A stretch of 49,504 nucleotides of DNA from NCBI GenBank assembly GCA_035531755.1, contig DATKSK010000061.1, positions 1 to 49,504 on the forward strand. Direction: 5' to 3'. Made by a program: the position numbers and the translations under genes. This DNA comes from Acidimicrobiales bacterium (GTDB lineage: Bacteria; Actinomycetota; Acidimicrobiia; Acidimicrobiales; UBA8190). Shown in pieces: positions 1 through 49,504 of this stretch (position 1 is the stretch's first letter; each line of letters opens with the position of its first letter). A model generated the notes under the pieces. It worked only from the letters and a program-made list of their open reading frames with translations. It ran no database searches and was not told the DNA's origin.

Positions 1-1
1 G

Positions 2-691
2 CATCTCGACATTGCCGCGGGCACTGGTGAGCCGGGGCTGACCGTCGCCAAGCTCGCGCCGAGGGGACACGTCGTTCTGACCGACCTTGCGGCTGAGATG
101 CTCGATATCGCGACGCGACGAGCGAACGCACAAGGGATCACCAATGTTGAGACCAAGGTGTGCAGCGCCGACGACCTGCCATTCGATGACGCGACATTCG
201 ACAGTATCTCGGTGCGGTTCGGATACATGTTCTTTCCCGACGTCGCCAAAGCGACCGCCGAGTTCGCGCGCGTGCTCAAGCCGGGCGGACGTCTCTGCTC
301 GTCGGTATGGATCAAGCCCGAGGAGAACCCGTGGACGACGATCGCCATGCAGGCAATCGCAGCGGAGGCGGTGCTGGCGCCACCCGACCCGGACGGGCCG
401 ACCATGTTCCGGTGCGCTGCCCCGGGATATGTCAGTGCCCTGTACGAGGCCGCGGGGCTGCGCGACGTTGCCGAGTGGAACGTCGACGTCGAACTCGTGA
501 CGCGATCGCCAGCGCAGTATTGGGAGATGATCAGCGAGCACGTCTCGCTCGCAGTTGCGGCGCTTCAGCGGGTCGACGAACCGGCGCGGGAGCGGATCGC
601 GAAAGCCGTCATCGCCAAGGTCAGCACCTACGAACAAGACGGCAAGGTAAGGATTCCGGGCGTGGCCCGCTGCATCGTCGGCACGAAGTAG
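2..691 (+). CDS. Class I SAM-dependent methyltransferase (5' end outside window)
   Basis: The reading frame is open from the first bases of the window, so the true start lies upstream. The visible part opens with the SAM-binding motif I (LDIAAGTGEPG), followed by an acidic strand end (VLTDLAAEML) and the motif II/III region (ADDLPFDDATFDSI, then LKPGGRL), the usual order of UbiE/COQ5-like Methyltransf_11 enzymes. The family moves a methyl group from SAM to a small-molecule substrate, which cannot be told from this fragment. About 230 residues are visible. Base composition is less GC-biased than the genes that follow, and no partner gene is visible. Confidence 0.85.
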   Translation, partial: HLDIAAGTGEPGLTVAKLAPRGHVVLTDLAAEMLDIATRRANAQGITNVETKVCSADDLPFDDATFDSISVRFGYMFFPDVAKATAEFARVLKPGGRLCSSVWIKPEENPWTTIAMQAIAAEAVLAPPDPDGPTMFRCAAPGYVSALYEAAGLRDVAEWNVDVELVTRSPAQYWEMISEHVSLAVAALQRVDEPARERIAKAVIAKVSTYEQDGKVRIPGVARCIVGTK

Positions 692-873
692 GGACTCCCG
701 AACTGCCGGTCTGACCGAACGCAAGGTGTAGATATGCCGGTGGCGCGCACCCAGCGCCTTGGATCCCAGGCGCCACACGGAGGTGCAGTCCCGCAACGGG
801 GCGAGCCGCGCCCGGGGAAGACCGCCCTGCGTCCGCAGGATTGTGCGGCTCTCACCTCACCTTGCCGGCGAAG

Positions 874-1260
874 TCATGTCGACATGAGGCCCACGGCGCG
901 CTCCGCCATGTCGACGCGCGTCGTCCCCACCGAGCCGGCGGCCCGGGTGAGCAGGCCGTCCACGTACACGGCCACGCTGATGGCGGCCGCCACCGGGTCG
1001 GCGACCTGGAGGGGTATCGGCTCGGTGCGCGCGTCGAGCCCGGCCGCGTCCAGAAGGGCAGCGCGTAGGCTGAGCAGCGCGTGACGGGCACCGTGCACGT
1101 CGAGGCCGCCGCGACGCATCCACAGGCTCAGCCCGAGCGGAAGCGAGAGGTTCCCCGCGGCGTGATCCTCGGGCCCGAGCACGGCGAGGCCGTGCAGGGC
1201 CTCGTGCGCGAAGCGTGTGGACCGCTGTTCGCCGACTTCGTCGGGTTGTGCGCCTGGCAC
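874..1260 (-). CDS. Hypothetical protein, 128 aa, divergent from ku
   Basis: I do not recognise the family. The GTG start at 1260 is chosen because a perfect AGGAGG lies 6 nt upstream; longer versions of the frame run into ku on the other strand and lack a ribosome site. The protein has a helical, alanine/leucine-rich body (FAHEALHGLAVLGPEDHAAG, then LSLRAALLDAAGL) and a C-terminal stretch (VAAAISVAVYVDGLLTRAAG) that could be an amphipathic or weak membrane helix. There is no signal peptide or catalytic motif I can name. It shares a 145-nt divergent control region with ku, so co-regulation is possible but unproven. Confidence 0.6.
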   Translation of the reverse strand: MPGAQPDEVGEQRSTRFAHEALHGLAVLGPEDHAAGNLSLPLGLSLWMRRGGLDVHGARHALLSLRAALLDAAGLDARTEPIPLQVADPVAAAISVAVYVDGLLTRAAGSVGTTRVDMAERAVGLMST

Positions 1261-1353
1261 CGGGAACCTCCTGGTCAGCACTCCGTCGGACCCTGTGGCC
1301 AGTGTGCTCCCCGGGTGTAACGGGGTGGTGGATCCGGGTAAGTCCTGGTCAGG

Positions 1354-1375
1354 GGGTCGTGACCCGTGGTTGACT
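1354..1375. promoter_or_regulatory. Candidate control region between the 128-aa gene and ku
   Basis: A small inverted repeat GGGTC-GT-GACCC (1354-1365) is followed by TTGACT (1370-1375), a good -35-like hexamer pointing at ku. No clear -10 is seen at the right spacing, so the promoter reading is tentative. Confidence 0.3.
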
Positions 1376-1405
1376 GGTGGGACCCCGCCGGCGAAAGGAG
1401 CCGCC

Positions 1406-2443
1406 ATGCCCAGGGCGATCTGGACGGGGTCGCTGAGCTTCGGCCTCGTCAACGTGCCGGTCGGGCTCTTCACCGCAACCGAGGACAAGACCGTTCACTT
1501 CAACCAGTTCCAGTCGGGGACGTCCGACCGGATCCGGCAGAAGCGCGTCAACGAGCGCACCGGCGACGAGGTGGAGTTCGCAGACGTGGTGAAGGGGTAC
1601 GACCTCGGTGGTGGCGAGTACGTGATCGTCACGCCCGAGGAGCTCGAGTCCGTGGAGCCGGGCCGTACCCGCACGATCGAGATCACCGACTTCGTCGACC
1701 TCGGGGAGATCGACCCGATCTACTTCAAGTCCTCGTACTACGTGGGGCCCCAGGGCGAGCAGGCGGCGCGCCCCTACGCCTTGCTGCGCGAGGCCATGGC
1801 GGCCACGAACAAGGTGGCGATCGCCTCGCTGGTCCTGCGCACGAAGGAGCACCTCGTGGCGATCAGGCCCACCGAGTCGGTGCTCACGCTCGAGACGATG
1901 TACTTCGCCGACGAGATCCGTGACCCGGTGAACGAGCTCCCGAACCTGCCCACGGGCCTCGACTTCACCACCCGCGAGATGAACACGGCCAAGCTGCTGA
2001 TCGAGTCGATGGGCAGCGCCTGGGACCCGGCGGTCTACGAGGACGAGTACCGCAAGCGCGTCGAGCAGCTGATCGACGACAAGCGCCAGGGCACGGTGGT
2101 CGTCACCGAGCGCCCTGCCGCCGCCCCGACGCCGGTCGTCGATCTCATGGCGGCCCTGCAGGCGAGCGTGGAGGCCGCCCGCTCGCACCGGCCGGGAGAA
2201 CGCGTGGCCGACGCCGCCGGCACCGAGGGCACGTCACCGGCCCGGCGCCGGGCCCGGGCGGCCGCCCCGCCACCACCGGCGGCGCCGGGGGTCGACGGGG
2301 ACCTGTCCACCCTCAGCAAGGCCGAGCTGCAGGCCAGGGCGGCCGCCCTCGGCGTGCCCGGGCGGTCGAGGATGTCGCGTCAGGAGCTCGAGGCGGCTCT
2401 CGCCGGCGTCCCCAGGGCGCCGAAGCGGCGCAAGGCCTCGTAG
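1406..2443 (+). CDS. ku: Bacterial Ku, NHEJ DNA end-binding protein
   Basis: Ku binds DNA double-strand ends as a homodimer and recruits ligase LigD for non-homologous end joining. The protein begins MPRAIWTGSLSFGLVNVPVG, the standard Ku start, and the Ku core runs to about residue 255 (KVAIASLVLRTKEHLVAIRP, then the dimer bridge and AKLLIESM). After a basic, proline-rich linker, residues 297-345 form a SAP/Rho-N-like helix pair (LSTLSKAELQARAAALGV) and a basic tail (APKRRKAS), an extension seen in many actinobacterial Ku proteins that adds DNA contacts. The ATG at 1406 has AAAGGAG upstream. 345 aa is slightly long for the family because of the tail. No ligD is in the window. Confidence 0.96.
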   Translation: MPRAIWTGSLSFGLVNVPVGLFTATEDKTVHFNQFQSGTSDRIRQKRVNERTGDEVEFADVVKGYDLGGGEYVIVTPEELESVEPGRTRTIEITDFVDLGEIDPIYFKSSYYVGPQGEQAARPYALLREAMAATNKVAIASLVLRTKEHLVAIRPTESVLTLETMYFADEIRDPVNELPNLPTGLDFTTREMNTAKLLIESMGSAWDPAVYEDEYRKRVEQLIDDKRQGTVVVTERPAAAPTPVVDLMAALQASVEAARSHRPGERVADAAGTEGTSPARRRARAAAPPPPAAPGVDGDLSTLSKAELQARAAALGVPGRSRMSRQELEAALAGVPRAPKRRKAS

Positions 2444-2550
2444 CGGGCGCCTCGGTGCCGCGCCGGGCACGGTGTGCCCGGCGGTGCCCCCCGGGGTTCC
2501 CCTGCCCTGGCGACCGGGCGGCCACCGCCGCGCCGCTCGAGTGGTCGAGG

Positions 2551-2753
2551 ATGGCGGAGCTGTCGAGCGACCGCGCCGCCGCCCTCGTGCTGGGCGACCC
2601 GTTGGCGGCGGGTTCGACCCCATCCGGGCCGGGCACGACGTGCGACGGGGGCAGGAGCCCCCGGCGTCGGTCGAGTTCGAGGCGGCCGTCGAGCACTACG
2701 GCGACCGCTTCGTGGGCGACCGGGGGGACCTCGACCCGCGCCGAGGTCCGTGA
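2551..2753 (+). pseudogene. Possible small gene broken by a frameshift
   Basis: This lies in the only gene-free gap above 300 nt (2444-2761). From ATG 2551 one frame reads MAELSSDRAAALVLGDPLAAG with typical high-GC codon use. At the run GGCGGCGGG near 2606-2616 the coding-like signal moves to another frame, which continues FDPIRAGHDVRRGQEPPAS and VEFEAAVEHYGDRFVGDRG to a TGA at 2751. Joined, this gives about 67 residues of acidic, ordinary-looking protein; neither frame alone looks coding throughout. It could be a decayed gene, a sequencing or assembly slip, or chance. I do not recognise the family. The rest of the gap shows nothing I can support. Confidence 0.3.
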
Positions 2754-2761
2754 CGGGGGCG

Positions 2762-4078
2762 CTACGGGGTGAGGGTGCCGACGTCGCCCGGTCGGCCGCA
2801 GGTCGAGGGGGCCGGGCTCCCGTGCAGCCGGTCCGTCATCCACCGGATGATGGCGGGCACCGACACGTTCACCACCGTCCCGTGGGTCGCGCCCGGCACG
2901 TGGAGGTAGTCGACCGTGTCGCCGATGGGGCAGGCCATCGTGGTGACGTACCCGTCGGTGAGTGCCGGGGGCACGGTGGTGTCGGCGGTCCCCTGCACGA
3001 CGAGCATGGGCGAGAGGTTCTTGACCCTCCCCGGGTCGTTCAGCTTGGCGTGGGCCAGCACCACGGGATTGGTGGCGGCGCCGGGCAGGAAGACGTCGCC
3101 GGCGGTGAGGTGCCGCGAGGAGATGGCGTTCACCGTGGCGTCGAGGCAGCCGTGGGGCACCACCGACGCGGCGACCTGCTCGCCGGCCGGGGTGAACAGA
3201 TCCGACAGCGGGAGGTCGCGGTAGGTCCGGGCCCACGTGTACGCCACCGGGATCGTGAATTCCAGGATCCCCTGGCCGACCGACGTGTCCACCACCGACA
3301 CGATGGTGCTCAGCTCGGTGGCCGGGGCGGCGGCCACCACCCCGGCGACGTGCAGGTCGGGCGCGTAGGTCGGGGCGAGCTCGCCGGCGAACAGTGCGGC
3401 GTGGCCGCCCTGTGAATGGCCGTAGATGATGACGGTGCTCGAGGTGTGCGTGCCCGGGAGGCGGTGCGCGGCGCGTGCCGCGTCGAGCACACCGCGTCCT
3501 TCGCTGGCGCCCAGGAGGTACGGGTGGATGCCGGGGGTGCCGAGGCCCTCGTAGTCGGTGGCGGCGACGACGAATCCGGCGCGCAGGTAGCTGGCCAGGC
3601 CGGGCACGAGGTACGGCCCCACCCCGCCCTGGGACGTGAACAGCGACGGGGCGCAGATCCCCGTGAACCCCGTGGTGCCGTGGGCCCACGACAGGATCGG
3701 GAAGCCCCCCGCCGGCGCCGGGCCGCCGGGCACGACGACGTAGCCCGACTCCGGGATGTCGTCGCCGTAGATCGAGCGCGAGTGGAACAGCACGCGCCAC
3801 ACCGTCGCCCCGGCGGGGACACCGGGGACGCCGGTGACCTTCTCGGTGCGGATGATGGTGCCGGGCGCCGCCGCCGGGAGCGGGCGCGGCGGGCTGTAGA
3901 ACGCGGGGATGCCCGTGGCGTTGACGTCGGCGGCGACCGTCTTCGTGCCGGAGGACGCCGCCGCCGACGGCGTGGTGCCGCCCCCGCAGGCGGCCAGGCC
4001 CAACGCCGCGGCACCGAGGGCGGCGCCGATCGCCAGCCGGTACCGCGCCGGCCGGACGCGACGTGGGTGCGGTCTCAT
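2762..4078 (-). CDS. Secreted lipase-family lipoprotein (alpha/beta hydrolase)
   Basis: Probably an exported esterase/lipase of the LIP family (PF03583), acting outside the membrane on acyl esters. The start is the ATG at 4078 after GGAAGGGGG. A basic N-terminus and hydrophobic stretch lead to the lipobox LAAC (Cys31), so it should be lipid-anchored. The body has the nucleophile elbow GHSQGG (Ser near residue 219), an acid region (QGTADTTVP) and the histidine (PGATHG) in correct order for a Ser-Asp-His triad. 438 aa fits the family. It is convergent with the possible broken gene and has no obvious operon partner. The substrate is unknown. Confidence 0.88.
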   Translation of the reverse strand: MRPHPRRVRPARYRLAIGAALGAAALGLAACGGGTTPSAAASSGTKTVAADVNATGIPAFYSPPRPLPAAAPGTIIRTEKVTGVPGVPAGATVWRVLFHSRSIYGDDIPESGYVVVPGGPAPAGGFPILSWAHGTTGFTGICAPSLFTSQGGVGPYLVPGLASYLRAGFVVAATDYEGLGTPGIHPYLLGASEGRGVLDAARAAHRLPGTHTSSTVIIYGHSQGGHAALFAGELAPTYAPDLHVAGVVAAAPATELSTIVSVVDTSVGQGILEFTIPVAYTWARTYRDLPLSDLFTPAGEQVAASVVPHGCLDATVNAISSRHLTAGDVFLPGAATNPVVLAHAKLNDPGRVKNLSPMLVVQGTADTTVPPALTDGYVTTMACPIGDTVDYLHVPGATHGTVVNVSVPAIIRWMTDRLHGSPAPSTCGRPGDVGTLTP

Positions 4079-4300
4079 GGTCCCCCTTCCGGCTCCGGTG
4101 CGCGTCGGAGCGGGCGGGAGCACACTACCGCTGCGACGTCGGCGTCCCCGGTGACTCCTCGCCCACCTCTCGACGCCACCCCGGGCCCACCGGGATGACC
4201 ATGCAACCCGGGGACCGCAGCCCGCGGTGGGTCCACGGTGCCGGTGTCCCTCACAGGAGCCGCCGGCCACCACCCCGCCACCACCCGGCCGCAGGGCCCG

Positions 4301-4600
4301 TCAGTCGGGGAAGTGCCGCTCGGCGACCACCTGGCCCACCGAGATGGAGTACGAGGCGTAGAAGCGCTGCCGCCCGAGCCGCTGGGCGGCGCGGTGCTCC
4401 GGATGGTCACGCCAGGCGTGCTGGTCCTCCAGGGTGGCGAACGTGATCACCGACACGCGCTCGCCGTCGCTCGCCTCGAACGTCTTGAAGTCCACGAATC
4501 CCGGCATCGCCCGGGCGAGGTCGAGCATGCGGGCCGCCGTGTCGTGGTACTCGGCGCCGGCCTCTGGTCGCAGGCGTGAGCGGAAGACCGTGACCACCAC
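4301..4600 (-). CDS. ABM (antibiotic biosynthesis monooxygenase) domain protein
   Basis: A single ferredoxin-like ABM domain of about 99 residues: VVVTVFRSRLRPEA, then YHDTAARMLDLARAMPGFVD, FKTFEASDGERVSVITFATL and a final FYASYSI strand. Members are heme-independent monooxygenases or small dimeric proteins of uncertain function. The GTG at 4600 is preferred because the domain begins there and GAGGGAG lies upstream; a longer start at GTG 4636 is possible. It sits alone between two leftward genes. The substrate is not predictable. Confidence 0.8.
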   Translation of the reverse strand: MVVTVFRSRLRPEAGAEYHDTAARMLDLARAMPGFVDFKTFEASDGERVSVITFATLEDQHAWRDHPEHRAAQRLGRQRFYASYSISVGQVVAERHFPD

Positions 4601-4809
4601 TGCCGCGGGTTCTCCCTCGGATGCGCCCTCGTGCACGTCGGTCAAAGGGTCGCTTCGGGTTCTTCGGCTGTTTCGAGGTGATCGGGCTGATCTGGGGAGC
4701 ATGGCTGCTGGTCAGGACTCCACCAGTCCGGCGGTCCGGTGTCAAGGATCCGAGCGCCGCGTCGTCGGGGCGACGGCCCGTGGTGCCCGGCCCGGCGAAG
4801 GTCCGCGGC

Positions 4810-5271
4810 CTACAGCGCCAACGGCCGGATGGGGCTGAACACCAACGTCGGGTCGGTCCGCCAGTCGACCCCGGGGACGTCGATGTAGAGCTCGATCTCG
4901 TTGCCGTCGGGGTCTTTGATGTACAGGCTGTGGGTCACGGCGTGGTCGCTGGTGCCGACGACGGTGACGCCGGCGGCTTCGACCGACCGCAGCGCCTCGC
5001 GCAGCTCGTCGTCGGAGTCCCCGACCTTCAGGCCGAAGTGGTACAGCCCGAGCCGCCGCCCGGGCGGGAGGGCCTGGGCGTCCTCGCCGACCTCGATGAG
5101 CAACAGCTCGTGGTGCGTCCGGTTGGCGGGCGCGGAGAAGGCCGCGGCGGGGAAGCCGAGCTCCACGGTGGGCGCCAGCTGCCGCCACCCGAGCACGTCG
5201 CGGTAGAACGTCGCCGACCGCGCCAGGTTCCGCACGTACAGCACCAGGTGCCCGAGCTCCTTGACCTCCAC
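4810..5271 (-). CDS. VOC-superfamily (glyoxalase/dioxygenase-like) protein
   Basis: The 153-aa protein carries one vicinal-oxygen-chelate fold as two beta-alpha-beta-beta-beta halves: LGHLVLYVRNLARSATFYRD begins the first, LGLYHFGLKVGDSDDELREA the second, and it ends with the metal/substrate strand SLYIKDPDGNEIELYIDVPG. The usual metal ligands are visible as His in GHLVLYV, His in LYHFGLKV and Glu in GNEIELY. Such proteins bind a divalent metal and act on aromatic diols, glyoxal adducts or antibiotics. The GTG start at 5271 has GGAGG just upstream. It is divergent from the yceH-like gene, with about 70 nt between them. Confidence 0.88.
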   Translation of the reverse strand: MEVKELGHLVLYVRNLARSATFYRDVLGWRQLAPTVELGFPAAAFSAPANRTHHELLLIEVGEDAQALPPGRRLGLYHFGLKVGDSDDELREALRSVEAAGVTVVGTSDHAVTHSLYIKDPDGNEIELYIDVPGVDWRTDPTLVFSPIRPLAL

Positions 5272-5342
5272 CGCGCCTCCGATCCTCGTCCGGCCGTGCA
5301 GGACAACCGTGGGCGGCCACCGGCTATTCCGCGCCCGGCCCG

Positions 5343-5348
5343 TATGCT
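5343..5348 (+). promoter_or_regulatory. -10-like hexamer for a leaderless yceH transcript
   Basis: TATGCT ends 7 nt before the ATG at 5356, and there is no Shine-Dalgarno sequence. This spacing puts the transcription start at the start codon. Confidence 0.45.
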
Positions 5349-5355
5349 CGGCGCG

Positions 5356-6117
5356 ATGGACGTCTCGGCCGAGGAGATCCGGGTGCTCGGGTGCTTGGTC
5401 GAGAAGCAGCTCACCACACCCCAGCAGTACCCGCTCACCTTGAACGCGCTGGCGTCGGCGTGCAACCAGGCCTCCAACCGCGACCCGGTCGTGGCGTACG
5501 ACGAGCCGACCGTCGAAGCCGCCGTCACCAGGGCCAAGACCAAGGGGCTCGCCGGGTTCGTGCACCCTGCGCACGGCCGATCGGCCCTGCGCTTCCGCCA
5601 CGCCCTCGACGAGGCCCTCGGTCTCGGCGACCGGCCGCTGGCGCTGTTGGCGGTCCTCATGCTCCGAGGCCCGCAGACCCCGGGGGAGCTGCGCGGGCGG
5701 ACCGAGCGCATGGTCCCGTTCGCCGACCTGCGCGAGGTCGAGGCCGAGCTCGCCGCCCTGGCCGGCCGCGCCGAGCCCCTGGTCGCTCGCCTGGCGCGGG
5801 TTGCGGGCCAGAAGGAGGACCGCTACGCGCAGCTGCTGGGCGGCACCGCCGAGCCTGGGAGTCGCCCCGCTGCCGCGGCGACGCCGGGCGCCGCGGGCGA
5901 CGGGGCCGGCGGGGCCGCGCCCTCGGGCGGGGGCCCCGACGTGGGCGATGACGCCACGACCGCCGTTCGGGGCGAAGACGGGCCGGCGGCGGGGACGTTC
6001 CCCGGCGGTCTTCGAGCCGACGTCGAGCGACTCCGGTGGGAGGTGGAACGCCTGCGGGCCGAGATCGACGGGCTCCGGCGTGACCTCGACGACCTGCGGG
6101 GACAGCTCGGGGCCTGA
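5356..6117 (+). CDS. yceH: YceH/DUF480 family protein
   Basis: The first 160 residues match DUF480/YceH: the opening LGCLVEKQLTTPQQYPLTLN, the SACNQASNRDPVV motif and a second winged-helix unit (LALLAVLMLRGPQTPGELRG). These proteins are two tandem winged helices of unknown function. A low-complexity Gly/Ala/Pro linker follows, then a C-terminal coiled coil (about 215-253) of VERLRWEVERLRAEIDGLRR type. 253 aa is longer than the usual about 215 because of the linker and coil. The ATG at 5356 is favoured over ATG 5344 by the -10-like hexamer. It stands alone, divergent from the VOC gene. Confidence 0.9.
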   Translation: MDVSAEEIRVLGCLVEKQLTTPQQYPLTLNALASACNQASNRDPVVAYDEPTVEAAVTRAKTKGLAGFVHPAHGRSALRFRHALDEALGLGDRPLALLAVLMLRGPQTPGELRGRTERMVPFADLREVEAELAALAGRAEPLVARLARVAGQKEDRYAQLLGGTAEPGSRPAAAATPGAAGDGAGGAAPSGGGPDVGDDATTAVRGEDGPAAGTFPGGLRADVERLRWEVERLRAEIDGLRRDLDDLRGQLGA

Positions 6118-6193
6118 CGGCGCGTGGCGCCGCGCCGCGCGTGCGGCTCCGGCATGATGGGACCGACCACGGCAGAATGCGGACGGAGGATCC

Positions 6194-6643
6194 ATGGACA
6201 GTGCAGGCCGGACACCGACGATCGTCGTGGGCGTGGACGGGTCCGAGCCCTCGCGCCGGGCCCTGAAATGGGCCGCCGGGCAGGCGCAACGCACCGGCGC
6301 CGAGCTCAACGTGGTGACCACCTGGGAGTACCCCACGACCTTCGGCTGGGCCCCTCCCTACCCGCCTGCATTCGACCCCGAGGGCGACACCCGCGCCGCG
6401 CTCGAGGAGACGGTCAACGCCGTGTTGGGGCCCGAGCCGTCGGTCCCCGTGCGCCTGACGGTGGTGGAGGGCCACCCCGCGCCGGTGCTCACCGAGCAGG
6501 CGGAGGGCGCGGAGATGCTCGTCGTGGGCAGCCGCGGCCACGGCGCCTTCATGGGCATGCTGCTCGGGTCGGTGAGCGAGCACTGCGCGTCGCACGCGTC
6601 GTGCCCCGTGGTCGTCGTGCGTCACCCAGAGGATATGCAATAG
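6194..6643 (+). CDS. Universal stress protein (UspA family)
   Basis: 149 aa, one Usp domain. It opens TIVVGVDGSEPSRRAL and ends with the ATP-binding signature GSRGHGAFMGMLLGSVS (G-2x-G-9x-GS), so it should be an ATP-binding Usp. A good ribosome site (GGAGG, 4 nt before ATG) and a -10-like CAGAAT at 6173-6178 precede it. Its stop is 3 nt before the PPK2 gene, so the two are almost surely one operon, joining a stress regulator with polyphosphate metabolism. A second Usp gene lies at 32270-32701. Confidence 0.93.
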   Translation: MDSAGRTPTIVVGVDGSEPSRRALKWAAGQAQRTGAELNVVTTWEYPTTFGWAPPYPPAFDPEGDTRAALEETVNAVLGPEPSVPVRLTVVEGHPAPVLTEQAEGAEMLVVGSRGHGAFMGMLLGSVSEHCASHASCPVVVVRHPEDMQ

Positions 6644-6646
6644 CAG

Positions 6647-7459
6647 GTGCGCGCCGTCGACCAGTGGCGGGTGCGCCCCGGGGAGACCGTGCGCCTCGAC
6701 CGGCGCGACCCGGCGTCTGTCGCCGGCGCTCCCGGCGACAAGACCGCGACCGAGCAGGCCACGCTTCCGCTGCACGAGGAGCTCTTCGGGATCCAGGACC
6801 GTCTGTGGGCCGAGTCGACGCACTCGGTGCTGGTGGTGCTGCAGGGCCTCGACGCGTCGGGGAAGGACGGCACGATCAAGCACGTCTTCCGGGGTGTGAA
6901 CCCCCAGGGCACCAACGTGGCATCGTTCAAGCAACCCACCCCGGAGGAGCAGGCCCACGATTTCCTGTGGCGTGTCCACCGGCGCACGCCCGCCGCGGGC
7001 GAGATCGCCATCTTCAACCGGTCGCACTACGAGGACGTGCTCGTGGTGCGGGTGCACGGCCTCGCGCCGGAGAAGGTGTGGCGGGCCCGCTACGACGAGA
7101 TCAACGCCTTCGAGCGGTTGCTCGCGCGCGGCGGCACCACCACGGTGAAGTTCTTCCTGCACGTCTCCTTCGAGGAGCAGGGTCGGCGGCTCCGGGACCG
7201 CCTGGAGCGGCCGGACAAGCGCTGGAAGGCCCGCGCCGCCGACTTCCTCGAGCGCGGACACTGGGACGCCTACCAGCGGGCCTATACCGAGGCGATCGAG
7301 AAGACCTCGACGGACGTGGCGCCGTGGTACGTCATCCCCGCCGACCACAAGTGGTACCGGAACTGGGCGGTCAGCCAGGTGCTCCTCGCCACGCTCGAGG
7401 AGATGGCCCCGCGCTATCCGGACCCCGCACCGCCCGACCTTCCCGACGGCGTGACCTGA
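6647..7459 (+). CDS. PPK2-family polyphosphate kinase
   Basis: PPK2 enzymes move phosphate between polyphosphate and nucleotides (ADP/GDP or AMP). The Walker A is GLDASGKDGTIKHVFRGVNP, the Walker B region is FNRSHYEDVLVVRVHGL, and the lid has RLERPDKRWK and the WDAYQRAY helix. The single domain is 270 aa, normal for class I or III; the class cannot be fixed by eye. The GTG at 6647 lies 3 nt after the universal stress gene's stop. Ppx (polyphosphate breakdown) is encoded near 46 kb, so both halves of polyphosphate turnover are present. Confidence 0.93.
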   Translation: MRAVDQWRVRPGETVRLDRRDPASVAGAPGDKTATEQATLPLHEELFGIQDRLWAESTHSVLVVLQGLDASGKDGTIKHVFRGVNPQGTNVASFKQPTPEEQAHDFLWRVHRRTPAAGEIAIFNRSHYEDVLVVRVHGLAPEKVWRARYDEINAFERLLARGGTTTVKFFLHVSFEEQGRRLRDRLERPDKRWKARAADFLERGHWDAYQRAYTEAIEKTSTDVAPWYVIPADHKWYRNWAVSQVLLATLEEMAPRYPDPAPPDLPDGVT

Positions 7460-7466
7460 GCCCGCT

Positions 7467-7483
7467 CGGGGGCGCCGCCCCCG
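7467..7483. terminator. Palindrome between convergent genes, likely terminator
   Basis: CGGGGGC-GCC-GCCCCCG is a perfect 7-bp stem with a 3-nt loop, 7 nt after the PPK2 stop and 22 nt before the SRPBCC stop on the other strand. No T-run follows, common in such GC-rich genomes. The same core recurs at 11344-11358. Confidence 0.5.
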
Positions 7484-7505
7484 TCACCGGCCGCCGCCCC
7501 GAGCC

Positions 7506-7958
7506 TCAGGCGCTGCCCGTGGCGCCGCGCTCCGCGTACCGGCAGACGCGCACGGCGAAGCCCCGCACCATGCGCCGGAGTGCGAAGCGAAGGGCCGGGC
7601 CCGTCCCCGGGACCAGCGGCTCGAGCTCGCAGCGCCATGTCACGAGCGTGCCGCCCCCGTCGTCGTCGAGGTGCACGTCGGCGCGGTAGTAGCGCACCGG
7701 GAGCCCGCGCACGGCGACGTAGCCGAGATGGCGCGGCGGGTCCCACGCCACGACCTCCTCCTGGCTGCCGCCGGGGCCGACGGCGAAACGCCGCAGCGCC
7801 CCGACCCCGTCGGGGGGCGGGTCACCCTCGCGCAGGAGGGACGTGCGTGTCATCCACGCCCATTCCTTCCAGCGCGCCACCTCGCCCACCAGCGGCCAGA
7901 CCACGTCCACGGGCGCGGACGTGCGTGCCGACGCCTCGAATTCGTAGCGGCGAGTCAC
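7506..7958 (-). CDS. SRPBCC (START-like) ligand-binding protein
   Basis: 150 aa with the helix-grip pattern of polyketide_cyc2/SRPBCC proteins: FEASARTSAPVDVVWPLVGE, the tryptophan-rich WKEWAWMT, the strand GSQEEVVAWDPPRHLGYVAV and a long C-terminal helix after LVPGTGPALRFALRRM. The family binds hydrophobic ligands in a deep cavity; some are cyclases. It begins (GTG) one nucleotide after the stop of another SRPBCC gene, so the two are co-translated and may form a pair. No ligand can be named. Confidence 0.85.
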   Translation of the reverse strand: MTRRYEFEASARTSAPVDVVWPLVGEVARWKEWAWMTRTSLLREGDPPPDGVGALRRFAVGPGGSQEEVVAWDPPRHLGYVAVRGLPVRYYRADVHLDDDGGGTLVTWRCELEPLVPGTGPALRFALRRMVRGFAVRVCRYAERGATGSA

Positions 7959-7959
7959 G

Positions 7960-8346
7960 TCACGTCGCGGACAGGTGGTCCTTCAGCGCCTGCAGGCTCT
8001 GCTGGTACACCTGGTGCATCATGTCGGTCATCTCGTCGGGCTCGACCTCCACGTCCCAGGTCACGTGGGACGTGGCGCCTGCACCGCTGACCGCGATGGT
8101 CGCCCGGTGGTTGCCGACGGGCACGCCGCCGGCGATGCCGTAGACGAGCACCCGATCATCGTCGTCGCGCCGCTCGAGCCGCTCGATGACCTCCATGCCC
8201 ATCATCTTGATCACGCGGTCGTCGCCGTCCAGTTGGCACGACTCGACCCCCGGCATCCAGCCGGCGATCCCGCCGAAGTCACCCACGACGGCCCACACCG
8301 CGTCGGCGGGGCGGTCGATGTCGATCTCTGCACGTGCCTTGCCCAC
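7960..8346 (-). CDS. SRPBCC family protein
   Basis: 128 aa from the GTG at 8346, which has GGAGG 4 nt upstream; a longer version would add a poorly conserved, low-complexity leader. The start GKARAEIDIDRPADAVWAVV and the following GDFGGIAGWMPGVESC are typical of the polyketide cyclase/dehydrase branch of SRPBCC proteins, ending in the helix MMHQVYQQSLQALKDHL. It is the first of a two-gene SRPBCC unit. Its function is unknown beyond likely binding of a small hydrophobic ligand. Confidence 0.82.
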   Translation of the reverse strand: MGKARAEIDIDRPADAVWAVVGDFGGIAGWMPGVESCQLDGDDRVIKMMGMEVIERLERRDDDDRVLVYGIAGGVPVGNHRATIAVSGAGATSHVTWDVEVEPDEMTDMMHQVYQQSLQALKDHLSAT

Positions 8347-8418
8347 TGCTCCTCCATCGTCCAGGCGGCCATCCGCCGTCGTCCAGGCGGACAGCAGCAT
8401 GCCACGGCCCCGCGCCGG

Positions 8419-9351
8419 TCAGGTCTGCAGGTCGAGCAGACCTCGGGCGAGGTCCTCGAGCTCGTGGCGCCAGGACGGCGGCGCCACGACGGGGCGCACC
8501 ACGAACTTGGAGAACCCCACGTCGACGAACCGCTCGATCAGGCCCCGGAGCTCGTCGAGCCCGTTGGGCACGAGGTCGCGCACCGCCACGTCGGTGGGCG
8601 TCCCGCCCGCCGACGACGGTCCGTCGGTCCTGCCGGCGCCCCGTCGGGCGGCGACGCGGCGGACGAGCTCGGCCGGGGGGTTCCCCCTCGTGTAGCCGAT
8701 GCTCACGCCGAAGTGCTCGGGGTCGATGCGCCTGCCGGCGGCGTCGGCCGCCTCCTCGACGGCCCGGCGACCGGCGGCGGCCTCGTCGGGGGTGCACAGT
8801 GCGGGCAGCCACCCGTCGGCGAGGGCACCGGCGCGTCGGAGCGCCCCGGGGGCGGTGCCGCCGAGCCACACGTCCAGGGGGACCTGGAACGGCTTGGGCT
8901 CGACGGTGACACCGTGCAGGGCCCAGGTGGCGCCCTCGTGCTCGACGCGGTCCTCGGTCCACAGCCGTCGCAGCAGGGGGAGGGCCTCGTCGACGGCGCG
9001 GCCCCGGTCGCCGGCGCGCACCCCCATGGCGTCGAGCTCGGCCGGCAGGCGGAGTCCCAGGACGAAGGTCACGAGGAGCCGGCCGCCGGACAGGCGGTCG
9101 AGGGTGGCGAGCTGCTTGGCCAGGCGCACGGGATTGCGCCCCGGGAGGACCAGGGTGGTCCCGATCTTCAGGCGGGCCACCCGGCCCGCCGCGAACGCCA
9201 TGGCCGCCAACGGGTCGTCACCGGGGACGGTGAGGACGTCGGACCACCACAGCGAGTCGAACCCGACCTCCTCGAGGTCCTCCACGAGCGCGCCGAGCAC
9301 GTCGCCGGACATGGCCGCGGTGCCCGTGCCGATGCCGATGCGGACCTTCAC
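8419..9351 (-). CDS. LLM-class (F420-like) flavin/deazaflavin oxidoreductase
   Basis: A TIM-barrel enzyme of the luciferase-like monooxygenase class, 310 aa. Motifs in order: KVRIGIGTGTAAMSG, VEDLEEVGFDSLWWSDVL, the segment LKIGTTLVLPGRNPVRLAKQ, the strand LVTFVLGL and the late DVWLGGTAPGALRRAGALAD. The actinobacterial subgroup uses coenzyme F420, but the cofactor is inferred from the class only. The GTG start at 9351 gives the standard opening. It is divergent from the SCO6745-like gene. The substrate is unknown. Confidence 0.88.
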   Translation of the reverse strand: MKVRIGIGTGTAAMSGDVLGALVEDLEEVGFDSLWWSDVLTVPGDDPLAAMAFAAGRVARLKIGTTLVLPGRNPVRLAKQLATLDRLSGGRLLVTFVLGLRLPAELDAMGVRAGDRGRAVDEALPLLRRLWTEDRVEHEGATWALHGVTVEPKPFQVPLDVWLGGTAPGALRRAGALADGWLPALCTPDEAAAGRRAVEEAADAAGRRIDPEHFGVSIGYTRGNPPAELVRRVAARRGAGRTDGPSSAGGTPTDVAVRDLVPNGLDELRGLIERFVDVGFSKFVVRPVVAPPSWRHELEDLARGLLDLQT

Positions 9352-9424
9352 CGCAGGTCCCCGGCGCGGTCGGCGTCATGCATGGTCGCGAGGGTAGCGG
9401 CGCATGTCGCTGGTAGCGTCCCGC

Positions 9425-9460
9425 ACCGCAGCGGACAGCACCGCAGCGGACAGCACCGCA
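9425..9460. repeat. 15-nt tandem repeat in a divergent spacer
   Basis: ACCGCAGCGGACAGC occurs twice in tandem (9425-9439, 9440-9454) with a partial third copy. It lies just upstream of the SCO6745-like start, in the region where its 5' leader would be. Confidence 0.85.
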
Positions 9461-9478
9461 CGACAGGGGAGCGAGACC

Positions 9479-10204
9479 ATGAACGCCGAAGAGGCCGCCC
9501 GCGCCACCACGGACGCCGTCGTCTATCTGCCCGCCGGCTTCATGCTCGACGGCGCCACCTACGCCCGGGGCGCCGAGCTCGGGTTCGACGGAATCGACTT
9601 CTACACCGCGGGCCGCGGCGGCGCGCTCGGGGACGTCCACGGGTCGGTGGTCGCCGCCGCCTTCGTCTTCTTCAACCCGACGTCGGTCGTGGAGGCGTGG
9701 GACCGGACCGCGCCGGTGATGGCGCGTGGCGAGGCGGCGGGCGAGTTCGCGGGGTGCCTGCGGACGTGGGCGCAGGCACACTTGGCGGACGAGGTGGACT
9801 ACGCACGCCTGGCGGCGCTGACGGCGCGGGTCCTCGACGCCGCCTCGCCGTCGGCCGCACCGCTCTTCGCGGCATGGCGGGTGCTCCCCGAGCCGGCCGA
9901 GCCCAAGGCGCTGGCCCTGCACCGCCTCAACGTGCTGCGCGAGTTGCGGGGTGCCATCCACGGCGCCGCCATCGTGGCGTCGGGCCTCCAGCCGCTCGAG
10001 GCGGTGCTCGTCAAGACCCCGTTCATGGCCGGGCTCTTCGGGTGGCCCGAGCCCTACCCCGACGTCGACGAGCGGCGCGCCCAGTGGGAGCAGGCCGAGC
10101 ACTCCACCGACCGTGTCCTCGCCCGTGCGTACGGCGCCCTCGACGAGAGCGAGCGCTCCGAGCTCGTCGACCTGATGGTGACGGCCCACAAGGGCGCCGG
10201 CTGA
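9479..10204 (+). CDS. SCO6745-like (SalK-type) hypothetical protein
   Basis: 241 aa, mostly helical. The pattern FFNPTSVVEAWDRTAPVMA, followed by AHLADEVDYARLAALTARVL, then LALHRLNVLRELRGAIHGAA and a late LFGWPEPYPDV, resembles the actinobacterial SCO6745 family, whose function is not known. The ATG at 9479 is preferred over an earlier ATG because GGGAGCGAG precedes it and the extra 25 residues would be translated repeat. It runs toward pspAA, leaving only 8 nt between stops. Confidence 0.7.
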   Translation: MNAEEAARATTDAVVYLPAGFMLDGATYARGAELGFDGIDFYTAGRGGALGDVHGSVVAAAFVFFNPTSVVEAWDRTAPVMARGEAAGEFAGCLRTWAQAHLADEVDYARLAALTARVLDAASPSAAPLFAAWRVLPEPAEPKALALHRLNVLRELRGAIHGAAIVASGLQPLEAVLVKTPFMAGLFGWPEPYPDVDERRAQWEQAEHSTDRVLARAYGALDESERSELVDLMVTAHKGAG

Positions 10205-10212
10205 GCGACGCC

Positions 10213-10479
10213 TCAGGCCCCCTGGGCCAGGAGGTCGCGCACCTCCGCCAGGGTCGAGCCCTCGTGCGGCACGACCAGCTCGGAGGTGCGGACGTCGTCG
10301 GCGGCGACGAGCGTCCCGGTGTGCCGGACCTGGCCGATGAGGTCCGCGAGGGTCCCGGAGAACTCGGCCTCGTCCCCGCGCTCGAGGGCGTCGACCAGTT
10401 GGGCGTCGAGTTGCTCGATGGCCGGCAGGTCTGCCTCCGGCACGTCGTAGCGCGCCTCGCCGAGGATGCGGACGATCAT
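10213..10479 (-). CDS. pspAA: PspA-associated protein PspAA
   Basis: 88 aa beginning MIVRILGEARYDVPEADLPA, the signature of the small PspAA protein that follows pspA in many actinobacteria; then a middle helix (LDAQLVDALERGDEAEF) and a C-terminal VRDLLAQGA. It is thought to be a partner in the PspA membrane-stress response. The start codon overlaps the pspA stop by one base (TGATG), so translation is coupled. Confidence 0.85.
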   Translation of the reverse strand: MIVRILGEARYDVPEADLPAIEQLDAQLVDALERGDEAEFSGTLADLIGQVRHTGTLVAADDVRTSELVVPHEGSTLAEVRDLLAQGA

Positions 10480-11270
10480 CAGGCGTTCCCTCCTTCGCCC
10501 GACGCATCGCCGCCGGGCGCCGTGTCGGTTCCGGGGGCGGTGCCGGCGGCAAGGCCCGGGCTCTCGGCTCCTGCGCCGACCTGCGCCTTCAAGGCGGCGA
10601 GCTCGGCGTCCACCTGGCCTGCCCTCGACGTGGCGTCGAGCTGCTTCTGGATGTCGTCCCCACCGCCCCCGAGGGCGTCGGGGAGCGCCCCGGTGTCGAG
10701 GAGCTCGTCGATGGCCCCGGCTCTCGCCTGCATCTGGGCGATCTTGTCCTGGGCCCGGTCGAGCGTCATGCCGGCGTCGGTCATCGACTCGGAGATGCCC
10801 GACACCGCCTCCCCGATGCTGGCCTGGGCCTTGGATGCGGTGTAGCTGGCCTTCAGGGTCTCCTTCTTCGTCCGGAAGGCGTCGACCTGGGTCTGCAGGC
10901 GGGTGGCGGTGGTCTCGAGCTGCTGCTGCTGGGTCTCGACCTGCTGGTGCTGGGTGCCGAGGCTCTCGAGCTGCTCGGCCAGGGTCGCCCGTCGGGCGAG
11001 CGCCTCGCGGGCCAGGTCCTCCTGGCCCTGCCCCAGCGCCTGCTTGGCCTGGTCCTGCAGCTTCTGTGCCTGGGCCTGGAGCTGGGAGGCCTGGAGCTCC
11101 AGGCGCTTGCGGGCGGTGGCGACGTCGGCCAGGGCGCGGCGCACCTTCTGCAGGTTCTCGACCTGCTTCTCGTAGGAGAGGTCGAGCATGTCGGCGGGGT
11201 TCTCGGCCTTGTCGAGGGCCTTGTTGGCCTTGGCCTGGAGGATCCCGGACAGCCGCTTCATCACACTCAT
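10479..11270 (-). CDS. pspA: PspA/IM30 (ESCRT-III-like) membrane stress protein
   Basis: PspA coats and stabilises the inner face of the cytoplasmic membrane under stress. The 263-aa sequence has the classical pattern: an amphipathic start (MKRLSGILQAKANKALDKAE, with DMLDLSYEKQ) followed by a very long coiled coil of Gln/Ala/Leu heptads (QLQAQAQKLQDQAKQALGQG), then a second helical hairpin to about residue 215. The last 45 residues are a Gly/Pro/Ala-rich tail longer than in the E. coli protein. It is followed directly by pspAA. Confidence 0.93.
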   Translation of the reverse strand: MSVMKRLSGILQAKANKALDKAENPADMLDLSYEKQVENLQKVRRALADVATARKRLELQASQLQAQAQKLQDQAKQALGQGQEDLAREALARRATLAEQLESLGTQHQQVETQQQQLETTATRLQTQVDAFRTKKETLKASYTASKAQASIGEAVSGISESMTDAGMTLDRAQDKIAQMQARAGAIDELLDTGALPDALGGGGDDIQKQLDATSRAGQVDAELAALKAQVGAGAESPGLAAGTAPGTDTAPGGDASGEGGNA

Positions 11271-11343
11271 GCGTTGTGCCTTTCTGGTGTTCTCCGGTCG
11301 TGATCAGAGCACGTCGGGGACCCCCCGTCGAGAGCGGGCACCG

Positions 11344-11358
11344 CGGGGCGCCGCCCCG
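11344..11358. terminator. Palindrome abutting an acyl-CoA synthetase stop
   Basis: CGGGGC-GCC-GCCCCG is a 6-bp stem with a 3-nt loop directly after the stop codon of the leftward gene at 11359. It shares its core and the flanking GTCACCGG with the palindrome at 7467-7483. No T-run follows. Confidence 0.45.
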
Positions 11359-13176
11359 TCACCGGCTCGTGGCGGCGTCGAGGAGGTGGGCGCGGCCGTG
11401 CCGCTCGAACTCGGCGCGCAGGGCGTCGCGGTCCTCGTCCGACAACGGCCGGTAGTGCAGCGGGCCGCGTCCCGGGCTCCAGAACACCGGGTCCGTGCAC
11501 CGCCAGCCCTCGTCCGCCAACGACGTCTTCGTGATCTTGCCCGTGGCGGTCAGAGGGAGGCCGGGCGACAGCCGGACGAAGCGCGGCGACCACTTGGTGC
11601 CGAGGTCGGCCTGCGACGCCAGGAAATCGGCGAAGGAGTCGGGGTCGAACCGGCTGCCGGGGCGCATCTCGAGCGCCACCATCACCTCGTCGCCCGAACG
11701 GGCGTCGGGCACGGCGTAGACCGCGGCGGCGGCCACGTCGGGGTGGCGCTCCACGATCCGCTCGACCGGCGCCGCGGCGAAGTTCTCCGAGTCCACCCGC
11801 AACCAGTCGCCGCGCCGTCCCGCGAAGTAGAAGAACCCCCGCTCGTCGCGGTAGCCGAGGTCGCCGGTCCAGTACCAGTCGTTGCGCAGGCGTTCGGCGT
11901 CGCCCTCGGCGTTGTGGTGATACCCCTCGAAGCCGCGCCCACCGCTGCGGTTCACGATCTCGCCGATGGCGACGCCGGCGTTGTCCAGCCGTCCGGCGTC
12001 GTCGAAGCGCGCCCGGGGGCATTCAGCCATGGTCCGGGGGTCGAGCACGGCCACGTCGTCGGTCGGCAGGGGGAGGCCGAGCGAGCCCGGGGGGGTGTCG
12101 GGCGTGACGTTGATGGCGGCGCCCCCCTCGCTCGATCCGTACCCTTCGACGAGCGCGCACCCGAAGCGACGCTCGAAGATGGCGCGGTCGGGGGCCGAGG
12201 CCTCCGTGCCGAACCCCTGCCGGAGGGTGTTCTCGGCGTCGTCGGGCCGCTCGGGCGTGGCCAGGACGTAGGCGAGCGCCTTGCCCACGTAGGTGAACCG
12301 CGTGGCGCCGAACCGGCGGATGTCGTCGATGAACCGGGAGGCGCTGAAGCGCCCCGCCAGCGCCACCGACGCCCCCACCGCCAGCGCCGGGGCCCACAGG
12401 GCCATGACGGCGTTGCCGTGGAACAGCGGCATCGGGCAGTAGCAGACCTCGTCGCGCTCGAAGCCGTACGCCGTGGCGGCGCGCCCCGCGATGGCGGCCA
12501 GGCGTCCCTGGGTGCAGCGCACCGCCTTGGGATCGCCGGTGGTCCCCGAGGTGAAGAGCAGCAGGAGCAGGTCGTCGGGCGAGGGCGCGGCCCACCCGTC
12601 CACGCCCGGGGCGGCGGGCGTCGCATCCGCCGCCGCCCGCGCCGCCAGGCGGGCGCCGTACTCGTCGCCGTCGACACGCAGGACCGATCCCGGGGCGACA
12701 CCCAGGTCGAGTCCGGCCAGCACGCCCGCGCCGGCTTCGTCGGTGACGAGGAGCCCGCAGTCGGTGAACCGGATGTCCCGGGCGAGCTCCTCCCCCCGGC
12801 GTGTGGGGTTGATGCCCACCACGACGGCTCCGGCGAGCGCCGCGGCGCCGAGCCAGAAGAGGTACTCGGGGACGTTGTCGAGGAGGACCCCGATGTGGAA
12901 CGGCCCGGGCCCGCGCATCCCCGCCGCCAAGGCCGCCCTCCGGGAGCTCTCGTCCACGACCTGGCGCCACGTCCAGCGCGCGTCGCCGAAGAGGAGACCG
13001 GGCCGGTCGTCGTCGGCCCGGGCGTGCAGGAGGTCCGCCACCGTCGCCGCCGTGGGTGGCGCCGCCGTGGGTGGCGCCGCCGTGGGTGGCGCCGCCGTGG
13101 GAGGCGCTGCCGTCGGAGGCGCCGAGGCCGGAGGGCCCGGGGGACCGCCGTGGCCCGGGTTCGGGACTTCCGGCAC
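11359..13176 (-). CDS. Acyl-CoA synthetase (FadD/FATP-type AMP-binding enzyme)
   Basis: Activates a carboxylic acid, probably a fatty acid, to its CoA thioester through an acyl-AMP. Motifs: P-loop LLLLFTSGTTGDPKAVR, YGSSEGG, WYWTGDLGYRDERGFFYFAG, and the C-terminal lysine motif TATGKITKTSL. The stretch after the hinge (RRGDWLRVDSENFAAAPVE) resembles the FATP/FadD17 branch. The start is the GTG at 13176; the first 30 residues are low-complexity and include a PTAAP pentapeptide repeat. 605 aa is about normal plus this tail. It diverges from the WS/DGAT operon with 55 nt between starts, so it likely feeds acyl-CoA to those acyltransferases. Confidence 0.9.
   Translation of the reverse strand: MPEVPNPGHGGPPGPPASAPPTAAPPTAAPPTAAPPTAAPPTAATVADLLHARADDDRPGLLFGDARWTWRQVVDESSRRAALAAGMRGPGPFHIGVLLDNVPEYLFWLGAAALAGAVVVGINPTRRGEELARDIRFTDCGLLVTDEAGAGVLAGLDLGVAPGSVLRVDGDEYGARLAARAAADATPAAPGVDGWAAPSPDDLLLLLFTSGTTGDPKAVRCTQGRLAAIAGRAATAYGFERDEVCYCPMPLFHGNAVMALWAPALAVGASVALAGRFSASRFIDDIRRFGATRFTYVGKALAYVLATPERPDDAENTLRQGFGTEASAPDRAIFERRFGCALVEGYGSSEGGAAINVTPDTPPGSLGLPLPTDDVAVLDPRTMAECPRARFDDAGRLDNAGVAIGEIVNRSGGRGFEGYHHNAEGDAERLRNDWYWTGDLGYRDERGFFYFAGRRGDWLRVDSENFAAAPVERIVERHPDVAAAAVYAVPDARSGDEVMVALEMRPGSRFDPDSFADFLASQADLGTKWSPRFVRLSPGLPLTATGKITKTSLADEGWRCTDPVFWSPGRGPLHYRPLSDEDRDALRAEFERHGRAHLLDAATSR
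13046..13120. repeat. Five-copy 15-nt tandem repeat in an acyl-CoA synthetase N-terminus
   Basis: The unit GCCGCCGTGGGTGGC is perfect three times (13046-13090), then one copy with a single change and one more diverged copy. On the minus strand it encodes PTAAP pentapeptides between the start and the first conserved residues of the synthetase. Confidence 0.95.
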
Positions 13177-13231
13177 TAGCCCCGTCTCCGACCCGGCCGC
13201 ACGATCGGAGCGTAGGGAGCGGGAGAGCCCA

Positions 13232-14659
13232 ATGGCCAGCTCGACGAGGACCGTCACCGAGACGATGAGTGACAGTGACGCCCTGCTGTGGACGATCGGG
13301 CGTGATCCGGTCCTGCGCACCACGATCGTCGCCGTCCTGGTGCTCGACCGGTCCCCGCGCTTCGGGGAGGTGCGAGCCCGGATGGAGGGCCTGACCCAGG
13401 CCGAGCCGCGGCTGCGGTCCCGGGTGGAGCCCGCCCCGCTCGGGTGGGGACGGCCGGCCTTCGTGGACGACCCGGGCTTCGACGTGGATCTCCACCTCCG
13501 GCGGATGGTGGCGCCGCCACCGGCCACGCTGCGCACCGTGCTCGACCTGGCCCAGGTCATGGGCACCGTGAGCTTCGACCCCGCCCTGCCGTTGTGGGAG
13601 GCGGTCGTGGTCGAGGGGCTCGACGCCGGGCAGGCCGCCATGGTGATCAAGCTGCATCACGCCGTCGTGGACGGCGTGGGCGGGATCGGCGTGGCCATGC
13701 GGCTCCTCGACCGCCACCGCGGGGCGCGCCCGTCCGACCGGCCGGAGACGCCCGCCGGGCCCGGCGGGCCCGCGCCGCCCGCCGGGCCCGCATCGCCGTC
13801 GGCGTCGGCGGCGGGTGTGCTGCGGGCCGGCTGGGCACAGGCGGCGTCGGCGAGCCGTCAGCTCCTCGGCCTGGCCGCCCGCACGGCCGCCCGCCCCGTC
13901 GAGCAGGCCGCCCGGGCACGGGCGGGGGCTCGGTCCGTCGCCCGCCTCCTCGCCCCGGCGCGCCGTCCGATGTCGGCACTGCTGTCGGAGCGCGGCATCG
14001 CCCGGCGCTTCGAGGTCCTCGACCTCGACCCCCGCCGGCTGCACGAGGCCGGGGCGGCCACGCACAGCACGATGAACGACGTGTTCGTCACCGGCGTCCT
14101 GGGCGGTCTGCGCCGGTACCACGAGGCGCACGGCCGGCCCGTCGAAGCGTTGCGGGTGCTCATGCCGGTGAGCGTGCGCACCGGCGGTCACGAGGCCACC
14201 GGCAACCACTTCGTCCCGGCGCGGTTCGTCCTGCCGGCGTGCGCAGATCCGGCTGAGCGCCTGGGTCGCGTGCGCGAGATCACCGCGTCGTGGAAGAACG
14301 CTCCCGGCCTCGCCGTCAGCGACGTGCTGGCCGCCGGCCTCGACCGGCTGCCACCCCCGCTGGTGAGCCGGGTGTGGGGTTCGCTGCTGAAGGGCGACGA
14401 CTTCGTCGCCACCAACGTCCCGGGCCCCCGGTTCGAGACCTACCTCGCGGGGGCGCGCATCGAGCACTTCTACGCCTTCGCGCCGCCGTCGGGTGCCGCG
14501 CTCAACGTCGCGCTCGTCACGCCGGCGGGACGGGCCTGTGTCGGAGTCAATCTCGACGCCGCCGCCGTGCGCGACCCGTCCGTGATGACCCGGTGCCTGC
14601 AGGACGGCTTCGACGAGGTTCTCGGCCTCGCCGGGCGCGTGACCCGGGCCAGCGCATGA
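13232..14659 (+). CDS. WS/DGAT-type wax ester synthase / diacylglycerol acyltransferase, copy 1
   Basis: These enzymes move acyl groups from acyl-CoA to fatty alcohols or diacylglycerol to make storage lipid. The catalytic motif HHXXXDG is present as KLHHAVVDGVGG (first His near residue 142), with DPALPLWEAVVVEGL before it and the C-terminal NVPGP motif (FVATNVPGPRFETYLAGARI). The start ATG 13232 has GGGAG. It lacks the usual LSPLDAMFL-type opening, having SDSDALLWTIGRDPVLRTT instead, a divergent subgroup. A Pro/Ala-rich insert lies at about 170-190. Its stop overlaps the next acyltransferase start (ATGA). Confidence 0.92.
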   Translation: MASSTRTVTETMSDSDALLWTIGRDPVLRTTIVAVLVLDRSPRFGEVRARMEGLTQAEPRLRSRVEPAPLGWGRPAFVDDPGFDVDLHLRRMVAPPPATLRTVLDLAQVMGTVSFDPALPLWEAVVVEGLDAGQAAMVIKLHHAVVDGVGGIGVAMRLLDRHRGARPSDRPETPAGPGGPAPPAGPASPSASAAGVLRAGWAQAASASRQLLGLAARTAARPVEQAARARAGARSVARLLAPARRPMSALLSERGIARRFEVLDLDPRRLHEAGAATHSTMNDVFVTGVLGGLRRYHEAHGRPVEALRVLMPVSVRTGGHEATGNHFVPARFVLPACADPAERLGRVREITASWKNAPGLAVSDVLAAGLDRLPPPLVSRVWGSLLKGDDFVATNVPGPRFETYLAGARIEHFYAFAPPSGAALNVALVTPAGRACVGVNLDAAAVRDPSVMTRCLQDGFDEVLGLAGRVTRASA

Positions 14660-16215
14660 TGGCCCCCTACGAGCCGCTGGCGCCGCTCGACGCGTTCTTC
14701 CTCTACCTCGAGTCGCCGGCGACCCCCATGCACCTCGGTTCCGTGGCGATCTTCGAGGGCGGCCCCCTGCGCGACCGGCACGGGGTGCTGCGGATCGGTG
14801 CCATCCGCGACGAGATCGCCTCGCGTCTGCACCTCGTGCCGGCGCTGCGCCGACGGGTCCGCTTCCCCGCGGGCGGCGGGACGGCCCCGGTGTGGGTGGA
14901 CGACGCCGGGTTCGACATCGGGTTCCACGTCCGCCACGTGGCCGTGCCCGCACCGGGCTCGGACGCCGACCTCACCGACCTGTGCGCCGAGCTCATGGCC
15001 GTGCCCCTGGACCGGGCCCGCCCGCTCTGGGAGATGTGGTTCGTGGAGGGCCTCGCGGGTGGCCGGGTCGCGCTCGTCGAGAAGCTGCACCACGCCATGG
15101 CGGACGGCATGGCCAGCGTGGAGCTGGCGACGGTGCTGCTCGACCTGGAGCGTCGCCCGGCCGAGCACCACCCGGCACGGCCGTGGCACCCCCGCCCCGG
15201 GCCGACGGGGGCGGCCGCCGTGGCCCGTGACCTCGCCCACCGGGGCACCGCGGCGGTGCGCGCCGGCACGCGGGCCCTCGGTGCCATCGTCGACCCCGCC
15301 GCCGCCGGTCGAGGCGGGACCGAGCTGCTCGAAGGGCTCGGCACCCTGGCCTCGCCGCGCACCATCGCCCCGACGTCGTCGATCAACGTCCCGGTGACCC
15401 GGGGTCGGCGCTTCGCCGTGGTGCGCCGGGACCTGGGCTCCCTGAGGATCGTGGAGGAGCGGTTCGGCGTGACCCTCAACGACGTCGTGCTGGCCGCCGT
15501 CACCGGCGGGCTCCGGGTGCTGCTGGCCGGGCGCGGGGAGTCCACCGGCGGGCGGTCGCTGCGCGCCCTGGTGCCCGTGGGCGCCGATCATCACGGTGAC
15601 CGCCGGCTCGGGAACCGGGTGTCCGCGCTGCTCGTGCCGCTCCCGCTCGGCGCGGAGGACCCCGTGGCCAGGCTGCGGTCGGTGGCGGACGCCGTCGGTG
15701 TCCGCAAGGCGAGACACCAGGCACTCGTGGGCGAGGCGCTGCTCGGCCTGCTCGACCCGATGCCCACCCGCCTGCTGGCCACGCTCACGCCGCTCGTGCA
15801 CCACCAGCGCCTGTGCAATCTCGTCGTGACCAACGTGCCGGGCCCGCAGTTCCCGCTCTACGCCATGGGGGCGCGCATGCTCGAGGTGTTCCCCGTGGTC
15901 CCTCTGGCCGGGAACCTGAGCGTCGGCGTCGCCGTCTTCACCTACGACGGGCAGCTCACCGTCGGGATCCTCGCGGACCGGGAGCGGTGCCGGGACGTGG
16001 CGGTCCTCGCCGCGGGGGTCGACCGTTCGTTCGCCGAGCTGGTGTCGGCCGCCACCGGCGGGCACAGCCGGCGCCCGGCGCCGGAGTCCCTCGGCGTGTC
16101 GCCGGCGCGTCCGCGCGGTGGGAGCGCGACGAGGCACGTCGAGCAGGCGAAGCGCAGTGCCGCGGCCAATGACGGAGCTCGGCGGGCCGCGCCGCCTGGG
16201 GGGTCGGTCCTATGA
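14656..16215 (+). CDS. WS/DGAT-type acyltransferase, copy 2
   Basis: 519 aa with the classical opening LAPLDAFFLYLESPATPMHL and the catalytic KLHHAMADGMASVEL (His near residue 145), then TLNDVVLAAVTGGLR, RALVPVGADHHGDRRLGNRV and VVTNVPGPQFPLYAMGARML. This is the canonical form, unlike copy 1. The last 60 residues are basic and low-complexity (ATRHVEQAKRSAAANDGARR). It overlaps copy 1 upstream and the acyl-CoA synthetase downstream by ATGA, so the three genes are translationally coupled. Substrate split between the two copies cannot be told. Confidence 0.94.
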   Translation: MMAPYEPLAPLDAFFLYLESPATPMHLGSVAIFEGGPLRDRHGVLRIGAIRDEIASRLHLVPALRRRVRFPAGGGTAPVWVDDAGFDIGFHVRHVAVPAPGSDADLTDLCAELMAVPLDRARPLWEMWFVEGLAGGRVALVEKLHHAMADGMASVELATVLLDLERRPAEHHPARPWHPRPGPTGAAAVARDLAHRGTAAVRAGTRALGAIVDPAAAGRGGTELLEGLGTLASPRTIAPTSSINVPVTRGRRFAVVRRDLGSLRIVEERFGVTLNDVVLAAVTGGLRVLLAGRGESTGGRSLRALVPVGADHHGDRRLGNRVSALLVPLPLGAEDPVARLRSVADAVGVRKARHQALVGEALLGLLDPMPTRLLATLTPLVHHQRLCNLVVTNVPGPQFPLYAMGARMLEVFPVVPLAGNLSVGVAVFTYDGQLTVGILADRERCRDVAVLAAGVDRSFAELVSAATGGHSRRPAPESLGVSPARPRGGSATRHVEQAKRSAAANDGARRAAPPGGSVL

Positions 16216-17828
16216 AGACGCGTGGTTCCACGAAAGAGCTCGTCTACCCGCGCTTCCTGCTGCCGCGTGCCGAGCGGTTCGCCGACAAGGTGGGTTTCGT
16301 GGACGTCACCAGGAACGGCACCGTCTACGAAGGCACGTTCGCCATGCACGTCGAGCGGGTGCAGCGCCTCGCCGGCGCACTGGGTGGTGAGCTGGGCGTG
16401 GGCCGCGGTGACCGGTTCGCGGTGTTGGCCATGAACGGCCACGAGTTCATCGAGCTCTACCACGCCGCGCTGTTCGGGGCCGGGATCATCAATCCCCTGA
16501 ACATCCGCTTCAGCGTGGCGGAACTGGCGTACGTGCTCCAGGACTCGGGCACCACGGTGGTGTTCACCGACCCCGTCTTCGTCGGCCTGGTTGACCGGGC
16601 CCGGGACGAGGAGGGCGTCAAGATCGAGAAGATCGTCATCATCGGGGGCACGCCCGACGACGGTGTCACCGGGCGCGACGACGACACCATCTCCTACGAG
16701 GACCTGCTCGCCGCGGCCGCGCCCACGATGCCGCCCGAGCCCGCCGAGGACGACCCCGCGGTGCTGATGTACACGGGCGGGACCACCGGGCTCCCCAAGG
16801 GGGCCGTGCTCGACCAGCGCGCCGAGGTCCTGAACGTGTACCACGTGGGGCTGCAGATCGGGCTCGAAGAGACCAGGCGCTTTCTGTTCCAGTCCCCGAT
16901 GTTCCATGCGGCCGTGGTCGCCGGCGTGGTGGGGATCCCCGCCAGCGGGGCCACCTCGGTGTCGATCCCGCTCTTCGACCCCGAGCTCGTACTGGCGACG
17001 ATCGAGGAACAGAAGATCGACACGACCATGATGGTCCCCGTCATGCTCTCGATGCTCGAGAAGCACCCCGGGTTCTCGCCCAAGCGCCTGCGGGGGCTCC
17101 GCCAGCTCGTCTACGGCGCCGCCCCGATCGCGGCGCCGCTGCTCGAGCGCTGGCTCGACATGCTCCCCGACACCGACTTCTACCAGGGCTACGGCATGAC
17201 CGAGGCCGCGTCGGTGCTCACCATGCTCGGCCCGGCCGATCACCGGCGGGGCAAGGAGTGCCTGGGCGCGGCCGGCGCGCCGCTGTTCGGCGTGGAGCTG
17301 CGGATCACCGACTCGTTCGGGAACGTGGTCGCCCCCAACCAGCCCGGCGAGGTGTGCGCCCGGGGCGGCAACCTCATGCGCGAGTACTGGGGCAAACCCG
17401 AGGAGACCGCGGCGGCGTTCCGCGACGGCTGGTACCGCACGGGTGACGTCGGGTTCGTCGACGGCGAGGGACTGCTCCACCTCACCGACCGCGTGAAGGA
17501 CATGATCGTCACGGGCGGCGAGAACGTGTACTCCACCGAGGTCGAGAACGCCCTGGCCATGCACCCGGCGGTGCAGGACGTCGCCGTCATCGGGATCCCC
17601 AGCGACGCGTGGGGGGAGGCCGTCCACGCCATCGTGGTGCTCCGGGAGGACATGAAGGCGTCGGGTGAGGAGCTCATCGAGCACGCCCGCAAGTTCCTGA
17701 CCAACTTCAAGGTCCCCAAGAGCGTGGAGTTCAGCGACGGGCCGCTCCCGCTGTCGGGCGCGTTCAAGCCGCTCAAGCGTGAGCTGCGGCGCCGCTACTG
17801 GGAGGGCCAGGAGCGGCAGGTCAACTGA
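16212..17828 (+). CDS. Long-chain-fatty-acid-CoA ligase (AMP-binding)
   Basis: 538 aa. Motifs: AVLMYTGGTTGLPKGAV (P-loop), YQGYGMTEAASVLT, WYRTGDVGFVDGEGLLHLTD, VKDMIVTGGENVYSTEVENA, and a final lysine region SGAFKPLKREL where the usual TGKxxK reads AFKPLK but keeps the lysine. Catalyses ATP-dependent CoA activation of acyl substrates. The start ATG overlaps the WS/DGAT stop, completing a three-gene neutral-lipid operon. The 3' end overlaps the convergent anti-sigma gene by 8 nt. Confidence 0.93.
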   Translation: MKTRGSTKELVYPRFLLPRAERFADKVGFVDVTRNGTVYEGTFAMHVERVQRLAGALGGELGVGRGDRFAVLAMNGHEFIELYHAALFGAGIINPLNIRFSVAELAYVLQDSGTTVVFTDPVFVGLVDRARDEEGVKIEKIVIIGGTPDDGVTGRDDDTISYEDLLAAAAPTMPPEPAEDDPAVLMYTGGTTGLPKGAVLDQRAEVLNVYHVGLQIGLEETRRFLFQSPMFHAAVVAGVVGIPASGATSVSIPLFDPELVLATIEEQKIDTTMMVPVMLSMLEKHPGFSPKRLRGLRQLVYGAAPIAAPLLERWLDMLPDTDFYQGYGMTEAASVLTMLGPADHRRGKECLGAAGAPLFGVELRITDSFGNVVAPNQPGEVCARGGNLMREYWGKPEETAAAFRDGWYRTGDVGFVDGEGLLHLTDRVKDMIVTGGENVYSTEVENALAMHPAVQDVAVIGIPSDAWGEAVHAIVVLREDMKASGEELIEHARKFLTNFKVPKSVEFSDGPLPLSGAFKPLKRELRRRYWEGQERQVN

Positions 17829-18552
17829 CGCGGGCGCCGCTCGGGGCCGTCGCCGCGGTCGCGCCGGGCGCGCCGGTCGCCTGCGACAGGTCTCCGTCGG
17901 TGTGGGGGTCCAGGTAGCCGTGCATCACCACATTCCCGGCGTGGTCCCGGATCCAGACGCTCTTGATCTCGGACAGCTGCAGGGCGCAGGCCATCGTCAC
18001 CCGGACCGACGCGCCTGCCGTGCGGTAGGTGCCGGTCTGCCACCACGAGCCCGACACGGTCTGCATGGCGACCGACAGGACCTCGCCCTGCGGCTGCCCC
18101 GACTCCCACAGCTCCATCGCCGTGCCCCACGGCTCCGCCGTCAGGCGCACGACGGCGTGGACGCGGGGACGGCCCTGGAGCGCCACGGTCCGCGTCACCG
18201 ACCCCGAAGGCCAGGCCACCGCGGCCACCACTGCGACGACGGCCACCAGTGCGGCGGCAGCAGACCCGAGCACGATGCGGGACCGGCGGCGGTGCCGGTC
18301 CGACCGGCTGTCGTCGCGCAGCCGGTCGAGCACGGCGGTGCGCAGGCCGAACGGGAGTTCCTGCTCGTCGAAGTGGTCCGGGTCCGCGGTCGGGAGGACC
18401 AGCGAGAGCACGGTGAGGTCGCGCCGTTCGTCGCGGCACGCCGGGCACCCGTCGGTGTGGGCGCTGAGCGCGAGCCGCTCGTCGACCGAGAGCCTGCCCA
18501 CCACGTCCATGGCGATGAGCCCGCGGTGGTGCTCGCAGCCGTCGGCGATCAC
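17821..18552 (-). CDS. Zinc-type (ZAS) membrane anti-sigma factor
   Basis: 243 aa starting at GTG 18552, which overlaps the sigma stop by 4 nt. The cytoplasmic part carries the zinc-binding anti-sigma motif H-x3-C-x2-C (HTDGCPAC) next to RLSVDERLAL. A single membrane helix follows a basic stretch (IVLGSAAAALVAVVAVVAAV), then an extracytoplasmic RskA-like domain of about 125 residues. It should hold the adjacent ECF factor inactive until an envelope signal. Its tail overlaps the convergent fatty-acid ligase by 8 nt. Confidence 0.88.
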   Translation of the reverse strand: MIADGCEHHRGLIAMDVVGRLSVDERLALSAHTDGCPACRDERRDLTVLSLVLPTADPDHFDEQELPFGLRTAVLDRLRDDSRSDRHRRRSRIVLGSAAAALVAVVAVVAAVAWPSGSVTRTVALQGRPRVHAVVRLTAEPWGTAMELWESGQPQGEVLSVAMQTVSGSWWQTGTYRTAGASVRVTMACALQLSEIKSVWIRDHAGNVVMHGYLDPHTDGDLSQATGAPGATAATAPSGARVS

Positions 18553-19073
18553 CGGTCCCACCCCATCTCCTCGAGCGTGAGCCGCAGTGACCGCAGCGCG
18601 TAGAAGAGGCGGCTTCGGACCGTGCCCTCCGGGATGCCGAGGTCTTCGGCGACCTCGCGCCCTGACCGGCCCCGGTAGTACGTCTCCACCAGCACCTGGC
18701 GGTGCTCGGGCCGGAGCCTGCGGATGGCTTCCTCGACCTGCCATCCCACCATCGCCACGTCGATCCCGTCGTCGGCCAGGGCGATGTCGGCGCTGAGGGG
18801 GTGGGCCTGGCGCACGGCGCGCCACCGGGCGTGGTCGATGACGACCCGCCGGGCGATGGTGAAGAGCCACGTCCGCAGCGTCCCCAGGGTGGTGTCGAAC
18901 CGGTCCCGCGCCCGCCAGGCGCGGATGAACGTCTCCTGCACGACGTCCTCGGCGGCCGTCGCGTCACTGAGCGACCGCCGCGCGTACCCGTAGAGCTCTC
19001 CGCCGTGGGTCAGGAAGGCGGCGCGCAGGCCGGCCTCGTCGGCGGCCTCTGACACGGCCTCCGACTCGGTCAC
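18549..19073 (-). CDS. ECF sigma factor (sigma-70 family)
   Basis: Region 2 is seen as YGYARRSLSDATAAEDVVQE followed by TFIRAWRARDRFDTTLGTLR and WLFTIARRVVIDHARW; region 4 as LRPEHRQVLVETYYRGRSGR with the helix-turn-helix EVAEDLGIPEGTVRSRLFYA. The usual start is hard to place; GTG 19073 gives the normal length of 174 aa, while longer starts add a Gly/Arg/Pro-rich segment and run into the lipoprotein gene. The stop overlaps the anti-sigma start (GTGA), a classic sigma/anti-sigma pair. The targets are unknown. Confidence 0.9.
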   Translation of the reverse strand: MTESEAVSEAADEAGLRAAFLTHGGELYGYARRSLSDATAAEDVVQETFIRAWRARDRFDTTLGTLRTWLFTIARRVVIDHARWRAVRQAHPLSADIALADDGIDVAMVGWQVEEAIRRLRPEHRQVLVETYYRGRSGREVAEDLGIPEGTVRSRLFYALRSLRLTLEEMGWDR

Positions 19074-19224
19074 CTCCGACGCTGCCGACTCCGGAGCCGA
19101 CCCCGGGGCCGCCCCCGCTCGCCCGCGTCCGCGCCCGCCGCGTCCCGGCACGGGGTCGGCGGAGGCGCGACCCGGCGTCAGCACGGCGGCCGCCCCGCGG
19201 CGCGACGGGGCGAGGGGCTCGGGC

Positions 19225-19866
19225 TCAATACCTGTACCCACTCGAGGTGGTCGTCGTCGTGGACGCGGGCCCGCCCGACGAGGCTGTCGTGGCCGAGCCG
19301 CTGGACGACCCCACCGCCACCTTGGCGACCGAGAACCCGCCGACGCCGTTCCCCGTCACCTGGCCGGGGGAGGGGTCGGAGAGGAACGTGTAGAGCAGGT
19401 TGCCGTTGTAGGTCACCTGCTGCGACCCGTTGGACTGCCTGGACGTGCCGAGTGTGCCGGTCACGCCGGCGCCGGGGGTGGGTGTCGTGCCGGCGGGCAC
19501 CGTCAACGGCGGCCACGCCTGGATGCACGTCCCGGTGCACGTGCTCTGGGCGGCCCCGTGGTCGGGGCCGTAGGTGTACAGCGCCATGCCGCTGCTGTTC
19601 ACCAGGACGGTTCCCTGGCTGGTGGACGCCGTCTTCACGGTGGCGGTGGTGGTGGACCCACCGGTGGTGGTGGCGCCCGCTCCGCGGTTGGCGCTCGGCG
19701 AGGTGGTGGCGCTCGAGCTCGCCGACGACCCGCAGGCGGCGAGGACGAGGGCGAGCGCGGCCAGGGCGCCTGCGGCGGCTCCCCCCCGGGCCGCGGCCGG
19801 GATTCGGGCCGCCGCCCGGCCCGCTCGGTGCGGGGTGTCGGTGGTGACGTCCGCGTGCTGGGTCAT
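19225..19866 (-). CDS. Secreted-repeat lipoprotein (COG4315/PF03640-like)
   Basis: 213 aa from the ATG at 19866, with GAGGGAG upstream. A long N-terminal region leads to a hydrophobic stretch and lipobox (VLAAC, Cys45). Two degenerate copies of the secreted repeat of unknown function follow: one with the LYTYGPDHG and CTGTCIQAWPPLTVP motif, one with GNLLYTFLSDPSPGQVTGN. Ser/Thr/Gly-rich linkers bound both ends. It precedes the ECF sigma gene on the same strand (start region within 150 nt), so it may be part of, or controlled by, that regulon. Confidence 0.85.
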   Translation of the reverse strand: MTQHADVTTDTPHRAGRAAARIPAAARGGAAAGALAALALVLAACGSSASSSATTSPSANRGAGATTTGGSTTTATVKTASTSQGTVLVNSSGMALYTYGPDHGAAQSTCTGTCIQAWPPLTVPAGTTPTPGAGVTGTLGTSRQSNGSQQVTYNGNLLYTFLSDPSPGQVTGNGVGGFSVAKVAVGSSSGSATTASSGGPASTTTTTSSGYRY

Positions 19867-20027
19867 CGACGTTGCTCCCTCGGTGGGGCCGGCGGAAAGG
19901 GCCGGGTGGGGTCTGACACCAAGGATACGGACGAGGGTGTTCCGGTGTTCACCCGGTGTTCGCCCGGTTTCCACCCGGTGTGACGGGGGTCACCCGCGGG
20001 GTCACGGCGGTCGCGTGACCGGGTCGC

Positions 20028-20033
20028 TACGGT
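20028..20033 (+). promoter_or_regulatory. -10-like hexamer for a leaderless membrane-protein gene
   Basis: TACGGT ends 7 nt before GTG 20041. This supports GTG 20041 over an in-frame GTG at 20032, which overlaps the hexamer. Confidence 0.4.
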
Positions 20034-20040
20034 GGCCCCG

Positions 20041-20880
20041 GTGGCCGCACAGGACAGCCCTCCTCCGGGGGGCAGGGGCCGGGGTGACGGGGAACCGGGC
20101 ACCCGGGGCTCGGACCATGCCGCCCGGGCCGAGGACGACGCGGGCACCGCCGCCCGAGCGCGCCGGGACGCGGCCGAGGTGCGCCAGGAAGACGCCGAGG
20201 TGCGCCAGGAGGAGGCGGAATGGGGGGAGCAGGCGCGTAGTGAGCCTCGCTGGCCGGCGTCGCTCGCCGTGGCGGGGTCGATCGCCCTGTACGTCGTGCT
20301 CCCCAAGCGGCTCATCGCCGGCCTCGGGCCCCGGTGGCTCGTCCCGACGCTCGAAGGTGTCCTCGGCGTGGCGCTCCTCGTCGCCAGCCCCCGCCGGATG
20401 CCACGCGAGTCGATCCGCCTGCGCTCGTTCGCCATCGTGCTCATCGCCTTCGTGAACCTGGCCAACGTGGTGTCGCTGGGCCAGCTCGTCCACGAGCTCC
20501 TCGCGGTGCACCGGCACGGGGCACCCGGCGGGCGCGCCCTCATCTACGCGTCCGCCCCGGTGTGGCTCACCAACGTCCTGGTGTTCGGGTTGTGGTACTG
20601 GGAGCTCGACCGCGGCGGCCCGGCGGCCAGGCTCCGCGTGAGCCGTCGGCAACCCGACTTCCTCTTCCCGCAGATGACGGCGCCCTCGGCGACCGTGCCG
20701 GACTGGGGACCGACGTTCCTCGACTACCTCTACGTGTCGTTCACCAATGCCACGGCCTTCAGCCCCACCGACACGATGCCGCTCACGTCGTGGGCGAAGA
20801 TCCTGATGATGGTGCAGTCGCTGGCGTCGCTCCTGACGGTGGCCCTCGTCATCTCGCGGGCGGTCAACATCCTGAGCTGA
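20041..20880 (+). CDS. DUF1345-like integral membrane protein with charged N-terminal repeat
   Basis: 279 aa. The first 70 residues are hydrophilic and end in a charged, probably helical repeat (EVRQEDAEVRQEEAE). About four or five hydrophobic segments follow, including SLAVAGSIALYVVLP, GVLGVALLVASP, FAIVLIAFVNLANVVSL and the last ILMMVQSLASLLTVALVISR. The C-terminal stretch FLDYLYVSFTNATAFSPTDT resembles DUF1345 and the pore-loop region of two-helix ion channels, but no canonical TVGYG filter is seen. The role is unknown; an ion-related function is speculative. Confidence 0.75.
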   Translation: MAAQDSPPPGGRGRGDGEPGTRGSDHAARAEDDAGTAARARRDAAEVRQEDAEVRQEEAEWGEQARSEPRWPASLAVAGSIALYVVLPKRLIAGLGPRWLVPTLEGVLGVALLVASPRRMPRESIRLRSFAIVLIAFVNLANVVSLGQLVHELLAVHRHGAPGGRALIYASAPVWLTNVLVFGLWYWELDRGGPAARLRVSRRQPDFLFPQMTAPSATVPDWGPTFLDYLYVSFTNATAFSPTDTMPLTSWAKILMMVQSLASLLTVALVISRAVNILS

Positions 20881-20903
20881 ACCGGGACCGCAGGGCCCCC
20901 GGG

Positions 20904-20909
20904 TAGTCT
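20904..20909 (+). promoter_or_regulatory. -10-like hexamer for the leaderless 91-aa gene
   Basis: TAGTCT ends 7 nt before the GTG at 20917; no ribosome site is present. Confidence 0.45.
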
Positions 20910-20916
20910 CCGCCGG

Positions 20917-21192
20917 GTGCGCCGCCGTCGAGGATGTCGTGCCGCCGCCCAGCTCGCCGATCACGCCCTCCTCCGGCCCGGCGCGTCCGTCGCCCGATTC
21001 TCGTCGGTGACGGTCCCCGCCGGCGCCGTGTGGGTGCAGCCCGGCACCGAGTACGACACGGGCGGCTACCGGCGCGTCTCCGGCGCCACCATCCACTACG
21101 TGGTGGACGGGCGGCCCGGGTCCTTCGTGATCGGCTCGATGATCAGCTGGTGCGGGGAGTGGTATGGCGTGCACCTGGCGGCGATCCGGTGA
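20917..21192 (+). CDS. Small hypothetical protein, 91 aa
   Basis: Not recognised. It has a basic start (RRRRGCRAAAQLADHALL), then a beta-rich body with several aromatic residues (AVWVQPGTEYDTGGYRRVSG, then WCGEWYGVHLAAIR). The GTG start is preceded by a clean -10-like hexamer 7 nt away. Its stop overlaps the HAD phosphatase start (GTGA), so the two are coupled. The lack of a start at an obvious conserved residue leaves some doubt. Confidence 0.6.
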   Translation: MRRRRGCRAAAQLADHALLRPGASVARFSSVTVPAGAVWVQPGTEYDTGGYRRVSGATIHYVVDGRPGSFVIGSMISWCGEWYGVHLAAIR

Positions 21193-21995
21193 CACCCCGT
21201 CCGGAGGTACCCGGCGCCCAGGGGCACGGCGCCCAGGTACCCGGCGCCCAGGGGCACGGCGCCCAGGGGCACGGCGCCCAGGCACCCGGCGCCCAGGGGC
21301 ACGGCGCGGCGATATTCGACATGGACGGGTTGCTCGTCGACAGCGAGCCCATCTGGCACGAGGTGGAGATCGACGTGTTCGGCCGCCACGGCGTCCCCCT
21401 GACCGTTGAACGGTGCCTCGAGACCAAGGGGATGTTCCTCGGCGAGGCCGTCTCGCACTGGTACGCGCGCTACCCGTGGACCGGTGCGTCGGCGGCGGAC
21501 GTGTCGGCCGAGATCGTCGACGCCATGGCCGCTCGCCTGGAGGAGAAGGTGGAGCTGAAGCCCGGGGCCCTGCGCTCGCTCGACTTCTGCCGCGACCGCG
21601 GGGCGCGCCTGGCACTCGCCTCCTCGTCGCCACGCCGGCTCATCGGCGCCGTGGTGCACCGGTTCGGCCTCGGCGCGCGCTTCACCGTCGTCCACTCCGC
21701 CGAGGACGAGCCCGCGGGCAAGCCCGATCCCGCCATCTTCCTCACCACGGCGAGGCAGCTGGGCGTGGCCGCGGCCGAGTGCGTGGTGTTCGAGGACTCG
21801 GTCGCGGGCGTGCTCGCCGCCAAGGCCGCCGGCATGGCGTGTGTGGCGGTGCCGGAGCCCGACCCCGTGTCGCGGCCCGCGGGGAACGAACGCGGCCTGC
21901 CGGAGGCGTTCGCACTGGCCGACGTGGTGCTGGGGTCGCTGCTCGAGCTCGACGACGACGTGTGGGCGCGGGTGGCGCCGCCGCCTGCCCGTTAA
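21189..21995 (+). CDS. HAD-superfamily (beta-phosphoglucomutase-like) hydrolase
   Basis: HAD motif I (AIFDMDGLLVDSEP), the C1-cap with helices, motif II (LALASSSPRRL), and motif III/IV (KPDPAIFLTTARQLGV then VVFEDSVAGVLAAKAAGMAC) give a standard subfamily IA enzyme that removes or moves phosphate from small metabolites. The first 40 residues after the GTG at 21189 are a pentapeptide tandem repeat rather than fold. The only start codons before motif I are at 21189, so the repeat must be translated. The stop (TAA) interlocks with that of the convergent hypothetical gene. Confidence 0.9.
   Translation: MTPRPEVPGAQGHGAQVPGAQGHGAQGHGAQAPGAQGHGAAIFDMDGLLVDSEPIWHEVEIDVFGRHGVPLTVERCLETKGMFLGEAVSHWYARYPWTGASAADVSAEIVDAMAARLEEKVELKPGALRSLDFCRDRGARLALASSSPRRLIGAVVHRFGLGARFTVVHSAEDEPAGKPDPAIFLTTARQLGVAAAECVVFEDSVAGVLAAKAAGMACVAVPEPDPVSRPAGNERGLPEAFALADVVLGSLLELDDDVWARVAPPPAR
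21207..21311. repeat. Seven-unit 15-nt repeat encoding GAQ pentapeptides
   Basis: Seven 15-nt units alternate GTACCCGGCGCCCAG and GGGCACGGCGCCCAG types, encoding VPGAQ, GHGAQ, VPGAQ, GHGAQ, GHGAQ, APGAQ and GHGAA. They lie between the HAD start codon and its first motif. Confidence 0.95.
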
Positions 21996-22270
21996 GCGCC
22001 GGAACCGCGCCGGGCGGCCATCTCTGACCGGTACCCGGGGAAGTAGCCCTCGATCACGTCGAGGCTGAACCGTCGGAGGATCGACGTCGCCGGCTCGCGC
22101 TCGAGCAGGAACTCGAACGACGCCCGGACGAGTCCCGCGCCGTCCTCGCCCCACCCCAACGCCTCGGCGAAGCCGGCGGGCACCGTGACGGCGTGGGCGG
22201 TGGAGCCGCCGCCGCCGAGCACCTCGACGGCGAACCTGCCCTCGCCTCCGGTCACGGTGATGTCGGGCAC
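21992..22270 (-). CDS. Hypothetical protein, 92 aa
   Basis: Not recognised by name. From GTG 22270 it reads PDITVTGGEGRFAVEVLGGG, a beta-rich opening, then AGFAEALGWGEDGAGLVRAS, FEFLLEREPATSILRRFSLD and VIEGYFPGYRSEM, ending in a basic tail. The composition and orderly secondary structure suggest a real small cytoplasmic protein. It is divergent from the glutathione peroxidase gene and shares a TTAA stop with the HAD gene on the other strand. Confidence 0.65.
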   Translation of the reverse strand: MPDITVTGGEGRFAVEVLGGGGSTAHAVTVPAGFAEALGWGEDGAGLVRASFEFLLEREPATSILRRFSLDVIEGYFPGYRSEMAARRGSGA

Positions 22271-22361
22271 CCGGGTGACGGTAGCGTCCCCCGGCCTGCC
22301 AAGCTCAGGCCCGCCGTGCGACAATGCCCCGCCGGCCGAAGTCCCGCCCCAGGAGGAGAAC

Positions 22362-22862
22362 GTGCCCGAGCTCTACGACATCCCCATCCACACGCTGGCC
22401 GGCGAGGAGTCGTCGCTGGCGCCCTACAAGGGCATGGCCCTGCTGCTCGTCAACGTGGCGTCGCGCTGCGGGCTCACGCCGCAGTACGCAGGGTTGCAGC
22501 GGCTGCAGGACGCCTACGGCGACAAGGGGTTCAGCGTCCTCGGGTTCCCCTGCAACCAATTCCTCGAGCAAGAGCCCGGCACGCCCGGCGAGATCGCCGA
22601 GTTCTGCTCGGTCAACTACGGCGTCACCTTCCCGCTCTTCGAGAAGATCGAGGTGAACGGCCCGGGCCGCCACCCCCTGTACGAGCAGCTCACGGCCACG
22701 GCCGACGCCGAGGGCGCCGCCGGCGACGTGCAGTGGAACTTCGAGAAGTTCCTCGTCTCGCCCGACGGGGAGATCGTGTCCCGGTTCCGGCCGGGCGTGG
22801 AGCCCGAGGACACCGGCCTGGTCGGCGCCGTCGAGGGGGCGCTGCCGGGCGGCGCCGGGTGA
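22362..22862 (+). CDS. Glutathione peroxidase-family (thiol) peroxidase
   Basis: 166 aa. The catalytic triad is visible: Cys in NVASRCGLTPQY, Gln in GFPCNQFLEQEPG and Trp in VQWNFEKFLV. It uses cysteine, not selenocysteine. Bacterial members usually draw electrons from thioredoxin and reduce hydrogen or lipid peroxides. The GTG at 22362 has AGGAGGAG. It precedes yjbQ-like and DUF169 genes on the same strand. Confidence 0.93.
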   Translation: MPELYDIPIHTLAGEESSLAPYKGMALLLVNVASRCGLTPQYAGLQRLQDAYGDKGFSVLGFPCNQFLEQEPGTPGEIAEFCSVNYGVTFPLFEKIEVNGPGRHPLYEQLTATADAEGAAGDVQWNFEKFLVSPDGEIVSRFRPGVEPEDTGLVGAVEGALPGGAG

Positions 22863-22909
22863 GGCTCGCCGACACAGCGGTCCCGTCGGGGTGCTGGGGC
22901 GCGGCCTGA

Positions 22910-23329
22910 ATGGACACCACCCTGATCGGCGTCGACACCTCACGCCGGCGCGTCGTGGACCTGACCGAGCTCGTCGAGACGTTCTGCACCGGGCGCGGCG
23001 ACGGGTTGTGCTCGGTCTTCGCCCCCCACGCCACCGCCGGTGTGGCGCTCATGGAGACGGAGTCGGGCTCCGAGCCCGACCTGGTCGATGCCCTCGACCG
23101 GCTCCTGCCGCGTGACGACCGGTACCGCCATCGTCACGGTGCGCCCGGACACGGCGCCGACCACCTGCTCCCGGTGCTGGTGTCGCCGTCGCTCGTGCTC
23201 CCGGTGCTCGGTGGCCGTCCGGCCCTCGGGACGTGGCAGCGCGTCGTGTTCGTGGACAACAACACCGACAATCCCGACCGGCAGGTGCGGCTCAGCTTCG
23301 TCGCCGACTCCTCCGCGCAGCTGGCGTGA
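22910..23329 (+). CDS. yjbQ: YjbQ/UPF0047 family protein
   Basis: 139 aa matching UPF0047: FAPHATAGVALMETESGSEP (the HxxAG region), then HRHGAPGHGADHLLPVLV and LGTWQRVVFVDNNTDNPDRQ. YjbQ forms a trimer with conserved histidines and has been linked to thiamine phosphate synthase activity in E. coli, though its role is unsettled. The ATG at 22910 follows the peroxidase stop by 47 nt. Confidence 0.9.
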   Translation: MDTTLIGVDTSRRRVVDLTELVETFCTGRGDGLCSVFAPHATAGVALMETESGSEPDLVDALDRLLPRDDRYRHRHGAPGHGADHLLPVLVSPSLVLPVLGGRPALGTWQRVVFVDNNTDNPDRQVRLSFVADSSAQLA

Positions 23330-23396
23330 CGCGCGGGCCGGCTCGGGGCCGGCCCCGCGCTTGTGCCGGCGGCGAAAGCCGTCGAGGATGGCCGCC

Positions 23397-24152
23397 ATGA
23401 CATCCCCCATCGCATCCTCGCCGGCCACCTCGGACCATCGGGAACTGGCCGACGCCCTGTCCAGGGCACTGCACCTCGCCGTGGCGCCCATCGGGATCTC
23501 CTTCTCCGACGAGGCGCCCGCCGGTGTCCCCGCCTTCGACGAGCCCATGTCGGAGCCCGCCGCCGACGGCCGCGCCGGGCGGGTCCCCGCCGGGTGCGTG
23601 TTCTGGGTGCGCGCCGCCGAGCGGAGCTTCACGACGGTCCCCGAGGACCACGGCAACTGCTCGGTCGGCCGGTACACGCACGGGCTCGCCGGCCTCGACG
23701 ACGTCGCCGGCAACGCCGACGTGGCCGCGCTGCTGGCGTCGGGGTGGGTGGACGCCGAGGCCGTGGGCGAGATCCCCACGATCACCGAGCGTGCCGCGGT
23801 GATCGCCTACGGGCCCGTGGCCGAGGCCGCCACCGTCCCCGACGTGGTGCTGCTGCGCGTGAACGGCCGGCAGATGATGGTGCTGGCCGACGCCCTGCCG
23901 GGCCTGCGCATCGAGGGCAAGCCCCAGTGCCACATCGTGGCGCTGGCCAAGGAGAGCGGCGCGGTGGCGGCCAGCGTCGGGTGCGCGCTCAGCCGGGCCC
24001 GCACGGGGATGCGCCCCGACGAGATGACCGTCGCCGTGCCCGGGAGCCGGCTGGCGGAGGTCACCACCGCGGTGGAGCGTGCCGCCGCCATCGACACCGT
24101 GGTGGCCAAGTACGCCGCCGACGACGCCCGGCGCTTCGCGGCCACCGGCTGA
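23397..24152 (+). CDS. DUF169-like protein
   Basis: 251 aa, resembling DUF169 proteins: an N-terminal LAVAPIGISFSDEAPAGVP, a cysteine-containing GCVFWVRAAERSFTTVPEDH, NCSVGRYTHG, and a C-terminal QCHIVALAKESGAVAASVGC. Several conserved cysteines and histidines suggest metal or cofactor binding, but the function is not known. ATG 23397 has GAGGA upstream; ATG 23388 is an alternative. A strong stem-loop follows the stop. Confidence 0.72.
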   Translation: MTSPIASSPATSDHRELADALSRALHLAVAPIGISFSDEAPAGVPAFDEPMSEPAADGRAGRVPAGCVFWVRAAERSFTTVPEDHGNCSVGRYTHGLAGLDDVAGNADVAALLASGWVDAEAVGEIPTITERAAVIAYGPVAEAATVPDVVLLRVNGRQMMVLADALPGLRIEGKPQCHIVALAKESGAVAASVGCALSRARTGMRPDEMTVAVPGSRLAEVTTAVERAAAIDTVVAKYAADDARRFAATG

Positions 24153-24162
24153 CCCCGGGAGG

Positions 24163-24197
24163 TCCCGCCGGCCGCTCCCCGGCCGGTGCCGGCGGGG
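24163..24197. terminator. Long stem-loop between convergent genes
   Basis: CCCGCCGGC (24164-24172) pairs perfectly with GCCGGCGGG (24188-24196), extended by a T-G pair, around a 15-nt loop that itself contains CCGGCCGG. It sits between the stops of the DUF169 and acyl-CoA dehydrogenase genes and suits a two-way terminator without a T-run. Confidence 0.6.
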
Positions 24198-25361
24198 TCA
24201 GTAGGACTTCGGCAGCTGCAGCGAGTGCTGTGCCACGAAGTTCAGGATCATCTCCCGGCTGACCGGTGCCGTGCGCATGAGCCGGGCCAGGCCCCACATG
24301 TCGGCCAGGCCGAACTCCGACGACATGCCGTTGCCGCCGTGGGTCTGAATGGCCTGGTCGAGCGCACCCAACGCGGCCTCGGCGGCGGCGTACTTGGCCA
24401 TGTTGGCGGCCTCGCCGGCGATGCCCGCGTCGGCGCCGGCGTCACACGCCCAGGCCGCCTTCTGGCACATGAGGCGCGCCAGCTCGACCTCGATCTTGGC
24501 CTTGGCGAGCGGGTGGGAGATGCCCTGATGGCGGGCGATGGGCGTTCCCCACACCACGCGCTCACGCGCGTAGGCGGCGGCCTTGTCGAGCGCGTAGCGC
24601 CCGATGCCGTTGGCCATGGCCGCGGTCATGATCCGCTCCGGGTTCAGTCCCACGAACACCTGGCGCAGCCCGTCGCCCTCGGTGCCGAGCAGCCGGTCGG
24701 CCGGGACCTCGACGTTGTCGAAGAACAGGGTGAACTGTTTCTCGGGCGCGACGATCTCCACGGGGATGAGCGTCTTGTCGAGGCCCGGGCTGTCGAGGTC
24801 GACGACGAAGAGCGACAGCTTGGCGCGCCCGGTGCCCTCGTCGACCCCCGTGCGCGTCACCACCAGGACGGCTTCGGACTCGTCGGCGCCGGAGATGTAG
24901 TACTTCGTGCCCTGGAGCCGGTAGACGTCGCCGTCGCGCGTCGCCGTGGTCGAGATGTTGTGGCTGTTGGACCCGGCGTCGGGCTCGGTGATGGCGAACG
25001 CCATCTTGAGCTCGCCCGAGCCGAAGCGGGGCAACCACCGCTGCTTCTGCGCCTGCGCGCCGAAGGCCGCGACGATCGTGGCGCAGATGGCCGGCGACAC
25101 GACCAGGAGCAGCAGCGGGCAGCCGTTGGCAGCCAGCTCCTCGAGCACGATGGCGAGCTCGGCGATGCCCATCCCGCCCCCGCCGTACTCGGCGGGGACG
25201 TTGACGCCCATGAAGCCCCCCGCCGCCAGCTCGTCCCACAGCTCGTCGGCGCGCCCGCCGGCCCGCGCCCGCTCGGCGAAGTAGCCGTGGCCGTACTTCG
25301 ACGCGATGCCGCCCACCGCCTCGCGCAGCATGTGCTGCTCGTCGGTCTCATTGAAGTCCAT
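24198..25361 (-). CDS. Acyl-CoA dehydrogenase
   Basis: A flavin enzyme that makes the alpha-beta double bond in an acyl-CoA. 387 aa starting MDFNETDEQHMLREAVGGIA. Signatures: FAITEPDAGSNSHNIST (the FAD/substrate motif), RLQGTKYYISGADES and the C-terminal QTHGGNGMSSEFGLADMWGL, where the catalytic glutamate is expected. Substrate chain length cannot be fixed. It lies last in the leftward unit with AtuA-like and carboxylase genes (3 nt from the AtuA stop), so it likely serves the same branched-acyl or terpenoid pathway. Confidence 0.94.
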   Translation of the reverse strand: MDFNETDEQHMLREAVGGIASKYGHGYFAERARAGGRADELWDELAAGGFMGVNVPAEYGGGGMGIAELAIVLEELAANGCPLLLLVVSPAICATIVAAFGAQAQKQRWLPRFGSGELKMAFAITEPDAGSNSHNISTTATRDGDVYRLQGTKYYISGADESEAVLVVTRTGVDEGTGRAKLSLFVVDLDSPGLDKTLIPVEIVAPEKQFTLFFDNVEVPADRLLGTEGDGLRQVFVGLNPERIMTAAMANGIGRYALDKAAAYARERVVWGTPIARHQGISHPLAKAKIEVELARLMCQKAAWACDAGADAGIAGEAANMAKYAAAEAALGALDQAIQTHGGNGMSSEFGLADMWGLARLMRTAPVSREMILNFVAQHSLQLPKSY

Positions 25362-25364
25362 GGC

Positions 25365-27260
25365 TCACCTCGTGTCGTCTGCCGGTGCGGTCACTGGCGG
25401 CGCCCCGGTGTCGGTTGCGATCGGATCAGTCGGAGCGCCCCCGTCGAGCAGGGCGACGGGCACGTCCACCAGGCGTGACCGCAGGTACTCGCCCAGGCTC
25501 TTCGCCTGGGGGTCGGGCCGGGTCGACGAGGCCACGCCTTCGCCGAGCAGACCGTGCACCACGAAGTTGACGGCGAGCAGGTTGGGCAGCTCGTAGCGGT
25601 CCACGGCGAGGTCCTGGGCTTCGGGCAGCAGGCGGCGCAAGCGCTCGACCGTGAGCTCGCCCGCCAGCCAGTCGTACTCGGCCGGCCTGCGGACCCACAG
25701 GCCCACGTTGGCGTTGCCTCCCTTGTCGCCGGACCGGGCCCCGGCCAGGGTGCCCAGCGGCAGCCGGCGTGTCGCGCTCGCGCCCCGGGCCGCTCCGGCG
25801 CCGCCTGCACCGGCCGGGCCACCCGAGCCGGCCGTCGCCTCAGTGCTTGTCCGCGCCGCGGCCGTCGTGCCGGCGGGCGCGGTGGGACCCGGTGGGATCG
25901 GGACTCGGCGACCGTCGTGGAGCACCGCCGTCTCGACGGCCACGTCGCGCGGCACGAGCGTCGGCCAGAAGACCCCGTAGGCCGTGCCCTCGCCCGGCGG
26001 CGCGGTCAGGTAGAAGCCGGGATAGCTGGCCAGGGCGAGCTCGGTCGCCGCGTTCGAGAACCTCCGCCCCACCTTGTCGGGGTCGGGGTCCTTGACGGTG
26101 ATGCGCAGCTGGGCGCTCGCCTGCTCGTTGGTGGGGGCGTCGGGCACGTCGGTGCGGACGAGGCGTGTGTCGTAGTGCGCCACGCGCCCCGCTCCCGACA
26201 GGAGCTCGTCCACGGTGCGACGGACGAGGGCCGCCTTCTCCTCGATGTCGAGGCCGGTCAGCACGAAGGTCATCGTGTTGCGCCATCCGGCGAGGAGGTT
26301 GACCGACACCTTGAGCTTCTCGGGCGCGGGGTGGCCGACGGCGCCCGACACGCGCACCCGGTCGTCCCCCACCTGCTCGACATGGAGCGTCGAGAAGTCC
26401 GCCACGACATCGGGGTTGGCGTACAGGGGTCCGCCGATCTCGTAGAGGAGCTGTGCGGTCACGGTGCCGACCGACACCAGGCCTCCGGTGCCGGCGTGCT
26501 TGGTGATGACCGCCGAGCCGTCCTCGGCCACCTCCGCCACGGGGAAGCCGGGGTGCTCGAGCCCGGGCACCTCGCGGAAGAACGCGTAGTTGCCACCGGT
26601 CGCCTGGGTACCGCACTCGATGACGTGGCCGACGGCCACCGCGCCCGCCAGGCGGTCCCAGTCGCTGCGGGCCCACCCGAAGTGCCACACCGCGGGGCCC
26701 ACCACCAGCGAGGCGTCGGTCACCCGCCCGGTCACGACGACGTCCGCCCCGCCGGCGAGCGCCTCGGCGATGCCGAACCCGCCGAGGTAGGCGTGGGCGC
26801 TCACGGGGTCGCTGCCGGCCTCGGCCAGCGGCCTCCCGGTGTCGAGGTGGGCCAGCGGGTCGCCCGCGGCCTGCAGGCCCGGAAGGCGGTCGAGGACGTC
26901 GTCGCCTTCGACGTGGGCCACGGCGGCGTCGATCCCCAGCGTGCCGGCGAGCTCGCGCAGGCGCTCGGCCAGCCCGGCGGGGTTGAGGCCACCGGCGTTC
27001 GTCACCACCTTGACGCCGCGGTCGACACAGGTGCCGAGGACGTCCTCCATCTGCCGGTAGAAGGTGCGGGCGTAGCCGAGGCTGCGGTCACGCTGGCGCG
27101 ACTTCCACAAGATGAGCATCGTCAGCTCGGCGAGGTAGTCGCCCGTGAGGACGTCGACATGACCGCCGTCGAGGAGCTCGCGCGGCGCCGCCAGGCGGTC
27201 CCCGAGAAAGCCCGAGCAGTTGGCGATGCGCACCACCCCCGGCGCGGCGCCGTCCACCAT
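25365..27260 (-). CDS. AtuA-like acyl-CoA pathway protein (DUF1446)
   Basis: 631 aa. The N-terminal 450 residues match AtuA/DUF1446: RIANCSGFLGDRLAAPRELL, LTGDYLAELTMLIL, VVTNAGGLNPAGLAERLREL and AYLGGFGIAEALAGGADVVV. The last 110 residues form the AtuA-like C-terminal domain (GTLAGARSGDKGGNANVGLW). AtuA is tied to acyclic-terpene (citronellol) and related branched acid use; its reaction is not firmly known. A Pro/Ala/Thr linker separates the parts. The start overlaps the carboxylase stop by one base (TGATG), showing translational coupling. Confidence 0.9.
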   Translation of the reverse strand: MVDGAAPGVVRIANCSGFLGDRLAAPRELLDGGHVDVLTGDYLAELTMLILWKSRQRDRSLGYARTFYRQMEDVLGTCVDRGVKVVTNAGGLNPAGLAERLRELAGTLGIDAAVAHVEGDDVLDRLPGLQAAGDPLAHLDTGRPLAEAGSDPVSAHAYLGGFGIAEALAGGADVVVTGRVTDASLVVGPAVWHFGWARSDWDRLAGAVAVGHVIECGTQATGGNYAFFREVPGLEHPGFPVAEVAEDGSAVITKHAGTGGLVSVGTVTAQLLYEIGGPLYANPDVVADFSTLHVEQVGDDRVRVSGAVGHPAPEKLKVSVNLLAGWRNTMTFVLTGLDIEEKAALVRRTVDELLSGAGRVAHYDTRLVRTDVPDAPTNEQASAQLRITVKDPDPDKVGRRFSNAATELALASYPGFYLTAPPGEGTAYGVFWPTLVPRDVAVETAVLHDGRRVPIPPGPTAPAGTTAAARTSTEATAGSGGPAGAGGAGAARGASATRRLPLGTLAGARSGDKGGNANVGLWVRRPAEYDWLAGELTVERLRRLLPEAQDLAVDRYELPNLLAVNFVVHGLLGEGVASSTRPDPQAKSLGEYLRSRLVDVPVALLDGGAPTDPIATDTGAPPVTAPADDTR

Positions 27261-29302
27261 CAGCCGCCCTCGACCGAGTCGTCGTCGTCGACGACCACCA
27301 GGAGGCGTCCCGCCTCGACCTGCTCGCCCGCAACCACGTGGACCTCGGTGACCGTCCCCCCGGTCGGCGCCCGCACCTCGTGCTCCATCTTCATGGCCTC
27401 GATGGCCACGAGCGTGTCGCCCGCGGCCACGAGATCACCGGTCCCCACCGCCACCTTGACCACGGTCCCCGGGAGCGGGGCCACGAGGGCCCCGGCCGCC
27501 AGCTGCGCGCCCGGGAGCGGGAAGCGCTCGACGTCGGTGAGCACCGACGACCCGTCGGGGCCGTCGACGAACGTGCGCGGCCCGGCGCGCTCGACGTCGT
27601 AGCGGCGCGACACACCGTCCACGGCCAGCACCACGGCACCCGGCGCACACGACCCGACGGAGATGTCGCCGCGCTCCTCGCCGTCGACGGCGACGGCCGT
27701 GCACCGCCCGGCCCTGTCGAACTGGTAGCTGACCTCGACCGGGCCGTCCGGGCCGAGGAACGCCGTGCGCTGGGGCAGCGACGGGTTGTTGCGCCACCCG
27801 GAGGGCATCGCCCCGAGCACGGTGGCATCGTGCCGGCGTTGGGCCTGGGCGGCGAGGGCGCCGGCCACGGCGTGCAGCCGGCGGGCGGGGGCGTCGGCCA
27901 GTGGTGCGCCCAGCGTGGCGGGATCGTGGCGCTCCAGGAAGCCGGTGTCGATGTCGCCGGCGAGGAATTCGGGATGGCGCAGGATGCGGACGAGGAGGTC
28001 GCGGTTGGTCACGACCCCGTGGATCCGCGCCCGGGCGAGCGCTCCCGCCAGCGCACGCGCCGCCTCGTCGCGAGTCGGCGCGTGGGCGATCACCTTGGCG
28101 AGCATCGGGTCGTAGAACGAGGAGACCTCCGAGCCGTCCTCGACGCCGCTGTCGGTGCGTATCCCCGCAACGGCCGGGATGGTGACGCGATGGAGGTGGC
28201 CGGCGCTCGGTTGCCACGACCGGGTGGCGTCCTCGGCGTACACCCGGGCCTCGATGGCGTGGCCCGTCATGGTGGCCCCGAGGACCTCGGGCGGGAGGGG
28301 GAGGCCGTCGGCCACCAGGAGCTGCAGCCGCACGAGGTCGAGCCCGGTGACGCACTCGGTGACCGGGTGCTCCACCTGCAACCGCGTGTTGACCTCCAGG
28401 AAGGCGAAGCGCCCGTCGGGGAGCAGGAGGAATTCGACGGTGCCGGCGTTCACGTACCCGATGGCGCGCGCCGCGGTGACGGCGGCCTCACCCAGCTCGC
28501 CGCGCCGCGCCGGGGAGATCGCGGGGGACGGGCTCTCCTCGATGATCTTCTGGTGGCGGCGCTGGATGGAGCATTCCCGCTCGAAGAGGTGCACGACGTT
28601 GCCGTGGCTGTCGCCGAAGATCTGCACCTCGACGTGGCGCGGCCGCGCCACGTAGGGCTCGAGGAACACGGTGCCGTCGCCGAAGGCCGACGTCGCCTCG
28701 CGCTCCGCGGACACGAGGGCGTCGGCGAGGTCGTCGGGGCCCTCCACGATCCGCATGCCCCGCCCGCCCCCGCCGGCGGATGCCTTGACCAGCACGGGCC
28801 AGCCGAGGGCGGCGGCCGCGGCCACGAGGTCGGCGTCGAGTGCGCCGCCCGACCCGGTGCCGCCGCCGGCGGCGGCCGCCGTGGCGGCGGGGGAGACCTC
28901 GACCGTCGGGAGCACGGGCACGCCGGCGGCCGCCATCGTGGCCTTGGCGGCCAGCTTCGACCCCATGGCCTCGATGACCTCCGGCGGCGGTCCCACGAAG
29001 ACCAGCCCCGCCGCCGCGCAGGCCCGGGCGAAGCCCGCGTGCTCCGACAGGAAGCCGTAGCCGGGGTGCACGGCGTCCGCCCCGCTGGCGGTGGCTGCGG
29101 CCACGAGGGCATCCACGTCGAGGTAGGTGTCGACGGGGGCGGCGCCGGGCAGGCGCACGAACTCGTCGGCCTCCGACACGTGCGGCGCGCCGGCGTCGGG
29201 ATCGGAGCACACGGCCACGCAGGCGACGCCCAGCGCGTGCGCGCTGCGGATCACGCGGCGGGCGATCTCACCGCGGTTGGCGACGAGGAGCTTGGTGATC
29301 AC
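27260..29302 (-). CDS. Biotin-dependent acyl-CoA carboxylase, biotin carboxylase/BCCP subunit
   Basis: Carboxylates biotin with ATP and bicarbonate for transfer to an acyl-CoA. 680 aa: biotin carboxylase domain (KLLVANRGEIARRVIRSAHA; LVKASAGGGGRGMRIVEG; FLEVNTRLQVEHPVTECVTG), a middle linking domain and a C-terminal biotinyl domain (VAIEAMKMEHEVRAP, Lys near residue 637). Length and domain order fit methylcrotonyl- or geranyl-CoA carboxylase alpha chains (MccA/AtuF type). The GTG start at 29302 lies directly after a 17-nt tandem repeat. It is in an operon with the carboxyltransferase and AtuA. Confidence 0.94.
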   Translation of the reverse strand: MITKLLVANRGEIARRVIRSAHALGVACVAVCSDPDAGAPHVSEADEFVRLPGAAPVDTYLDVDALVAAATASGADAVHPGYGFLSEHAGFARACAAAGLVFVGPPPEVIEAMGSKLAAKATMAAAGVPVLPTVEVSPAATAAAAGGGTGSGGALDADLVAAAAALGWPVLVKASAGGGGRGMRIVEGPDDLADALVSAEREATSAFGDGTVFLEPYVARPRHVEVQIFGDSHGNVVHLFERECSIQRRHQKIIEESPSPAISPARRGELGEAAVTAARAIGYVNAGTVEFLLLPDGRFAFLEVNTRLQVEHPVTECVTGLDLVRLQLLVADGLPLPPEVLGATMTGHAIEARVYAEDATRSWQPSAGHLHRVTIPAVAGIRTDSGVEDGSEVSSFYDPMLAKVIAHAPTRDEAARALAGALARARIHGVVTNRDLLVRILRHPEFLAGDIDTGFLERHDPATLGAPLADAPARRLHAVAGALAAQAQRRHDATVLGAMPSGWRNNPSLPQRTAFLGPDGPVEVSYQFDRAGRCTAVAVDGEERGDISVGSCAPGAVVLAVDGVSRRYDVERAGPRTFVDGPDGSSVLTDVERFPLPGAQLAAGALVAPLPGTVVKVAVGTGDLVAAGDTLVAIEAMKMEHEVRAPTGGTVTEVHVVAGEQVEAGRLLVVVDDDDSVEGG

Positions 29303-29306
29303 CGGT

Positions 29307-29369
29307 TCACATCCGGCACTGGGTCACATCCGGCACTGGGTCACATCCGGCACTGGGGTCACATCCGGA
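29307..29369. repeat. 17-nt tandem repeat filling the carboxylase intergenic spacer
   Basis: TCACATCCGGCACTGGG repeats three times exactly (29307-29357) and a fourth, partial copy includes the carboxyltransferase stop. In the gene direction each unit contains the last codons of that gene (CGG ATG TGA), so the unit duplicates the gene's end. The spacer to the next start is almost wholly repeat. Confidence 0.95.
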
Positions 29370-30957
29370 ACACGCCGTACCCACGGGTGCCCCGAATCGG
29401 CGTGTTGTCGATGACCGAGAGGCACATGCCGAGCACGTGGCGGGTGTCGCGGGGGTCGATGATGCCGTCGTCGTAGAGGCGGGCGGTCAGGAACAGCGGC
29501 AGGGACTCCGACTCGATCTGGGCTTCCACCATGGCGCGCATCTGCGCGTCGGCCTCCTCGTCGAACTCCTGGCCCCGCGCCGCGGCCCCCTGGCGTCCCA
29601 CGATGGACAGCACGCCGGCGAGCTGCGCCGGCCCCATCACCGCCGAGCGGGCGTTGGGCCACGCGAACAGAAAGCGCGGGTTGTACGCCCGGCCGCACAT
29701 GCCGTAGTTCCCGGCACCGTAGGAGGCCCCGATGTTGACGGTCAGGTGGGGGACCTGCGAGTTGGACACGGCGTTGATCATCTTGGCGCCGTCCTTGATG
29801 ATCCCGCGCTGCTCGTAGTCCTTGCCCACCATGTAGCCCGTGGTGTTCTGCAGGAAGAGCAGCGGCGTGTCGGCCTGGTTGGCGAGCTGGATGAATTGCG
29901 TCGCCTTGTTGGCCTCCTCGCTGAACAGCACCCCGCGATGGTTGGCCAGCACCCCGATCGGGTAGCCGTGGATGGACGCCCAGCCGGTCACGAGGCTCGA
30001 CCCGTACAGGGGCTTGAACTCGTCGAAGCGCGAGCCGTCGACCACTCGGGCGAGGACGTCGCGCGGGTCGAAGGGGACGCGCAGGTCGGCCGACGCGATG
30101 CCGAGGAGCTCCTCGGGGTCGTGCAGGGGCTCCTCCGCCCCCGTGGAGGGCCCCGGCCCGAGCTTGCGCCGGTTCAAACGCGCCACGATGTCGCGTCCGA
30201 TGCGGACGGCGTCGATCTCGTCGGTGGCGAGGTAGTCGGCCAGGCCGCTCACCCGGGCGTGCATCTGGGCCCCGCCCAGCTCCTCGTCGTCGGACTCCTC
30301 GCCGGTCGCCATCTTCACGAGCGGGGGCCCGCCCAGGAACACCTTGGAGCGGCCGTCGATCATCACGATGTGGTCGCTCATCCCCGGCACGTACGCCCCG
30401 CCGGCGGTGGAGTTCCCGAACACCAGGGCGATCGTGGGGACGGCCGCCGCCGAGCGCTGGGTCAGGTCGCGAAAGCCCCGGCCGCCGGGGATGAAGATCT
30501 CCGCCTGGGTGGGCAGGTCGGCCCCCCCCGACTCGACCAGGCTGATCGACGGGAGGCGGTTCTCGAGGGCGATGTCGGCGAGGCGCGACGACTTGCGCAT
30601 CGTGAAGGGGTTGGTGGCGCCCCCCCGCACGGTCGGGTCGTTCGCCGACACGAGGCACTCCACCCCGTTCACGACCCCGATGCCCGAGACCAGGCCGGCC
30701 CCGACGTGGTACTCGGTCCCCCACGCGGCCAGGGGAGCGAGCTCCAGGAAGGGGGAGTCCTGGTCGAGCAGGAGCTCCACCCGCTCGTGGGCCGGGAGCT
30801 TCCCGCGCGTCCGGTGCCGCTCCACGTAGCGGGCGCCGCCCCCGGCCCGGGCCTCGGCGAGCTGCGCCTCCACCTCGGCCAGCGCCACCTCCATCGCCTG
30901 GCGGTTCTGGCGGTAGGCGTCCGAGGCGGGGTCGACCGTCGAGGTCAGGACCGGCAT
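29359..30957 (-). CDS. Acyl-CoA carboxylase, carboxyltransferase (beta) subunit
   Basis: 532 aa, the MccB/AtuC/AccD type that moves the carboxyl group from biotin to the acyl-CoA. Signatures: RHRTRGKLPAHERVELLLDQ, LVESGGADLPTQAEIF, FGNSTAGGAYVPGMSDHIVM, the second domain's LVTGWASIHGYPIGVLANHR and ASYGAGNYGMCGRAYNPRFL, which resembles methylcrotonyl-CoA carboxylase beta chains. The start ATG is at 30957. Taken with AtuA and acyl-CoA dehydrogenase, the operon fits methylcrotonyl- or geranyl-CoA carboxylation; a hydratase/lyase is not in the window. It is divergent from glmU. Confidence 0.94.
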   Translation of the reverse strand: MPVLTSTVDPASDAYRQNRQAMEVALAEVEAQLAEARAGGGARYVERHRTRGKLPAHERVELLLDQDSPFLELAPLAAWGTEYHVGAGLVSGIGVVNGVECLVSANDPTVRGGATNPFTMRKSSRLADIALENRLPSISLVESGGADLPTQAEIFIPGGRGFRDLTQRSAAAVPTIALVFGNSTAGGAYVPGMSDHIVMIDGRSKVFLGGPPLVKMATGEESDDEELGGAQMHARVSGLADYLATDEIDAVRIGRDIVARLNRRKLGPGPSTGAEEPLHDPEELLGIASADLRVPFDPRDVLARVVDGSRFDEFKPLYGSSLVTGWASIHGYPIGVLANHRGVLFSEEANKATQFIQLANQADTPLLFLQNTTGYMVGKDYEQRGIIKDGAKMINAVSNSQVPHLTVNIGASYGAGNYGMCGRAYNPRFLFAWPNARSAVMGPAQLAGVLSIVGRQGAAARGQEFDEEADAQMRAMVEAQIESESLPLFLTARLYDDGIIDPRDTRHVLGMCLSVIDNTPIRGTRGYGVFRM

Positions 30958-31054
30958 CGTGCGGGGGCGGGCACGCCCGGGGGCGCGCCGGCGGCGCCCG
31001 GGGTCGTCGTGGCCTGCGCAGTCCCCCCCGTCATCGGGTGACAGACTAAACCGC

Positions 31055-32167
31055 ATGCCGCCGCGCCCGCTCTCCGCCGTCGTGCTCGCCGCCGGTGAGG
31101 GCACCAGGATGCGCTCGTCGCGCCCGAAGCCGCTCCACCGCCTGTGCGGCCGGCCCATGATCCTCCACGTCCTGGACGCGCTGGCCGAGCTGCCCGTGCA
31201 CAAGGTCGTGGTCGTCGTCGGCCACCGGGGTGACTGGGTGACCAAGACCCTCGTCGACCACGCGCCGCCGTCGCTCGCCATCGAGTTCGTCGAGCAACCC
31301 GCGCAGCTCGGGACGGGGGACGCCTTGGCCGTGGGGCTCACCGCCCTGCCCGACGGGCTCGACGACGCCGAGGGGGACGTGGTCGTGCTCCCCGGCGACA
31401 CGCCGCTGGTCCGCCCGGCGACGCTCGCCGCCCTGGTGCGCCACCACCGCACCGCCGGCGCGGCCGCCACCCTCCTCACCGCCGTGCTGCCCGACCCCAC
31501 CGGGTACGACCGGGTGGTCCGGGGCAAGGACGACGCCGTCGTGCGGGTCGTGGAGGACGCCGAGGTCGGCGGCGACGACGACGCCGTCGACGAGGTGGCG
31601 ACGACGATCCACTGCTTCCGTCACGCCGTGCTGGCCCCCGCCCTCCGCCGCCTGCGGCCGATCGGCCGGACCGGTGAGCACTCCCTGACGGGGATCTACG
31701 CCGTGCTCCACGACGCCGGGTACCGGGTGGAGTCCCTGGTCGTCGCCGATGCCATGGAGGCGGCGGGGGTGAACGACCGCGCCCAGCTGGCGGTGGCCGA
31801 CGCCGAGCTGCGGGACCGCATCAACGAGCGGTGGATGCGCCGGGGGGTCACGATGTGGGACCCCGAGCGCACCTACGTCGACGCCAACGCCCAGCTCGAG
31901 CCCGACGTCGTCCTTCTGCCCGGGGTGGTCCTCCAGGGGGAGTGCGTCCTGGGTGCCGGGGCCGAGGTGGGCCCCGACTGCCACGTCGTCGACAGCCGCA
32001 TCGGGCCGGGCGCCCGGGTCACGAAGAGCACGGTGGTGCGAGCCGAGGTCGGGCCGGACGCCCGGGTCGGGCCCTTCGCCGTCCTCGGCCCCGGGGCGCA
32101 CGTCGCCGCCGGTGAGGTCGTGCACCCCTTCACCCGGCTGGGGGCCGACTCGCCCGCGCTCGACTGA
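31055..32167 (+). CDS. glmU: GlmU-like UDP-GlcNAc pyrophosphorylase, lacking the acetyltransferase end
   Basis: The N-terminal uridylyltransferase domain is complete: LAAGEGTRMRSSRPKPLHRL, GTGDALAVGLTAL, VVVLPGDTPLVRP, then a transition into left-handed beta-helix hexapeptides from residue 270 (VVLLPGVVLQGECVLGAGAE, VGPDCHVVDSRIGPGARVTK). The protein ends at residue 370, just after the segment GPFAVLGPGAHVAAGEV. The acetyltransferase active-site part of normal GlmU (the GNFVEVK and HLxYxGD regions) is missing, and the arginine normally in FARLRPG is Gly. So it likely makes UDP-GlcNAc from GlcNAc-1-P but cannot acetylate GlcN-1-P. Downstream DNA shows no continuing repeat. Confidence 0.88.
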   Translation: MPPRPLSAVVLAAGEGTRMRSSRPKPLHRLCGRPMILHVLDALAELPVHKVVVVVGHRGDWVTKTLVDHAPPSLAIEFVEQPAQLGTGDALAVGLTALPDGLDDAEGDVVVLPGDTPLVRPATLAALVRHHRTAGAAATLLTAVLPDPTGYDRVVRGKDDAVVRVVEDAEVGGDDDAVDEVATTIHCFRHAVLAPALRRLRPIGRTGEHSLTGIYAVLHDAGYRVESLVVADAMEAAGVNDRAQLAVADAELRDRINERWMRRGVTMWDPERTYVDANAQLEPDVVLLPGVVLQGECVLGAGAEVGPDCHVVDSRIGPGARVTKSTVVRAEVGPDARVGPFAVLGPGAHVAAGEVVHPFTRLGADSPALD

Positions 32168-32269
32168 TCGGCCCGGGACGCGCCGGCGGGGCCGACGCGC
32201 CGGGGGCCAGCTGTGCGCCGCGCGCGACGGTCGGACCCGGGGTCAGGTGGCGGGCACGGGGCCGCCGGA

Positions 32270-32701
32270 TCAGGTGGTCTGCACGATGAAGACGGCGCAG
32301 GGCGCCTGGTGGGCCACCGAGTTCGGCACGCTCCCCAGTACCCGGCGCACCCCCGCCATGCCCCTGTTGCCGACCACGATCAGGTCGGCCCTCTCCTGCT
32401 CGGCCACCCGCACCAGGGCCTCCGCGGGGTCCCCGGTCTCGGTGTGGCCCTCGACGGCGACCCCCGCCGCCCGCGCCCGCGCGCACTGGTCGTCGAGCAG
32501 GGCCTCGGCCACGCCACCCGGGCCCAACTGGTGGCGGAACTCGTCGGGCACGCCCGAGGACCGCACCGGGCGAGGTTTGTAGACCGTCACGATGTGCAGG
32601 GTGGCCGAGAACATCTTGGCGACCTCTGTCGCGCTGCGCACCGCCTCGGCCGCCGAATCGGAGCCGTCCGTCCCTACCACCACCGACGAGAACACGGGCA
32701 C
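32270..32701 (-). CDS. Universal stress protein, reversed within the glmU-prs block
   Basis: A 143-aa Usp domain: VFSSVVVGTDGSDSAAEAVR, the middle helix and a final ADLIVVGNRGMAGVRRVLGS signature (G-2x-G-9x-GS) for ATP binding. It runs against glmU and prs, which in mycobacteria are neighbours with no gene between them, so it was probably inserted. The start is uncertain among GTG 32701, 32695 and 32716. A second Usp gene is at 6194. Confidence 0.9.
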   Translation of the reverse strand: MPVFSSVVVGTDGSDSAAEAVRSATEVAKMFSATLHIVTVYKPRPVRSSGVPDEFRHQLGPGGVAEALLDDQCARARAAGVAVEGHTETGDPAEALVRVAEQERADLIVVGNRGMAGVRRVLGSVPNSVAHQAPCAVFIVQTT

Positions 32702-32889
32702 CCCCTCGGCGCGCACTTTATCCAGGTCCCGCCCCTGTCGCTCCCGCTGCCCCTGCCGTACCCGCGGCTGGCGCCGTCCCCGCCGCCGCCGGCGTCCCGC
32801 GGCGCCCCGCAGGCCCGGGTGGCGCCCCGGTGCCGGGAAGGCGTCCGCCGGGAGAGGAGTGCCCACGACGCACGACCCTGGTGGCGCGG

Positions 32890-32895
32890 TAGCGT
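32890..32895 (+). promoter_or_regulatory. -10-like hexamer for a leaderless prs transcript
   Basis: TAGCGT ends 8 nt before the prs ATG at 32904, with no Shine-Dalgarno sequence between them. Confidence 0.5.
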
Positions 32896-32903
32896 GCGGG
32901 CGC

Positions 32904-33875
32904 ATGGAGCTGGTCCCCGTACGGCGTCTCGAGTTGGTCACCGGCCGGTCGCACCCGGCCCTGGCCCAGGAGATCGCCTCCCACCTCGAGGTCGAGCTGA
33001 GCGGGGTGAACCTCCGGGAATTCGCCAACGGCGAGGTCCACTGCCGCTACGACACGTCACTGCGCGGCAGCGACGTCTTCATCGTGCAGACACATGCCGG
33101 CCCGGTCAACGACGCCATCATGGAGCAGCTCATCATGATCGACGCCGCCAAGCGGGCGTCGGCCAAGCGCATCACCGCGGTGTGCCCCTACTACGGCTAC
33201 TCGCGCCAGGACCGGAAGGCGACGGGGCGCGAGCCCATCACCGCCAAGCTGGTGGCGGACGTGCTCCAGGTGGCGGGCGCCGACCGCGTCGTCAGTGTCG
33301 ACCTGCACTCGGGGCAGATCCAAGGCTTCTTCAACGTCCCCTTCGACCACCTGACCGCCACCCCGGTCCTGGTGGAGGAGCTCCACCGCCTCGGGACGAG
33401 CGATCTCGTGATCGTGGCGCCCGATGCCGGTCGGGTCCGGGTGGCGGAGCGCTTCAGCCAACACCTCGGCGCCGACCTGGCCTTCGTGCACAAGCGCCGC
33501 CCCCGGGGTACCCACAACCAGGTCGAGGCCCTCGACGTGGTGGGCGAGGTGGATGGTCGCCACTGCGTGCTGATCGACGACATGATCGACACCGCCGGCA
33601 CCATCTGCGCGGCGGCCGAGCTCCTGGCCGAGCGGGGTGCCGCCGAGATCTCGGCCATGGCCACCCACGGGGTCCTGTCCGACCCCGCGCTCGAGCGCCT
33701 GGAGAAGTCGCCGCTGTCGCGGGTCGTGGTCACCAACACCCTGCCGATCCCCGAAGAGCGCCGCATCGACAAGCTCCACGTGCTCTCCGTGGCGAAGCTC
33801 ATCGCCGACGCCATCGACGCCGTCTTCGAGGACACGTCGGTCTCCGAGATCTTCGGCGGCGACAACCTGTCCTGA
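32904..33875 (+). CDS. prs: Ribose-phosphate pyrophosphokinase (PRPP synthase)
   Basis: Makes PRPP from ribose-5-phosphate and ATP, for nucleotides, His, Trp and NAD. 323 aa, normal length. Signatures: FANGEVHCRYDTSLRGSDVF, PYYGYSRQDRKATGREPIT, VDLHSGQIQGFFNVPFDHLT, IVAPDAGRVRVAERF and the PRPP-binding loop VLIDDMIDTAGTICAAAEL, followed by TNTLPIP. It sits after glmU in the conserved actinobacterial order, separated only by the reversed Usp gene. Confidence 0.96.
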   Translation: MELVPVRRLELVTGRSHPALAQEIASHLEVELSGVNLREFANGEVHCRYDTSLRGSDVFIVQTHAGPVNDAIMEQLIMIDAAKRASAKRITAVCPYYGYSRQDRKATGREPITAKLVADVLQVAGADRVVSVDLHSGQIQGFFNVPFDHLTATPVLVEELHRLGTSDLVIVAPDAGRVRVAERFSQHLGADLAFVHKRRPRGTHNQVEALDVVGEVDGRHCVLIDDMIDTAGTICAAAELLAERGAAEISAMATHGVLSDPALERLEKSPLSRVVVTNTLPIPEERRIDKLHVLSVAKLIADAIDAVFEDTSVSEIFGGDNLS

Positions 33876-33977
33876 ACAGGCGGCCGCCCACCCGGTCCGG
33901 GTGCACGGGCGAACGTGGGGATCGTGTCGTCGTGGTGCGGGCGGGCCCCGGTTTTCGCCGTCCCTGGCCTGGCCCTC

Positions 33978-33983
33978 TATGCT
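33978..33983 (+). promoter_or_regulatory. -10-like TATGCT upstream of rplY
   Basis: TATGCT lies 36 nt before the rplY ATG, with GAGGAG at 34005-34010, a good ribosome site at spacing 9. Unlike the leaderless cases, this gene has a normal leader. Confidence 0.4.
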
Positions 33984-34019
33984 GTGAGGTCCGTTCGCAT
34001 CCCCGAGGAGCCCGTCGAA

Positions 34020-34688
34020 ATGGCCGAACTCACCCTGGTCGCCGAAGCCGGCCGCCGTCCGGGCAGCCGCCCGGCGCGTCGACTGCGCCACGAGGGCCGC
34101 ATCCCCGGCGTGGTCTACGGCCCCGGGGTGGAGCCCATCGCCGTGTCGGTGGCGGCGCGTGACCTGCGCACCGTGCTGAGCACCGACGCCGGTCTCAACG
34201 CCGTGGTGTCCCTGCGGGTCGACGGCCAGCGGTTCCTGACCATGGCGCGCGAGCTCCAGCGGCATCCGGTGCGCGGCAGCGTGACGCACGTCGACTTCCA
34301 GGTCGTCGACCCCGACCGCGAGGTCTCGGCCGAGGTCCCCATCACGCTGACCGGGGAGGCCGTCGAGCTCGGCCGGGCCGACGGTGTGCTCGAGCAGCAG
34401 ATGTTCGCGCTCACGATCAAGGCGCGTCCCGCCGACATCCCGTCGCACCTCGAGGTCGACATCACCGACCTCGTGATCGGCGCCGCCGTGCGGGTGTCGG
34501 ACATCGCCCTGCCGGCGGACGTGGTGACGGAAGTCGACCCCGAAGCCATCGTGGCCGCCGGCCAGCCCCCGCGGGTGCAGACCGCCGCGGAGGGCGCCGA
34601 GGGTGCCGCCGAGGGCGCCGAGGGTGCCGGCGAGCCCGAGTCGGGCGGCGGGGCCGAGTCCACCGGCGAGTCGGGCGCGGAGAGCTGA
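34020..34688 (+). CDS. rplY: 50S ribosomal protein bL25 (CTC form)
   Basis: 222 aa, the long CTC version: the 5S-rRNA-binding domain (LVAEAGRRPGSRPARRLRHE, GRIPGVVYGPG) and the C-terminal TL5 domain (VPITLTGEAVELGRADGVLE, QQMFALTIKARPADIPSHLE). The last 35 residues are a Glu/Gly/Ala-rich tail that includes a 21-nt duplication. The ATG at 34020 has GAGGAG at a spacing of 9. It is followed by pth, as in other actinobacteria. Confidence 0.95.
   Translation: MAELTLVAEAGRRPGSRPARRLRHEGRIPGVVYGPGVEPIAVSVAARDLRTVLSTDAGLNAVVSLRVDGQRFLTMARELQRHPVRGSVTHVDFQVVDPDREVSAEVPITLTGEAVELGRADGVLEQQMFALTIKARPADIPSHLEVDITDLVIGAAVRVSDIALPADVVTEVDPEAIVAAGQPPRVQTAAEGAEGAAEGAEGAGEPESGGGAESTGESGAES
34590..34631. repeat. 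21-nt direct duplication in the bL25 tail
   Basis: Two near-identical 21-nt copies (34590-34610 and 34611-34631), differing at one base, encode EGAEGAA and EGAEGAG in the acidic C-terminal tail. Confidence 0.85.
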
Positions 34689-34739
34689 GTCATCCGGCGA
34701 CTGCTGCCCACGGGCAGGGGGGCGGCCGCCGACCTGCTG

Positions 34740-35309
34740 GTGGTGGGGCTCGGTAACCCCGGAGCGGAGTACCAGCGGACGCGCCACAACCTCGGCGCGG
34801 ACACCGTCGACGTGCTCGCCGGCCGCTTCGGTGAGCGCCTGCGACCGGAGAAGGGCACCCGCGCCGTCGTCGCCCAGGCCCGGCTGGGCGGGTCCCTGGT
34901 GGTGCTGGCCGTGCCCCAGACCTACATGAACGAGTCCGGCCTCGCCGTGGCCGCCCTCGTGCGACGGTACCGCCTGGTCGAGCTCAGCCGGCTCGTCGTC
35001 GTCCACGACGAGCTCGACCTCCCCACGGGCCGCGTCAAGGTCAAGGTGGGCGGCGGCACGGCCGGCAACAACGGGCTCAAGTCCGTGCACGCGCACCTCC
35101 ACGATCCGGGGTACGTGCGGGTGCGGATCGGCATCGGCAAGCCGCCCGGGCGCGAGGCGGGCGCCGACTACGTCCTGCACCGACCGAGCCGCGCCCAGCG
35201 CGAGGCGCTCGACGTGGCCGTGGAGGTGGCGGCGGACGCCGTCGAGGCCATCGCCACCGAGGGCGTCGAGGCCGCCATGCAGCGCTTCAACACGGACACG
35301 CTCCCGTAG
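34740..35309 (+). CDS. pth: Peptidyl-tRNA hydrolase
   Basis: Releases tRNA from peptidyl-tRNA lost by stalled ribosomes. About 190 aa with VGLGNPGAEYQRTRHNLGAD (Asn and His of the active site), VPQTYMNESGLAVAALV, VVVHDELDLPTGRVKVKVGG and GGTAGNNGLKSVHAHL. The start is unusual: the first GTG (34740) leaves only one residue before GLGNPG, where the family usually has three or four. In-frame CTG codons lie just upstream, so CTG initiation is possible. It follows rplY in the same frame, 51 nt after its stop. Confidence 0.93.
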   Translation: MVGLGNPGAEYQRTRHNLGADTVDVLAGRFGERLRPEKGTRAVVAQARLGGSLVVLAVPQTYMNESGLAVAALVRRYRLVELSRLVVVHDELDLPTGRVKVKVGGGTAGNNGLKSVHAHLHDPGYVRVRIGIGKPPGREAGADYVLHRPSRAQREALDVAVEVAADAVEAIATEGVEAAMQRFNTDTLP

Positions 35310-35332
35310 CCGGGTGCCGGCCGCGTCGTCGG

Positions 35333-35338
35333 TAGCCT
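35333..35338 (+). promoter_or_regulatory. -10-like hexamer for a leaderless mfd transcript
   Basis: TAGCCT ends 6 nt before the mfd GTG at 35345; the spacer GACCAG carries no ribosome site. Confidence 0.5.
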
Positions 35339-35344
35339 GACCAG

Positions 35345-38300
35345 GTGAGCCTGCGCTCGCTCCCCCAGATGCTCCGGCACGAGCCCGCCATGGTCGACGC
35401 CATGGCGGCGGGGACCGGCGCGTTGGCGGTGCCCGACGCCGCCACCGCCTTCGTGCTGGCGGGACTGTGCCGCCTGGGCGAGCGGCGACCGCTGCTGGTG
35501 GTCACACCCACGGTCGGCGACGCCGAGCGGCTCACCCACGACCTCGGGGCCTTCCTCGGTGCCGACACGGTCGCCCTCTTCCCGGCGTGGGACACCCTTC
35601 CTTTCGAGCGCGTGAGCCCCGAGCTCTCCACCATGGGGGCGCGCCTGCGCCTGTTGTGGCGCGTCCAGGACCCGTCGACCTCGCCGGCGGTGATCGTGGC
35701 GCCCGTGCGCGCCCTGCTCCAACGTCTGGGCCCCTTCGAGGATGCCGCCGTCCCCGTGCGCGTGGCGCGCGGGGAGCGCCTCGACCAGCGGGGGCTGGTG
35801 GAGCGGCTCGTCGGCCTCGGGTACCGGCGGGAGTACCAGGTCGAGCACCGGGGCGAGCTCGCCGTGCGGGGCGGGATCGTGGACGTGTTCCCGTCGACCG
35901 CCGAGCTGCCGGTGCGGATCGACCTGTGGGGCGACGAGGTGGACCGCCTCACGGAGTTCGACCCCGGTGACCAACGTTCTCTGGACGACCTCGCCGAGGT
36001 CGAGATGTTCGGCTGTCGTGAGGTGCTCCCCACCCCGGCGGCGCGTGCCCGGGCGGCGGCCCTCGTGGGCGCCGAGCCCTGGGGGCGGTCGCAGTGGGAG
36101 CGTCTGGCGGCCGGCCAGCTCTTCGACGGCATGGAGTCGTGGCTTCCCTGGTTGGTCGAGGAGGAGCGCGTGCTCCCCGACCTCGTCGCTCCGGGCGGAC
36201 GGCTCGTGCTGCTCGACCCGAGGCGCATCCGGGACCGCGCCGCCGAGCTCAACGACGAGGAGGCGGCCCTGGCCGGCGCTCTCGCCGTGACCTGGGGCGT
36301 CGCCGGGCGGGCGACCGGCACCGGGGCACAGGAAGCCGGTGCACAGGAAGCCAGTGCACAGGAAGACGGGGCACAGGAAGCCGGTGCTGTCGGGCCCGGG
36401 GGCTTCCCTCGCCTCCACGTGCCCTACGACCGACTGCTCGAGCACTGTGCGGCCCCCGTGCTGTCGATCGTGCCCGTCGCCGACGCGCCGAGCATGCCGG
36501 GCGTCACGGCCCATGGCTTCGAGCCCGTGCACGGGGACCGGGCCCGGCTGGCGGCCCAGCTGTCGTCGCTCGTGTCGGGCGGGTACTCGGTGACGGTGTG
36601 CGCCGAGGGCTCCGGCTCGGCCACCCGCCTGGCGGCCGTGCTCGCCGAGGAGGGCCTCGCCGTCGAGGTCGTGGAGACCGGGGACGGCGACGGGCCCGAC
36701 CTGTCCCGTCCGGGCATCCGCGTGGTGGCCGACCCGCTCGAGCACGGCTTCGTGATCCCCACCGTCAAGGTGGCGGTGCTCGCCGAGGCCGACATGACCG
36801 GCCGGCGCCGTGCGCACCGTCCCGCCCGGGCCCGCGCCCGACCCACGGACGGCTTCTTCGACGACCTCGCCCCCGGCGACTTCGTGGTGCACCGCCAGCA
36901 CGGCGTCGCCCGCTACGCCGGCATGGTGACGCGCACCGTCAACGGGGCGTCGCGCGACTACCTGCTGCTGGAGTACCGCGGCGACGACAAGCTCTACCTG
37001 CCGTCCGACCAGATCGACGTGCTGACCCCCTACAGCGGGGGGGAGACGCCCACCCTCAACCGGTTGGGCGGGTCCGAATGGCAGCGCACGCGGGCCAAGG
37101 CCCGGGCCGCCGTGCACGAGATCGCCCAGGAGCTCGTCGAGCTGTACCGGCGACGCCTGCACAGCAAGGGCCACGCCTTCGCGCCCGACACGCCGTGGCA
37201 GCGCGAGCTCGAGGACTCCTTCGCCTTCACCGAGACCCACGACCAGCTGCGCGCGGTCGAGGAGACCAAGCGCGACATGGAGTCCGACGTTCCCATGGAC
37301 CGCCTGGTGTGCGGCGACGTCGGCTTCGGCAAGACCGAGGTCGCCGTGCGCGCCGTGTTCAAGGCGATCCAGGACGGCAAGCAGGCCGCCGTGCTCGTGC
37401 CGACCACGCTCCTGGCCCAGCAGCACGCCCAGACGTTCGCGGAGCGCTACGCCGGGTTCCCGGTCCGCGTGGAGATGTTGTCGCGCTTTCTGACCCCCGC
37501 CCAGGCGCGCGCCGTGGTGGCGGGCGTGGCGGCGGGCACCGTCGACGTGGTCATCGGCACCCACCGGGTCCTCGCCGGCGACGTCACCTTCAAGAACCTC
37601 GGGCTCCTCGTCGTGGACGAGGAGCAGCGCTTCGGCGTGAGCCACAAAGAGGCCATGAAGCAGATGGCCGCCGACGTCGACGTGCTCACGCTGACCGCGA
37701 ACCCCATTCCCCGCACCCTCGAAATGGCGCTGACCGGCATCCGCGACCTGTCGCTCATCAACACGCCGCCGGCGGCACGCCAGCCGATCCTCACCTACGT
37801 GGGCGAGTTCGAGGAGGCCGCCGTGGTCGAGGCGCTCCGTCGCGAGCTGCTGCGGGAGGGGCAGGCGTTCTTCGTGCACAACTGGGTCCAGAACATCGAG
37901 GCCGTCGCCGCACGGTTGCGGAGCCTCGTGCCCGAGGCCCGGGTGGCCGTCGCCCACGGCCAGATGGACGAAGGATCGTTGGAGCAGGTGGTCCTCGACT
38001 TCTGGGAGAAGCGCTACGACGTCCTCGTGTGCACGACCATCATCGAGTCGGGCATCGACATCCCCGCCGTCAACACGCTCGTCGTCGACCGCGCCGACCG
38101 CCTCGGGCTGGGCCAGCTGCACCAGCTGCGCGGCCGGGTGGGACGCGCCGGGCAGCGTGCCTACGCGTACCTGTTCCACCCCGCCGACCGGGTCCTGACC
38201 GAGGCGGCCTACGAACGGCTGCGGACGATCGGCGAGCAGACGGAGCTCGGAGCCGGGTTCAAGATCGCCATGCGCGACCTCGAGATCCGCGGGGCGGGCA

Positions 38301-38929
38301 ACCTGCTCGGGCGCGACCAGTCCGGGCACATCGCCGCGGTGGGCTACGACCTCTACGTGCAGCTCGTGGCGGAAGCGGTGGCGGAGTTGAAGGGCGAGCC
38401 GCTGCGCACCGCCGTCGACGTCACCATCGACGTCCCCTCCGACGCCCACCTGCCCGCCGCGTACGTCGCCCGTGAGGACCTGCGCCTCGAGGCGTACCGG
38501 CGCCTGGCGGCGGTCTCCACCGGGGCCGAGGTGGACGACATCCGGGCCGAGTGGGCGGACCGCTTCGGGCCGCCGCCGCGCCCGGCCGAGGGCCTGTTGT
38601 CCGTCGCCCGGCTGCGCGCCGCGTGCCTGCGCACCGGCGTGCGCGAGGTGTCGGCCACGGCGGCCCGCCCCGGCCAGGGCGCCGGCCCCCCGGGCCGACG
38701 CGGGCTGGTGGCCCGCCTCGCCCCCCTCGACCTCCCGGCTTCGGCCCGGGTCCGGCTGCGGCGCCTGCGACCCGCGGCGGTCGTCAAGGAGGACCTGCAC
38801 CAGCTCGTGGTCCCGCTCGGGCCCGACGAGCAGCCGGTGGAGGCCCTGACAGACCTCCTGGACCAGCTGGTTCCGGTGGTGTCCGCCGGTGACGGGGCCG
38901 AATCGTCGGGGGTCGCGGGGCGCCGGTAG
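35345..38929 (+). CDS. mfd: Transcription-repair coupling factor Mfd
   Basis: Mfd is an SF2 translocase that pushes RNA polymerase off DNA lesions and recruits UvrA. 1194 aa. N-terminal UvrB-like domains begin LPQMLRHEPAMVDAMAAGTG; the RNA polymerase-interacting domain has GDFVVHRQHGVARYAGMV (about 515); the helicase has Walker A CGDVGFGKTEVAVRAV (about 656) and VVDEEQRFGVSHKEAM (about 757), ILTYVGEF, and TTIIESGIDIPAVNTLVVD; a C-terminal TRCF domain follows. Residues 328-347 are a four-unit pentapeptide repeat in a linker. The GTG start has a -10-like TAGCCT 6 nt upstream. Confidence 0.97.
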   Translation: MSLRSLPQMLRHEPAMVDAMAAGTGALAVPDAATAFVLAGLCRLGERRPLLVVTPTVGDAERLTHDLGAFLGADTVALFPAWDTLPFERVSPELSTMGARLRLLWRVQDPSTSPAVIVAPVRALLQRLGPFEDAAVPVRVARGERLDQRGLVERLVGLGYRREYQVEHRGELAVRGGIVDVFPSTAELPVRIDLWGDEVDRLTEFDPGDQRSLDDLAEVEMFGCREVLPTPAARARAAALVGAEPWGRSQWERLAAGQLFDGMESWLPWLVEEERVLPDLVAPGGRLVLLDPRRIRDRAAELNDEEAALAGALAVTWGVAGRATGTGAQEAGAQEASAQEDGAQEAGAVGPGGFPRLHVPYDRLLEHCAAPVLSIVPVADAPSMPGVTAHGFEPVHGDRARLAAQLSSLVSGGYSVTVCAEGSGSATRLAAVLAEEGLAVEVVETGDGDGPDLSRPGIRVVADPLEHGFVIPTVKVAVLAEADMTGRRRAHRPARARARPTDGFFDDLAPGDFVVHRQHGVARYAGMVTRTVNGASRDYLLLEYRGDDKLYLPSDQIDVLTPYSGGETPTLNRLGGSEWQRTRAKARAAVHEIAQELVELYRRRLHSKGHAFAPDTPWQRELEDSFAFTETHDQLRAVEETKRDMESDVPMDRLVCGDVGFGKTEVAVRAVFKAIQDGKQAAVLVPTTLLAQQHAQTFAERYAGFPVRVEMLSRFLTPAQARAVVAGVAAGTVDVVIGTHRVLAGDVTFKNLGLLVVDEEQRFGVSHKEAMKQMAADVDVLTLTANPIPRTLEMALTGIRDLSLINTPPAARQPILTYVGEFEEAAVVEALRRELLREGQAFFVHNWVQNIEAVAARLRSLVPEARVAVAHGQMDEGSLEQVVLDFWEKRYDVLVCTTIIESGIDIPAVNTLVVDRADRLGLGQLHQLRGRVGRAGQRAYAYLFHPADRVLTEAAYERLRTIGEQTELGAGFKIAMRDLEIRGAGNLLGRDQSGHIAAVGYDLYVQLVAEAVAELKGEPLRTAVDVTIDVPSDAHLPAAYVAREDLRLEAYRRLAAVSTGAEVDDIRAEWADRFGPPPRPAEGLLSVARLRAACLRTGVREVSATAARPGQGAGPPGRRGLVARLAPLDLPASARVRLRRLRPAAVVKEDLHQLVVPLGPDEQPVEALTDLLDQLVPVVSAGDGAESSGVAGRR
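36326..36385. repeat. Four-unit 15-nt repeat inside mfd
   Basis: GCACAGGAAGCCGGT repeats four times with few changes, encoding AQEAG, AQEAS, AQEDG and AQEAG (residues 328-347). It is in a poorly conserved linker after the UvrB-like N-terminal part. Confidence 0.95.
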
Positions 38930-38932
38930 AGT
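38927..38932 (+). promoter_or_regulatory. -10-like hexamer overlapping the mfd stop
   Basis: TAGAGT begins with the mfd TAG stop and ends 9 nt before the GTG at 38942. No ribosome site is present, which would suit a leaderless start. Confidence 0.35.
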
Positions 38933-38941
38933 GCCCCTTCC

Positions 38942-40084
38942 GTGAAGCGCATCCTGGCTCTGGCCGTCGTCGGCGCGCTGGCCGCGGCGGTGTCGGGATG
39001 CGACCTCTCGCCGCCGGCGGCGACGGTGAACGGGGCCACGATCAGCCGGGCCCAGCTCAACGACACCCTGTCGGTGGTGTCGGCGGACACCGTCGCACAG
39101 TGCGCCCTCGCCGTCCTCAGCCAGGGCAACGGCAGCACGCTGCCGGCGGTGGCGGGCAGCGGTGACGCCACCGTCACCACCCAGTTCGCCGCGGTCGAGC
39201 TCACCGGGCTGGTGCAGCAGGCCATCGAGCAGCAGGGTCTGGCGCGGCGCCACGCCGCGGTGAGCGCCGCGGACCTGGCGGCGGCCCGGACGGACTACGA
39301 GACGGAGCTCAGCGACGCGTCGGCTCAGAACGGCTCCCCGTGCAACCTGACCGGGAGCACCCTGGTCCACAGCCTCCCGGCGAAGTTCCTCGACCAGCAG
39401 GCGCAGGCGCTGGCCGCCGAGGAGAAGCTCGAGGAGGTCGCCGGGCACGTCGACGTGAGCAGGCGTGCCCTGCGCGCCTACTACGACACGCACCAGCCCG
39501 CCGTGACGCAGCTGTGCCTGAACCTCATCGTGGCCAACGACCAGGCCTCGGCGCAGGCCATCCACGACCAGATCGCCGGGGGGACGACCTTCGCGGCCGC
39601 GGCCCAGGGCCCGGGCGCCAACCACAACGGGCCGCCGGGGGGCCAGGAGCCCTGCGTGTTCCCGTCGACCGTGCTGAGCCAACTCGGTCAGTCGATCGCC
39701 ACGGCCGTCGCCACCCTGGCCGACGGCCAGCTGGCGCCGCCGCAGTCGGTGACGGTGACCGACCCGTCCACCGGCACCCCGTCGACGGCGTGGATCGTCG
39801 TCGGCATGCGCCAGCACCACCTCGTCGCCTTCGGGGACGTCGAAGGCGGCATCCGGCTCCAGCTCCTGCAGCAGGGGCGGTCGGGCCTCAGCACCGCCCT
39901 CACCGCGCTGAGCGCCCGGCTCTCCGTGCAGCTCGACCCGCGCTACGGGACATGGAGCGCGCGACGCGGTGTCTCGGTCCCGACGCCGCCCCCGACGGCG
40001 TCGCTGCTGAACCCCGGCACCGGCCAGGCCCAGTCGGGCAGCTCGAGCCTGATCCTGCCGCCGGGCGGCCGGTCCACGGGCTGA
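38942..40084 (+). CDS. SurA-like secreted lipoprotein (possible foldase)
   Basis: 380 aa with a signal sequence and lipobox (VSGC, Cys20). After it: ATVNGATISRAQLNDTLSVV, a typical SurA N-terminal motif; helices such as ELTGLVQQAIEQQGLARRHA; then RRALRAYYDTHQPAVTQL and a parvulin-like region (LNLIVANDQASAQAIHDQIA, GTTFAAAAQG). The parvulin active site cannot be confirmed. It likely helps fold exported proteins. It lies between mfd and mazG in the conserved block, with mazG starting 9 nt after its stop. A long Thr/Pro/Ser tail ends the protein. Confidence 0.82.
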   Translation: MKRILALAVVGALAAAVSGCDLSPPAATVNGATISRAQLNDTLSVVSADTVAQCALAVLSQGNGSTLPAVAGSGDATVTTQFAAVELTGLVQQAIEQQGLARRHAAVSAADLAAARTDYETELSDASAQNGSPCNLTGSTLVHSLPAKFLDQQAQALAAEEKLEEVAGHVDVSRRALRAYYDTHQPAVTQLCLNLIVANDQASAQAIHDQIAGGTTFAAAAQGPGANHNGPPGGQEPCVFPSTVLSQLGQSIATAVATLADGQLAPPQSVTVTDPSTGTPSTAWIVVGMRQHHLVAFGDVEGGIRLQLLQQGRSGLSTALTALSARLSVQLDPRYGTWSARRGVSVPTPPPTASLLNPGTGQAQSGSSSLILPPGGRSTG

Positions 40085-40092
40085 CAGCGGTC

Positions 40093-45033
<4,941 letters not shown>

Positions 45034-45047
45034 GCCCACCACGGGAC

Positions 45048-46466
45048 ATGGACGCCGACGCCGACCGGGCGGCGGTGGCCCGGCTCCTCGGACGGCCCCC
45101 CTCCGGCGCGTTCTCGGTCGCCGTCAGGCGCCGCGACGGTACTCCCGCCGTCATCGAGAACGACCCCTTCCTCGACGACGGCACGCCCATGCCCACCCGC
45201 TACTGGTTGGTCGACGACGAGCTGCGCGACGCCGTGAGCAGGCTCGAAGCAGCCGGTGGTGTCCGCCGGGCGGAGGCTGCCGTCGATCCTGACGCCGTGG
45301 CCGACGCCCACGCCCGCCACGGTGCCGAGCGCGACCACGCCATCCCGGCGACCCATGCCGGGCCCCGGCCGACGGGCGGTGTCGGTGGCACGCGCCGGGG
45401 GGTGAAGTGCCTCCACGCCCACGTGGCCTGGTATCTCGCCGGTGGGGACGACCCGGTCGGGCGCTGGGCCGCCGGGCAGCTGGGGCTGGATGTCTCGGGC
45501 TATGTGGTGGTGCGGGGTGTGGTGGATGCGCCGCTCGGCCCCGTGGCCGCCGTCGACTGCGGGACCAACTCCACCCGGCTGCTGGTGGTCGGGGCGGACG
45601 GGGCGGTGCTCGACCGGCGGATGCGGATCACGCGGCTCGGCGAGGGGGTCGACGCCACGCACGAGCTGGCGCCCGAGGCCATCGGCCGAAGCCTGGCCGT
45701 GCTCGGGGAGTACCGACAGCTGATGGACCGTCACGGTGTCGTACGCACCCGGGTCGTCGCCACGTCGGCGGCCAGGGACGCCGAGAACGCGCCGGAGTTC
45801 CTGGCGGCGGCGGCCGACGTCATCGGGTGCCGACCGGAGGTGTTGAGCGGTGCCGACGAGGGAGAGCTGTCGTTCACCGGCGCCACCGCGCACCTGCCGG
45901 ACGACATGGTCGACGCCGGCACCGTGCTCGTCGTCGACATCGGGGGAGGATCCACCGAGCTCGTCGTCGGGGACGTCGGGCGGCGGGCGCCGGGCGCCGC
46001 GGTAGCCACGGTCTCGCTCGACATCGGGTGCGTGCGGGTGACGGAGCGGTTCATGCACCACGATCCGCCACTCGGCCACGAGCTGGCCGCTGCCCGTCAG
46101 GCGGTTGACGCCGACGTCGGACGCGCCCGCGCCATGCTGCCCCCATTGTCACCGGGGGCGCCACTGGTCGGGCTGGCCGGGACGGTATCGACGATCGCCG
46201 CGCTCGACCAGGGGCTCACGGACTACGAACGGTCCCGCATTCACCATGCCGTGCTCAGCCGGAGCACGGTCGAGCACTGGCTCGAGGTCCTCGCAGGAGA
46301 GGACAATGCCGCCCGCCTTTCGCGCCCCGGCATGATGGAGGGTCGTGCCGACGTGATCGCGTCCGGCGCGTTGATCCTGGCAGCCGTCATGACCGGCTTC
46401 GACCGGGACGCGTGCCTGGTGTCAGAAGACGACATCCTCGACGGGCTCGCGGCGAGCATCCGCTGA
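45048..46466 (+). CDS. DUF501-Ppx/GppA fusion: exopolyphosphatase
   Basis: 472 aa in one continuous frame. Residues 1-150 match DUF501: FLDDGTPMPTRYWLVDDELR and GVKCLHAHVAWYLAGGDDPV. From about 165 a Ppx/GppA phosphatase follows: VAAVDCGTNSTRLLVVGADG, VVATSAARDAENAPEFLAA, VVDIGGGSTELVVGD and GLAGTVSTIAALDQGLTDYE. Ppx removes phosphate from polyphosphate (or pppGpp). In mycobacteria DUF501 and Ppx are separate neighbours after ftsB-like, so this looks like their fusion. The link is only about 15 residues. The Ppx part (about 307 aa) is the short two-domain form. Confidence 0.92.
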   Translation: MDADADRAAVARLLGRPPSGAFSVAVRRRDGTPAVIENDPFLDDGTPMPTRYWLVDDELRDAVSRLEAAGGVRRAEAAVDPDAVADAHARHGAERDHAIPATHAGPRPTGGVGGTRRGVKCLHAHVAWYLAGGDDPVGRWAAGQLGLDVSGYVVVRGVVDAPLGPVAAVDCGTNSTRLLVVGADGAVLDRRMRITRLGEGVDATHELAPEAIGRSLAVLGEYRQLMDRHGVVRTRVVATSAARDAENAPEFLAAAADVIGCRPEVLSGADEGELSFTGATAHLPDDMVDAGTVLVVDIGGGSTELVVGDVGRRAPGAAVATVSLDIGCVRVTERFMHHDPPLGHELAAARQAVDADVGRARAMLPPLSPGAPLVGLAGTVSTIAALDQGLTDYERSRIHHAVLSRSTVEHWLEVLAGEDNAARLSRPGMMEGRADVIASGALILAAVMTGFDRDACLVSEDDILDGLAASIR

Positions 46467-46548
46467 TCGGTGTCGGGGCGCCTACGCTCCGGCGGCAACT
46501 GCTGTCGCCGCGATCCATTCCCGACACGCGGCGCCCCCGAGCACCGAT
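46466..46548. terminator. Large inverted repeat between convergent genes
   Basis: ATCGGTGTCGGGGCGCC (46466-46482, starting at the last base of the ppx stop) mirrors GGCGCCCCCGAGCACCGAT (46530-46548) with two small bulges. The 47-nt loop holds a second stem-like pair (CGGCGGC and GTCGCCG). Likely a two-way terminator, or a relic of an element end. Confidence 0.55.
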
Positions 46549-46555
46549 GCTGTGA

Positions 46556-46969
46556 TCAGTGACGGGGTGACAACCGGTCCGAGCCCTCGGAGGGCCGTTC
46601 CGGGGACTGGTCAGCGGCAGCCTCGTCGGGTGTCTTCGGGTCCCTGGCCGTCAAGAGCCCGATCTCCTGGACCAAGGCGATCTGCTTGGCCGACAGCCGG
46701 TCGAGGCTCAAGGCCAGGTGGAAGACGAGGATCATGAGGAACAGGACCGCCAGCAACAAGAGGAATGCGGGCGAGTACGCCACCCCGACGAGGAGCGATA
46801 CGCGATCAATGAGATGAGCCGGAAGGGTTGCGCTCACGACGACCATGAACAGGCTCGCCGACAACCAGAGCATGGCCGTCTGCTCACGAAGGCGCTGGCG
46901 GCGCATGGCGACGACCGAGCCGATGAGGAAGCTCACACTCAACACCATGGCCAGAGCAAACGACTTCAC
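46556..46969 (-). CDS. DUF2304 membrane protein
   Basis: 137 aa. Three hydrophobic segments: SFALAMVLSVSFLIGSVVAM, the tract MLWLSASLFMVVVSATLPAH and YSPAFLLLLAVLFLMILVFH, followed by LSLDRLSAKQIALVQEIGLL, the DUF2304 hallmark, and a charged tail. DUF2304 genes usually follow a glycosyltransferase family 2 gene, as here (16-nt gap), and help lipid-linked sugar synthesis. The GTG at 46969 has a strong AAGGAGG 4 nt away. Composition is lower in GC than the genes at 31-46 kb. Confidence 0.85.
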   Translation of the reverse strand: MKSFALAMVLSVSFLIGSVVAMRRQRLREQTAMLWLSASLFMVVVSATLPAHLIDRVSLLVGVAYSPAFLLLLAVLFLMILVFHLALSLDRLSAKQIALVQEIGLLTARDPKTPDEAAADQSPERPSEGSDRLSPRH

Positions 46970-46985
46970 GAAGCCTCCTTGTTCC

Positions 46986-47864
46986 CTAGTCCGTCCCGCT
47001 CCCGAGCCCGTCCCGATTCAGGCCGCCGATCAAGAGCGCGACAGTCACGCGCGCCATGTAATACGCGGACCGGATCCCGGCGATGCTCGATCGGCCATGA
47101 AGACGCGGCGTCATGCGGACCGGGACCTCCTCGAGCCGAAGCCCGTTGCGGCTGGCGAGCACCAGGGACTCGACTTCGGGGAAGTCGGTGGGATACGTGC
47201 GAGCGAAGAGGGCGATGCCCCCGAGCCCCACGGCGCGGAAGCCCGAGGTCGTGTCAGTGAACGTATTGCCGGCACGCCAGCGCACGAGTGTGGCCAACAG
47301 GCGCATCCCGAAACGACGGCCGACAGGAGCGATGTAGTCCCCGCGTCCGAGCCAGCGCGAGCCGATCGTCATGTCGGCTCGGCCTGCCCGGATGGGTTCC
47401 AGGAGTCGTTCGATCTCCGACGGGTCGTGCTGGTCGTCGCCGTCAACCTGGATGGCGATGTCGTATCCCTGGCGAAGCGCGTATCGGTAGCCGCACTGGA
47501 CGGCACCACCGATGCCGAGGTTGACCGGCAGGGTGATGACTGCGGCCCCGGCTTGGAATGCTCGAGCGGCTGTGGCGTCGCGAGAGCCGTCGTTCACGAC
47601 CACGACGTGAGCTTCGGGGACCGCCGCGATGACGCGCTGTATGACACGGGCGATCGAACCGGCTTCGTTGAACGCAGGGATCACGATACAGACCCGCGCA
47701 TGTTCCAGCGCCTGGAGCTTCGCCTGGGACGCCCGTGCCTCGTGTGCCGGGATGCCGTCGTGGACGCCTGCGAGGTTCGGGGACCCCTCCCCGACGTCGG
47801 CGCCGACCGGCGGGTCGGCGCCGCCCGGGATGGCCCGCTCGACGCGCCCCGATCGCGTCACCAT
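46986..47864 (-). CDS. Glycosyltransferase family 2 (DPM1/polyprenyl-phosphate mannosyl- or glucosyltransferase-like)
   Basis: About 292 aa. The GT-A core is clear: RVCIVIPAFNEAGSIARVIQ, HVVVVNDGSRDATAARAFQA, NLGIGGAVQCGYRYALRQGY, VDGDDQHDPSEIERLLEPIR (metal-binding DxD), SRWLGRGDYIAP and TDTTSGFRAVGLG. Ends with a helix near the membrane (AYYMARVTVALLIGGLN). It moves a sugar to a lipid phosphate. ATG 47864 or GTG 47861 overlap the stop of a small upstream gene, implying coupling. The N-terminal 50 residues before the core are poorly conserved. Confidence 0.92.
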   Translation of the reverse strand: MVTRSGRVERAIPGGADPPVGADVGEGSPNLAGVHDGIPAHEARASQAKLQALEHARVCIVIPAFNEAGSIARVIQRVIAAVPEAHVVVVNDGSRDATAARAFQAGAAVITLPVNLGIGGAVQCGYRYALRQGYDIAIQVDGDDQHDPSEIERLLEPIRAGRADMTIGSRWLGRGDYIAPVGRRFGMRLLATLVRWRAGNTFTDTTSGFRAVGLGGIALFARTYPTDFPEVESLVLASRNGLRLEEVPVRMTPRLHGRSSIAGIRSAYYMARVTVALLIGGLNRDGLGSGTD

Positions 47865-48019
47865 TCCAGGAAGCAGGCGGACTCGGACGTCGTGGGTCGC
47901 ATCGCCCCCTCCCAGCGCTGAATGACCTCCAGGTAGGATAGTCCCTGCGGGCCGCGGCGAGTGATGAGCACCCCGCCGGCCACGAGGCTGCCGCCGGCGT
48001 CCCGTTCCTCCTCGATCAT
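47858..48019 (-). CDS. Tiny hypothetical gene ahead of the glycosyltransferase
   Basis: A frame open from about 48120 ends in TGA at 47858, overlapping the glycosyltransferase start (ATGGTGA). From ATG 48019 it encodes 53 aa: MIEEERDAGGSLVAGGVLIT, then GLSYLEVIQRWEGAMRPTTS and a final CFLEW. Codon-like sense continues upstream (DPLTAARALVP) without an ATG or GTG, so the true start may be CTG or the gene may be truncated. The same frame is that of the upstream membrane gene, past two stops. Not recognised. Confidence 0.4.
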   Translation of the reverse strand: MIEEERDAGGSLVAGGVLITRRGPQGLSYLEVIQRWEGAMRPTTSESACFLEW

Positions 48020-48157
48020 CGGGACCAGGGCACGTGCCGCTGTCAGCGGGTCCGTGTCCTTCGGGTCGGGATCGGACGTGCACGGGGTGGGTCGACTTGT
48101 CGAGCTGGGCGCTCCGGTCAGCTATCGGTCGACCGCCAGGAATGCCCCGGCAGTCTT

Positions 48158-49504
48158 TCAGGACCTGTAGATGTACACGGGACTGCCGGCGAAGCCAGTG
48201 TGCACGTCCAACCTGAGACATGGTGCCGACAGGGGCACCCCGGAGACGACGAAGCCCACACCCAGTCGCCTGGCTTCCGAGCCGCAGGGATCGATGGCGA
48301 TCCGGACCGCGGCATGGTAGGTCCCTCCGAGGGTGAGCGTGGGGGGTGCTCCGCTCGGTGCCGGCACAAAGGTCAAATTGGCATAGCGATCCCAGACGAC
48401 GCGAAACCTTCGATGGGGATCGAGGATCTTCCACGTCTTCGCCTTCGGGTAGACGTCAGGCGCACTGAGCGTCTTGAGTCCTGATGCGATGAGGACCGTG
48501 TTGACCTTCAGATCGGCGAAGCTGAGCCACGTCCGATGACTCGCATCCGGTGCCGCCACCGCTTCCCGGGAGACGGTGGCAAGGAGGGGGGATGACGTCA
48601 GCGGTCCAAGTCCCCGGTAGAGCGGGTTGGCAGTCAAGGAAACCGTCGCGCCGAAGACCACCAGAGCCACGCCCCCGAGGATCACCCTGCGGGCCGATGT
48701 CAGGAATACGACGATCGCAGCAGCGGCGCTGACGGATCCGACCTCCCAAAGGCCGAGGTGAAGGCCCGGCGCCGCCTCTCTGAGGTTGCGCCCACCCCAG
48801 AGGTACATCGCGAATGCGAGGACGGCACAGACGGCTGCTCCGGTGAGGATGCGTCGCTGACGCTCGTCGACGCCGAAGAACCCTCCCCCTGTCTTGACCG
48901 CTTGGGGTTCGTCGCGTTGTTCCAGCTCGGCAGCACAGAACACGGCCATCAGCAGGATCCCACCAAGCCCGACGCCGAGGATCGCTCGCTGGGGTTCGAC
49001 TCTGTCCAGCAAGAGCAGAGACGCCAGGACGGGGGGGAGACTGACGAAGTACCAGATGCTTATGAGTACGAAGACCCCAGCCGATCCCGCCAGCAGCACC
49101 CTCCAGCGGCGTGCGAACTCGTGGAGTCGCACACGGTGAATCTGCAGCATGGCGAACGGGCCGAGCAAGATGAACGAGGAGATCTCCGACTGGTTCGTGA
49201 AGGTCAGTGAATCTCCGTGTCGAGCAAGAGTCAGCCCGAAGGGCGCCGAGAGGAGTTGGAAAAGGGACGTACCACCTCCGGTGACCCGACGGTGACCTGG
49301 GTACACCGTGTCATTGATGGCTGCGATGGTGCTGCGTGAATGGAGGTAGTAGGCGCCGAGCGTCGCTCCGATCACGAGTGCCAGGGCGCCGATATCGACG
49401 ATCAACCGCCGTGCGGTCATACCAAGCTCCTGCCAACGACCGACGATGTAGCACACGCCGACAACGCCGAGAACGAGCGCCGTCGGGATCTGGAATGGCG
49501 GATA
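48158..49504 (-). CDS. Large membrane protein, 5' end outside window
   Basis: The frame stays open to the window edge, so the start lies beyond it. About 448 residues are visible: hydrophobic helices (PTALVLGVVGVCYIVG; LIVDIGALALVIGATLGAYY; VLLAGSAGVFVLISIWYFVS; AILGVGLGGILLMAVFCAAE; ILTGAAVCAVLAFAMYLWGG), then a soluble tail of about 150 residues with PKAKTWKILDPHRRFRVVWD. The pattern, with YPPFQIP near the edge, recalls the DUF7657 group of actinobacterial membrane proteins tied to surface-glycan clusters, which I give only tentatively. It leads a leftward unit with the GT2 and DUF2304 genes. Confidence 0.75.
   Translation of the reverse strand, partial: YPPFQIPTALVLGVVGVCYIVGRWQELGMTARRLIVDIGALALVIGATLGAYYLHSRSTIAAINDTVYPGHRRVTGGGTSLFQLLSAPFGLTLARHGDSLTFTNQSEISSFILLGPFAMLQIHRVRLHEFARRWRVLLAGSAGVFVLISIWYFVSLPPVLASLLLLDRVEPQRAILGVGLGGILLMAVFCAAELEQRDEPQAVKTGGGFFGVDERQRRILTGAAVCAVLAFAMYLWGGRNLREAAPGLHLGLWEVGSVSAAAAIVVFLTSARRVILGGVALVVFGATVSLTANPLYRGLGPLTSSPLLATVSREAVAAPDASHRTWLSFADLKVNTVLIASGLKTLSAPDVYPKAKTWKILDPHRRFRVVWDRYANLTFVPAPSGAPPTLTLGGTYHAAVRIAIDPCGSEARRLGVGFVVSGVPLSAPCLRLDVHTGFAGSPVYIYRS

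Follow-up and report, generated by a model that had tools for sequence, protein, structure and literature searches.

The window, by which we mean the whole stretch of 49,504 nucleotides analysed here, is contig C61 of a draft genome that measures 3.28 Mb in 77 contigs. It carries the following genes and features:

43016..44317, + strand: eno (enolase), at the head of the conserved eno-ftsB-DUF501-ppx order
44563..45033, + strand: ftsB/DivIC-like membrane protein gene, 156 aa from ATG; the real start may be further upstream
45048..46466, + strand: DUF501-Ppx fusion, one stop-free ORF of 472 aa
45120..45470, + strand: DUF501 domain, residues 25-141 (PF04417, E 7e-24, 84.7 bits against a cut-off of 23.8)
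45492..45533, + strand: inter-domain linker, residues 149-162, containing GTG codons in frame, of which the one at 45522 has the best position; drawn from the junction alignment with relatives
45543..46463, + strand: complete Ppx/GppA domain, residues 166-472, catalytic residues kept

The fusion ORF starts 14 bases past the stop of the ftsB-like gene, which itself lies behind eno. The sequence-only reading had described one 472-residue protein with no stop between its two parts, and this is borne out, as the single ORF contains both Pfam domains. Related loci with eno upstream on the same strand number 53, and an ORF similar to the ftsB-like gene lies upstream of DUF501 in 64 loci; the match of the window's ftsB-like gene to PF04977 (DivIC) is weak and sub-threshold (22.5 bits, E 1e-4, curated cut-off 28.9). 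The PF04417 match of the DUF501 domain is full-length and above cut-off and includes the KCLH motif. The domain holds the invariants R16, P47, E67, G114, K120, C121, H123 and G138, among which R16, E67, K120, C121 and H123 are 100% conserved in 68 aligned rows, and its motif is made up of the invariant E67 plus K120-C121-x-H123. The Ppx part matches PF02541 (Ppx-GppA) over residues 187-461 (E 3e-54, 184.8 bits against a cut-off of 27) and holds the most conserved residues of the family (D170, G172, N174, S175, R177, E271, D297, GGGS 299-302, E304 and R433), so that both phosphate loops and E271 are intact, in agreement with the positions conserved at 90% or more in the 68 aligned rows. The exopolyphosphatase model TIGR03706 scored 204.8 bits on the window protein, below its curated cut-off of 307, and therefore we do not name the domain an exopolyphosphatase. 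A second Ppx/GppA gene, unlinked to DUF501, is present in the same genome (G000:C3:30588-31463), and a PPK2 family match (E 1e-71) occurs at 6740-7411 (+) on the contig of the fusion, some 38 kb away from it. Adjoining the fusion on the opposite strand, a small predicted membrane protein is encoded at 46556-46969 (-), and after it comes a glycosyltransferase-like ORF, both recognized by eye.

Within family f1, to which the window belongs, the genes are split in every relative whose junction allows a judgement, by a stop, by a change of frame or by the two combined; the DUF501 and Ppx ORFs of these relatives mostly overlap or are separated by a few bases, often in different frames, and the window's genome is the only fused one. 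The junction alignment showed that the window is shorter here and that the stop/start region of the f1 relatives is absent. The loss of the stop by a change of one base was considered and is ruled out by this shortening. The fusion in the window genome thus looks young, as judged from the sequences, and on its own it is weak evidence. One might argue that the organism makes no fusion protein at all, either owing to a sequencing or assembly error or because Ppx is translated separately from the internal GTG at 45522; the genome is indeed a draft in 77 contigs, and a GGGG lies just upstream of this GTG, from which some separate Ppx could be made. We consider this explanation very unlikely, since the shorter junction without the stop/start region goes beyond one base, both domains are intact and conserved, and fusions without internal starts occur in other genomes.

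Of the 395 class genomes searched, 13 gave a stop-free match across the whole fusion at E<=1e-100. They belong to seven families of the order, the window's among them, and the count is a minimum, since more distant fusions miss this threshold. In the wider phylum, DUF501 and Ppx are in one ORF in 9 of the 11 sampled genomes of family f79 (in one of the nine, L077, Ppx is frameshifted further downstream), and in the remaining two the frame is disrupted, within DUF501 in L093 and close to the junction in L095. Fusions were also found in f113, f97 and one f82 genome. The check named beforehand, namely whether any relative has the fusion, was thus answered by six other families of the order and by the wider phylum. 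The related claim that the two are separate neighbours in Actinobacteria holds as the usual state, but not as the sole one, as several families have fusions. The linker between the two profile matches measures 0 to 51 aa; the unusually long one of 51 aa belongs to L087, an f97 fusion. In L042 and L082 the linker has no possible start codon, and therefore the fusion is obligate there; in L032, L036, L041 and L044 the sole candidate start codons sit within the end of DUF501. An assembly error alone was rejected as the cause, given that fusions turn up repeatedly and their linkers differ. Within one genus (g249), about 108 nt separate the domains of the split L060 and none those of the fused L062, which may reflect a recent deletion or an assembly effect. 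At three further DUF501 loci (L049, L086 and L091), no Ppx was found directly downstream. In the titles and selected passages of the literature naming DUF501 or Rv1025, we found no DUF501-Ppx fusion described.

In a tree of 105 DUF501+Ppx pairs, with L093 entered as split, the state changed between fused and split at least 12 times, eight of the changes being forced by well supported branches, and the same tree with shuffled labels gave 23 changes. The 26 fused loci among the 105 do not represent a frequency, the sample being non-random with loci returned best first. Such recurrence could be neutral, in that coupled and often overlapping genes occasionally lose the stop by small indels, with little effect beyond co-translation. 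The overlapping or closely spaced genes of split relatives and the single fused genome within f1 fit this, whereas the fusion of most of f79 and the recurrence in many families do not. Moreover, in 64 loci the ftsB-like gene was never joined to DUF501 in a single ORF, which also speaks against neutral joining, but as a control this is weak: the C-terminus of an FtsB-type protein lies outside the cytoplasm, so that topology may forbid the fusion. Full and half Ppx (see below) alike become fused. On balance, we hold neutral read-through to be improbable. The claim that the fusion argues for a shared process is upheld, because recurrent fusion supports DUF501 and Ppx working as one unit.

Family f7, in the same order as the window (G022 and others) and probably Ilumatobacteraceae, presents a further state. 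The partner of DUF501 is here often lobe II of Ppx alone; lobe I and the P-loop DIGGGS are missing, and the Ppx profile aligned only from about position 150 of 299. This half occurs in two arrangements:

L117-L135 (f7), for example L117:1501-2427, - strand: half fusions, DUF501 + lobe II
L136, L138, L139, L141, L143-L146 (f7): separate halves

In 19 f7 genomes, from 10 genera, a single ORF of about 306 aa encodes DUF501 together with the half, and the unfused halves are separate genes just downstream of DUF501. Further f7 genera retain a complete Ppx, fused or split. In a tree of DUF501 + lobe II, a branch with support 100/99 sets all the halves apart, and therefore the halving occurred once, while among the halves the fused/split state switched at least three times. 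On Pfam search, one separate half matched with E 0.059, below the cut-off, and there was no match for another separate half or for the half of P0002.

The residues lost from the half and those kept fall in separate segments. In 28 half sequences, D297 drops from 100% to 18% and R433 from 100% to 4%, and P-loop 2 is lost, with D297 and GGG retained in 18-25% of the halves; also lost are S323, R330, AGT 377-379, H399 and the C-terminal motif. On the other hand, D339, P340, P341, L346, G389, R405, R423, P427 and G428 are retained at 86-100%, in the segments DPPxPxxLTN, ExG, RxxAE and RxxNPGLP. In the two closest genome pairs the half has dN/dS of 0.13 and 0.29 (0.09-0.29 over the closest pairs), and DUF501 is tighter still at 0.07 and 0.05, both being well below 1. 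In the 19 half fusions, R16, P47, T50, E67, H88, R95, G114, K120, C121, H123 and G138 of DUF501 are kept in all and R27 in 18. We considered that the half might retain precisely the residues peculiar to DUF501-linked Ppx, which is not supported: 10 of 29 linked-specific positions are kept at 50% or more, against 6 of 18 family-wide ones, which is no enrichment, and what counts for the argument is that the lobe as a whole has survived. Judging from its sequence, the half, having neither lobe I nor P-loop 2, is not a phosphatase of the Ppx kind. No other Ppx/GppA match at E<=0.001 was found elsewhere in the genome in 17 of 21 half-Ppx genomes, the four with another match being G190, G366, G561 and G597; ppk1 is present in 21 and ppk2 in 20 of these 21, and ppk1 was found in all 32 genomes examined.

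The location of the f7 pair is also different. No eno was present over 15 kb in the five f7 loci examined, and in the two that were annotated (L175 and L177) the DUF501-Ppx pair sits between coxG and an acetyltransferase gene, with a full Ppx in one locus and a half Ppx in the other. Thus, DUF501 and Ppx stay together even apart from ftsB, and the divisome link proposed by the sequence-only reading is left to the gene neighbourhood alone. In the study of C. diphtheriae, which has the ftsB-DUF501-Ppx neighbourhood, a possible division role was likewise inferred from synteny only (PMC10166564).

These results bear on the explanation that DUF501 helps Ppx catalysis, both proteins taking part in the turnover of polyphosphate or pppGpp and possibly doing so at the divisome. 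It is consistent with the catalytic residues kept in the window Ppx, with the frequent eno-ftsB-DUF501-ppx order and with ppk1 in every genome examined. C. glutamicum Ppx2 (Cg1115) was assayed as a polyphosphatase in other work, cited in PMC3411833. The enzyme is reportedly active, so catalysis may matter in some lineages. Against it stand the half-Ppx lineages, which have given up the catalytic part of Ppx, mostly with no other Ppx/GppA match in the genome, and keep DUF501 unchanged together with lobe II, as well as the f7 pair lying away from eno-ftsB. In addition, Rv1026, the Ppx homologue of M. tuberculosis, showed neither polyphosphatase activity nor pppGpp hydrolysis, had a modest ATPase activity that pppGpp inhibits, and still gave no polyphosphatase activity with M. 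smegmatis lysate, so that no activating partner was seen there (PMC3411833). We therefore regard help in catalysis as unlikely. Turnover of polyphosphate or pppGpp and a place at the divisome, as first suggested for the pair, have not been established, and f7 weakens the case for them.

The two domains were modelled together with AlphaFold2; the window fusion scored pLDDT 95.5 and pTM 0.84, and a half fusion pLDDT 96.0 and pTM 0.81. Even if modelled perfectly, the larger domain by itself would yield a pTM of at most about 0.66 (full fusion) and 0.52 (half fusion), which implies a cross-domain term of at least about 0.53 and 0.61, respectively. As the pTM lies above the single-domain ceiling, the models place the domains relative to each other with some confidence and suggest, to that degree, that both domains adopt a fixed arrangement in full and half fusions, which the short linker alone could restrain. 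This conclusion is drawn from the confidence scores of the models. The window model aligned with 3cer_A over 309 residues (Z 44.0, rmsd 2.0), and the half model with 1t6d_B over 153 residues (Z 20.9, rmsd 1.6), the latter indicating the fold of Ppx lobe II. In fold searches with the whole fusion models, the matches were filled by the Ppx part, with no solved relative of DUF501 among them.

According to PMC10166564, DUF501 is essential in C. diphtheriae, and it is reported as essential for C. glutamicum and M. tuberculosis as well. The data above support the view that DUF501 and the linked Ppx work together in a shared process. As an explanation to which we give an even chance, DUF501 and the Rv1026-like Ppx would form one physical unit docked via lobe II, in which DUF501 is indispensable and Ppx is its partner or regulator. 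The actinobacterial DUF501 and the neighbouring Ppx would then be two subunits of one complex, and the joining of their frames in the window organism, and independently in several other lineages, would have fixed a 1:1 complex in one chain. DUF501 would be the indispensable part, its invariant R/E/R/K-C-x-H set possibly forming a ligand or active site, and Ppx may position or regulate it, probably by sensing nucleotide or polyphosphate in its own cleft. In f7, the sensing or catalytic half of Ppx would have been discarded and the docking lobe alone retained. What we infer here is that the two proteins touch in the cell, which of them regulates the other, and what chemistry, if any, DUF501 performs. 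That the half-Ppx still lies beside or on DUF501 suggests that the role of Ppx as a partner goes beyond that of a phosphatase only.

More tentatively, and as a possibility somewhat short of probable, the actinobacterial Rv1026-type Ppx/GppA might be chiefly a docking or regulatory subunit of the essential DUF501 and not a phosphatase, with the fusions and the f7 half-Ppx as stages of the partnership and the half-Ppx as a new kind of Ppx-derived pseudoenzyme. The natural fusions, and the half-Ppx partners most of all, offer a direct route into the function of the essential DUF501, as they indicate the protein to co-purify and the lobe for binding tests. Family f7 is a natural experiment, in which the catalytic half of the partner was lost while DUF501 stayed. 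The partnership may also bear on why neither Ppx nor GppA activity is seen with Rv1026 by itself.

Among known systems, Rv1025 (DUF501) and Rv1026 (Ppx/GppA homologue, next to Rv1025 by gene number) of M. tuberculosis and cgp_1113 and Cg1115 of C. glutamicum have the same two domains as the window, and C. diphtheriae shares its ftsB-DUF501-Ppx gene order. The difference is that the M. tuberculosis and C. glutamicum pairs are separate genes, whereas in the window and several other lineages the domains are in one chain. With the single-unit Ppx/GppA proteins of about 300 aa from Aquifex (1t6c/1t6d) and Bifidobacterium (3cer), the window Ppx shares the complete two-lobe fold and the catalytic residues; in contrast to them, it bears an N-terminal DUF501 and scores below the TIGR03706 cut-off. 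Compared with the PF04417 family, the DUF501 of the window is fused to Ppx, and that of f7 to lobe II alone. The f7 half-Ppx has the lobe II fold in common with Ppx and adjoins or is fused to DUF501, but differs in having neither lobe I nor P-loop 2.
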